41,612 nt of DNA from Thermoplasmatota archaeon (GTDB taxonomy: Archaea > Thermoplasmatota > Thermoplasmata > Thermoplasmatales > Thermoplasmataceae). A program made the translations under genes and the position numbers. Where the stretch lies: NCBI GenBank assembly GCA_023484805.1, contig JAMDAM010000010.1, forward strand, positions 1-41,612, given 5' to 3'. Positions 1 through 41,612 of the stretch are shown here, piece after piece (position 1 is the stretch's first letter; the number at the start of each line of letters is the position of its first letter). The notes beneath the pieces were generated by a model. It was not told the DNA's origin. It worked only from the letters and a program-made list of their open reading frames with translations, and searched no databases.

Positions 1-371
1 TTCTTCCAGATTGGGCAATCAAGTTTTATCCTGTCGATAATAAATTCGCAACCTCTGAAAGCGTCTTTCCTGTGAATCGAAGCAGCGGCAGTAAAAACCG
101 AGGTCTCTCCGACCTCAACCTCGCCTATCCTGTGAACTGCAATCGCATCGAGCAATCCGAATCTTTTGATTGCGTCCTCAAGGGTCTCCGTAATTTTTTT
201 TAGTGCCATCGATTCATGAGCTTCATAAAACAGTGACTTCAGTTCCCTGCCATCCTCTGTCTCGCGAACTATACCGGAAAATGTGACAAGACCGCCAGTT
301 TCGGGAACTGATATCTTTTTGATGTAATCATCAGGACGGATGACAGATCGAACGATTCTGGCTAGCGGCAT
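1..371 (-). CDS. moaE: Molybdopterin synthase catalytic subunit MoaE (partial, runs off left edge)
   Basis: MoaE carries the active site of molybdopterin synthase, which, with MoaD thiocarboxylate, inserts two sulfurs into cyclic pyranopterin monophosphate to make molybdopterin. About 123 N-terminal codons are present; the reading frame is open to the window edge. The translation begins MPLARIVRSVIRPDDYI and contains the family landmarks in order: GGLVTFSGIVRE, the YEAHESMA strand, HRIGEVEVGE, the SIHRKDAF stretch, and DRIKLDCPIWKK, which holds the catalytic lysine region. A TATA-like box at 399-407 (minus strand) is centred about 30 nt before the ATG, so the mRNA is nearly leaderless. Its product feeds the Mo cofactor needed by the two formate dehydrogenases of this window. 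Identification is firm; only the C-terminus is missing. Confidence 0.93.
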   Translation of the reverse strand, partial: MPLARIVRSVIRPDDYIKKISVPETGGLVTFSGIVRETEDGRELKSLFYEAHESMALKKITETLEDAIKRFGLLDAIAVHRIGEVEVGETSVFTAAASIHRKDAFRGCEFIIDRIKLDCPIWK

Positions 372-398
372 ATACGACAGGTGTGTAGAATATACGCG

Positions 399-407
399 TA
401 TTTATCC
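399..407 (-). promoter_or_regulatory. TATA box of moaE
   Basis: On the minus strand the sequence reads GGATAAATA, centred about 26 nt upstream of position 376, five bases before the moaE ATG. This matches the archaeal TATA/BRE spacing seen for many genes here. Confidence 0.5.
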
Positions 408-430
408 TTTGCATTCTTGTTCGCGAAAAG

Positions 431-440
431 AAATATATAA
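431..440 (+). promoter_or_regulatory. TATA box of the tRNA-Val gene
   Basis: AAATATATAA is centred about 26 nt before position 462, two bases upstream of the mature tRNA 5' end. Confidence 0.6.
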
Positions 441-463
441 GAGCCAAAAATACAGAGCATAGA

Positions 464-535
<72 letters not shown>

Positions 536-735
536 TTTACAGCTATAAAAGAGTCTTACTTTATAATGGACAAATACAGGATTTTGTGATTTAGTTAGAA
601 TACTCACAGTCAGCATCCTGTTAATTATTAGTTTCACCCATGCAAAACTAAATCTCGGCGCCACCATAAATTCATTCAAACTCCTTGTAGAATGAGGATA
701 AATTGAACCGGAGGTATTTCCCTTGTGATATAATT

Positions 736-1035
736 TTATTTCTCGTTCTGGGCTTTAATAATCCTGTTAGCAAATGACATCAATTCTGACAAATTGGCCT
801 TAATCCTGTATTTGACTGACAATTGACCCTTTTTATTCAGAGAAGGCTCCTTTTCTATTATTCCTGCAACAACCAGGATGTGCAAATGTTTTTCGATTGA
901 AGAACGATGCAGGTTGAGTTTTTCTGCAATCTCTCCAGGGTTGGCAAATCCACTGGAAATTGTGTCCAGAATTTGAAGCCTTTTAGAAGATGCAAGAGCT
1001 GAAAATAATCTCTCTTCACTGATGTAATCTCTCAT
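736..1035 (-). CDS. ArsR-like winged-helix transcriptional regulator
   Basis: A small DNA-binding protein of about 99 residues. From the chosen start MRDYISEERLFSALASSKRL the sequence has a winged-helix pattern: SSKRLQILDTI (helix 1), NPGEIAEKLNLHRSSIEKHLHIL (helix-turn-helix) and AGIIEKEPS followed by a wing. The frame is open a further 38 codons upstream, but that stretch is AT-rich, overlaps the region holding promoter-like sequence, and lacks the regulator's usual sequence; the ATG at 1035 fits the family N-terminus better. It is divergent from the GyrI-like gene at 1161 and may control it. The sensed signal is unknown: there are no cysteine metal sites. Confidence 0.7.
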   Translation of the reverse strand: MRDYISEERLFSALASSKRLQILDTISSGFANPGEIAEKLNLHRSSIEKHLHILVVAGIIEKEPSLNKKGQLSVKYRIKANLSELMSFANRIIKAQNEK

Positions 1036-1129
1036 GTAATTCCACTTTTCTTTTTCATTTCTTATGGCGATGCGGTTATAATTATTACCAAAAGGTGAAA
1101 AATTTTTACAAAATAGCTGGAAAATGTGA

Positions 1130-1138
1130 TATATAAAA
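1130..1138 (+). promoter_or_regulatory. TATA box for the GyrI-like gene
   Basis: TATATAAAA is centred near 1134, which puts transcription start near 1160 and favours a leaderless ATG at 1161 over the ATG at 1152. Confidence 0.5.
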
Positions 1139-1160
1139 ATCAAATCCAAACATGATCCTC

Positions 1161-1562
1161 ATGAAGTACGAACTTGGTTCTGAATTAAATCTAATGTGCC
1201 TCAAATCACTCAAAGGCCCTCTAACTGCTGAACAGACGTTTGATCTGCTGGAGAATAATCTCTCCACACTAAAGAAGAAAAAATTCTATGGGTTATCGAG
1301 ATTGGAAAATAACGAACTAACGTATTTAGCGTGCGTTAAAATTGAAGATGGCGATAATATACACGCACCCGGACTCTTCGAATTAAATGTGCCAAGAGGA
1401 AATTATATCAGAGAAAGAATTGCAGAATGGATGGAAAATCTGGGGCAGATACCCTTTATCATCGATAAAGTTTCTGCTGACAATTTAGTCGATCCTGAGA
1501 AGTATATTATCGAATTCTACAGGAGTGAGAAGGAACTTGTTCTGTTGATACCGATCAAATGA
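1161..1562 (+). CDS. GyrI-like / effector-binding-domain protein
   Basis: A protein of 133 residues from the chosen ATG (136 from the ATG at 1152). The pattern resembles the GyrI-like small-molecule-binding fold: a FYGLSRLENNELTYLACVKI strand pair near the N-terminal third, a central PRGNYIRERIAEWMENLG helix, and a C-terminal IIEFYRSEKELVLLIPIK strand, close to the usual 'iEfY...lyiPi' ending. Such domains bind hydrophobic ligands or act as stand-alone enzymes of xenobiotic handling. It has no DNA-binding domain of its own; the divergent HTH gene just upstream could supply one. The family call rests on pattern only and could be wrong. Confidence 0.5.
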   Translation: MKYELGSELNLMCLKSLKGPLTAEQTFDLLENNLSTLKKKKFYGLSRLENNELTYLACVKIEDGDNIHAPGLFELNVPRGNYIRERIAEWMENLGQIPFIIDKVSADNLVDPEKYIIEFYRSEKELVLLIPIK

Positions 1563-1635
1563 CTTCCTTTTACCTTGTTTAATAAATATTCAGCAGGTTC
1601 TTGTTACATCTCTGAAGTTATAGAGTTACCTCGGT

Positions 1636-1857
1636 CTACAGTAACTTTATGAATTCTTCAACAGTGAGGTCGCATTCCCTGATTATAGCTCTGAGTGTAC
1701 CCTTCGGCAATTCATCATGGTTAGGTATTGTCACTTTTTTCCCATCTTTTTCCCTTTTTAACACCATATGACTGCCTACCTGCCGCCTGAATTCAGATCC
1801 AAATTTAGAAAGAACTTTTACTGCATCCTTACCTGAGACGGAGGGGAGTTTAGGCAT
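1636..1857 (-). CDS. hicA: HicA-family mRNA interferase-like toxin
   Basis: A 73-residue protein of the HicA (YcfA) double-stranded-RNA-binding-like fold. The typical order is present: MPKLPSVSGKDAVKVLSKFG, the catalytic-histidine segment RRQVGSHMVLKRE (the GSH motif), the KKVTIPNHDELPKGTLRAIIRE block, and a short C-terminal helix. HicA toxins cleave mRNA and are held in check by a HicB antitoxin. No recognisable HicB is adjacent. Instead a 38-codon frame ends inside the first codons of this gene (overlap of eight bases). The gene may therefore be an orphan toxin or have an atypical partner. Confidence 0.85.
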   Translation of the reverse strand: MPKLPSVSGKDAVKVLSKFGSEFRRQVGSHMVLKREKDGKKVTIPNHDELPKGTLRAIIRECDLTVEEFIKLL

Positions 1858-1966
1858 TCAGTTCAACATTTCCGATTATGTCTATAAGTTTTGCACAGTA
1901 TCCAGTAACTGGTATATGGCGACATGCCCAATGAAATGGCATAGAAAGGTAATGTATGTGGGTCAT
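1850..1966 (-). CDS. Small ORF overlapping hicA (38 codons, unknown)
   Basis: The frame starts ATG at 1966 and encodes MTHIHYLSMPFHWACRHIPV and then TGYCAKLIDIIGNVELNA before a TAA at 1850-1852. It overlaps the hicA start by eight bases, an arrangement that allows translational coupling. A TATA-like TTTATACAAA (1991-2000, minus strand) lies about 26 nt before the ATG, which fits a leaderless transcript starting here rather than at hicA. It does not resemble HicB. It may be a very short antitoxin, a truncated one, or a chance frame. Confidence 0.35.
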   Translation of the reverse strand: MTHIHYLSMPFHWACRHIPVTGYCAKLIDIIGNVELNA

Positions 1967-1990
1967 TGAATCATAGAAAAAAATAATGTA

Positions 1991-2000
1991 TTTGTATAAA
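1991..2000 (-). promoter_or_regulatory. TATA-like box upstream of the 38-codon ORF and hicA
   Basis: Minus-strand TTTATACAAA, about 26-30 nt before the ATG at 1966. Confidence 0.4.
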
Positions 2001-2033
2001 AATATGTTAATTGGTAAATTTAATTTTCAGTTT

Positions 2034-3377
2034 TCATCTTGCAGTTATCACGTCGGAAGAGATACTCTCAAGAGACCTGTTTTTTGTCTCCTCCCCCAGG
2101 AACATTGTTACAAGAAAACCAGCCAGACCTACGGCAAAGAGAAGCATTTCCATTGGCACAATTCCATAAAGAGTTAATGTAATTGGAAATACTACCGCAG
2201 ATATTATCGCCCCAACTCTACTTATGGCAGTTCCTGCTCCAAGTGCAGTAGTTCTGTGTCTCGTTGGGAACAGTTCACTAACAAATATACCTGTGGTTTC
2301 ACCTGTGCCACCCGCGTTGGCAAAGTAAAATACTGCAAACATAGGGAATAACAACAATATTGGAGGCGAACTCTTAACTATTATAGCATACATACCGAGA
2401 ACAAAGAGTGCTAAACCCTGCAGAAGAAAGGTATAGGCCTGCCATTTTTTTCTTCCAAAGATATCGGCTGTAAAAACAAACGCCAGAGTTCCGACTACGC
2501 CTATTATGTAAAGCATAAGGGTAAGGGTTAATGATCCGGCGTGAGTAGAATACCCCAACTCGAGAAGCAGTACTGCTGTATATATCCCAATTCCGTAAAA
2601 TATCAGGTCGTTTAAGAACCAGGATACGAATGCAAAAACGCCTCTCTTCTCATAGTTCGGGACAAGAGTGTCTCCACCTGCATCTGAACCGACTTTCGCA
2701 TCATCTTTAGTTATCCCAAACCTTCTTTTAATTTCCGATATTTCCTTTGTATCATTCTTTTCAGCGGCAAATCTGGGGGTTTCTTCAACGTTTCTTCTCA
2801 TAATAAGTACTATGATTGCAGGAATTGCCCCGGCGGCAAGCAGATACCTCCATGCTACATCCCCGTATGGAAGAAACAATAAGCCCAGTGCAACAGCCAC
2901 AGTACCGCCAATCCACCATGACATTAAACCTGTTCCGAGGAGTTTTCCCCTGCCTTTTACAGGGGAATATTCTCCTATTATGGAAAGCGTCAGAGCATAG
3001 TCTGCCCCTATTGCTAGTCCCAAGAGTGTTCTAAAAATTATCAGTTCAGTGGCATTAGTGGATAAACCGCTTAGTATTGCGAATACTGCAAATATAAGCA
3101 TATCCCACTGGAATATTACCTTTCTACCCTTTAGATCCGCCACAAATCCGAAAATAGCCCCGCCAAATAATTGGCCTACTATTGTGGCAACCCCCACAAG
3201 GGCTGAAACTGACGCCGTAAGCCCAAACAGCGGGCCAATGAATATCAGTGCCGGACCGATTACAAGTAGATCGTAACCGTCCAGAAAATATCCAGCATCT
3301 GCGAGAGCCGTTATAAAATAATGGTACCGTCTAGGTTTAAGGACGTCCATTTCTTTTAGAAACTGATCCTCAGCCAT
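2034..3377 (-). CDS. MFS transporter (metabolite/sugar:H+ symporter type)
   Basis: A 447-residue, twelve-helix carrier of the major facilitator superfamily. Visible marks are the DGYD tetrad at residues 33-36 in helix 1 (seen in phosphate and metabolite:H+ symporters), motif A GFVADLKGRK at 77-86 with a second copy ADIFGRKK after helix 8, and RTLLGLAIGADYALT in helix 4. A soluble loop after helix 6 (residues about 195-245) is charged. The substrate is not evident; sugar, phosphate or carboxylate porters of Thermoplasmatales and Sulfolobales share this layout. An AT-rich TATATATA lies 14-23 nt upstream. The gene stands alone between the hicA locus and a scar region. Confidence 0.85.
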   Translation of the reverse strand: MAEDQFLKEMDVLKPRRYHYFITALADAGYFLDGYDLLVIGPALIFIGPLFGLTASVSALVGVATIVGQLFGGAIFGFVADLKGRKVIFQWDMLIFAVFAILSGLSTNATELIIFRTLLGLAIGADYALTLSIIGEYSPVKGRGKLLGTGLMSWWIGGTVAVALGLLFLPYGDVAWRYLLAAGAIPAIIVLIMRRNVEETPRFAAEKNDTKEISEIKRRFGITKDDAKVGSDAGGDTLVPNYEKRGVFAFVSWFLNDLIFYGIGIYTAVLLLELGYSTHAGSLTLTLMLYIIGVVGTLAFVFTADIFGRKKWQAYTFLLQGLALFVLGMYAIIVKSSPPILLLFPMFAVFYFANAGGTGETTGIFVSELFPTRHRTTALGAGTAISRVGAIISAVVFPITLTLYGIVPMEMLLFAVGLAGFLVTMFLGEETKNRSLESISSDVITAR

Positions 3378-3430
3378 AAAACTTAGACGCTATATATACA
3401 TTTAAACTTTTTCTATATATGTTATATACA

Positions 3431-3672
3431 CTACTTAACTTCAATAACTGTTGCAGGGCGGCCATTACTCTTCCTGACGACAATGTTAAACCTGTTGTTT
3501 GAGTAAAACCATGATGACCTTCCCCTTTTGGATTCTCATGGGACTCTTTCATTTTCTTCTCGAGCACTATTCTTGCTGAACCGGTTTTTTCAGTTCTCTG
3601 GCGATACTTGCAGTTATGAAATACTCCGATCCGCGGGTCATTTCTAGCTCCCCTGTAAGTTCTGATTGTTCC
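3431..3672 (-). pseudogene. Decayed minus-strand gene, reading frame broken twice
   Basis: Three minus-strand frames each carry protein-like sequence and can be joined in order: GELEMTRGSEYFITASIARE then, in a second frame, GSARIVLEKKMKESHENPK, then in a third SSWFYSNNRFNIVVRKSNGR ending PATVIEVK and TAG at 3431-3433. The breaks fall at an A6 run (about 3581-3586) and at an A4G4 run (about 3521-3528); one added A at each would restore one frame. No family is recognised and the start is not visible, because tnpB remnant sequence lies upstream. It could be a real pseudogene or a gene with homopolymer sequence errors. Confidence 0.35.
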
Positions 3673-3917
3673 TTGACAGTTTGTGCTTCACCCTTTCGGA
3701 GAGCAGGTTTGCCAGGAACGCCAACCATATAATATCGAAGGAGATCGTTCAGACAGCAAAATGCACCTCTTCCGCAATTGCCATACAGTGGATAAGAGGA
3801 ACAGCCCTGAACGATCCATTTTCGGATGCATTTCCTGTGGTATTGTGGCGGGTGCTATTGTTGGTCTTTTGACCCTCCCAGCTGCAAGCCCCGATGCTTT
3901 AGCTCGGAGTAGTTGAC
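3666..3917 (+). pseudogene. Internally deleted tnpB (IS200/IS605 OrfB) remnant
   Basis: Two TnpB fragments lie in different frames. From about 3700 the frame reads SESRFARNANHIISKEIVQT followed by AKCTSSAIAI, the conserved central TnpB block. From about 3775 another frame reads CHTVDKRNSPERSIFGCISC, the C-terminal zinc-ribbon block (only the second CxxC pair plus one Cys of the first). The segment between them, normally carrying the EDLKGIR block and first Cys of the ribbon, is missing, so this looks like an internal deletion with frame change at about 3775. The right-end hairpin follows directly. No tnpA is present. Confidence 0.75.
3886..3917 (+). mobile_element. Right-end hairpin of the IS200/IS605 remnant
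   Basis: CCGA (3891-3894) pairs with TCGG (3904-3907), and GC with GC around a TTTA loop, with one bulged T. The stretch ends AGTAGTTGAC, typical of archaeal IS605-group right ends. In intact elements this region makes the 3' part of the TnpB guide RNA, so the next bases would be guide sequence; here tnpB is dead. Confidence 0.65.
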
Positions 3918-3935
3918 TAAAATAACAAATATTAA

Positions 3936-3953
3936 GATATCGTTTTCGATATC
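3936..3953. promoter_or_regulatory. Palindromic operator candidate before the ABC exporter genes
   Basis: GATATCG-TTTT-CGATATC is a perfect 7+7 inverted repeat. It lies between a TATA-like AAATATTAAG (3926-3935) and the probable GTG start at 3976, the usual place for a repressor site. Confidence 0.45.
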
Positions 3954-3975
3954 GCAATCTCAGGATGAATTAGCA

Positions 3976-4893
3976 GTGATTAACATAGAGTCGGTAAGCA
4001 AATCATATTCTGCAAAAGCCAGTCCGGCCGTTGATGGTCTCGAACTGGACCTGATGGACGGTGAAATTCTAGGCCTCGTGGGGCTGAATGGAGCCGGGAA
4101 AACCACTACGATACGCATGTCTTCAGGAATTATACTGCCAACAAGAGGAAGAATAATCGTTGACGGCTATGATAATGTAAAAGAAAAGGTAAAGGCTGCG
4201 GCAGGTGTCGGGTGGATTCCGGAATTGCCTAACTTTGAGCCCAATGCGAAACCCGTCCAGTTGATGAAATACTACGCCGGATTCTACCGGCTTAATGGCA
4301 TGGATATTGACAAGCGGATCAATAGTCTGTTAGAAAATGTAGGGTTATCGGATCATCTTAACAAGAAGTTGAGAGACTATTCGCAGGGGATGAAGAAAAG
4401 GTTTGCAATAGCCGAATCAATCATTGGCGATCCGCAAAATGTTCTTTTTGACGAGACCCTGAACGGACTTGATCCCGAAGGCGTCCTTTTCGTGAGAAAC
4501 CTTATACTTGAAATGAAGAAACAGGGAAAGGCAATCCTCCTTTCATCTCATATACTGAGCGAGATAGAGGGTCTTGCCGATAGGGTTGCAATAATAGATC
4601 ACGGGAAGCTTATAAAGATGCTTAGCAGGAATGAAATGAAGTCGCTGGGTAATGTTGTATTACACATTACGGTGGACAACTACAATGACGATTGCAAAAA
4701 ATTACTTGAACAATACGGGAACGTCGAAATTTCCGGCGATGAAATAATGATTAGAAACCTGACAGTAGAAGGTAACCAAATCGCAAATATATCGGAAGGT
4801 CTCATAAAATCAGGTTTTAGACTGCGAAAATTCGATCCAGTAGGGGAAAGTCTTGAAGAATTCTTCTTCAAACTGATCGGTGATAAACAGTGA
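3976..4893 (+). CDS. ABC transporter ATP-binding protein (ABC-2 type exporter)
   Basis: The nucleotide-binding subunit of an ABC-2 exporter, about 305 residues from the GTG at 3976. Walker A GLNGAGKTT, the signature YSQGMKKRFAIAES, Walker B VLFDETLNGLDPEG and the switch histidine in LLSSHILSE are all visible. The usual DEP of Walker B is DET here. A C-terminal extension of about 90 residues is typical of the CcmA/NatA-like branch. The frame is open to a TTG at 3913, but that lies in the IS605 right end; GTG 3976 has an SD-like AGGATG about 9 nt upstream. The stop overlaps the permease start (GTGA), so the two genes are translationally coupled. Confidence 0.9.
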   Translation: MINIESVSKSYSAKASPAVDGLELDLMDGEILGLVGLNGAGKTTTIRMSSGIILPTRGRIIVDGYDNVKEKVKAAAGVGWIPELPNFEPNAKPVQLMKYYAGFYRLNGMDIDKRINSLLENVGLSDHLNKKLRDYSQGMKKRFAIAESIIGDPQNVLFDETLNGLDPEGVLFVRNLILEMKKQGKAILLSSHILSEIEGLADRVAIIDHGKLIKMLSRNEMKSLGNVVLHITVDNYNDDCKKLLEQYGNVEISGDEIMIRNLTVEGNQIANISEGLIKSGFRLRKFDPVGESLEEFFFKLIGDKQ

Positions 4894-6362
4894 AGCCAAT
4901 AATTTATGAAATAAAGAGGACACTGACCAGCAAATTCGTCATAATCCTGATTATAGCCATAGTTGGGCTTTCGTCGCTCCTGTCCTACGAATCTGCTGCA
5001 ACCTTCAATTCACCATCTTCAGCATTTGCAAAACCCAACCTGAACTATGGGTACTACATTGAAGGCTCAAATATCACCATGGTAGGCTTTGCCCACAATG
5101 CTTATGGTGAGCCGACCAGCGGAGTAATTGCGCATTTTGAATACAATGGTTCGTTTTACTCAGTACGCAGCAATTCAATGGGATTCGCCAATGAAACGTT
5201 CCATATAAACGCCAGCAAACAGTTCAATGTCGGGATCAATTACACGTATTCAACGTTCAGGAGCCAAAAAACGACTGGTCAAGTAGAATACCCAATCAAT
5301 TTGTCCCAGAAATTTTCTGGCATTGACCTCATACCGGGAACCGTTAACCCAGCAAACTCAAGCAGCTTTGGGTTCCAGATGCTGTATGTGGGTGACAATG
5401 GGTCTCCGGCGCCACATCTGGAAGTCTATGTTTCAAACTATTCGCTCGGGGAATCATCGCAATTACTTGCGGCAAACCACTCGTTTGAGTTCAATTCATC
5501 AGGTTTCATAGTAAAAACATTCTTTCCGGCTGTGACCTATGCAGATCGAAATAACACGTATGCGGTGGAGGTTAAGAATGCGAGCGGTGTATCCGAGGTG
5601 ATATCAACCAATCCAAAATCTCCGTATATTGGCGTAATAGGGCCATTGACCGATTATACGCCAATGACCCAGATCGCACTGCAGGACCTCGTATTTTCAG
5701 GAACATCGCAAATATTGGGATTCTTGATACCCATACTTGCAATTTTTGCAGGATACCTGACGTATGGCAGGGACAGGACGAGCGGCGTGCTTGAATCCGT
5801 GCTGAAGAGACCTGTAACCAGGGGTGAGCTTATCTCGTCAAGATTCGCATCCAACGCGATCGCCATAATAATTGCCGTCGGGCTGTCAATGATCTTCTCC
5901 GACCTGATAATACATCATTACTTTGGGATGTACCTTTCCACGTTTTTCAATCTATATTTCATTTGGACATACGTTGTGGAGGGCATTGCATTCCTGGCCA
6001 TAGTATATCTGTTCTCGCATGTCGTGAAATCACAGGGTGCATTGCTTGGAGGATCGATCGGAGTGTTTGTAGTATTTGACCTGTTCTGGTCAATCATACC
6101 CGTGGCCATACTCTCTGCCCTCAACATCTCATCAACCACATCTTCGTATATCATTGCGAACATCGCATTCGACTATTCAAGTCCCGCAGGATACTCCAGC
6201 CTGGTTCAGGCCATGTTTACGGACAAATTTGGTCTTTTTGGCGCCGAGACAATAAATCCAACCGCATATGGAATCATAAGCCCCATACTGATAGTTGCCG
6301 GTTTGTTATGGATGATTGTCCCGTTCAGCCTTGCATACGTGCTTGCAAAATACAGGGACTAA
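4890..6362 (+). CDS. ABC-2 type permease with large extracellular domain
   Basis: The membrane partner of the preceding ATPase, 490 residues, starting with the GTG of a GTGA overlap. One helix (residues about 14-32) is followed by a roughly 240-residue extracytoplasmic region rich in Asn, Ser, Thr and Tyr with many N-glycosylation sequons. After that come about six helices in the C-terminal half, beginning near ILGFLIPILAIFAGYL. The YGRDRTSGVLESVLKRPVTR segment is the cytoplasmic coupling helix typical of ABC-2 permeases. The large external domain resembles archaeal exporters with carboxypeptidase-regulatory-like folds. The exported substrate is unknown. Confidence 0.85.
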   Translation: MKPIIYEIKRTLTSKFVIILIIAIVGLSSLLSYESAATFNSPSSAFAKPNLNYGYYIEGSNITMVGFAHNAYGEPTSGVIAHFEYNGSFYSVRSNSMGFANETFHINASKQFNVGINYTYSTFRSQKTTGQVEYPINLSQKFSGIDLIPGTVNPANSSSFGFQMLYVGDNGSPAPHLEVYVSNYSLGESSQLLAANHSFEFNSSGFIVKTFFPAVTYADRNNTYAVEVKNASGVSEVISTNPKSPYIGVIGPLTDYTPMTQIALQDLVFSGTSQILGFLIPILAIFAGYLTYGRDRTSGVLESVLKRPVTRGELISSRFASNAIAIIIAVGLSMIFSDLIIHHYFGMYLSTFFNLYFIWTYVVEGIAFLAIVYLFSHVVKSQGALLGGSIGVFVVFDLFWSIIPVAILSALNISSTTSSYIIANIAFDYSSPAGYSSLVQAMFTDKFGLFGAETINPTAYGIISPILIVAGLLWMIVPFSLAYVLAKYRD

Positions 6363-6386
6363 TATTGTGTATGTTTGAAAGAGGTT

Positions 6387-6414
6387 CACGGGGGCGTAGT
6401 CATTCTCCCCAGTG
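6387..6414. terminator. GC-rich hairpin between convergent genes
   Basis: CACGGGG pairs with CCCC-A-GTG around a 12-13 base loop. It lies between the convergent ends of the ABC permease and the DsrE-like gene and could stop or stabilise either transcript; no clear T-tract follows. Confidence 0.3.
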
Positions 6415-6444
6415 GCTGTTGTTAAGTTATGCGGTATGATGCTT

Positions 6445-6786
6445 TCAGAACGAAAGCACCACGTACCCATTATTAACATAATGTGAAATCTGTTCTCCAG
6501 CAGGAAGCAAAACTACGCCGAGTTTCTTCAGCTGTTCTTCCACATTATACATTTTAGCGATCCCTATGCAGGCGGAATCCACGGCATTTGCCTTGATCAA
6601 TTTATCAAAATGATCCTTGATCTGGCCCTCGAGTTTGGTTATGTACCCTTCGCTTGCACCGTAGAACAACACCTTAACGTCATCATACCTGCTTTTCTCA
6701 ACGGCCCTGGAAGCCGTGGCGATTCCAAGATCAGCTTTATCCTTGTCCTTCTCTCCGCTTATTATGAGAAACAATACTTTTGCCAT
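6445..6786 (-). CDS. DsrE-like small soluble protein
   Basis: A 113-residue protein with the alternating strand/helix pattern of the DsrE/DsrF fold: MAKVLFLIISGEKDKDKADL, then a helix, KVLFYGASEGYI, a helix, SACIGIAKMYNV, then LLPAGEQISHYVNNGYVVL. Family members handle persulfide or act as small-molecule-binding oligomers. The sulfur-relay cysteine is not clearly conserved; the only Cys is in SACIGI. It stands alone, convergent with the ABC genes. A role in sulfur transfer should not be assumed. Confidence 0.6.
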   Translation of the reverse strand: MAKVLFLIISGEKDKDKADLGIATASRAVEKSRYDDVKVLFYGASEGYITKLEGQIKDHFDKLIKANAVDSACIGIAKMYNVEEQLKKLGVVLLPAGEQISHYVNNGYVVLSF

Positions 6787-6799
6787 CAGGACAACATTG

Positions 6800-7071
6800 T
6801 AAGACTTGTATTAACGATTACGGCATGGATTCGGCGATCTGAGATCATAAGGCAGCTGTGAATGGACAGAAAGACGGTGCGGAAGTACGCAAGGAGCGAC
6901 GGCATACTGGTCGCAAAGAAGCGTACAGGAAAGGTATTGAAGCTCGATCCATATAAGGACAAGCTCATGGAGCTGGTGGACAGGTATGACCTGTTCACAG
7001 TCAGGATACTGGAGGAGATCCGCAAACTGGGATACGACGGAGGAAGGACAGCACTGGCTCCATTCAAGTAG
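6800..7071 (+). pseudogene. IS21-family istA transposase N-terminal fragment
   Basis: From the ATG at 6862 the frame reads MDRKTVRKYARSDG and later KLDPYKDKLMELVDRYDLFT and LGYDGGRTALAPFK, the N-terminal helix-turn-helix and following region of IstA. The same frame upstream reads RRSEIIRQL, then a TGA directly before the ATG, where intact IstA has a glycine (GGA to TGA would explain it). The protein stops after about 69 residues instead of the usual 400 or more, and no istB or terminal repeats are visible. It is a dead fragment. Confidence 0.75.
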
Positions 7072-7105
7072 CATATGAATCCTGCTCTGATGAATTTTAT
7101 ATGAA

Positions 7106-7588
7106 CTATTCGTATTTCTTTATCATTAAAAAATCGCTTCCATCGATACCCTTAACCGTGAACCCGTTTTTGTAGTAAAACGAAATACCCACGTGATTTT
7201 GACTGTGCACATATAAGGTGCATTCTGAAACAACTTTTTCTTTCATAATTTTTTCGGCCTCTGACAGAAGATCTCTTCCTATTTTCCTGTGCGTATATTC
7301 CGGTTTAAGATATAGGCGAAGCAGTTCAGCGTTGTCTTCCTTTATCTTTACCTCAATAAATCCAGCCAGCTTCAAATCGACAAATGCTCCAAGAAACAGT
7401 AAATCTGGTTCAGACCACGATCTTGTAATTTCGTTCAGTAGTTTTTCCTTGGAATATTTCTCCCTTATCCAGTTCTCGATATACTCGTCGCTGTATATGC
7501 CTTCGTATGTCCACTTCCATGATTCCCTAGCTACTTCAATAAGTGCTTCCACGTTTTCAACAGACAGTTTCCTGATTTCCACGGACAC
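7106..7588 (-). CDS. GNAT-family N-acetyltransferase
   Basis: A 160-residue acetyltransferase of the Gcn5-related fold, using acetyl-CoA to acetylate an amine. The order is MSVEIRKLSVENVEALIEVA, a WTYEGIYSDEYIENWI helix region, LLFLGAFVDLKLAGFIEVK (strand 4 region), AELLRLYLKPEYTHRKIGRD (motif A with the acetyl-CoA pyrophosphate loop), and NHVGISFYYKNGFTVKG (motif B). The overall pattern resembles PaiA-like polyamine or peptide acetyltransferases. Start is GTG at 7588; another GTG two codons on is possible. The substrate is not evident. Confidence 0.88.
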   Translation of the reverse strand: MSVEIRKLSVENVEALIEVARESWKWTYEGIYSDEYIENWIREKYSKEKLLNEITRSWSEPDLLFLGAFVDLKLAGFIEVKIKEDNAELLRLYLKPEYTHRKIGRDLLSEAEKIMKEKVVSECTLYVHSQNHVGISFYYKNGFTVKGIDGSDFLMIKKYE

Positions 7589-7797
7589 CGGTAATTGATT
7601 CGCTCCGAATATTTATGAATTTTTTATGCACTCTTTGAATGTAGGAGTTTTTGGTATTGAAAAGCTACTTACGGCACTCTCTTTACAGATCCAAGCTGAA
7701 TATACACGGGTTCGAGTACATAGAAGCACGTGATTAGTAAGTCAATTATGGAAAAACTGTAAAATATGGCATCTTGATGACCTAACTTCGCCCTGTT

Positions 7798-7874
7798 ATA
7801 TCACTACATATTTTGAAAAAGTGGCCTTAATCAGTGTCGGCAATTAAATTACGGTGCAAATTATGTAGTGATAT
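7798..7874. repeat. Perfect 13-bp inverted repeat, 51-nt spacer
   Basis: ATATCACTACATA (7798-7810) and its exact complement TATGTAGTGATAT (7862-7874). A third partial copy, TGTAGTGATA, lies at 7941-7950. No target duplication is obvious. They may be ends of a tiny mobile element or three binding sites upstream of the gene at 8021. Confidence 0.6.
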
Positions 7875-7940
7875 TAGCATTACATTTTCTACTCATTGAA
7901 TCTGTAAGAAAACAAGGCAAATGGCTGAAGGTCATAAGTT

Positions 7941-7950
7941 TGTAGTGATA
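7941..7950 (+). repeat. Third copy of the TGTAGTGATA element
   Basis: Ten bases identical to the right arm of the inverted repeat at 7862-7874, in the same orientation, about 45 nt before the TATA box of the gene at 8021. The rest of 7589-7990 holds no gene that I can support. Confidence 0.45.
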
Positions 7951-7992
7951 AAAGGGGGCGAAAATAGGTTGATGATACGCATAATCAAATTA

Positions 7993-8002
7993 TTATATTT
8001 AA
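7993..8002 (+). promoter_or_regulatory. TATA box of the orphan gene at 8021
   Basis: TTATATTTAA centred about 25 nt before the ATG, fitting a leaderless mRNA. Confidence 0.55.
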
Positions 8003-8020
8003 GCAGCCTAAGGCATTATT

Positions 8021-8545
8021 ATGTCTATAGAAGATAAATTGGTGTCTGCCATTGAAGGTTCACGGAAAGTATCGCAGGATGGGGCCCTCGTAACATACGA
8101 TCTTACTACCGGGATAGATTTTTCAAACCCTAAAAAAGCGGCAGAGGCACTCGCAAAGGTTTTCTTTGAAAGCGACGCAAAGAGCTGGTTCAAGGTATCC
8201 GAGGACCGTGTGGATTTTGATCCCAACTACAAGGTCCGCATCGTTCTAGCCGAGAACCACAACAAGAAACTTGAAGAAACTGTCGAGGATTTCCTTAAGG
8301 ACCTTCAGAAGGATGAGATTTCTCCAATTTACTCCAAGCAGATAAGAGACAATGCTGATAAAGCCACGAAATTGCAGACCGCTATTGCTGCTGGCACAAT
8401 AAAATCCCTATTGTTCGGGCATTCTGAGGAAACCGTATTCAAGCAGTTCTTCAGGGATGATCTTTTCGTAGACCTCCTGGATAAGGTCGAAATCAGGTCT
8501 CTTAACAATGATGACTTGATGGCTTGGAAAAAATTGCCTCTTTAG
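8021..8545 (+). CDS. Uncharacterised soluble protein
   Basis: A 174-residue protein that I do not recognise. It is mixed alpha/beta, charged and without membrane segments or signal peptide. The first third has AALVTYDLTT-like strand character (GALVTYDLTTGIDFSN), then helices (KKAAEALAKVFFESD), a strand KVRIVLAENH, and a long helical region with LEETVEDFLKDLQKD. There is one TATA box for a leaderless start, and an inverted-repeat cluster lies upstream. It is a single-gene unit followed by nested hairpins. No function is proposed. Confidence 0.7.
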   Translation: MSIEDKLVSAIEGSRKVSQDGALVTYDLTTGIDFSNPKKAAEALAKVFFESDAKSWFKVSEDRVDFDPNYKVRIVLAENHNKKLEETVEDFLKDLQKDEISPIYSKQIRDNADKATKLQTAIAAGTIKSLLFGHSEETVFKQFFRDDLFVDLLDKVEIRSLNNDDLMAWKKLPL

Positions 8546-8555
8546 TTAAAGCCAA

Positions 8556-8637
8556 AAGAACGGAACACCATTTCCAATACGGACATGAAGACTGGGATGT
8601 ATTCTTCATCAATACTCTTTCGTTCTTCAAATTTTTA
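8556..8637 (+). terminator. Nested hairpins with T-tract after the orphan gene
   Basis: AAGAACG (8556-8562) can pair with CGTTCTT (8621-8627), enclosing ATGAAG (8585-8590) with CTTCAT (8604-8609). An AATTTTTAG T-tract follows. A plausible 3' end for the gene at 8021. Confidence 0.35.
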
Positions 8638-8702
8638 GAACTCTGGAAACCGGCTGCACGCAGATAATATTAACTGATGAACCGGGTTGAACTGAACAGG
8701 TG

Positions 8703-8909
8703 ATGGAAAAATCAGTGAATTTCGCTGTTCTGATACCCTGGTAAAAGAATGCAGACGGCAAGGTCATTGGAAGATATTTATGGTTAGGTCAGAGAGTTTT
8801 ACTTGGCATTTATCAGGCGGATGCCATAACCGATGAATTCAGGATAGAAGTCAAAAAGCACATGTCAAATGAGAATAGTACTGTTGGGGATGTATGGCGT
8901 GAGAAGTGA
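8703..8909 (+). pseudogene. Small ORF interrupted by one in-frame TAA
   Basis: From ATG 8703 the frame reads MEKSVNFAVLIPW, then TAA at 8742-8744, then continues without further stops as KNADGKVIGRYLWLGQRVLL and GIYQADAITDEFRIEVKKHM and SNENSTVGDVWREK to TGA at 8907-8909. The downstream part has normal protein composition. This suggests a 68-codon gene broken by a nonsense change, or the tail of a larger decayed gene. I do not recognise the family. No TATA box is obvious before the ATG. Confidence 0.4.
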
Positions 8910-8944
8910 GGAAACGCTTCATTATGGATAGAGGAAAGATGCCA

Positions 8945-9958
8945 TCATGTAAGCGTGCGGTCCCTCTGCTGCTGATCCTCGGCTCTCTGGTCGTATGGAT
9001 ACGTTACATCCATCCTGCTGGTGTTGTTTATCTCACTCATCTGCTCCTCTGTAAGTTTCCAGCCGACAGACCCTAGGTTATCTTCGAGTTGTTTGACGTT
9101 CCTGGCCCCTATGATCGGCGCCGTCACAGCGGGATTTGAAATAACCCAGTTAAGTGCAACCTGTGCCATGGTCTTTCCAGTTTCTCCCGAAATTCTGGAG
9201 AGTAATGAAAGAATTCTTGATGTTCTTTCATTTTCTAAACCCCTGTAATATTCAGGCGTACTGGAATCCCCGATTCGCGTTCCCTTTATGGCTCTGGATA
9301 TCCCGTCTGCATACTTGCCTGTCAGTACACCACCGGCAAGGGGGCTCCACGGCATCACAGCAATGTTCTCCGCCAGAGCCATTGGGAGTATCTCGAACTC
9401 CGTTGCCCTGACGATGACGTTGTAGTGAGGCTGGATACTTACAGGCTCGTGCCACCCTCTGCTCCTGCAGAGCTGCAGAGCCTTCTCAAATTGCCAGGCC
9501 CTGTAGTTGCTCACTCCGATATACCTGATCAGCCCTTCCTCCACAAGCGAGTTCAGGGTTCCGAAAGTTTCCTCTAAAGGAGTCAGCGGATCCCACGCAT
9601 GTACCTGAAGGATGTCAATGTAGTCAGTAGAAAGCCTCTTCAGGCTTGCATTTACGGCTGAAATGAGATGCTTCCTCGACAGGCCGACGCCATTTGGATG
9701 TTTTTCGGTCCGGAACCTTGCCTTGGTTGCAATCACTACGCTCTCCCTGTCTCTTCCCTTGAGCCACCTGCCGATTATCTCCTCTGATCTCCCTTCAGAG
9801 TACACATCCGCGGTGTCAATGAAAATTCCCCCATTCCCGGTGAACCTGTCAAGAATTTCATGGCTGGTGCCTTCATCGGCCTGCCAGCCGAAGGTCATGG
9901 TTCCCAGACAAAGCTCGCTCACCAGAAGTCCAGTTTTTCCGAATTTCTTGACTTGCAT
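8945..9958 (-). CDS. Aldo/keto reductase
   Basis: A 337-residue NADPH-dependent oxidoreductase with the (beta/alpha)8 fold. The catalytic tetrad is visible: Asp48 and Tyr53 in FIDTADVYSEGRSEE, Lys79 in VIATKARF, and His120 in ILQVHAWDPL. The C-terminal cofactor region contains APIIGARNVKQLEDNLGSVG. It belongs to the AKR branch related to YghZ/YajO and aryl-alcohol-dehydrogenase-like proteins that reduce aldehydes. The length is normal. It is divergent from the formate dehydrogenase genes; a minus-strand TTTAAATG/TTTTTTATC stretch about 26 nt upstream would give a leaderless mRNA. The natural substrate is unknown. Confidence 0.92.
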   Translation of the reverse strand: MQVKKFGKTGLLVSELCLGTMTFGWQADEGTSHEILDRFTGNGGIFIDTADVYSEGRSEEIIGRWLKGRDRESVVIATKARFRTEKHPNGVGLSRKHLISAVNASLKRLSTDYIDILQVHAWDPLTPLEETFGTLNSLVEEGLIRYIGVSNYRAWQFEKALQLCRSRGWHEPVSIQPHYNVIVRATEFEILPMALAENIAVMPWSPLAGGVLTGKYADGISRAIKGTRIGDSSTPEYYRGLENERTSRILSLLSRISGETGKTMAQVALNWVISNPAVTAPIIGARNVKQLEDNLGSVGWKLTEEQMSEINNTSRMDVTYPYDQRAEDQQQRDRTLT

Positions 9959-10092
9959 GCTTTAATAGGTCATTTAAAGATAAAAAATTTTATGAAAGCA
10001 TCGGAAAAAATGTTTCAAATGGTGTAATGACCAACTCAATAATCCAGACTATCTGATATACAATATTTCAAGATAATATTAATAGGTTTAGC

Positions 10093-10105
10093 AAAATATA
10101 AATAA
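10093..10105 (+). promoter_or_regulatory. TATA box of the NAD-linked formate dehydrogenase operon
   Basis: AAAATATAAATAA, centred near 10098, predicts transcription start near 10124, leaving a short leader with GGTG (10125-10128) before the TTG start at 10134. Confidence 0.5.
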
Positions 10106-10133
10106 AGTCAATCGTTAATTAATTGGTGTTTCC

Positions 10134-11597
10134 TTGTTTTCCAAACGTGATATTTCAAGAGAAGTGGAGTCGTTTTATTCATTCCCGAGTGCCGTGAATG
10201 AAGTTGAATACTGCTCTGGCACTGCATGTTTCGTTGCACGTGAACTTGATCCGAAGAGATTTTCAATGGCGACCAAGCAGCAAAGCAGGACTTACTGCCT
10301 TGGGAAGTGCTACGAGGCTCCCTCCTCCTCTGAAGGAAAGTCGATACCTCGAATCGAGGCCAGAACAGGCACTCCCATAGTGCTCGACAACATTTCCAGT
10401 GGGCCGGTCACCTCGTTGGGCATGTACAGGAAGAGGAATGGATTCAAGGCGCTGCAGAAAGCCCTGGAGATGAAGCCTGCGGAGGTCGTGGACGAGATTG
10501 ACAGATCCCAGCTGCGAGGTCGTGGAGGGGCAGGTTTTCCCACGGGAAAAAAATGGGCTTCGGTGCTGTCGCAGGATTCCAGTGAAAAGTACATAGTTGT
10601 CAATGCAGACGAGGGAGACCCTGGGGCTTACATAGATCGCATGATAATGGAAATGGATCCGTTCAAGCTGCTTGAAGGTGGCATGATTGCAGGATACGCT
10701 ACCGGGGCAAAAAATGGCTATATCTACATCAGGAGGGAATATCCGAAGGCCATAGAATCGATCTCCGGTGCGATTAAAGAGATGCAGGAGGCAGGATATC
10801 TCGGCTCTGGAATTATGGGTTCGGAATTTTCATTCAGCTTCAGGGTTGTCCCGGGAAGGGGAAGCTACGTCTGCGGGGAGGAAACGTCCCTTCTCAGGTC
10901 CATAGAGGGCAGGCGCCCGGAGGTGGGACTGCGACCGCCATACCCAACAGAGAAAGGCCTGTTCGGCAAGCCGACGGTTGTCAACAACGTTGAAACCCTG
11001 GCAAATGTTCCATGGATCATCAATCACGGAGCAGCAAGGTTTTCCGAGATCGGGTTTTCAAAGAGCAGGGGGACCAAGGCCATCTCACTAAACTCACTCT
11101 TTCGCAATCCTGGACTTTATGAGGTTGAAATGGGCACAACCCTCGAGGAAATTGTCATCGGGATCGGAGGCGGGTTGAGGTCTGGGAAACTGAAGGGGAT
11201 AATTGTTGGTGGCCCCATAGCAGGGATCATACATCCGTCAAAGTTCGCTACCAGAATGGGATACGAGGAGATGAAGGCAGCCGGAGGAGAACTTGGGCAC
11301 GGAGGCATAGTGGCATTTGACGAGAGTACCTCAATCAGGGATCTGATTGCGCACGTATCCTCATTCGTGGCTTATGAATCCTGCGGGAAATGCACACCAT
11401 GCAGATTGGGCAGCAGAGCCGTCGAGAACATTTTCTCCGGTAGCAACAAGGGAAAGCAGTGGACAAGGAACGATTACGAAATCCTTTCTGACACGCTTCT
11501 TGAAACAAGCCTCTGCGGCCTTGGCGGCGGGCTTGGGGAGTTCCTGAAGAGCGCTTCCATGAATTATCCCAAGGAGGTGGATGCATGTTTCGCGTAA
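10134..11597 (+). CDS. NuoF-like NAD(H)/FMN subunit of formate dehydrogenase, with fused NuoE-like cluster domain
   Basis: The diaphorase (beta) subunit that passes electrons from formate oxidation to NAD+. It has 487 residues. Residues about 20-85 form a shortened NuoE/thioredoxin-like [2Fe-2S] domain with Cys27, Cys32, Cys55 and Cys59 (CxxxxC...CxxxC). Then comes the NuoF core: GRGGAGFPTGKKW at 129-141 (NADH binding), NADEGDPGAY at 157-166 (FMN), an SLBB-like region, and the [4Fe-4S] ligands Cys417, Cys420, Cys423 and Cys461 (ESCGKCTPCR...SLCGLG). The layout matches FdsB/HoxF-type proteins. Start is TTG with a GGTG six bases upstream; the next ATG would cut into the first domain. Its end overlaps the alpha subunit start by 13 nt. 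Confidence 0.9.
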   Translation: MFSKRDISREVESFYSFPSAVNEVEYCSGTACFVARELDPKRFSMATKQQSRTYCLGKCYEAPSSSEGKSIPRIEARTGTPIVLDNISSGPVTSLGMYRKRNGFKALQKALEMKPAEVVDEIDRSQLRGRGGAGFPTGKKWASVLSQDSSEKYIVVNADEGDPGAYIDRMIMEMDPFKLLEGGMIAGYATGAKNGYIYIRREYPKAIESISGAIKEMQEAGYLGSGIMGSEFSFSFRVVPGRGSYVCGEETSLLRSIEGRRPEVGLRPPYPTEKGLFGKPTVVNNVETLANVPWIINHGAARFSEIGFSKSRGTKAISLNSLFRNPGLYEVEMGTTLEEIVIGIGGGLRSGKLKGIIVGGPIAGIIHPSKFATRMGYEEMKAAGGELGHGGIVAFDESTSIRDLIAHVSSFVAYESCGKCTPCRLGSRAVENIFSGSNKGKQWTRNDYEILSDTLLETSLCGLGGGLGEFLKSASMNYPKEVDACFA

Positions 11598-14257
11598 CAA
11601 TAGATGGTATCGAGGGAAAATTCGAGGAACAGGAAACAGTCCTTCAGGCCGCAAGGCATTTGGGCATACAGATACCCACTCTGTGCCACGACAACAGGCT
11701 TGAGGAGTATGGGGGATGCAGGTTATGCATAGTCAGAATCAACGGGCGATCAAGGCCTGAAACGTCATGCACTGCTAAAATACAGGACGGAATGAGAGTC
11801 GAAACATCGCCCGATGATATTGAAGAAGAGCGGAAAACCCTCTTGAGACTGATGACTCGGAATGGGGAAATGGATCTCAGTGGACTTGACAGGAGGAAGG
11901 AGTTCTATCATCATCTGGAACGTTATGGACTGCTTCCGGCAGATCTGCCGGATGCAGGCAGTAAGAGTGCAAAACGTTGGGAGGATCATCCGTTCATTCG
12001 CGTTGACATGGACAAATGCATAGACTGCTACAGGTGTGTGAGGATATGCGAGGAGTTGCAGGGGCAGTTCGTCTGGCAGCGGTGGAACAGGGGAGACAGG
12101 GTTGTGCTGCTCGCAGATGGCAGGGAGAGCCTGAAGGAAAGCGCATGCGTCAGCTGCGGAGCTTGCGCGGACACATGCCCTACCGGTGCAATTGAAGATC
12201 TGTCTATAGAGGAGGAAGGATACCCGGACCAGTATACCAGAAGCGTATGCCCGTACTGTGGTACAGGTTGTGAGATAAGCATAGGCACGCGGAATGGAAA
12301 AATAGTAGAGATCCTGCCGGTACAGGATTCCCCGGTTAGTAAGGGACACCTGTGCGTCAAGGGGAGATACTCATTTGGTTTTGCAAATTCCCCTGACAGG
12401 ATAACGGACCCCATGATCAGGGTTGATGGAGAATGGAAGAAGACATCATGGGAGGAGGCTATACGGGTTGTTGGCGACAATTTCAGCAATATACTGTCCA
12501 GATACGGTCCCGATTCCATAGGTGTATTGGGTTCATCCCGTGCAACAAACGAAGAAAATTATCTTGCACAGAAATTTGCGAGGGTTGTGATAGGCACAAA
12601 TAACGTTGACGGCTGCGCTAGGGTGTGCCATGCCCCAACTGCTGCCGGAATGGGATACACACTCGGAACCGGGGCGGCAACTAATTCGTTCGACGACATC
12701 GAAAAGACGCATACCATGATGCTAATAGGCGTCAACCCGACGGAGAATCATCCCATTGTAGGTGCAAGGATAAAGGAACGGACACTGAAGGGAGCAAACC
12801 TCATTGTTATAGATCCAAGAAGGACAGAACTCGCATCCCTTGCGAGAATACACCTGCAGATCAGGCCGGGAACAAACATCCCGTTGCTCAATGCACTGGC
12901 CAACGTGATTGTCACTGAGGACCTTGTCGATCACCGCTTCCTTGATGAGAGGATAAACAATTTCGATGCATTCAGGGAATCCCTGCGTGAATGGTCACCG
13001 GAAAGGGCTGCCGGGATATGTGGAGTGGATGCTTCCAGGATCAGGGAAGCGGCAAGGCTGTATGCAACCAGCGGGCCTGCAATGCTCTTCCACGGGCTTG
13101 GGGTGACTGAACATTCGCAGGGCACGGATGGCGTCATGGCTGTGGTAAACCTCGCACTGCTAACGGGCAACATAGGAAAGGAAGGTTCGGGGGTGAATCC
13201 TCTGAGGGGGCAGAACAACGTCCAGGGTTCGGCTCATATGGGCTGCGAGCCATCCAAGCTCACAGGATATGTCCCGATCGAAATGGGTAGGCAGAAATTT
13301 GAGGAAGTCTGGAAGAGAAAAATTCCCACTAAGAAGGGACTGGATGAGATGCAGATGATTGATTCCGCTGCAACCGGGGACCTGAAGGCTCTGTGGATAC
13401 AGGGCTGGGATGTATACCTTACAAATCCGGACATGAAGCACACGGAAAAGGCATTCAACTCACTGGAATTCATGGTGATCCAGGATTTCTTCCTCAATGA
13501 GACGGCCAGGAAATTCGGATCGGTTTTCCTGCCAGCGGTTACGTCCTACGAGAAGGACGGGACCTTCATGAATTCTGAGAGAAGGGTGCAGAGGGTCAGA
13601 AAGGCCATGGATCCACTGGAAAACTCGAAGGCAGACTGGGAGATAATTGATCTGGTGGCCAAATACATGGGATTCGGGAAGGACTTTGCCTTCAATACGC
13701 CGGAGGACGTATGGAACGAGATAAGGGAACTCTGGGATGGGGGACACGGAATTACATACCAGAGGCTGGAAAATGGAGGCATACAGTGGCCATGCCCATC
13801 AGAAGACCATCCGGGCACAAGAATACTGCATACGGATAAGTTCACCCTCGGGAAGAAAACATCACTGGTCGAGACAAAGTACCTGCCGACCTCAGAGGTA
13901 ACAACTGCAGATTTCCCCATCCTGCTTTCAACAGGCAGATCCCTGTTCCAGTTCAATGCGGCAACAATGACAAACAGGTCAGGCAACAGGGCGTTCCATG
14001 ATACGGATTATGTGTACATTTCCCGCGCTGATGCAGAGAAAATGAATCTTAGAACCGGAGAAAAAGTGAAGCTTGTCAGCAGGTACGGCGAAGCAGTGAC
14101 AAGGTTTTCAGTGGATTATGACCTGAAAGACGGCACTGCATTTGCAACTTTCAACGATCCTGAGGTCGGACTCAACCAGATCACAGGTCCGCAAAGGGAT
14201 GCAAAACAGAACACGCCTGAATACAAGGTGACAGCTATCCGTATAGAGAAAACATGA
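11585..14257 (+). CDS. fdhF: Formate dehydrogenase alpha subunit, Mo-bis-MGD type (NAD-linked set)
   Basis: The catalytic subunit that oxidises formate to CO2, 890 residues. The N-terminal [2Fe-2S] ferredoxin has Cys34, Cys45, Cys48 and Cys62. Two [4Fe-4S] clusters follow (Cys145/148/151/155 and Cys188/191/194/198). The Mo domain begins with CPYCGTGC (Cys222/225/229). The metal ligand is Cys348 in RVCHAP, in place of selenocysteine, with the usual next His349; the conserved Arg lies in PLRGQNNVQG. A molybdopterin-dinucleotide-binding domain ends the protein. In the NuoG-type His/Cys3 position (residues about 91-110, RNGEMDLSGLDRRKEFYHH) the cysteines are missing. It needs Mo cofactor and FdhD sulfuration, whose genes are in this window. 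Confidence 0.93.
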   Translation: MFRVTIDGIEGKFEEQETVLQAARHLGIQIPTLCHDNRLEEYGGCRLCIVRINGRSRPETSCTAKIQDGMRVETSPDDIEEERKTLLRLMTRNGEMDLSGLDRRKEFYHHLERYGLLPADLPDAGSKSAKRWEDHPFIRVDMDKCIDCYRCVRICEELQGQFVWQRWNRGDRVVLLADGRESLKESACVSCGACADTCPTGAIEDLSIEEEGYPDQYTRSVCPYCGTGCEISIGTRNGKIVEILPVQDSPVSKGHLCVKGRYSFGFANSPDRITDPMIRVDGEWKKTSWEEAIRVVGDNFSNILSRYGPDSIGVLGSSRATNEENYLAQKFARVVIGTNNVDGCARVCHAPTAAGMGYTLGTGAATNSFDDIEKTHTMMLIGVNPTENHPIVGARIKERTLKGANLIVIDPRRTELASLARIHLQIRPGTNIPLLNALANVIVTEDLVDHRFLDERINNFDAFRESLREWSPERAAGICGVDASRIREAARLYATSGPAMLFHGLGVTEHSQGTDGVMAVVNLALLTGNIGKEGSGVNPLRGQNNVQGSAHMGCEPSKLTGYVPIEMGRQKFEEVWKRKIPTKKGLDEMQMIDSAATGDLKALWIQGWDVYLTNPDMKHTEKAFNSLEFMVIQDFFLNETARKFGSVFLPAVTSYEKDGTFMNSERRVQRVRKAMDPLENSKADWEIIDLVAKYMGFGKDFAFNTPEDVWNEIRELWDGGHGITYQRLENGGIQWPCPSEDHPGTRILHTDKFTLGKKTSLVETKYLPTSEVTTADFPILLSTGRSLFQFNAATMTNRSGNRAFHDTDYVYISRADAEKMNLRTGEKVKLVSRYGEAVTRFSVDYDLKDGTAFATFNDPEVGLNQITGPQRDAKQNTPEYKVTAIRIEKT

Positions 14258-14264
14258 AATAGGG

Positions 14265-14283
14265 GATACCCAGTGTGGGTGTC
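14265..14283 (+). terminator. Hairpin after the first formate dehydrogenase
   Basis: GATACCCA-GTG-TGGGTGTC forms an 8-bp stem (one T-G pair) eight bases after the stop. No T-tract follows directly, so it may stabilise the 3' end rather than terminate. The remaining sequence to about 14455 shows no supported gene. Confidence 0.4.
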
Positions 14284-14457
14284 TAAGGCCTGCTGCTTCG
14301 GGATCAAATGCCCGGATCAATATGGCAGTTCCCATAGTTAACTTCCTCTTTGCCAAATAGTTCCTTTCAAAGAAAATCTCTCAGGTTAAATGGGCAAAAT
14401 CGTAGTTGCCGAATAATGTTCGAGGGCTCAGTACTCTGGGAAAAATCATCAATATGC

Positions 14458-14517
14458 AATTAAAAAGATAAAAAAAAATTAAATTTTTAATGTTATCAGC
14501 AATAAAAATAAAAAAAT
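14458..14517 (-). terminator. T-rich termination region of the thermopsin gene
   Basis: On the minus strand, just past the thermopsin stop, there are several long T-tracts separated by single A bases. Archaeal RNA polymerase stops at such tracts. Confidence 0.5.
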
Positions 14518-14531
14518 GGTATAACTTCCCC

Positions 14532-16820
14532 TTAACTGAGGAAATCATCCACGAGTGGCGCCAGATCGCTTGGTTGATATCCGCTGTATGTTATTGGATG
14601 AGCGTCGTATCCGGAGGTTATGAGACCAAAGTTGTTATATGCTCCAGTGCCAGGCACGTAATTCCACCAGAAATTGCCATTCCAGTGGTCCTTATAGTGC
14701 ACTGTCAGCCCGGAATATATGCTGTAGCTAGGGCTTATTGCTGTGTTGTATACCGTGAAATTATTTCCGGATACCACGTTACCGCTGCTGTACATTGTCA
14801 ATGCGACCGGCCCATAGGGTGATGTGCCAAACGTGGTCAAGACACTAATCACTGCATAATTTGTTGAGTTTAGCTGTGAGGACTGGATAAACTGGTTTCC
14901 ATAAACATTGTTGTTACCCATTTCACTGTGTGTGTTGTATATCATCATGGAACTGTCCAGTGTTGTGAACTGGTTGTCAGTCACGGCGTTGTTCTGTGAA
15001 TTCCAGAGGAGAAGGTTAGCAACCGGGAACTCTGTCTGCTCAAAAGAGAACCATCCAGTGATCTGATTTCCAATGACCTGTGCATTGGAAGTTTGATATA
15101 GCACTATGCCGAGGTTGTTGGTGGACGGCAGCCTGAAAAACGACGAAACAGAATAGGCCACTGCGTTATTGGCGTAATTCACCGTGAACGAGGGCTCCGC
15201 AGTTACCAGAGTATAGGCGCTGATGTCATGCAGCAACAAACCGGAAAATGCAGGAAATGCATAATCATTTAGCTCTCCAAAGAGAGGATTAACATATCCA
15301 GAGGCAGGAGCATTGTTGTAGATGACGTATGGGCTATTCTGCTGTCCATCTCCATAGCTTGAGATGTACTGGAGCTGGGAATTATCCATCGCATATAACG
15401 GTGTATAAACTCCGAGCGTCGTATTATTTGAGAGTGTCAGATGCCCATTGTATCCAGGGTATAGTTGCGATATATGCGGATTGTAGTTGCTGAGCATCAC
15501 ATCAGAAGCCATCGTCCCGAATGGTACGGTGAAAGAGTACATTCCTGAGTTCGACAGAGGGACCCATGCCGAGTTGTTTTGGCTGAAAGAAGTCCCCGGA
15601 GATACAAACATGAAAGCATTCGGTGGGTTTATTACTCCGCTGAATGAGGACATGCTCTTTACTTGGGAAACACCCCACATTGGGTAAACAAAGGATGGGC
15701 CAGGAGTTAGCATTGCCACATCATTGCTGGTCCATGACACTGCAACTCCCTGCGAGGTTTCTCCCGTTTCAGATCCAACGTCATACGTGTCAGGGAAGTT
15801 TGCATATGTTGTGCCACTAAGGTATTTCAGCTGCAAGCTGGCACTTATGTTAAGGATATTTGCCGTGCTCCCCCCACCAGGTCCTCCTATCATTATCTCT
15901 GCGTCATAGGGAATGAAGCCGGTAGGAGTGAGAGTGTTACCGCTAATGAGGTATTGTGGCTGAGGCGCAGTGTAAGATGGGTTCGAGGCAGGTATGGAGT
16001 TAAATACAATTTCGTCGTAGCTTCCCGAATAGTAGTTGCCAGATGTCTCAAGAGAGTAATTGTAGAACACCGTTGATCTGCCGTTTATAACTGAGGTATT
16101 AAGATAAAGGTTCAGGGTAAACGGATATGTTACCTGGAATATGGGCCCAAGTGCATAGTAGTAATAGGGAAAGACCGGAGTGCCATCATATGAATATAAC
16201 GAATTAGGGGTCAGATTGAAAGTTGGGCTTGAAAAATTCCAGAGGTTGTCCAGCAATTGCAGGGTATGCGTTCTTGCAGAATAGAACACGACATTCTGTG
16301 TCCAGAATGAATAGTTGCTCACGCCGAAGAGTGCCACATTATCCAGGACGGCGTTAAGCTGGAACGTCACGCTGTTTGGTCCGTCGTCAAGCGCAGAAAA
16401 ATCCTTGAGGTTACTTATATTCAATGTGGCCATTACGCTGTTAAACTCTAGGTTATAAGCAGTCAGTTTGCCTCCATGTCCAACGGGAGCCACGCCATAG
16501 GCCCCGATGCCCATAGGAGCTGGAGCTGATGTGTACGAAGGTGTAATAACACCGCCACTTTTGTCTACTTTTGGATTGAAGTTCGGCAGATATACATATT
16601 TGGCCGGTATTCCCTTCTCTGTCAGTGCATTCATCACCTGTGCCGCTTTGCCTGTCAAGGTCGGGTTTGCATTCTGTTTTGCCGTGAGGCTGCTCGGGGT
16701 ATTTGCCTGATTTGGGGAACTGTTGTTGGCAACAACACCACTGATCAGTGCCATGGACGACATCACCATTGCAAACGCAACGAAAATCACTATAGCCAGT
16801 ACAAATTTACGTCTCAACAT
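14532..16820 (-). CDS. Thermopsin-like secreted acid protease
   Basis: An extracellular acid endopeptidase of family A5 type, 762 residues. A signal peptide/TM segment covers residues about 5-31 (FVLAIVIFVAFAMVMSSMAL). After a linker, the thermopsin core is recognisable: GIGAYGV, NISNLKDFSALDDGPNSVTFQLNAVLD, FWTQNVVFYSARTHTLQLLD, NLWNFSSP, YYYY and GGPGGGSTANI. The last quarter has NAVTDNQF and NNVYGNQF repeats, which look like a right-handed beta-helix. The protein has many N-glycosylation sequons. A minus-strand TATA (CATATAT, 16846-16852) predicts a leaderless ATG. It is divergent from the secreted penicillin acylase, so both probably degrade extracellular peptides and amides. It is longer than the original Sulfolobus thermopsin. 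Confidence 0.87.
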   Translation of the reverse strand: MLRRKFVLAIVIFVAFAMVMSSMALISGVVANNSSPNQANTPSSLTAKQNANPTLTGKAAQVMNALTEKGIPAKYVYLPNFNPKVDKSGGVITPSYTSAPAPMGIGAYGVAPVGHGGKLTAYNLEFNSVMATLNISNLKDFSALDDGPNSVTFQLNAVLDNVALFGVSNYSFWTQNVVFYSARTHTLQLLDNLWNFSSPTFNLTPNSLYSYDGTPVFPYYYYALGPIFQVTYPFTLNLYLNTSVINGRSTVFYNYSLETSGNYYSGSYDEIVFNSIPASNPSYTAPQPQYLISGNTLTPTGFIPYDAEIMIGGPGGGSTANILNISASLQLKYLSGTTYANFPDTYDVGSETGETSQGVAVSWTSNDVAMLTPGPSFVYPMWGVSQVKSMSSFSGVINPPNAFMFVSPGTSFSQNNSAWVPLSNSGMYSFTVPFGTMASDVMLSNYNPHISQLYPGYNGHLTLSNNTTLGVYTPLYAMDNSQLQYISSYGDGQQNSPYVIYNNAPASGYVNPLFGELNDYAFPAFSGLLLHDISAYTLVTAEPSFTVNYANNAVAYSVSSFFRLPSTNNLGIVLYQTSNAQVIGNQITGWFSFEQTEFPVANLLLWNSQNNAVTDNQFTTLDSSMMIYNTHSEMGNNNVYGNQFIQSSQLNSTNYAVISVLTTFGTSPYGPVALTMYSSGNVVSGNNFTVYNTAISPSYSIYSGLTVHYKDHWNGNFWWNYVPGTGAYNNFGLITSGYDAHPITYSGYQPSDLAPLVDDFLS

Positions 16821-16845
16821 GTGTATTCAAGAAAATATACGACAT

Positions 16846-16852
16846 ACACATA
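16846..16852 (-). promoter_or_regulatory. TATA box of the thermopsin gene
   Basis: CATATAT centred about 28 nt before the ATG. The rest of the 260-nt divergent spacer up to 17049 shows no gene. Confidence 0.45.
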
Positions 16853-17048
16853 TATGAGCATTTTTCTCTACATAAAGTGACAGTTGCTGAAAATTCAATT
16901 TCATGGATTTTCACGGCAAGGGGATGTATCATTGAGAATAAAATGCGGGAAATGGGGAGCCTAAAAAAGCAATTATCCTCGCATCAAGCGGTTGGAAATA
17001 GATCCATAATTTCTCCCCCATACACTCTTCGTAACTCAAGCTGGCAAA

Positions 17049-17058
17049 TCTAAATATC
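17049..17058 (+). promoter_or_regulatory. TATA box of the penicillin acylase gene
   Basis: TCTAAATATC, centred about 27 nt before the ATG at 17081, giving a leaderless mRNA. Confidence 0.5.
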
Positions 17059-17080
17059 CAACAACTTCTTATCTTTCAAC

Positions 17081-19666
17081 ATGCAAGGTCGCCCCAGGGT
17101 CAAGTCGCTGGTTGTATCCGTAGCTCTCATCACCGTTGTTCTTGTGGTAACGGCAGTACCTATTGGTGGGCTTCCCCCACTATCGCAGCTGCTGAATCCA
17201 TCATCGGGCGTATGGGATCCCCACATTCCGTCCTATGCCACAGGCGTGCAATACCTGAACGTTACTGTCAATGGATCGACATCTGCAATCGTAGTCTACA
17301 GGGAATCTGACGGTTTTATAGGGATAGATTCAAACACCACGTGGGGCATGTATTATGAGCAGGGATATCTCGAGGCACAGTACCGCCTTGAGGAGATGGA
17401 TTTCCTTAAGAGAACAGCACTGGGCACACTATCGCAGGTAGTTGGGCCATCCGTATTGTCATCCGACATATTCTACAGGACACTGGAGGATTACCAGCTA
17501 GCTGCCGAGGAGAGGGCAGGCTTATCGGCAACGAACCAGACTTACCAGGCAATGCACAACTTTGCCTTGGGCATCAACGCATACATCAGTTCCCTAACTC
17601 CGGCAACCCTTCCAATACTCTTCAAGCTGCTTGACTACACCCCTCATGACTGGAATGTCACGGACGTGCTTGCGGTGCAGCAGCTATTCATCTGGCAGAA
17701 CAGCGCCGGTGGAATGGATCCGCTCTATTTCAACTACGCGCTCCAGAAAATGCCGGAAAGCGTGATCCAGGGGCTTTACCCGTCCTACCCGGCTGGAATT
17801 CAGAATCCAATAGTACCAAATTCCCTAAATCCATCCATCTACAATGAAACCGGGGATATGCAGAACCTGACCCTTTACTCACCGTCATACAACTACACCG
17901 GAGTATCGTCCACTGGGCTGGCCCAGAGCGATGCCCTCGCCATCAGGGCATATTCGCAGGTAAATGCAGAAGACTCATATGCTTTTGAAAAGTACCTCGG
18001 TTCCAACGGTTCCCTCAACATGCAGTATGCAACCTTCAGGGATTTCGGCAGCAATGACTGGGCCGTCAATGGAGTGAAGACAGACAATTCCTCGGCACTG
18101 CTGGCCAATGATCCCCACCTGACCACATCCGTCCCCTCCATCTGGATTGGATTCCAGCTGGTTTCTCCGGGAGAGAATGCCGTCGGAGTAATATTTCCAG
18201 GCTTTCCGGGAATAATCCTCGGGCACAATACCAACGTTTCGTGGGGGGCGACAAACGGCCAGGTTCAGGAGACTTACTTTTATGCTGAAACGGTCAGCAG
18301 TGCGCATCCCTACATGTATTACATGAACGGCACATGGAACAGGTTCCAGTTAGTCAATGAGTCCATCCCGGTGAAAGGGGAGGCGAACTACAGGCTAACT
18401 GTTGAACGGGCAGCCAATGGCGTTGTAATCCAGAATGGCAGCTCACCCATTGCAATGGACTGGACGGGCCTTTATCCGTCCTATGAGATCTCTGCTGTGT
18501 TGCTGAATGATCGCGCAAATACCGTTAACGAATTCAGGCAGAACCTGGTAGCATATTTCAAGGTAGCCATACAGAACTGGGCTGTGGCAGATTCTGGCGG
18601 TAATATAGGGATATTCCCGTATGGAAATTACCCTGTAGTCAATGCTGGAAATCCAAGAGGCATACTGCCCGGGACTGGCCAGTATAACTGGATGGGTTTC
18701 ATCCCGATTGGCAAGCTCCCCTATCTGTATGATCCGGTAAGGGGTTACGTCTTCTCCGCAAACCAGATAACAGTATCACGGAATTACCCGTATTACATCG
18801 GCTGGGATTACGAGTCAGGATACAGGGCCGATGAAATACATTACCTGCTGAACTCAACCTATGGGTTCAACACATCGAAAATGGAAAGCGTTCAGCTCTC
18901 TGTGCACGATTTCACCTCCAACATACTGATCAAGCCACTTCTCTCGTCTCTTGAATATGGCGGTATGGCAGGAACGGCTGGATATGCTAACCTTTCGGCA
19001 TGGGACGGGAACATGACCGTAAACTCCGTGGCTGCTACCATATACTACTTCTGGCTTTCCAACTTCGTGAATGACACCTTCAGGCCATACCTGCAATATT
19101 ATAACATCACTCCATCGGAAGGGCTCAACCAGACATCGTTCTTCCTCGGATCCGATGCCATCTATCACGGACCGCTGATCGAGGACATAATCAACTGGAC
19201 ACTAACCAATCCGTCTATCCACTGGTTCAATAACACTCTTACGGGCAAGGCAAGGAACGAGACAGATGTCATGCTTCTTGCATACAACCAGACAATGGCT
19301 TACCTTGACTCGGTGTACGGTTCCATATCGGGCAGGTGGGATTGGGGTAATGTTCACCAGCGCGTGCTGTCCAGCTTCTTCGGGGTATCATCGATGAATA
19401 CCGAACAGCTTCCGGCAGCCGGAGACGGAAACACGGTGAATGCTGCCTACGGTCTTGTGTCAGATTTCGGGCCGTCCTGGAGAATGGTGGTCAATATGAG
19501 CCATCCGCAGAGCGCCGTCGGCATATACCCCGGAGGGATATCTGAAAATCCCCTGAGCAGCTATTATTCCAACACGTTCGCAGCATGGAACGACGGAACT
19601 TATTTCAGGCTGATTCCGGAAACCGCCCCTGCAGAATTCTACGCTGGATACGGAGGGGTGGCCTAG
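17081..19666 (+). CDS. Penicillin acylase family protein (S45 Ntn-hydrolase), secreted
   Basis: An 861-residue N-terminal-nucleophile amidohydrolase. A signal/anchor helix covers residues about 8-30. The small-subunit region contains TTWGMYYEQGYLEAQYRLEE, typical of the family. Autoproteolysis should occur between Gly323 and Ser324 in DFGSNDWAVNG, leaving Ser324 as the nucleophile. The large subunit begins with NDWAVNG...LLANDPHL, followed by GVIFPGFPGIILGHNTNVSWG. Enzymes of this fold cleave acyl amides such as acyl-homoserine lactones, penicillins or other N-acyl compounds; the true substrate is not evident. The start is leaderless. The next gene begins directly after the stop. The protein faces the thermopsin gene. 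Confidence 0.92.
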   Translation: MQGRPRVKSLVVSVALITVVLVVTAVPIGGLPPLSQLLNPSSGVWDPHIPSYATGVQYLNVTVNGSTSAIVVYRESDGFIGIDSNTTWGMYYEQGYLEAQYRLEEMDFLKRTALGTLSQVVGPSVLSSDIFYRTLEDYQLAAEERAGLSATNQTYQAMHNFALGINAYISSLTPATLPILFKLLDYTPHDWNVTDVLAVQQLFIWQNSAGGMDPLYFNYALQKMPESVIQGLYPSYPAGIQNPIVPNSLNPSIYNETGDMQNLTLYSPSYNYTGVSSTGLAQSDALAIRAYSQVNAEDSYAFEKYLGSNGSLNMQYATFRDFGSNDWAVNGVKTDNSSALLANDPHLTTSVPSIWIGFQLVSPGENAVGVIFPGFPGIILGHNTNVSWGATNGQVQETYFYAETVSSAHPYMYYMNGTWNRFQLVNESIPVKGEANYRLTVERAANGVVIQNGSSPIAMDWTGLYPSYEISAVLLNDRANTVNEFRQNLVAYFKVAIQNWAVADSGGNIGIFPYGNYPVVNAGNPRGILPGTGQYNWMGFIPIGKLPYLYDPVRGYVFSANQITVSRNYPYYIGWDYESGYRADEIHYLLNSTYGFNTSKMESVQLSVHDFTSNILIKPLLSSLEYGGMAGTAGYANLSAWDGNMTVNSVAATIYYFWLSNFVNDTFRPYLQYYNITPSEGLNQTSFFLGSDAIYHGPLIEDIINWTLTNPSIHWFNNTLTGKARNETDVMLLAYNQTMAYLDSVYGSISGRWDWGNVHQRVLSSFFGVSSMNTEQLPAAGDGNTVNAAYGLVSDFGPSWRMVVNMSHPQSAVGIYPGGISENPLSSYYSNTFAAWNDGTYFRLIPETAPAEFYAGYGGVA

Positions 19667-20044
19667 ATGAGATACGGTATTTCCATGGCGTTCCTCGCCA
19701 GCCTTCTGCTATCATTTGCCCTTTCTTTCACGAATTACTGGTACCTGATATTCATTCCTGAAATTATAGTGGGACTGTTCTTCGTGGCGCTGATCAGGCA
19801 TGCTCTACTGGTGGGCATGGGGGCTGCTCTTGGTACTGCACTGCAGATCCTGTCCTATGAGGGTTCTTTCAGGCTGTCAGAGTCAGCGCTGGTAGCTGGT
19901 GTTGCTGGAATTCCGGGCGGATCAGCCATCTTCCTTGTCTTCACCCTGATAATCGTGTTCGTCATAGCTTCTCTCGGAACCGTTATAGGTATGTCATTGA
20001 ACCCAGTGATCAAAAAAAGGGAGAAAAATAATAACCCTGGTTAG
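19667..20044 (+). CDS. Small integral membrane protein (unknown)
   Basis: A 125-residue protein with four hydrophobic segments (residues about 3-20, 24-41, 44-60 and 88-112) and a short basic tail KKREKNNNPG. Its ATG follows the penicillin acylase TAG with no gap, so the two are cotranscribed and probably coupled. I do not recognise a family. It could anchor or assist the secreted hydrolase, but nothing in the sequence proves that. Its stop codon overlaps the stop of the convergent carrier gene in the tetranucleotide TTAG (20041-20044). Confidence 0.75.
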   Translation: MRYGISMAFLASLLLSFALSFTNYWYLIFIPEIIVGLFFVALIRHALLVGMGAALGTALQILSYEGSFRLSESALVAGVAGIPGGSAIFLVFTLIIVFVIASLGTVIGMSLNPVIKKREKNNNPG

Positions 20045-20619
20045 AGCGGAAGGCTCATACCAAGGGCAAATGTGGTTACTGCTGCAAACATCAGGTACAT
20101 CAGCCATGTGCCCGTGACGAGGTGCCAGAAACCCTTTATCCTTGTCCACTGGGCAGATTTCAACAGGCTGGCCGGTATGTCAGATATATAAACGAACGCA
20201 AGCAGTACAAACAGTACAGCTACCGGGATGTCCGACGCCTTGAAGAAGACAAAGGCACCGGTAATGGAAATCTACAGGAATGCCACTGCCATGTATCCGT
20301 CCACGGTTGTGTCTCCACCGTAGTAGCGGTTTATTCCCAGCGCAAACCAGTGTACGCCGTAAGCCGTGAAGGCAGTCGCGGCCATGTAAAGAACCGGGCT
20401 GGCCTGGAATGCGTTGAACACCGTGAGTCCAAGGAAGAGATATGTACCTGTTAGGAATTGCATGAATCCTGGCATCCATATGCCCCATTGTCCCAGGACT
20501 TTGCTGACCTTTTCCGTCGTTTCCTTCGGTATCCTGAAGAACTCCCAGCCTCCATAAACAAAGTATCCAGTACCGAGGCCGAAGAATCCTATTGCCAGTG
20601 GTGGTAAAGCTCCAGTCAT
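20041..20619 (-). pseudogene. SatP/YaaH (GPR1/FUN34)-like carrier gene with one in-frame amber codon
   Basis: A six-helix membrane protein of the acetate/succinate uptake type. From ATG 20619 the frame reads MTGALPPLAIGFFGLGTGYF, YGGWEFFR, then MPGFMQFLTGTYLFLGLTVF and AYGVHWFALG, until a TAG at 20272-20274. The same frame continues without interruption: ISITGAFVFFKASDIPVAVL, then FVYISDIPASLLK, and FWHLVTGTWLMYLMF, ending GMSLPL and TAA at 20041-20043. Total length is about 192 residues, normal for the family. A TATA (TTATATAT, about 20645-20652, minus strand) predicts a leaderless start. The amber codon could be a recent nonsense mutation, readthrough or a sequence error. The family call is moderate. 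Confidence 0.7.
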
Positions 20620-20707
20620 ATCGATCAAAAATTATAACCACACAATATATAATAATGTATCCATGGCTCTACCGAAAACAGATATTGAGGAATAATGAAG
20701 ACTGGGA

Positions 20708-21541
20708 TCAGGCTGGATGCTGGGCTATCCTTTCTGGATGGGCATAAACGTTGAACCTGTCTTTCCTCACAAAGCATGCCAGGGTGATGCCGAAAGTTTC
20801 TGCAACATCAATCGCAAGGCTGGAAGGTGCAGAAATGGATGACACAATGGGGAAGCCGGCCATGGCAGCTTTCTGAAGTATTTCAAAGCCACCCCTGCCG
20901 CTGATCTGGAGCATGAAAGGCCCTTTGTCAAGCAAGTTGCGTGAAAAAAGATATCCGATGCACTTATCGACGGCGTTATGCCTTCCGACATCCTCCATTG
21001 TCACAATATGGCTACCCTTTATGTCAAATATCCCGGCCGCATGTATTCCTCCGGTAATCTCAAAGAGGTCCTGGCTTTCCATCATTTTTTCAGGCAGCGA
21101 GAGTATTATGCTTGCGTCCACAGCAGCTGATCCTCTGACTATTCCCTTCCCACGGATGAAAATTTCGTTGATGCTGCTCTTCCCGCAGACTCCGCAGCTA
21201 GAGCTCATGAAGAAATTCCTGCTGTTAAGTTTAACCAAGGGCAATCCATCACTAAGGGTTACTGTGACAGCGTTGCTGCCACGACTGCATTCGACGTGAT
21301 CGACATCTTTCGGCGACTTGATGAAACCCTCCGTCAGGAGGAAACCGAGAGCAAGTTCCCTGTCGTTCACAGGCGTCCTCATGGTTACCGCGATGCTCTG
21401 GGTTATTCCATCCTGGAGGATGCGTATCTCCAGAGGTTCTTCAGTCACGACTGAGTCTGAATCTTCTGTGCAGGAGCCCTGGCGCGAGAATCGTGACACT
21501 CTGGTCAGGATGTATCCATGGATGTCATCAGTCCTGATCAT
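20708..21541 (-). CDS. fdhD: Formate dehydrogenase accessory sulfurtransferase FdhD
   Basis: FdhD transfers sulfur from a cysteine desulfurase to the Mo cofactor and delivers it to formate dehydrogenase, without which the enzyme is inactive. The 277-residue protein has the TEEPLEIRI start region, the NDRELALGFLLTEG block, the sulfur-carrying pair Cys116/Cys119 in SSSCGVCG, the GGIHAAGIFD strand, EDVGRHNAVDKCIG, and the SGRGGFEILQKAAMAGFPIV and SSISAPSSLAIDVAE end. It is the last gene of the minus-strand operon and overlaps the DUF1641 gene by 14 nt. It may serve both formate dehydrogenases of this window. Confidence 0.95.
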   Translation of the reverse strand: MIRTDDIHGYILTRVSRFSRQGSCTEDSDSVVTEEPLEIRILQDGITQSIAVTMRTPVNDRELALGFLLTEGFIKSPKDVDHVECSRGSNAVTVTLSDGLPLVKLNSRNFFMSSSCGVCGKSSINEIFIRGKGIVRGSAAVDASIILSLPEKMMESQDLFEITGGIHAAGIFDIKGSHIVTMEDVGRHNAVDKCIGYLFSRNLLDKGPFMLQISGRGGFEILQKAAMAGFPIVSSISAPSSLAIDVAETFGITLACFVRKDRFNVYAHPERIAQHPA

Positions 21542-22025
21542 GTTTGTGATCCCCAGTCTTCCTTGTGAAACCCTTCATTGTGCCTATGAGTATCCGCATT
21601 CCAGAACTTACGTCAGGGTCCTTGATCAATGAGTTAAGTGAAAGAAGACCCATGGGCTTTCCCGGATGCTCCCGGTTCCCCTTGGTCATTTCGTCAGCTG
21701 CGTTCTCCATGAAGCTACTGACCATTTCTGGTGGAAGCCTTGAAAGAAGAGTGTATACTGCGGATACGTTTCTGATGAAATTCTCCATACGTCCGTCTGA
21801 AAGCTCCTCTGTTATTGTAGACAGGGCATCCTGGTAATTCTCAAGCAACGACGAAGCTATTGAAAGTATCCCGCTGTCACTAAGCGCCTTCACGACCTGC
21901 ATCAGTTCAATCATGGATCTGCCGTACTTTCCTGACATGAATTCCATTGCATCTGAGCTGGTTACCGTGCTTTTCTCTTCTTCAATCACCCTGGAAATCG
22001 ATTCCGACATCTCAGTTCCCCCCAT
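21528..22025 (-). CDS. DUF1641 family protein (formate dehydrogenase-associated)
   Basis: A 165-residue helical protein. The core, MIELMQVVKALSDSGILSIA followed by LLENYQDALSTITEELSD and later KPMGLLSLNSLIKDPDVSSG, MRILIGTMKG, fits DUF1641. In Bacillus the homologue (YjgD) sits beside the YjgC-type formate dehydrogenase, and the same pairing is found here: the ATG lies inside the last codons of the alpha subunit (14-nt overlap) and the stop lies inside fdhD. It may be an assembly or electron-transfer partner; biochemical function is not established. There are no cysteines in the conserved core. Confidence 0.85.
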   Translation of the reverse strand: MGGTEMSESISRVIEEEKSTVTSSDAMEFMSGKYGRSMIELMQVVKALSDSGILSIASSLLENYQDALSTITEELSDGRMENFIRNVSAVYTLLSRLPPEMVSSFMENAADEMTKGNREHPGKPMGLLSLNSLIKDPDVSSGMRILIGTMKGFTRKTGDHKHDQD

Positions 22026-24960
22026 CGCTGACCATTGGCTGGTAGTCTTTTCTCTTCCACTTCTCCTCTATCTTTACGCCAACCTGCGGCCTGGGATGCC
22101 CATACCTGGGATTGGTAATTGGCAGAGGTATGTGCGGCTTTACTCCGGCAATCTTCTCCATCTTAACCGGCAGTTCCTTGTATGCGGGCGTGTGGGCGGT
22201 GGGATCCATCAGCCTGCTTGTGAGAATATTTATGCCCTCCTCACCCGGGTCGTTCATGGGCATGTACATCTCCCTCCCTGTTACACGTTCAGTCACGAGT
22301 ACCCTGGTTTTAAGGTGCCCCCATCTCGACGTGAGCCTCACCTCATCGCCGTTCTCTATCAGCCTTTCCTTAGCGAGTTCAGGTGAAATCTCTACGAAGG
22401 TGTTCGGCACTTTCTCCCTGATTCCCGGGCTCCTGTATGTTTCATTTCCCTCATGAAAATGCTCCAGCAGCCTCCCATTGTTAAGATGCAGGTCATACTC
22501 GCTGTCCACGACAAGCGGTGGGTGGTATTCCAGCGGATAGAATCTCGCCTTGCCGTCTGGGAAGTGGAACTCGCTCTCATAAAGGAGCGGAGCATCCCTG
22601 CCATCCTGGTCCACAGGCCACTGCTGGCTTGAAAACCCTACCAGTTTGTCGTAAGACACTCCCGCAAAAATCGGCGAAAGTCTTGCGGCCTCCTGCATTA
22701 TCTCGGAGGGGTGCCTGTAATTCCAGTCGTAGCCCAACTGCTTCGCAACCATCTGTATTATCTCCCAGTCAGCCTTTGCATTCCCGACTGGATCCATAAC
22801 CTTGTATATCCTCTGGATGCGCCTCTCCGTGTTTGTAAACGTGCCCTCTTTCTCGAGGCTTACCGCTGCTGGAAGCACAATATCGGCGTGCTTTGCGGTT
22901 TCGGAGAGGAATGCATCCTGAACCACAAGGAAATCAAGCTTGTCCAGCATTTCCCTTATGTAGTTCGTAGAAGACCCGGTTGTGACAAGCTCCTCCCCGA
23001 TAATGTACATGCTCCTGATCTTCCCGTTGGCAATCCCCTCGATGCAGGTGTTATTGTCCACCCCGGGAGAGGCTGGAATCTTGCATTTCCATTCTTCCTC
23101 AAAGCGTCTTCTTGCATTGTCATCAGATACTTTCTGGTATCCCGGGAGGTAGGCATTCATGGCCCCGAAATCGCTGGCTCCCTGAACATTATTATGTCCC
23201 CTGAGCGGATATGCACCGGTTCCTGGTCTTCCATAGTTCCCAGTAACCAGCAGGAGGTTTGATATGGACGTGGAAGTGTCGCTTCCTGCCTGGTGCTGGG
23301 TCACTCCCATTGCCCACAGGATGCACATACTGCTGACGCCGTGTATGGTTTCAGCCACGCTCACAAGTGTATCCTTGCCAATACCAGTAACTCTTTCTGC
23401 GTAATCGAGTGTGAAGGGTTCCAGGCTCTTCCTGTAATTCTCGAAGTCAGTGGTCCTGCCGGCAATGAATTTTTTGTCTTCCCATCCCTGATCAATTATG
23501 TATTTAGTGACTGCTGAGAGCCAGACGAGATCGGTTCCTGGGTTAGGGTGAAGGAAGATATCTGCCCTTTCGGCCATTTCGTGCTTCCTCAGATCAGACA
23601 CGATCAGCTTCTGGTGGTTGAGCTTGTGTGCCCTCTTCACCCGTGTTGCAATGACAGGGTGGGATTCTGCGGTGTTTGTACCTACTGCGATTATGAGGTC
23701 TGACCGGTATATGTCGCTTATGGAACCAGAATCGCCTCCGTAGCCGACTGTGCGCCAGAGACCGGTCGTAGCCGGAGCCTGGCAGAATCTGGAGCTGTTG
23801 TCCACGTTGTTAGTGCCGAAAACCTGCCTCGAAAGCTTCTGCATCAGGAAGGACTCCTCATTTGTTCCCTTAGAGGATGCGATGAATTCTATTGCGTCCC
23901 CTCCGTATTTCTCCTTTACATTTGAAAGGCCATTGGCCACGGCCTTTATTGCCTCATCCCATGAAGCTGTCCTAAAATGATCGCCTTCCCTTATCAGCGG
24001 TTTTGTAAGCCTGTCGCTGCTGTTCACAAAATCCCATCCGAATTTGCCCTTTATGCACGTAGAGATTCCGTTTGCAGGTGATTCAGGCATTGGCTGAACC
24101 TTGAGGATATCCCTGCCCTTAGTCCATATCTCGAAGGAACATCCGACACCACAGTATGTGCATACTGTCTTTGTCTTCCTGATCTGGGACTTCCGCATTG
24201 CAGATTCAACATTGCTGATAGCCATTACAGGTTTCATGCCCACGGTAGGCTCAAGGTCCTTCACAAGATCTATCATCCTCTTCTTGGTCTTCTCCCTTAT
24301 ACCGGTGAAGAAGCCGGCTTTGCCGATCATGGTCTTCTCCATGAGCGCATTGACGGGGCAGACTGTTACACAGTGACCGCATGATACGCAGGAAGAATCG
24401 TTTATTGGTACGTTGTTGTCCCACACAACCCTGGGCCGGTCAAGCGTCCAGTCTATGGACAGTGTCTCGTTGACCTCCACATCCTGGCACGCCTCCACAC
24501 ACCTGCCGCAGAGTATGCACTGGTTAGGGTCGTACACATAGAACGGATTGCTGTCATCGACTGGATACGGTTTAGGCTCAAAGGGGTATTTCTGCTGGTC
24601 TATTCCCAGGTCGTGCACGGTGTTGTGAAGGGCGCAATCACCGTTATTGTTCTCGCATACAGTGCAGTACATATCATGATTATGCAGGATCCTGTTCGTC
24701 GCCTCTATCTGGAGATCAATAACGTCCCTGCTCCGTGTATCTATAATCATCTCACCTTTGACAGGCTCTGTACATGACCTGGCAACCCTGCCGTCGACCT
24801 TCACCAGGCAGGTGTCACAGCTGCCTATGGCCCCAAGATTTGGCTGGAAACAGATATGAGGTATATCTATCCCGCTGTCAATCAGCGCTTCAAGAATCGT
24901 CGTTCTTTCCGTCGTCAGTCGGGTTCCATTTACCATCAGTGTTTTCAAGCTATCATTCAT
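22012..24960 (-). CDS. fdhF: Formate dehydrogenase alpha subunit, YjgC/YrhE-like branch
   Basis: A 982-residue Mo-bis-MGD enzyme with an N-terminal NuoG-like Fe-S region. The [2Fe-2S] ligands are Cys37, Cys48, Cys51 and Cys63; the His/Cys3 cluster has HNHDMYC with Cys99, Cys102 and Cys109; two [4Fe-4S] motifs follow (CILCGRCVEAC and CVSCGHCVTVC); then CTYCGVGC opens the Mo domain. The metal ligand is Cys393 in SRFCQAP, with Gln where the other enzyme has His. The Arg loop reads PLRGHNNVQG. These differences match the Bacillus YjgC branch. A SD-like GGTG (24967-24970) precedes the ATG, with a leader of about 40 nt, unlike most genes here. First gene of an operon with DUF1641 and fdhD. The electron acceptor is unknown. 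Confidence 0.93.
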   Translation of the reverse strand: MNDSLKTLMVNGTRLTTERTTILEALIDSGIDIPHICFQPNLGAIGSCDTCLVKVDGRVARSCTEPVKGEMIIDTRSRDVIDLQIEATNRILHNHDMYCTVCENNNGDCALHNTVHDLGIDQQKYPFEPKPYPVDDSNPFYVYDPNQCILCGRCVEACQDVEVNETLSIDWTLDRPRVVWDNNVPINDSSCVSCGHCVTVCPVNALMEKTMIGKAGFFTGIREKTKKRMIDLVKDLEPTVGMKPVMAISNVESAMRKSQIRKTKTVCTYCGVGCSFEIWTKGRDILKVQPMPESPANGISTCIKGKFGWDFVNSSDRLTKPLIREGDHFRTASWDEAIKAVANGLSNVKEKYGGDAIEFIASSKGTNEESFLMQKLSRQVFGTNNVDNSSRFCQAPATTGLWRTVGYGGDSGSISDIYRSDLIIAVGTNTAESHPVIATRVKRAHKLNHQKLIVSDLRKHEMAERADIFLHPNPGTDLVWLSAVTKYIIDQGWEDKKFIAGRTTDFENYRKSLEPFTLDYAERVTGIGKDTLVSVAETIHGVSSMCILWAMGVTQHQAGSDTSTSISNLLLVTGNYGRPGTGAYPLRGHNNVQGASDFGAMNAYLPGYQKVSDDNARRRFEEEWKCKIPASPGVDNNTCIEGIANGKIRSMYIIGEELVTTGSSTNYIREMLDKLDFLVVQDAFLSETAKHADIVLPAAVSLEKEGTFTNTERRIQRIYKVMDPVGNAKADWEIIQMVAKQLGYDWNYRHPSEIMQEAARLSPIFAGVSYDKLVGFSSQQWPVDQDGRDAPLLYESEFHFPDGKARFYPLEYHPPLVVDSEYDLHLNNGRLLEHFHEGNETYRSPGIREKVPNTFVEISPELAKERLIENGDEVRLTSRWGHLKTRVLVTERVTGREMYMPMNDPGEEGINILTSRLMDPTAHTPAYKELPVKMEKIAGVKPHIPLPITNPRYGHPRPQVGVKIEEKWKRKDYQPMVSDGGN

Positions 24961-25017
24961 AATAACACCGAAACAATAACCATCAGGGGCATATCTGGCG
25001 AAGAAATCTCCTGATAA

Positions 25018-25030
25018 TTATTATAAATTA
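25018..25030 (-). promoter_or_regulatory. TATA box of the second formate dehydrogenase operon
   Basis: Minus-strand TTTATAATAATTA is centred near 25024 and predicts a leader of about 38 nt. The adjacent divergent spacer (24961-25111) is very AT-rich and also carries the promoter of the DUF4256 gene. Confidence 0.4.
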
Positions 25031-25111
25031 TAATTGAATATCATATTTATATCTTGGCAATCAGGAGCTGCCAGCAAATGAATTTATATCTGTACAATAA
25101 CTTATAAGCAT

Positions 25112-25698
25112 GTGTTAGACCCCACAAACGCCAGGTCTGGAAAAGATATTTCACCGGAAAGGAAGAATGAATTGATAGAAATATTGAAGCAACGCTTTGA
25201 TGAGAACATGATCAGGCATAGCGGCATTATCTGGGAAAAATCCAGGGAAGGCTGGAGGCAAGTGCAGGAAAAATATGGTCACTGAATGAAATGGAGATAA
25301 CAGGAGGCGAGCCAGACCTTGTAGGTCATGATGAAATTACTGATAAATACGTTTTCTACGACTGTTCCCTCGTGAGCCCTGGGAACAGAAGGATTATCTG
25401 TTATGACGGCAAGGGGCAGGAGACAAGGGAGAGGCAGGGCATTCATCCCGGTGGGAACGCCATCGATATGGCTGCAAGCATGGGTATTGAAATCCTGTCG
25501 GAAGATCAGTACAGGCAGCTTCAGAAACTTGGAACTTTCGACACAAAGACTTCCAGCTGGCTGAAAACACCGCCTGATATAAGGAAGCTAGGAGGAGCTA
25601 CTTTTGCTGATAGGCGTTACGGAACAGTATTCGTGTACCATAACGGTGCATCCTCTTTTTATGGTGGAAGGGGGTTTCGCGGATTCCTGCAGGTCTGA
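25112..25698 (+). pseudogene. DUF4256 family gene with a one-base frameshift
   Basis: Two parts of one DUF4256 protein lie in different frames. From GTG 25112 the first reads LIEILKQRFDENMIRHSGII then WEK. From 25240 the second reads IQGRLEASAGKIWSLNEMEI then TGGEPDLVGHDEITDKYVFYD (in separate blocks), later NAIDMAASMGIEILSEDQYR, TKTSSWLKTPPDIRKLGG and the C-terminal RRYGTVFVYHNGASSFYGG. The break falls in the A5 run at 25236-25240; a sixth A would restore one frame of about 195 residues, the usual length. Function of the family is not known. The second half alone (ATG 25291) would lack about 60 residues. It may be a pseudogene, a programmed shift, or a homopolymer sequence error. Confidence 0.75.
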
Positions 25699-25736
25699 AA
25701 TGGGCCGTATATTCCTGCCTACTTCTTTAAATTCTT

Positions 25737-25824
25737 GAAAATATAAAAAAAGGTTATCTTTGCCAAGGTGTATAGGAGAAGGTAAAAATTCTATACCGAC
25801 CGGGTTAATCGGAGTTGGGAAGTT
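25737..25824 (+). promoter_or_regulatory. Promoter and structured leader of the flavin reductase gene
   Basis: A TATA-like AAAATATAAAAAA (25737-25749) predicts a leader of about 55 nt, unusual here. The leader can form GTATAG/CTATAC (about 25769-25796) and CCGA/TCGG stems, and has GGAGTTGGG just before the ATG. It does not match a known riboswitch. Confidence 0.35.
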
Positions 25825-26568
25825 ATGGACGGAACAGGATGGAAGCGTTTCAGGTTAAGGGAAAAGAAAAGTGAAGCGGAAGGAGTGAAGAGTTTCATTT
25901 TTGAATCTGCTGAAACCCCGATGTACTTTTTGCCAGGACAGCACGTAATAATTCGCTTTCCGGATCTTGAGGGAGACCAGAGGGGAAAAATGCGCCACTT
26001 CTCAATATCCACATCACCCCTGGAAGGAAAATACATAGGCATAACCACAACCATTGAACCCTCGGATTCACCATTCAAGATGAAACTTGATTCACTGGGT
26101 AAGGGAGAGGAAGTTGATGTCTTTGGTGCCATAGGGAAGTTCATCTTCGAGCCTGGCCTGTGGAAAGAAAGGATAGTTGTGCTGGTCGCGGGTGGGATAG
26201 GCATTACACCATTCAGGAGCATGATAAAATATGCCCTTTCCATGAATGGGAATTTCAGGATCCGCCTCCTCTATTCCGGAAAGACTTCAAATAGTCTTGT
26301 CTTCAGGAATGAACTGGACGGGTTAGCAACCGGAGATTCCAGGCTAAAGATTTTCTACACCGTAACGGGGGAACCAGAAGGATCCGGAAACCTGCACAGG
26401 GGGAGGGTTGACCAGGAATTCATCAGGGCAAACGTTGAGGAACTGGATAATGCCATATTCTATATATGCGGCCCTCCGAGAATGGTTGAGGAAGAGACAC
26501 GCGTGATAGTATTAGGTCTCGGCGTGGATAGAAGCAGGATACGTACTGAGCAGTTTCTTGGCTATTGA
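25825..26568 (+). CDS. Ferredoxin-NADP reductase-like FAD oxidoreductase
   Basis: A 247-residue stand-alone flavoprotein reductase of the FNR superfamily, moving electrons between NAD(P)H and a partner. The FAD domain has LPGQHVIIRF and the RHFSIST motif (equivalent of RxYSxxS); the NAD(P) domain starts with VLVAGGIGITPFRSMI and ends with IFYICGPPRMVEEE. A short C-terminus ends EQFLGY. There is no fused ferredoxin domain. It lies between the DUF4256 and PaiB-like genes; a partner ferredoxin or oxygenase is not visible nearby. Confidence 0.9.
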   Translation: MDGTGWKRFRLREKKSEAEGVKSFIFESAETPMYFLPGQHVIIRFPDLEGDQRGKMRHFSISTSPLEGKYIGITTTIEPSDSPFKMKLDSLGKGEEVDVFGAIGKFIFEPGLWKERIVVLVAGGIGITPFRSMIKYALSMNGNFRIRLLYSGKTSNSLVFRNELDGLATGDSRLKIFYTVTGEPEGSGNLHRGRVDQEFIRANVEELDNAIFYICGPPRMVEEETRVIVLGLGVDRSRIRTEQFLGY

Positions 26569-26602
26569 ATCCGTCACTTTGTGAAGACTGATGCCGTAAG
26601 AC

Positions 26603-27211
26603 CTATTTTCCCATCATTTTCCTCATCATGTCAGCCATTTTGCGGGCGTCATCGTCACCAGCCTTCTCAAGGTTTTCCACAACTCCCTTCCTGTCGCTGA
26701 GGGGATGGTTCTGGCTCAGCTTCCAACCGGCATCCACTGTCTGTGATTCTACCCTGAAGGCAACAATCTCCCCTACCATCTTCTGGTAATACGCTTCCTT
26801 TTCCCTTCCCTCCCTGCGCCACTCTGCGTCCAGGAATGTTGACAGCCTGATCAGGAAATCCTCAGTATCCTTCCTATCCATTACCTTGAGAGTGCCCGTG
26901 ATCCTGACGGAAACGTAGTTCCAGGTAGGAACGGATTTCTTTATTTCGTACCATCTTGGCGAGATGTAGTGGTGTGGCCCGGAAAACAGTATGGTGACCT
27001 TCCTGTCCATTGCTTTCTTCCACTGTGGATTGTTTTTGGCCATGTGTCCGTATATGATGAGCTTCCCACCCTCGACTTCGTGAATGAGGGGTATGAGGGT
27101 TGTGGTAACTTCATCGCCAACGGGGAAGAGGAGGAAAGCGAACGGGTTCTCCTCGATGAAGCGTCTTATCTCGTCGAAGTCCTTTTGCCTGAAATAATCC
27201 GGAATGTACAC
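26603..27211 (-). CDS. PaiB-like FMN-binding protein
   Basis: A 202-residue split-barrel flavin-binding protein of the PaiB group, described as FMN-binding negative regulators in Bacillus. Visible marks are MYIPDYFRQKDFDEIRRFIE, YGHMAKNNPQWK, the SGPHHYISPRWYE motif at residues about 76-88, and VPTWNYVSVRITGTL. The C-terminus ends with a charged helix rich in Met and Lys (DDARKMADMMRKMMGK). Start is GTG at 27211; a minus-strand TTTATAATT box about 24 nt upstream implies a leaderless mRNA. A DNA-binding role in archaea is not shown. Confidence 0.88.
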   Translation of the reverse strand: MYIPDYFRQKDFDEIRRFIEENPFAFLLFPVGDEVTTTLIPLIHEVEGGKLIIYGHMAKNNPQWKKAMDRKVTILFSGPHHYISPRWYEIKKSVPTWNYVSVRITGTLKVMDRKDTEDFLIRLSTFLDAEWRREGREKEAYYQKMVGEIVAFRVESQTVDAGWKLSQNHPLSDRKGVVENLEKAGDDDARKMADMMRKMMGK

Positions 27212-27320
27212 GCTGTTCCATGATCCCCAATTATAAATGTGTTTGCAGAACTATAAACAAGGAAAAGATGAAAATGTGCCTGTTATTTGGGAAACGCGTT
27301 CCTGATCTGGCAGCACTCCC

Positions 27321-27908
27321 CTAATGGGCAGGAGCAGTATGCTTTTCGGAGAATTTTCCCACGAGCCAGCCCCCAAACCCGATTCCCCACAGGAGATCGG
27401 GATAGACGATCATCCTTTCCATGCCGCCATGCCCGAGACCCAGGTATATTCCCGGGATATACAGTATAAGAGCTATCAGGCCGACAGTACCCAGTATTGC
27501 CCAGAGAACTGACATAAGGTTCCTGATCTTCACAACCAGGAAATAAGGAGCAATCGAGGACATCAGGAACACCAGCAAAGAAAATATGAGGTGTGGCGAT
27601 CCTGTTGTCTCAGGAAAGAGACCGACGCCCATGGCGCCAATCCCCGCAAGAATAAGCACCACGAGAAGCGGCCTGGAAAATCTCCTTATGAAATAACCTG
27701 CAACTATTATGAGCAAACCAAGAATAACTATGGATATGTTGAAAATGTAGGCCGTGCTACCAACCCCAAGATCACTGATGTAGTTTCCGGAGACGCTGTA
27801 TTTTGGATAGAGTATCTCCGCAAGAAGCATAAACAGGATAAACTGCACAACACCTGTGAAAAATGCAATTCCGGCTATCTTCATCTGGGTATCATTATTG
27901 GTTTCCAT
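27321..27908 (-). CDS. DUF998 family membrane protein
   Basis: A 195-residue protein with six predicted helices. The family pattern is visible: AGIAFFTGVVQFILFMLLAE, YSVSGNYISDLGVGSTAYIF, then GVGLFPETTGSPHLIFSLL, and the final GHGGMERMIVYPDLLWGIGF. The SDLG and GGMERMIVYP blocks are the most conserved. It has no assigned function. It is a monocistronic gene upstream of the end of the nuclease/ATPase gene region, on the same strand. Confidence 0.85.
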   Translation of the reverse strand: METNNDTQMKIAGIAFFTGVVQFILFMLLAEILYPKYSVSGNYISDLGVGSTAYIFNISIVILGLLIIVAGYFIRRFSRPLLVVLILAGIGAMGVGLFPETTGSPHLIFSLLVFLMSSIAPYFLVVKIRNLMSVLWAILGTVGLIALILYIPGIYLGLGHGGMERMIVYPDLLWGIGFGGWLVGKFSEKHTAPAH

Positions 27909-27950
27909 AATCTCTTACGCACTGGAATGAAATATATTTTTCCAATCAGA

Positions 27951-29726
27951 CTAGTTCCTCGATATCCTGGGAGTCTCAGAAAGAATGTCGCGCAGATGGT
28001 CAAGCGTAGGCCCATCTTCGCAGTAAACGTAAGTTCCCTCCATTCCGCGTGATAGCATGATCCTGTAGCGGTTGATCAGCATGCTTCTGGCTCTTTCCGG
28101 CGCCGTTATCGCGAGTTTCTTCAAGGAGTTATTTCCACCAATCCCGTCCATGATCTTATCCGGCTGTATGGTCCAGGACCCCCTCCACACAAGGTCCTCC
28201 CCCCAGATCAGTCCCACGTAGTCGGATTCAAACCCCTGCGATCCATAGATGGAGGCGCAGTACTGCAGAGGATCCTTCTTTCCGGTCCAGTATGCCGGGT
28301 ATTCAGTCTTTTCATCCATCAGCCAGAGAATTTCAGGATCAAAGACCCGCCTCTTCTCCCTTCTCCCATCACTTCTTGTGAATGACGCAAGTAACGCAAG
28401 TTTTGGAGTCTTCATTGAACCATTGCCAATCTTTTTTTCTTCCATGGCGCTCAGCATCTCCCTGATATTGGCAAAAAGACGGAAATCGTACTGCAAAGGT
28501 TTCGAAGCAATATTCCCCGAGAAGATTGAATTCAGGAAATGATCATAATCCCTGCCCCCAAGTACCCTGTAGAAACCTTCAAGCTGAATTTCAACAACCC
28601 TCCTCCCTATCCTGCGTGCCTGTTCTGAGAATGTTGCTGTTGTGCCAGCCTCATCCCCCAGCAAGATTTGATCCTCGTCATAAAAATAGACAGACGTGAG
28701 GGCTCTCTCCATCGTAGTTGCAATTACATCCCTGGTCATCCTCTGCGCTTCATCATATATGATCAGGCTTACGTTCCTCAACTTCCCAGGATCGAAATTC
28801 CTTTCGCCAATGCCCCTGAAGTTGGCCATTGATCCTGTGGAATAATACTGCAGGAGGGGTGCGAATCTGGGGCCAAGAACCTGTCTCAGTGTATTGATAA
28901 GCCGGTTGTTTCTGTACGCAAGAAGGGCGCCATAACCTCTCCTGATGGATTCAAACAGAAGGGCGAGTGCCACCAGTGTCTTTCTCGATCCCATTCCTCC
29001 TCTCACAAGGAAAACTACCTGTTCCCGGTGAGCAAGAGCGTTCATGACCTGGGACAGGATTTTCATCTGTTCTTCGGACAGACCGAAGCCAGCATTGAGG
29101 AAAGCAACAGAGGCATCTTGAAGTATCTTGCCTATGTTTGCCTGGACATAATCTATCAATCTCCTGCCGGTTTCGAATGATCCCTCCTCTATTGCCATGA
29201 TATCATTTTTGGTGGCAGCCTGATCCGGCAACAACTGCAGTTCGCTTTGAAGTTCCCGTCCATTGTAAATAACCTTGCACTTATCGCCATCCGTGGTATG
29301 ATACATGTACACAACGCCATCAAAATCTATGGTTCTAGAAGCCGTATGGAAGTTCCTGAGTTTAGATACATAATTCTCAACCTGATAGCATGGATCGATG
29401 TGCATAGACGAATCTCCGCTGACCGAGAATTCATCAAGCTTCCTGTAGGTTTTCCACCCCTTCGCCTCAACCACCAGTGCCCTTCCGTGTCGAAGCAACA
29501 GGTAATCCGCCCTCTCAAGACCAATGGGGAATTTCAACTCCATGAATACCGCAGTGCTCTCTGATACGAAATTCTTCATCGCGTTTAAGGATCCTCGCCA
29601 AGACATTTCCTGTTCTATTCCTGGTCGAGAGCCATACTCAACAGAAAAGTTGTTCCTCAATTCAGAAATGATTTCATCATCTGGAACGGAAGGAAAATTG
29701 GCGCTGAAAAAGAGGGATGACTGCAA
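27951..29726 (-). CDS. DUF2075 ATPase with N-terminal nuclease-like domain
   Basis: About 590 residues. The N-terminal part looks like a restriction-type nuclease (ERADYLLLRHGRALVVEAKGWK: an Asp followed by ExK). The middle is a superfamily-1-like P-loop domain, Walker A GGMGSRKT (28977-29000), Walker B LIIYDEAQR, YFYDEDQ, and the DUF2075 C-terminal part with ASIYGSQGFESDYVGLIWGE and NRYRIMLSRGMEGTYVY. The Walker A has Arg where Gly is usual. The frame is open to 29816, but the first 30 codons look non-coding and hold a TATA (TTTATAT, 29747-29753) about 25 nt before TTG 29726, so I use that start. Such proteins are linked to nucleic-acid processing or phage defence; function here is inference. 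Confidence 0.8.
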   Translation of the reverse strand: MQSSLFFSANFPSVPDDEIISELRNNFSVEYGSRPGIEQEMSWRGSLNAMKNFVSESTAVFMELKFPIGLERADYLLLRHGRALVVEAKGWKTYRKLDEFSVSGDSSMHIDPCYQVENYVSKLRNFHTASRTIDFDGVVYMYHTTDGDKCKVIYNGRELQSELQLLPDQAATKNDIMAIEEGSFETGRRLIDYVQANIGKILQDASVAFLNAGFGLSEEQMKILSQVMNALAHREQVVFLVRGGMGSRKTLVALALLFESIRRGYGALLAYRNNRLINTLRQVLGPRFAPLLQYYSTGSMANFRGIGERNFDPGKLRNVSLIIYDEAQRMTRDVIATTMERALTSVYFYDEDQILLGDEAGTTATFSEQARRIGRRVVEIQLEGFYRVLGGRDYDHFLNSIFSGNIASKPLQYDFRLFANIREMLSAMEEKKIGNGSMKTPKLALLASFTRSDGRREKRRVFDPEILWLMDEKTEYPAYWTGKKDPLQYCASIYGSQGFESDYVGLIWGEDLVWRGSWTIQPDKIMDGIGGNNSLKKLAITAPERARSMLINRYRIMLSRGMEGTYVYCEDGPTLDHLRDILSETPRISRN

Positions 29727-29827
29727 TTTAATGTTATAACTGGACTTTATATGTAAACATTTGTCAGGGATCGTGACCTGATATGACCCAATGGCCATAA
29801 GCAACATTATAAGCATGGGACAGAAAA

Positions 29828-29873
29828 GCAGTCCAGAGCAGCAATGATCAACTGCAATTCCTCCCTGGACTGC
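29828..29873. repeat. 9-bp inverted repeat upstream of the DUF2075 gene
   Basis: GCAGTCCAG (29828-29836) and CTGGACTGC (29865-29873) are exact complements with a 28-nt spacer. Confidence 0.5.
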
Positions 29874-29883
29874 GAGTCATTAT

Positions 29884-29899
29884 CTAAATACATATTTAG
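29884..29899. promoter_or_regulatory. Palindrome between DUF2075 and grpB-like genes
   Basis: CTAAATA-CA-TATTTAG is a perfect 7+7 palindrome in the divergent spacer, a candidate operator. The rest of 29900-30020 shows no gene. Confidence 0.45.
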
Positions 29900-30052
29900 T
29901 GACTGGAGAAAAAAATTCAAGGTCAGAGAATGTTGGATGGCAAACTTATTCAAACCGCTTTGGTTGTGGCAAATCCGCTGCAATCATTAACCGAGATAGC
30001 TTTCATTTAGGTCCAGTTAGCTATTTAATACCAGATACAATATTGTTTCCAG

Positions 30053-30592
30053 ATGAGAAAAGTCAGGGTTAAACCTTGGGAAGAACATTACCAGGTTCTA
30101 TTTGGAGAGGAAGCAAATCTGCTCCGGGAAGTGCTGGGGGAGGAGGCACTTGGCATCTTTCACATAGGTAGTACGTCAGTTCCCGGACTGAAATCAAAGC
30201 CGATAATAGACATACTGATCGCCGTAAGAGATATAAGCAAGGTAGACAGTTTCAATGGGGCGATGGAAGAGGTCGGATACTCTGCGTTAGGCGAAAATGG
30301 CATACCAGGTCGGAGATATTTCCAGAAGGCAGTGGGTAATGATCATAGCCACCATGTGCACGTATTTGAATCTGGGAACTCTGAGATAGAGAGGCATATC
30401 GCTTTCAGGGATTATCTCCGTGCGCATCCTCAGGTTGCGGAGAAGTATGGCAGCATCAAGGCACGTCTTGCGGAGATACATCCCTACGACATTGAATCTT
30501 ACCAGTCCGGAGAGAGTGCGATGATATCGGAGATCCAGGAAGAGGCAATCAAATGGTACAGAGAATCAGTGAGAGTGGAGTCCGGCCAATGA
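30053..30592 (+). CDS. GrpB family protein (UPF0157, nucleotidyltransferase-like fold)
   Basis: A 179-residue protein. The family marks are clear: RVKPWEEHYQVLFGEEANLL, FHIGSTSVPGLKSKPIIDIL (nucleotidyltransferase-like GS...DxD region), the YSALGENGIPGRRYFQK block, DHSHHVHVFESGNSEIERHI and FRDYLRAHPQVAEKYGSIK. Biochemical activity is not established for the family. A TTTAATACC box about 25 nt upstream gives a leaderless start. It is divergent from the nuclease/ATPase. Confidence 0.9.
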   Translation: MRKVRVKPWEEHYQVLFGEEANLLREVLGEEALGIFHIGSTSVPGLKSKPIIDILIAVRDISKVDSFNGAMEEVGYSALGENGIPGRRYFQKAVGNDHSHHVHVFESGNSEIERHIAFRDYLRAHPQVAEKYGSIKARLAEIHPYDIESYQSGESAMISEIQEEAIKWYRESVRVESGQ

Positions 30593-30686
30593 AAACCCGG
30601 TATTTCGGGGCGCCCTTCATCTTCGTATTTAAGTAATCACAAAAGTTAGAAATAATGGATTTCTACACAGCGGAAACGGCATCAGC

Positions 30687-31739
30687 CTACGATCTTTTGG
30701 CCCGATCCCTTGCCTTTGTACCTTTGAATTTTTCCCTGAGGAACGATGCAGTATTTATCCATCCATATATCCAGAAAGCGTTTAGGGCCACGGCAATTAC
30801 AGTGAATGCCCATATCAGTCCTCCAAACCCGGTGATGTCCATTATTTTTATTGTGGATGTTGCAAAAAGGCCAAGTGGAAAACCGTATGCCCAGACGCTT
30901 AAGCTACCCTTCGACGGTCTCGTGAATATTATTATCGTTACAACGAGAAAGTTCCAGACTTCAAAGCCCCAGAGCATCACGGACAGAAGATTCACTGTTG
31001 TCTGGCCAATGCCGAGATGATCAACTATCCCTGATCCAGAAAGCATAAACAGGTTTATAACTATGAGACTGGCAATTCCAACAGGGAGCATAGTAGTTGG
31101 AAGGACATCATGCATCTTGGTGGCGACATGACCGGAAAGGGCAAGTGATCCGATGAATATGTAGAGGAAGAAGAAGATTCCAAGCCCCATAACCACGAAG
31201 AAAAATAAGTACTGGCTCTCCACTCCGCCATAATAGCTCATGAGTTCGGGAGCAAGGAAAACGCTTGTTCCAATTGCCAGCGGAGGGATCACAATGGCAT
31301 AGTTCATTTCGCGAGGGTTGATCTCCTTGGTGTAGAGTCGGTAGCCAAGGAGGACGCCAAGCATCAGTGCAAGAAAATACTCAAAATAGAAATTAGCCAG
31401 GGATAATTCTGCTGCAATGGCCGAAATATGGAAGAAATAAATCAATTGATAGTTACCCACAAAGCCAACGATTGGTATAAGTGCAAGAAAGCTCAGTCTG
31501 GTCAGGTTATCCCAGTGCGATATAATCTTCTCCCCAGCTTTTATAGCCCTGGCTCCCCAGAGGATAAATATAAGGGCAAATATGGACCATCCCAGGATCA
31601 TCACGGCTTCGGCGACTTCGTGAAATGCATAAATATCGGTAATTCCGAATATCAATATATATACCTGGGCCAGTGCAAGGGTTGAAATGGATATCCCGAA
31701 CCATTCAGATCCGAATAGATTAAGTGTGCTGCTTTTCAT
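30687..31739 (-). CDS. TDT/SLAC1-like transporter (tellurite-resistance/dicarboxylate family)
   Basis: A 350-residue protein with ten predicted helices. The family blocks are GSEWFGISISTLALAQVYIL at the N-terminus, PPLAIGTSVFLAPELMSYYG in the middle and WAYGFPLGLFATSTIKI near the end. Members move anions: malate (Mae1), sulfite (Ssu1), chloride/nitrate (SLAC1), and TehA. Substrate is not evident; a weak-acid or sulfite exporter would suit an acidophile. A minus-strand TATA (GATATATC, about 31758-31765) suggests its own leaderless promoter, although the CMD-like gene lies only 31 nt upstream on the same strand. Confidence 0.85.
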   Translation of the reverse strand: MKSSTLNLFGSEWFGISISTLALAQVYILIFGITDIYAFHEVAEAVMILGWSIFALIFILWGARAIKAGEKIISHWDNLTRLSFLALIPIVGFVGNYQLIYFFHISAIAAELSLANFYFEYFLALMLGVLLGYRLYTKEINPREMNYAIVIPPLAIGTSVFLAPELMSYYGGVESQYLFFFVVMGLGIFFFLYIFIGSLALSGHVATKMHDVLPTTMLPVGIASLIVINLFMLSGSGIVDHLGIGQTTVNLLSVMLWGFEVWNFLVVTIIIFTRPSKGSLSVWAYGFPLGLFATSTIKIMDITGFGGLIWAFTVIAVALNAFWIYGWINTASFLREKFKGTKARDRAKRS

Positions 31740-31770
31740 TGAATCACGTACATCAAGATATATCGAGAGA

Positions 31771-32523
31771 TCAGTTGGACGGTTCGCCTGTATTCATGGC
31801 TTCCATTGCTCTGAGAATCGGGACGGCAGATGTCAGAACCCTGTTACCAGTTATGAACCTGGCGATGGATATTGCATCCTCCATTTCAGGCACTGTTCCT
31901 CCAAACCTTATGAACTGGTTCAGGTACACAATTGCGCATTCCTCATATCTTATTGAAACGCTAACTGCAAAAGATATGAGAAACATGAATTTCTGATCCA
32001 GCTTGTATGGCGACAGCAATTCCATTTTTTCCTTGAGATGCTCGTTCAGGATGTCGAATGATATCCTGGAAACTGCGTTAAGGTTTTCAGGTAGAAAGCC
32101 CATTCCAGACTCTTTTTTCACCTTATTGAGTATTTTTTCCACCTCCTGGCTGACTGGCTGTGGAAAATTCTTTTCTATGACGGGGTAAATGGCACTCATC
32201 GAGGAAAGTGTAGAAGCCATCAGGGCCATTTTCGCTGCCTTGAGAGAGTCGATTATCTCAAGGGGATCGGCTCCAAACTTCCTTGCCAGTTTAAAATGTA
32301 TCATGGAAGACTTTTCCTGGCCGTTCGCCAGAGATACTCCCATGGCAATAAGTGCAAGTATCTTGTTAGGAACATTCTTTCTTCCAAGATACAGCGTTGA
32401 ATTCTCCCGGAACTGTTCCTTCGCCATTTCAGTGCTAAAATTGCCGATAAGTTCTATCACCTCAGGCATCTCGCCAAGGGTGGAGACAGCAAATCTCCTT
32501 ATTTCTTCCAAGTCTCTGTTCAT
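31771..32523 (-). CDS. Tandem carboxymuconolactone-decarboxylase/AhpD-fold protein without the CxxC pair
   Basis: A 250-residue helical protein of two similar halves. Each half has the CMD/AhpD core: KILALIAMGVSLANGQEKSS, MIHFKLARKFGADPLEIIDS and, in the second half, KFMFLISFAVSVSIRYEECA followed by VYLNQFIRFGGTVPEMEDAI. In AhpD the position after 'a.n' holds CxxC; here it is NGQEKS in half one and YEECA in half two, so redox activity is doubtful. A minus-strand TTTATTAAAATAA box predicts a leaderless ATG. It lies between an Lrp regulator and the TDT carrier, all on one strand. Confidence 0.65.
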   Translation of the reverse strand: MNRDLEEIRRFAVSTLGEMPEVIELIGNFSTEMAKEQFRENSTLYLGRKNVPNKILALIAMGVSLANGQEKSSMIHFKLARKFGADPLEIIDSLKAAKMALMASTLSSMSAIYPVIEKNFPQPVSQEVEKILNKVKKESGMGFLPENLNAVSRISFDILNEHLKEKMELLSPYKLDQKFMFLISFAVSVSIRYEECAIVYLNQFIRFGGTVPEMEDAISIARFITGNRVLTSAVPILRAMEAMNTGEPSN

Positions 32524-32615
32524 AATCTAAGATGGGCATTATTTTAATAAACAATCGCCGTAATTTTTGTTGAATAAAGTCCACATCAATACAAAATTTG
32601 CCATGGTTCCGGCGT

Positions 32616-33050
32616 CTATGGGACCTGGTCAAGAACGACTTCAAGATCAACGTCGTATATGCCGTAGTCAGGAAGAACTTTTCTTGCATATTCCCTTATC
32701 TCTGCGCAATCGGTTCCGATTACGTCTATCATGAATCTTCTCTGCCCGGTTGTCACAGTGAGCTTCTTGATACGTTTCTGAGTTCTTATGAAACTCACTA
32801 TCGCATCAATCTTCTCCGCCGGCACGTTGAAGCTGATCAGAGCCCTGCATCCGTAGCCAAGTTTTGAGTAATCCACGTCTGCCCTGCAGCCTCTTATGAT
32901 CTCCCTTTTCCTGAGCAAAACCATCCTGTCCCTCACAGTCCACAGGTTCTTACCGGTTTTCTCGGCAATTTCATTGTAAGTGAGGGAGCAGTCCTCCTCT
33001 AACATTTCTATAATGGTAAGATCGAGTGCATCGATCTTGTAAGGTTTCAA
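32616..33050 (-). CDS. Lrp/AsnC family transcriptional regulator
   Basis: A 144-residue regulator. The N-terminal HTH is ALDLTIIEMLEEDCSLTYNE followed by IAEKTGKNLWTVRDRMVLL and REIIRGCRADVDYSKLGY; the C-terminal RAM domain has CRALISFNVP, KKLTVTTGQRRFMIDVIG and YDVDLEVVLDQVP. Family members bind amino acids or related metabolites as octamers. Start is TTG at 33050 with a minus-strand TTATATAAA box about 26 nt upstream. It may control the downstream CMD-like and TDT genes, which share its strand. Confidence 0.9.
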   Translation of the reverse strand: MKPYKIDALDLTIIEMLEEDCSLTYNEIAEKTGKNLWTVRDRMVLLRKREIIRGCRADVDYSKLGYGCRALISFNVPAEKIDAIVSFIRTQKRIKKLTVTTGQRRFMIDVIGTDCAEIREYARKVLPDYGIYDVDLEVVLDQVP

Positions 33051-33203
33051 CCATTTGCCATGATCTCAGTTTATATAATATCTCGCGTTTGGTCTTCTCC
33101 TTAAACTTCCTAGCATTGCAATAAAGTTCGAAGCCGCTTAAAATACCCTTCAGCTGAAGCGAACAGGAAAAATGTTCTGCAAATGCCGAAACGCATTACG
33201 GCA

Positions 33204-33214
33204 AAATTTATATT
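33204..33214 (+). promoter_or_regulatory. TATA box of the small zinc-ribbon ORF
   Basis: AAATTTATATT centred near 33209, 26 nt before the ATG at 33235. Confidence 0.5.
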
Positions 33215-33234
33215 CCACCTGTTACTTTGAATTT

Positions 33235-33339
33235 ATGGAGGTGCCTAATCTGGAGATGACTGAATACGTCTGCAGGAAATGTGGAACTGAACACGAGTCC
33301 GAAATAGAGGTTATACAGTGCGGATGTGGATACGACTAA
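33235..33339 (+). CDS. 34-residue zinc-ribbon-like microprotein
   Basis: ATG 33235 to TAA 33337-33339. The translation is MEVPNLEMTEYVCRKCGTEH then ESEIEVIQCGCGYD. Four cysteines form CxxC (13 and 16) and CxC (29 and 31), a small zinc-knuckle pattern like the N-terminal finger of rubredoxin-like or RpoP-like proteins, but too short to be either. The TATA box places transcription start exactly at the ATG. It stands between the Lrp and EamA genes, and neither shares its strand. Function unknown; could be a chance frame, but the Cys pattern and promoter make that less likely. Confidence 0.55.
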   Translation: MEVPNLEMTEYVCRKCGTEHESEIEVIQCGCGYD

Positions 33340-33421
33340 ATCCATTTTTCAACATTTGAGAATACTTTCATAATCTAACAGGTAAAAAACCTGACTTTGC
33401 CAAGAAACTCATTCCCCTCAG

Positions 33422-34276
33422 CTAATATTGCGTATCGTTGTCGTGTGGCTTAATGAATGATATGCCACCCCTCAGTCTTGAAAGAATTATTCCAGTGAAC
33501 ATAACAGACACACCGACAAGGGAGAAAAGATCGGGTACGGCCATTGCCATCACAGCCCCAAGCACCATGGTAAAAATGGGCACAGAGAATGCCAGCACAG
33601 TTATCCTGTTGACCCTGCTTCTGCGTATCATGAAATTCCAGAGAAGGAACTGGGCTGCGCCTCCGAGGGTTGCCATCCAGATCAGATCAATAGCGAAGGA
33701 TGCAGTGACATCCAGCCTGAAACCCAGGGGCGACAGTGCCAGCATTATTGCAGCCCCAATGAGAAACTGTGAGGCATTCACGCTCACGGGATCCTCATCT
33801 CTCAATTTTCTGTAGAAAACCGTGAACATTGCCCAGAATAATGCATTGATTACTGTCAGGGCAACGCCCAGAGCTGTGAACCCGTGGATCAGAGGGAAGC
33901 CGTATATCATTATCCCTGAAAATCCTATAATTATTCCGGCAAGCTCCATCGAAGACGGTTCTTCCTTAACCATGAAGAATGCAATTGGCAGCGAGAATAG
34001 GGGCATTGAGTAGCTGAGTACAGCCGATTCGGAAGGCGAGACGTATAGCAGGCCGAAAGCCCAGAACATTGTGCTGGCAGCAGTCATCACGGAAAGGTAG
34101 ATCAGACTCCTTGTTATCACAAGTTTCCTGGCGACTGCCAGGAGTACCAGTCCTGCGATGAGATACCTGAGCCCCATGAAAAGAAATGGTGATGCGAAGT
34201 AAAGTCCGTCCTTTGCGAAATAGTATGAAAGGGAAGTGAAGACCACGTACGGAATCAATAACCAGATCGCTTTCAT
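33422..34276 (-). CDS. EamA family (DMT) transporter
   Basis: A 284-residue protein with ten helices in two homologous halves (each an EamA repeat). LIPYVVFTSLSYYFAKDGLY and FLFMGLRYLIAGLVL start the first half; YVSPSESAVLSYSMPLFSLP closes it; INALFWAMFTVFYRKLRDED opens the second; FLLWNFMIRRSRVNRITVLA is the conserved late block. Members export amino acids, metabolites or drugs; the substrate is unknown. It is divergent from the MarR gene. Confidence 0.9.
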   Translation of the reverse strand: MKAIWLLIPYVVFTSLSYYFAKDGLYFASPFLFMGLRYLIAGLVLLAVARKLVITRSLIYLSVMTAASTMFWAFGLLYVSPSESAVLSYSMPLFSLPIAFFMVKEEPSSMELAGIIIGFSGIMIYGFPLIHGFTALGVALTVINALFWAMFTVFYRKLRDEDPVSVNASQFLIGAAIMLALSPLGFRLDVTASFAIDLIWMATLGGAAQFLLWNFMIRRSRVNRITVLAFSVPIFTMVLGAVMAMAVPDLFSLVGVSVMFTGIILSRLRGGISFIKPHDNDTQY

Positions 34277-34391
34277 TCTTCACCGGATGCATACCCTGGT
34301 AATTAATTTGAAGCCTGACGCTTCATGTAACACAACGGAAAAAGTTGATCATTCCTCAATTGGGCACATCAAATAGTTGTTTTACCTGTAA

Positions 34392-34403
34392 ATAGTTAGC
34401 TAT
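34392..34403. promoter_or_regulatory. Candidate MarR operator
   Basis: ATAGTTAGCTAT is a near-palindrome just upstream of the TATA-like CTTTAAGTA (34411-34419) of the MarR gene. An AAATAGTT repeat occurs at 34370-34377 and 34390-34397. Confidence 0.35.
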
Positions 34404-34443
34404 AACAAATCTTTAAGTATGCCTAAATAATTAACCGGAACTC

Positions 34444-34953
34444 ATGTCTGTTAATAGTTTACCTGATGACAGGAAGCCAGTTTCAGGCGGTAAAAACGCT
34501 CTGGCTTTCTCGGAAGGGCTGAAGGCTCTTCACCAGGAGATAATGTTTCTCCAGATGGAGCTTGTCAGGGGAGAAAACCTCGTGATGCCGCAGTATTTCC
34601 TGCTGAAATACATCGGCATGCATGGTCCTCAGCATCTCTCAACAATGGCAGGTTTCCTGAAAGTAAGCAATCCCACGGTAACTGGCCTGACAGATACCCT
34701 CGAATCACAGGGATGGGTACGGCGGCAGCCGGATCCCAATGACCGGAGGGGGACATTAATCATGCTTACCGAGAAGAGCCATGAATTATTCTCCAGGATG
34801 GAGAAATACCAGATGAAGCTCATGGACAGGATGCTGGAGGGCACTGACGAGTTGAGGCTCAGCGAACTCGGGCAGATACTTTCCGGGCTCGCCCTGAAAG
34901 TCAGGAAAGTAGTCATGGAAAACACGGACAGGAAGGGAAAGGATATTTTATGA
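34444..34953 (+). CDS. MarR family transcriptional regulator
   Basis: A 169-residue winged-helix dimer. LVMPQYFLLKYIGMHGPQHL then STMAGFLKVSNPTVTGLTDT (HTH), GWVRRQPDPNDRRGTLIMLT (wing with the DxRR signature), and a long C-terminal dimerisation helix. It lies directly before, and overlaps by ATGA with, a DHA2 efflux pump; MarR proteins often repress such pumps until a phenolic or drug ligand binds. A TATA box about 26 nt before the ATG gives a leaderless transcript. Confidence 0.92.
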   Translation: MSVNSLPDDRKPVSGGKNALAFSEGLKALHQEIMFLQMELVRGENLVMPQYFLLKYIGMHGPQHLSTMAGFLKVSNPTVTGLTDTLESQGWVRRQPDPNDRRGTLIMLTEKSHELFSRMEKYQMKLMDRMLEGTDELRLSELGQILSGLALKVRKVVMENTDRKGKDIL

Positions 34954-36455
34954 CCGAATCGCAACCAGCTGATTACAAAAGTATGTCGGAATACGACAGT
35001 AAATACGCTACGAGAGTAATGCTTATACTAGCAGGGCTTGTTCTTATCGTCATGTATATAGAGGGTATGCTTACGCCTTCCCTCCCCACCATAGCACGTG
35101 CCTTCAGTGTAACATCCGCGCAGGTCAGTCTCCTGCTGTCAGCATACCTTGTAGGCGGAGTAGCACTGACTCCCGTAGTCGGGAAACTCGGGGACATATA
35201 CGGCAAAAAGAGAATGCTTACAATAGTCCTGATAATTTACGCAATCGCAGTTTCAGTTACAGGATTTTCGCCGAATTTCACATTCATGGTCATATCAAGA
35301 ACCATACAGGGCATAGGGCTCACGATCATGCCCCTTGGGATGAGCCTTGCAAGAGAGGAATTCCCCAAGGAAATTGTGCCAAGGGCACAGGCCATCATAA
35401 GCGCAATGTTCGGTGCGGGATTCGCCATCAGCCTGCCACTTGGATCGTGGGTATCAAACGACTTTGGATGGCGCATGACGTATCATACCGCTATTCCATT
35501 TGTCGTAGCTCTTGTTCTCGTCACCATAATTGTGATAAAGGAATCACGTTTCAGGCGCCCGAATGCAAAGATTGACTATTATGGTGCCGCAATGCTGGGA
35601 TCAGCTCTGGCAGCCTTTGTCTTTGCCCTCTCGGAGGCACCGACATGGGGCTGGTACTCATTTGACACGATTGCTCTCTTTATGGCAGGCGTCATACTGC
35701 TTTTCCCGCTGACAATTTACGAACTTGGCTATTCGAGGCGTGTAGGAGAAGCAATACTGAACTTCAAGCTGCTGTCCGAGAGAAACGTGATGGTTGCAAA
35801 CGTGGTTCTGTCGATATCCGGAATGGGAATGTTTCTTGCCATGCAGGCCCTCACGTACCGTTTTGATCTTCCAGAACCCTCAGGCTTTGGAAAAGACATC
35901 CTCGCGACGGGAATAGCTCTTGTTCCCTTTGCCCTGGGAATGCTCGTGCTGGCCCCCATCACGGGAGCCTATGTCTCAAGGGTTGGCGTAAAGCCCTTCG
36001 CAATACTGGGATCTGTGCTCTCCGCTGTCGGGTTCCTGCTGGAGGCGATCTCGCAGAGCTTCACGCAAATGCTGGTGTATGAGTTCATCACCGGGGCCGG
36101 CTTGGCGATGCTGAACGCATCGCTGATAAACCTGATTGTCCTTACCGTGAATCCCAAGGACATGGGCCTGGCAACAGCCATGAACGGGACTTTCAGGAGT
36201 GTCGGAAGCAGCGTGGGTGCTCCGGTTGCAGGGTCAATAATGACGACAATCACGGCATCCTATGTTGTGGGAAGCTCTATAAACATCATGCCCGCACACA
36301 TGGCCTATTCATATATCTTTATAATAGCTGCAGCCTCATTCATCGTTGCAGCAGTGATGACGCTGCTGGCGAGGGAAGTACTTGGCAAGAATAAATATGC
36401 TGGGAAGACAACCAGAACAGCTAGTCAGACAGAGAAGGCAGCGCTGGAATCCTGA
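34950..36455 (+). CDS. DHA2-type MFS drug efflux transporter (EmrB/QacA-like, 14 TMS)
   Basis: A 501-residue proton-coupled multidrug exporter. The helix-1 segment GLVLIVMYIEGMLTPSLPTI, motif A GKLGDIYGKKRMLT, helix-4 RTIQGIGLTIMPLG (motif B) and motif C GAGFAISLPLGSWVSNDFGW identify the family. About fourteen helices are predicted. The start overlaps the MarR stop (ATGA), so expression is coupled to its regulator. Substrate unknown; organic solvents, antibiotics or fatty acids are possible. Confidence 0.93.
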   Translation: MTESQPADYKSMSEYDSKYATRVMLILAGLVLIVMYIEGMLTPSLPTIARAFSVTSAQVSLLLSAYLVGGVALTPVVGKLGDIYGKKRMLTIVLIIYAIAVSVTGFSPNFTFMVISRTIQGIGLTIMPLGMSLAREEFPKEIVPRAQAIISAMFGAGFAISLPLGSWVSNDFGWRMTYHTAIPFVVALVLVTIIVIKESRFRRPNAKIDYYGAAMLGSALAAFVFALSEAPTWGWYSFDTIALFMAGVILLFPLTIYELGYSRRVGEAILNFKLLSERNVMVANVVLSISGMGMFLAMQALTYRFDLPEPSGFGKDILATGIALVPFALGMLVLAPITGAYVSRVGVKPFAILGSVLSAVGFLLEAISQSFTQMLVYEFITGAGLAMLNASLINLIVLTVNPKDMGLATAMNGTFRSVGSSVGAPVAGSIMTTITASYVVGSSINIMPAHMAYSYIFIIAAASFIVAAVMTLLAREVLGKNKYAGKTTRTASQTEKAALES

Positions 36456-36501
36456 CCGGTTCCAGTGCATGTAAAATTTTATCTATTTTTCAGCAAAATT
36501 C

Positions 36502-36651
36502 TTAGAGCTTATTCAGTTTCTTTTTTTCCTCTGCCAGTTCAACCTGCAGTTCCTTGTTGAGTGGGTTCTTATGTATCTTCGCCTCAATCTCCTGTATCTT
36601 CATCTCTATGCTCTTCCTTTTCCGTCCCAAATCTCTCTTTCCAAGTCCCAT
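36502..36651 (-). CDS. Small charged coiled-coil protein
   Basis: A 49-residue protein, MGLGKRDLGRKRKSIEMKIQ, EIEAKIHKNPLNKELQVELA, EEKKKLNKL. It has heptad-like Lys/Glu/Ile spacing, typical of a short coiled coil, and a basic N-terminus. The frame is open 13 codons further upstream, but a minus-strand CATATATTG box (36677-36685) puts transcription start near 36655, so the ATG at 36651 is preferred. No family is recognised. The gene is convergent with the DHA2 pump. Confidence 0.55.
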   Translation of the reverse strand: MGLGKRDLGRKRKSIEMKIQEIEAKIHKNPLNKELQVELAEEKKKLNKL

Positions 36652-36766
36652 AATCAGCGCGTAAGAATTGCATAAACAATATATGAGCATTTGCTTTGAT
36701 GAGCTATAAGACCCTACAAAATAAAAATGGTGAGTTTTGGAAAAATGATGGAGTTCTTGGGTGCGG

Positions 36767-38197
36767 TTACTCCATGCAGCAGCTCATCTTCGATATATCC
36801 CTTGTAAAGGACTGCGCAGTCAGTTTTATACCTTCCGCAACCGTAGGGAATATGTGGCTGCTCTCTATGATGTCGTTGTACGTCAGCCCGTATTTTATGG
36901 CATAAACCCCTTCTATGATGAATTCCGCTGCGTACGGGGAAACAACATGTATCCCGACTACTTTCTGGGTTTCAGCATCTGTAACTATCTTGAACATCCC
37001 CTGATTTTTCCTCAATATTCTTGCCTTGGGCACTGAATCAAGCGGGACCGTCCTGCTCTCGGCTTTCCCGATTTTAGAGGCATACTCAGCTTCAGTATAG
37101 CCAACGGAAGCAAACTGCGGTTCAGTAAATACTGCCCACGGGATCTGGTCCATCGGAATTGATTTGTCGGTGTGGTTGAATATGTTCGACGCAACCATGG
37201 CCCCCTCTCTCGCCGCCAGTGTTTCTAGCTTGTATTTTTGGTCCACTACGTCTCCCGCCGCGAATATATCGGGATTTGAGGTCATCATGCTTCCATTGAC
37301 GGCAATGCCCCTTTCTGAGAATTTTACACCGGCACGATCCAGACCAAGGGATGCGACATTTGGGGCACGTCCGGATGCCACAAGAATCTCGTCAGCCTCT
37401 ATCTCTTCGTTGCCTGATGATGCGGAGGTAACGACAACTTTCTTTCCATTCCTGATAAACACCCGCAGTACCTTTCTTCCCGTCATGAATTCTATTCCCT
37501 CTCCTGACAGTGAAGCCATTAGTGCTTCCCCAAGTTCAGGTTCGATTCCTGCCGTCACTGTGCTGTGTTCCTTGATTATCTTTACGGAAGAGCCAAGCCT
37601 GCTAAAGGATTGCCCCAGTTCCAGTCCTATGAACCCTCCTCCTATTATGGCAAGGGTTTTTGGCAGTGTGTTTACGTCCCAGACAGTATCACTCGTAAGA
37701 AAACCCGCTTCCTGCAGACCCGGAATCTTATTCACTTTTGCAGAGGAACCGGTTGCAATTATGAAGTTATAACCTGAAATGGTTTCCTTCCCATTTTCGC
37801 CAATAACTGAAACAGTATTCCTGTCCGTAAAAGTTGCCTTTCCGTCAAAGACCTTGATGTTTCCGTAAGATCTCAAGACTTCAGCGTATTTTGTCCTCCT
37901 CTCTTCGAGAACGGCTTCCCTCAGGGATTCCATCAGTACGGGAAAGTTAACTTCTGTCCTGACGCCGGTAAGACCAGGATACCTAGTATTGATCTGCGTC
38001 TGGTGGACATTTGCAGCTTCTATAATGTATTTCGAGGGTACACAGCCCACATTGACGCAAGTCCCTCCAAGTGGTCCATAACCTATCATGGCAATCGAAG
38101 CCTGCCCGGAAGTCAGCTCGCTTGCCTTTATTGCCGCGGAAAAAGCTGCCGCTCCTCTTCCTATGATTATGAGATCATATTCTTCGCCCAAGTTCAT
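36767..38197 (-). CDS. merA: Mercuric reductase MerA
   Basis: A 476-residue FAD/NAD(P)H disulfide oxidoreductase that reduces Hg(II) to volatile Hg(0). The FAD motif is IIGRGAAAFSAAIKA; the redox-active pair is Cys47/Cys52 in GGTCVNVGCVPSK; the NAD(P) domain has IIGGGFIGLELGQSFSRLG; the C-terminal Hg-binding pair is Cys473/Cys474 in MSCCME, which separates MerA from dihydrolipoyl dehydrogenase and glutathione reductase. No N-terminal MerP-like domain is fused; instead one is encoded separately just upstream with an ATGA overlap. Length matches the short archaeal MerA. Confidence 0.95.
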   Translation of the reverse strand: MNLGEEYDLIIIGRGAAAFSAAIKASELTSGQASIAMIGYGPLGGTCVNVGCVPSKYIIEAANVHQTQINTRYPGLTGVRTEVNFPVLMESLREAVLEERRTKYAEVLRSYGNIKVFDGKATFTDRNTVSVIGENGKETISGYNFIIATGSSAKVNKIPGLQEAGFLTSDTVWDVNTLPKTLAIIGGGFIGLELGQSFSRLGSSVKIIKEHSTVTAGIEPELGEALMASLSGEGIEFMTGRKVLRVFIRNGKKVVVTSASSGNEEIEADEILVASGRAPNVASLGLDRAGVKFSERGIAVNGSMMTSNPDIFAAGDVVDQKYKLETLAAREGAMVASNIFNHTDKSIPMDQIPWAVFTEPQFASVGYTEAEYASKIGKAESRTVPLDSVPKARILRKNQGMFKIVTDAETQKVVGIHVVSPYAAEFIIEGVYAIKYGLTYNDIIESSHIFPTVAEGIKLTAQSFTRDISKMSCCME

Positions 38198-38427
38198 TCC
38201 ACCTTTCTTACCTGGGCCTTGTAATGAGACTTTTCACCAAAAACCGGTATCTTCAACAGGTCTTGTGGTGATAATACGCTATCATCCACCACAGCTGAGG
38301 CAGTTCCTTTTTCAAGGGATACAAACACGTCAGTTGCTCCGGCGCTTTTCAGGCCGTTGCTGACAGTAAATACACAGTCGTCGCATGTCATTCCAAAAAC
38401 CTTCATCGTTACTTTCTTCTGTACCAT
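38194..38427 (-). CDS. merP: MerP-like heavy-metal-associated (HMA) domain protein
   Basis: A 77-residue metal-binding protein with the HMA pattern VTMKVFGMTCDDCVFTVSNG, Cys15 and Cys18 forming the GMTCxxC site. No signal peptide is present, so it is cytoplasmic and likely passes Hg(II) to MerA, whose start it overlaps by ATGA. The last part (SPQDLLKIPVFGEKSHYKAQ) is normal for HMA folds. A minus-strand CTTTTATTC box about 25 nt upstream gives a leaderless start. Copper binding would be the main alternative, but the merA fusion-like arrangement favours mercury. Confidence 0.88.
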   Translation of the reverse strand: MVQKKVTMKVFGMTCDDCVFTVSNGLKSAGATDVFVSLEKGTASAVVDDSVLSPQDLLKIPVFGEKSHYKAQVRKVE

Positions 38428-38576
38428 GACCCCTTATTATCTCTTTGAATAAAAGCTGGAAAGTAAAGAAATCTTTATCTTTATGGCATAAGGAAAAACC
38501 AAAGTGTGCCTCAAAGTTCATGGCTAGGAATAAGTGGCACGAAAAGAATTAATCTAAGTTTCCTTGTTACTGACCC

Positions 38577-38954
38577 ATGGTAGCTGGCGGATCCAGAGGG
38601 CTTGATTTAGGGCGTAAAGAGAGGAAGGAACTCTCCTGCATGGTTTCTGTGGGTGAACGGGTGGTGTGCATTGACCCCTCAATTCCCATACTTCACCTGC
38701 TGGGCAAGAAACATACTGCTGCCATAATAGTTGTCATTGGAAACACTGCTGGGAAAAGGAATTTCAACGAGATACTGAATGACATACCATTCTCCAGTTC
38801 TACCATCATTGCCGGAAGGCTCAAGGAACTTGTGCGCAGTGGGATAGTATCTAGAAATGAGACAGCGGGAGGCATTTCATATTCCCTAACTCCAATGGGA
38901 AGTGAACTCAGAAAAATAATGATAGAACTCTTCAGTTATCTTGACCGGAAATAA
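38577..38954 (+). CDS. HxlR-like winged-helix regulator, divergent from merP-merA
   Basis: A 125-residue regulator of the HxlR type. The family order is DPSIPILHLLGKKHTAAIIV, then VIGNTAGKRNFNEILNDIPF, SSSTIIAGRLKELVRSGIVS and GGISYSLTPMGSELRKIM. Residues 1-20 are an extra Gly/Arg/Lys-rich stretch; Cys21 and Cys31 lie before the fold and could sense metal or thiol state. It faces the merP-merA operon across a 149-nt spacer with promoters for both. It is the best candidate for the mercury regulator, as no MerR is present; this is inference from position. A GAATTAATCTAAG box gives a leaderless ATG. Confidence 0.8.
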   Translation: MVAGGSRGLDLGRKERKELSCMVSVGERVVCIDPSIPILHLLGKKHTAAIIVVIGNTAGKRNFNEILNDIPFSSSTIIAGRLKELVRSGIVSRNETAGGISYSLTPMGSELRKIMIELFSYLDRK

Positions 38955-39021
38955 CATTGGTTGCAAGAAAGCCTTCCTAAAGCGGAAATCGGTTTTCATT
39001 CCGCGGCAAGTACTAATAATG

Positions 39022-39033
39022 TTTTAAATAAAC
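39022..39033 (+). promoter_or_regulatory. TATA box of the TPP-riboswitch transcript
   Basis: TTTTAAATAAAC centred near 39027 predicts transcription start near 39053, the first bases of the riboswitch. Confidence 0.55.
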
Positions 39034-39050
39034 GGAAGCAATTTTCTCCC

Positions 39051-39135
39051 AATAAGGGGAGCTTCATTGGAGGCTGAGAGGATCAACGGTCGACCCTTGG
39101 AACCTGATCCGGGTAATGCCGGCGGAGGGACTATT
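39051..39135 (+). ncRNA. TPP (THI-box) riboswitch
   Basis: The conserved cores are present: GGAGGCTGAGAGGATCAA (39069-39086), with CTGAGA at 39074-39079, and ACCTGATC (39102-39109) followed by GGGTAATGCCGGCG (39111-39124) and GGAGGGA. P1 can form between AATA (39051-39054) and TATT (39132-39135). In archaea this element has been reported chiefly in Thermoplasma and Ferroplasma, ahead of putative thiamine transporters, and it precedes an MFS transporter here. Confidence 0.95.
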
Positions 39136-39248
39136 CGTGAAATACGCGGACTTAAATAAAAAAGTGAGAAATGGCATAGAAACGCCATGGAACGTTTGTG
39201 AGCGCTCACGCGATGTTGCTTTCCTTTTTACGCTAGGAGGAACCTGCC
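39136..39248 (+). promoter_or_regulatory. Riboswitch expression platform with strong SD
   Basis: The 113 nt between aptamer and ATG hold a perfect 12-bp palindrome GTGAGCGCTCAC (39198-39209), a small ATGGC/GCCAT hairpin (about 39170-39189), and TTCCT (39221-39225) that can pair with AGGAA (39238-39242) and hide part of the AGGAGG SD (39235-39240). The SD lies nine bases before the ATG at 39249. A translational switch is likely. Confidence 0.6.
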
Positions 39249-40502
39249 ATGGCCGATCCTGTTGATCTTTACGGTTCTATTTCCCTGGGTGGTGAGAAAT
39301 ACCTCACCCTGAGGAATGAGATCGACAATTCAGACTGGGGCAGGAATCATTCACTCTTGTTGGCAACAATGATGTCAAGCTTTTTCGTTTGGGGAATGCT
39401 GCTTGTCATTGGGCCCCTGATCACAAACTGGCCCGTGATTCCATCTTCATATTTCACTATCCTGCTGGTATCATCGCCGGCAGGCTTACTGTCAGGCAAC
39501 CTGCTGATGGGGTACCTCTCCGATCGCTATGGCAGGAGGAGGATATTCATCCTGACACTTCTCCTGGGCATCATAGGTATTTTCGGAATCTTGATATCGC
39601 TGAGCGCACTGGAAATTGTTGTCGCCATCTTTCTTGCCGAGATGGGGTTTGGCGGTGATGAGACTGTATCACTTGCGTTCATGGCGGAACAGTTTCCCAT
39701 AAGGTACCGCGGAAAGGCGCTCATAGCGGCATCAAACTCAGCTAACATCGGGGTTGCGGCAATTTCTGCGGTCTTCCTTTTCATGCCCGCCTCTATTCTT
39801 GACCAGAAAGCAATATTTGCCATCATGATAGTCGTAGCGCTTGCGGTTGCGCTCCTGACACGATCAAAGCTCCCAGAGAGCTTCAGGTGGGCTTACGTAT
39901 CGAAGACAGCATCCGGCATGAAACGTACAGGGCTCTCCCGTTACGATTATTTCAAGTTTCTTGTGCTGCTGTCCTTTGCAATAACCATTGTGCTCACGTT
40001 TGCGCTAGTTGGATACGTGATTGGCCCCTATGAGTTTCCGCAACTGACGAGCTTGATAGCTTTTGCTTACGGAGCGGCAGAAGCCGTTGCAGGCGTCGCT
40101 CTCCTGTTTCTCATAAACATGATCGGAAGAAGGAAACTGTCAGTTATATCATATGCTGGTGGGTTTATGTCAATGGCTCTTTTCATACCATACGCAATAT
40201 ATTCCAGGTCCATACTAATACTGGCTTTTTTGCTTGCGCTGAACGCAATATTTGGAGAGATGGGATGGGCAGTCAGGGAACTTCTCCAGCCAGAACTGTT
40301 CACAACGGCAAACAGGGGAAAAGGTATAGCCGGTGTCCGCGGGGTCGCCTACGTTTTCTACATAATCACGCTCTTCGCCATATCCGGATTTTCCCTGACT
40401 GATTACATCATTTATGCAGTTATCATATGGGCTGTTGGTATGTTTGCATCTGTTGCCTGGTACATGAGGGGAAGAGAAACCATGGGTGCCAGCCTAATCT
40501 AG
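39249..40502 (+). CDS. MFS transporter, probable thiamine (or precursor) uptake, TPP-riboswitch controlled
   Basis: A 417-residue carrier with twelve helices. It has motif A GYLSDRYGRRRIF, an acidic helix-4 region AEMGFGGDETVSLAFMAEQF, and a second motif A-like NMIGRRKLSV. It belongs to the general sugar-porter/metabolite MFS branch. The TPP riboswitch directly upstream, with no other thiamine gene behind it, indicates uptake of thiamine or a precursor; comparative genomics of Thermoplasmatales called such genes ThiT1 and ThiT2. The ATG with strong SD differs from the leaderless genes around it, because the leader carries the switch. Confidence 0.85.
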   Translation: MADPVDLYGSISLGGEKYLTLRNEIDNSDWGRNHSLLLATMMSSFFVWGMLLVIGPLITNWPVIPSSYFTILLVSSPAGLLSGNLLMGYLSDRYGRRRIFILTLLLGIIGIFGILISLSALEIVVAIFLAEMGFGGDETVSLAFMAEQFPIRYRGKALIAASNSANIGVAAISAVFLFMPASILDQKAIFAIMIVVALAVALLTRSKLPESFRWAYVSKTASGMKRTGLSRYDYFKFLVLLSFAITIVLTFALVGYVIGPYEFPQLTSLIAFAYGAAEAVAGVALLFLINMIGRRKLSVISYAGGFMSMALFIPYAIYSRSILILAFLLALNAIFGEMGWAVRELLQPELFTTANRGKGIAGVRGVAYVFYIITLFAISGFSLTDYIIYAVIIWAVGMFASVAWYMRGRETMGASLI

Positions 40503-40519
40503 TGGCGCAAGGCCAACGA

Positions 40520-41612
40520 TCACTTTTTCCTCATTTTTCTGTACATGAGGAACGCGGAAACCACACCTCCGGCTATCACACCAAGTATGGCATACCCCGC
40601 TAGTAATATCGGGCTGGTAGCCTGGATGAATGTTACACCTATTGAGCTGTCATTGAAGCCCATGGTAAAGCTTCCTCCGGAACTGGAGACGTAGCCCGCT
40701 ACCTGGCCTATTGTGTAACTGTAGGTCCCGGGAGACAATCCCGGCACAAAGATAGTGCTGTTTGTAGTGTTGTACTGCTTCCCATTTATTGTGACGGACC
40801 ACTGGGTACCAGCACCGAGCCCCTTCTCGCTCACTGAAAGTAAATACTCATCAGGGGTGAAGTTAAGGTAAATGGGCACATTCTGTCCGGACACTACGAC
40901 TTTTTCATTGGAGGATATGAGAGTATATCCATAGGCCGATACAGAGTAATTGTATGTTCCGTTTGTGGCTCCGAAAAATATGAGGGAAACGCCTGGAGCG
41001 CTGTACGCCGTTGTGGGGACGATGCCGTTACCGGATATGGTGATATTCCAGTACGATCCTGCAGACAGTCCGACCGGGATGAACGCTATTTCATAGGTTT
41101 CGATGGAAATGAATTTGAGTGCTACGGTGCTGTTCATTCCACTTACGGTGAAATTCCCCGTTACGGTTGTATACAGCCCATCTGCTTCGCCAAAATACTC
41201 GTATGTTCCATTTGGGAGCGAAAACTTCGCGTTTCCACTTGTTATTACTCCGCCAAACAGGATGGTCGGCACTTTCTCAGGAGTCAGGAAACTTGACTGG
41301 ATTTCCACAAGGTATTCGGTTCCCGGGTTAAGCGCGGAAGGGCTGAAAGTTACTGATTGCGGGTACTGGAGTGGGCTTTTATCGCTGCCATAAGCTATCA
41401 ACCCGCCGTCGTTATGCAACTGACCGCTATTTTCGTTGTAGTTCATCCAGTAGTTCCCGCTTATGCCGTTTCCGCCTATGATGTTCTTTCCGGGAATTTT
41501 AGAAATGTTCCATTTATTGGAATAGGTAACTGTACCTCCACTGTATATGTCGCTATCCTTCCCACCCGGACTGACTGCGGGAGCAGTTCCGGAGAAGAAG
41601 TTGTTATAGATT
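40520..41612 (-). CDS. C-terminal part of a large surface-anchored beta-helix protein (partial, runs off right edge)
   Basis: At least 363 residues; the frame is open to the window edge, so the true start lies outside. The first visible part reads NNFFSGTAPA and later NIIGGNGISGNYWMNYNENS, the NosD-like beta-helix pattern common to Thermoplasmatales surface proteins and thermopsin tails. Then come two to three Ig-like repeats with the archaeal VTF..GLP.GT.W.V...G pattern: VGLSAGSYWNITISGNG and KGLGAGTQWSVTINGKQY. The end is a transmembrane anchor (PILLAGYAILGVIAGGVVSA) and a basic tail YRKMRKK. It is probably an S-layer-associated or adhesion protein, convergent with the thiamine transporter. 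Confidence 0.8.
   Translation of the reverse strand, partial: IYNNFFSGTAPAVSPGGKDSDIYSGGTVTYSNKWNISKIPGKNIIGGNGISGNYWMNYNENSGQLHNDGGLIAYGSDKSPLQYPQSVTFSPSALNPGTEYLVEIQSSFLTPEKVPTILFGGVITSGNAKFSLPNGTYEYFGEADGLYTTVTGNFTVSGMNSTVALKFISIETYEIAFIPVGLSAGSYWNITISGNGIVPTTAYSAPGVSLIFFGATNGTYNYSVSAYGYTLISSNEKVVVSGQNVPIYLNFTPDEYLLSVSEKGLGAGTQWSVTINGKQYNTTNSTIFVPGLSPGTYSYTIGQVAGYVSSSGGSFTMGFNDSSIGVTFIQATSPILLAGYAILGVIAGGVVSAFLMYRKMRKK

Follow-up and report, generated by a model that had tools for sequence, protein, structure and literature searches.

Recurrent young lesions in a probable formate channel gene beside intact formate dehydrogenase genes in thermoacidophilic archaea

In the stretch of DNA analysed here (the window: 41,612 nt, contig JAMDAM010000010.1 of a member of the Thermoplasmataceae, genome G000 below), a gene for a membrane protein of predicted SatP fold, referred to as the carrier, is interrupted by a single in-frame amber codon, and its orthologues in related species are repeatedly broken in other ways. 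We favour, at about two chances in three, the reading that a gene for a probable formate or formic acid channel, part of a formate dehydrogenase cluster, has recently and repeatedly lost its function, the channel being either unneeded or a burden where the pH is very low. Taken alone, the TAG appears from sequence comparison to be an ordinary young nonsense allele; the point of interest is the recurrence, which, like the fold and the tie to formate dehydrogenase, lies beyond the view taken in an earlier note on this DNA.

The interrupted gene and the age of its stop codon

The carrier gene lies on the minus strand at 20041..20619 and spans 192 codons: an ATG-initiated run of 115 sense codons in all, the TAG at codon 116 (20274-20272; "cta" at 20272..20274 on the plus strand), 76 further codons, and a natural TAA at 20041..20043. 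This TAA overlaps the TAG (20042-20044) of a convergent plus-strand gene in the sequence TTAG; the latter gene (19667..20044) encodes a 125-aa membrane protein without a Pfam match, and is itself unbroken, with a conserved counterpart in the sister genome. The earlier note had described the carrier gene accurately, without its strand, as split by one in-frame TAG with coding preserved to either side, about 76 codons after it and a natural TAA overlapping the convergent stop. Its remark that no other disruption is visible is right for the carrier gene, where we found no stop or frameshift other than the codon-116 TAG, and wrong for the rest of the window: compared with the sister, a DUF4256 gene (25100-25698, plus strand) has lost one base near 25240, which shifts its frame, and the open reading frame listed for it, from 25291, lacks approximately the first 65 residues. 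Among 24 genes compared between the window and the sister, these two are the only interrupted ones.

Read through the TAG, the frame aligns along its whole length of 192 residues, at 98% identity, with the protein of the sister genome (G001), which has no interruption. Codon 116 is TGG, an ordinary Trp, in the sister and in 20 of the 20 family copies compared, and the TAG is therefore a one-base nonsense change (TGG to TAG), the W-to-TAG change that had been proposed as the simplest. It truncates the protein inside the fourth of its six helices (residues 104-127). Relatives have a sense codon at this site and are open to the same end, as in a unitary pseudogene or nonsense allele; the sister copy, open over 192 codons, has no natural end there.

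The G000 and G001 copies differ by 42 synonymous and 4 nonsynonymous changes, apart from the change of W116 to a stop (dN/dS 0.023), which bears out the earlier suggestion of a very recent nonsense mutation. Had the stop lasted the whole branch, some 85-90 amino acid changes would be expected; at most 4 are seen, and its age is therefore probably no more than about 10% of that of the branch since the split from the sister. A split gene with a restart after the TAG was considered and rejected: the candidate start codons downstream are codons 153, 174, 177, and 188, too late for the second half, making a half-protein from such a restart unlikely.

Lesions among relatives and in control genes

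The survey covered 77 genomes of the family, one per species, 30 of which have the carrier or a remnant; setting aside G010 as an error-rich draft leaves 29 reliable copies. Seven are broken, all by different lesions (TAG, TAA, TGA, or a frameshift). Besides TAG116 in the window genome, with TGG elsewhere, these are TAA60 in G026 (TAT or TAC in relatives), TAA20 in G008 (TAT), TGA95 in G077 (GGA), TAG158 in G100 (TGG), TGA172 in G036 (TGG; a contig end is close by), and a one-base insertion near codon 66 in G030, in a short A run. The stops are each one base away from the codon of near relatives, and most lesioned copies have one fresh lesion in a gene that is otherwise perfect. The G026 genome (1,584,804 bp) is a single contig, and the G030 contig (L041) has a stated depth of 120x; the carrier of G091 (genome 1,564,906 bp) is intact. 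In an eighth genome (G002, of the same genus and also a single contig), about 25 recognisable carrier codons are left at the syntenic site (L153 near 9770-9850), beside an intact FdhD gene. This remnant was scored as unbroken, so that the tests below are conservative by one. FdhA and FdhD are intact in all eight genomes with a broken or remnant carrier.

The lesions are spread over the tree: parsimony requires 6 changes for the 7 lesioned rows, yet no two lesions are alike, and the only close tree neighbours among lesioned copies, those of G000 and the long-branched G100, differ in theirs. The G100 copy (L150 7215-7778, L102) falls near the window's and the sister's copies despite coming from a different genus, and is a decaying pseudogene, possibly acquired by transfer. 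Phase variation was rejected, since the lesions are scattered and lie outside repeats, with the exception of the short A run in G030. A search for plasmids gave no match. In a genome scan of bacterial and other homologues, about 4 of 56 were broken or partial.

Six genes served as controls; they were chosen by the analyst rather than drawn at random, we looked by eye for scaffold gaps and for natural stops at the C-terminus, and the denominators are our own counts from the tables, without contig-end fragments and G010. No lesions were found in FdhD (0/44), FdhA (0/41), FMN_bind_2 (0/48), a DUF998 membrane protein of 195 aa (0/44), or a 284-aa neighbour (0/25), and one in the AceTr paralogue of the same fold (1/40). 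The difference between the carrier (7/29) and the pooled controls (1/242) has p ~6e-7, and that between the carrier and the same-fold paralogue by itself has p 0.008.

Several apparent lesions were discarded. Those in FdhD of G001 (L145, about 9490-9600) and FdhA of G093 (L160, about 3415-3425) are scaffold gaps, runs of N with duplicated ends that mimic a disruption, and stops in the DUF998 control were either natural C-terminal ones or disappeared on re-alignment. A TGA inside FdhA of several relatives, considered as selenocysteine, proved to be the normal end of the gene, at query position 980. Two drafts, G010 (Thermogymnomonas; L152) and L035 (Thermocladium modestius), were excluded because of an assembly artefact: they show systematic runs of seven G or C, shorter in relatives, by which genes are disrupted or altered.

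Fold, neighbouring genes, and proposed cargo

No curated family model matches the carrier protein above its cut-off. The window protein reaches 12.2 of the 50 bits required by AceTr_1 and has no match to PF01184, which matches just 2 of 52 homologues (best E 0.019), and a sequence search of the PDB with the family profile found nothing. AlphaFold predicts six helices for the unbroken sister protein (pLDDT 94.2), and Foldseek aligns the model with the SatP entries 5zug, 5ys8, and 5ys3 (E 3e-4 to 8e-4, TM 0.71-0.77, 16-20% identity), the sole PDB match with E < 0.001; the next are the H. pylori urea channel at 0.07 and another at 0.88. The predicted model thus has the six-helix SatP fold. The sequence NPAPLGL is the N-terminal signature of the AceTr or GPR1-FUN34-YaaH family (PF01184, NF038013); where it would be expected, the carrier family has LPPLA[IV]GFFGLGTGY. 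By its modelled structure, then, the carrier is a divergent SatP-fold channel outside the current family models. About half of the family genomes also have a true PF01184 gene, at a different locus. Several genomes of a Thermoplasma-like genus, g6 (L158/G091, L159/G092, L151/G008), have this acetate channel gene no more than about 8 kb away from the carrier.

Directly upstream of the carrier, and likewise on the minus strand, are intact genes for the formate dehydrogenase accessory protein FdhD (20708..21541; FdhD-NarQ, E 3e-65), a DUF1641 protein of the formate dehydrogenase cluster (21528..22025), and the formate dehydrogenase alpha subunit FdhA (22012..24960; 982 aa; Molybdopterin, E 2e-68). 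In nearly all the genomes that have the carrier, where the contig allows, at most a few kb separate it from FdhA or FdhD. The carrier is present in 29 of the 46 family genomes with FdhA and in 1 of the 31 without (p 4e-8). From this neighbourhood and co-occurrence we infer that the carrier serves the dehydrogenase encoded next to it by moving formate, formic acid, or another small carboxylate of that kind. Transporters of the FocA type (FNT, PF01226), a family to which the carrier itself does not belong, are absent from all 77 genomes.

Sulfolobaceae, Thermocladium, Vulcanisaeta, Halarchaeum, and many bacteria have homologues (approximately 42-73% identity); to judge by names, these are largely acid-soil or acidophilic taxa. 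Several of the homologues adjoin FdhA or FdhD, though not most, and many of the bacterial ones are not beside fdh genes.

Explanations for the losses

Formic acid has a pKa of about 3.7. In strong acid it would cross the membrane unaided and acidify the cytosol; a channel supplying formate or formic acid to the adjacent formate dehydrogenase may therefore be unneeded, and at times a liability, at the lowest pH but of use at higher pH or when formate is scarce. Null alleles of such a gene would therefore arise and spread repeatedly without lasting, while the intact form would be retained over longer times. Diffusion of formic acid into acidophiles, with acidification and uncoupling, has been reported (PMC8024496). 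The selective cause of the loss, including any benefit from it, is something that we infer, and there is no simple relation of loss to growth pH in what could be tested.

Several readings concern the window's TAG itself. A base or assembly error in the G000 MAG, in an organism that itself has TGG, is improbable. Some room is left for it by the completeness of the MAG (70.67%), by a codon-116 call known from the assembly alone, and by the second single-base lesion, in DUF4256, in the same window; it must be set against the low number of interrupted genes (2 among the 24 compared with the sister), the seven different carrier lesions with almost none in the controls, and the occurrence of lesions in the single-contig G026 and in the 120x contig of G030. 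A read error at the G000 site cannot, moreover, account for the recurrent pattern. Two further readings, both raised in the earlier note, start from a lone in-frame TAG with coding intact on both sides. Genetic recoding, as pyrrolysine or otherwise, can be practically dismissed: in the G000 genome, 70.67% complete, the search for PylS found a C-terminal model match below cut-off (39 vs 178 bits), with similar weak matches in 12 control genomes; none of the 33 tRNA genes recovered has a CTA anticodon, two intron-bearing ones being, as read by eye, Tyr(GTA) and Met(CAT); and a search of the same genome for pylS, pylT, or a suppressor tRNA-CUA thus came up empty. The homologous residue is an ordinary Trp, orthologues are broken otherwise, and TAG is an ordinary stop in G000, terminating 10 of the 29 window genes, with no reassignment found. 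Low-level amber readthrough, with some full-length channel being made and the stop acting as a dose control, is very improbable, if less so than recoding. It would suit the pristine frame downstream, and bacteria are reported often to have in-frame stops followed by conserved sequence (PMC7918605), but past a lesion this young, conservation says nothing either way. Neither an amber suppressor tRNA nor PylS was seen in the 70% complete genome, TAG is, as noted, a regular terminator in the window, the lesions of relatives sit at other codons and include TAA, TGA, and a frameshift, and two copies (G100 and G002) have decayed further.

The main rival to selective loss is plain relaxed selection, in which the carrier is dispensable and decays at random with no gain from its loss. 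We consider it unlikely as a full account, while clearly the strongest of the alternatives; relaxed selection without benefit could yield part of the pattern. The approximately 16 FdhA-bearing genomes without any carrier speak for it, as do the decayed copies of G100 and G002. Against it, constraint on the carrier copies is strong (pairwise dN/dS 0.01-0.12), and most of the broken ones have one fresh lesion and are perfect elsewhere, unlike a gene long dispensable.

A broader formulation of recurrent loss, which we put forward tentatively and would not yet bet on, is a loss-and-keep regime in thermoacidophilic archaea, in which nulls of a formate-linked SatP-fold channel may be favoured or tolerated for a while and then replaced, leaving about a quarter of species representatives knocked out, mostly freshly, beside an intact formate dehydrogenase. 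Such fresh breakage of a strongly conserved gene points to opposing selective pressures specific to strong acid, in which weak acids enter the cell unaided. A function as a formate or formic acid channel is also proposed here for a widespread SatP-fold family unnamed by Pfam and NCBIfam, in archaea without a FocA-type transporter. Both claims are testable in cultured Thermoplasma species, one with an apparently intact carrier and one with an apparently broken one.

SatP is a hexameric channel that transports acetate and succinate. Like members of its family (SatP/AceTr, GPR1/FUN34/YaaH; PF01184, NF038013; 5zug, 5ys3, 5ys8), the carrier has six transmembrane helices and about 190 aa; it differs in its low identity in structural alignment (16-20%), in having no PF01184 or AceTr_1 match over the cut-off, and in sitting with formate dehydrogenase, the true PF01184 paralogue being a separate gene. 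With the FocA/FNT formate channels (PF01226) it would share the role of moving formate beside formate metabolism; it belongs to another family, and none of the 77 genomes has an FNT gene. As for the lesions, in-frame stops on the scale of population polymorphism are short-lived in bacteria (Belinky et al., 2021; PMC7918605), and those described here resemble them in being young and apparently short-lived nonsense alleles in a constrained gene. That survey was bacterial and genome-wide, whereas here a single channel gene of acidophilic archaea is hit repeatedly and its partners are spared.
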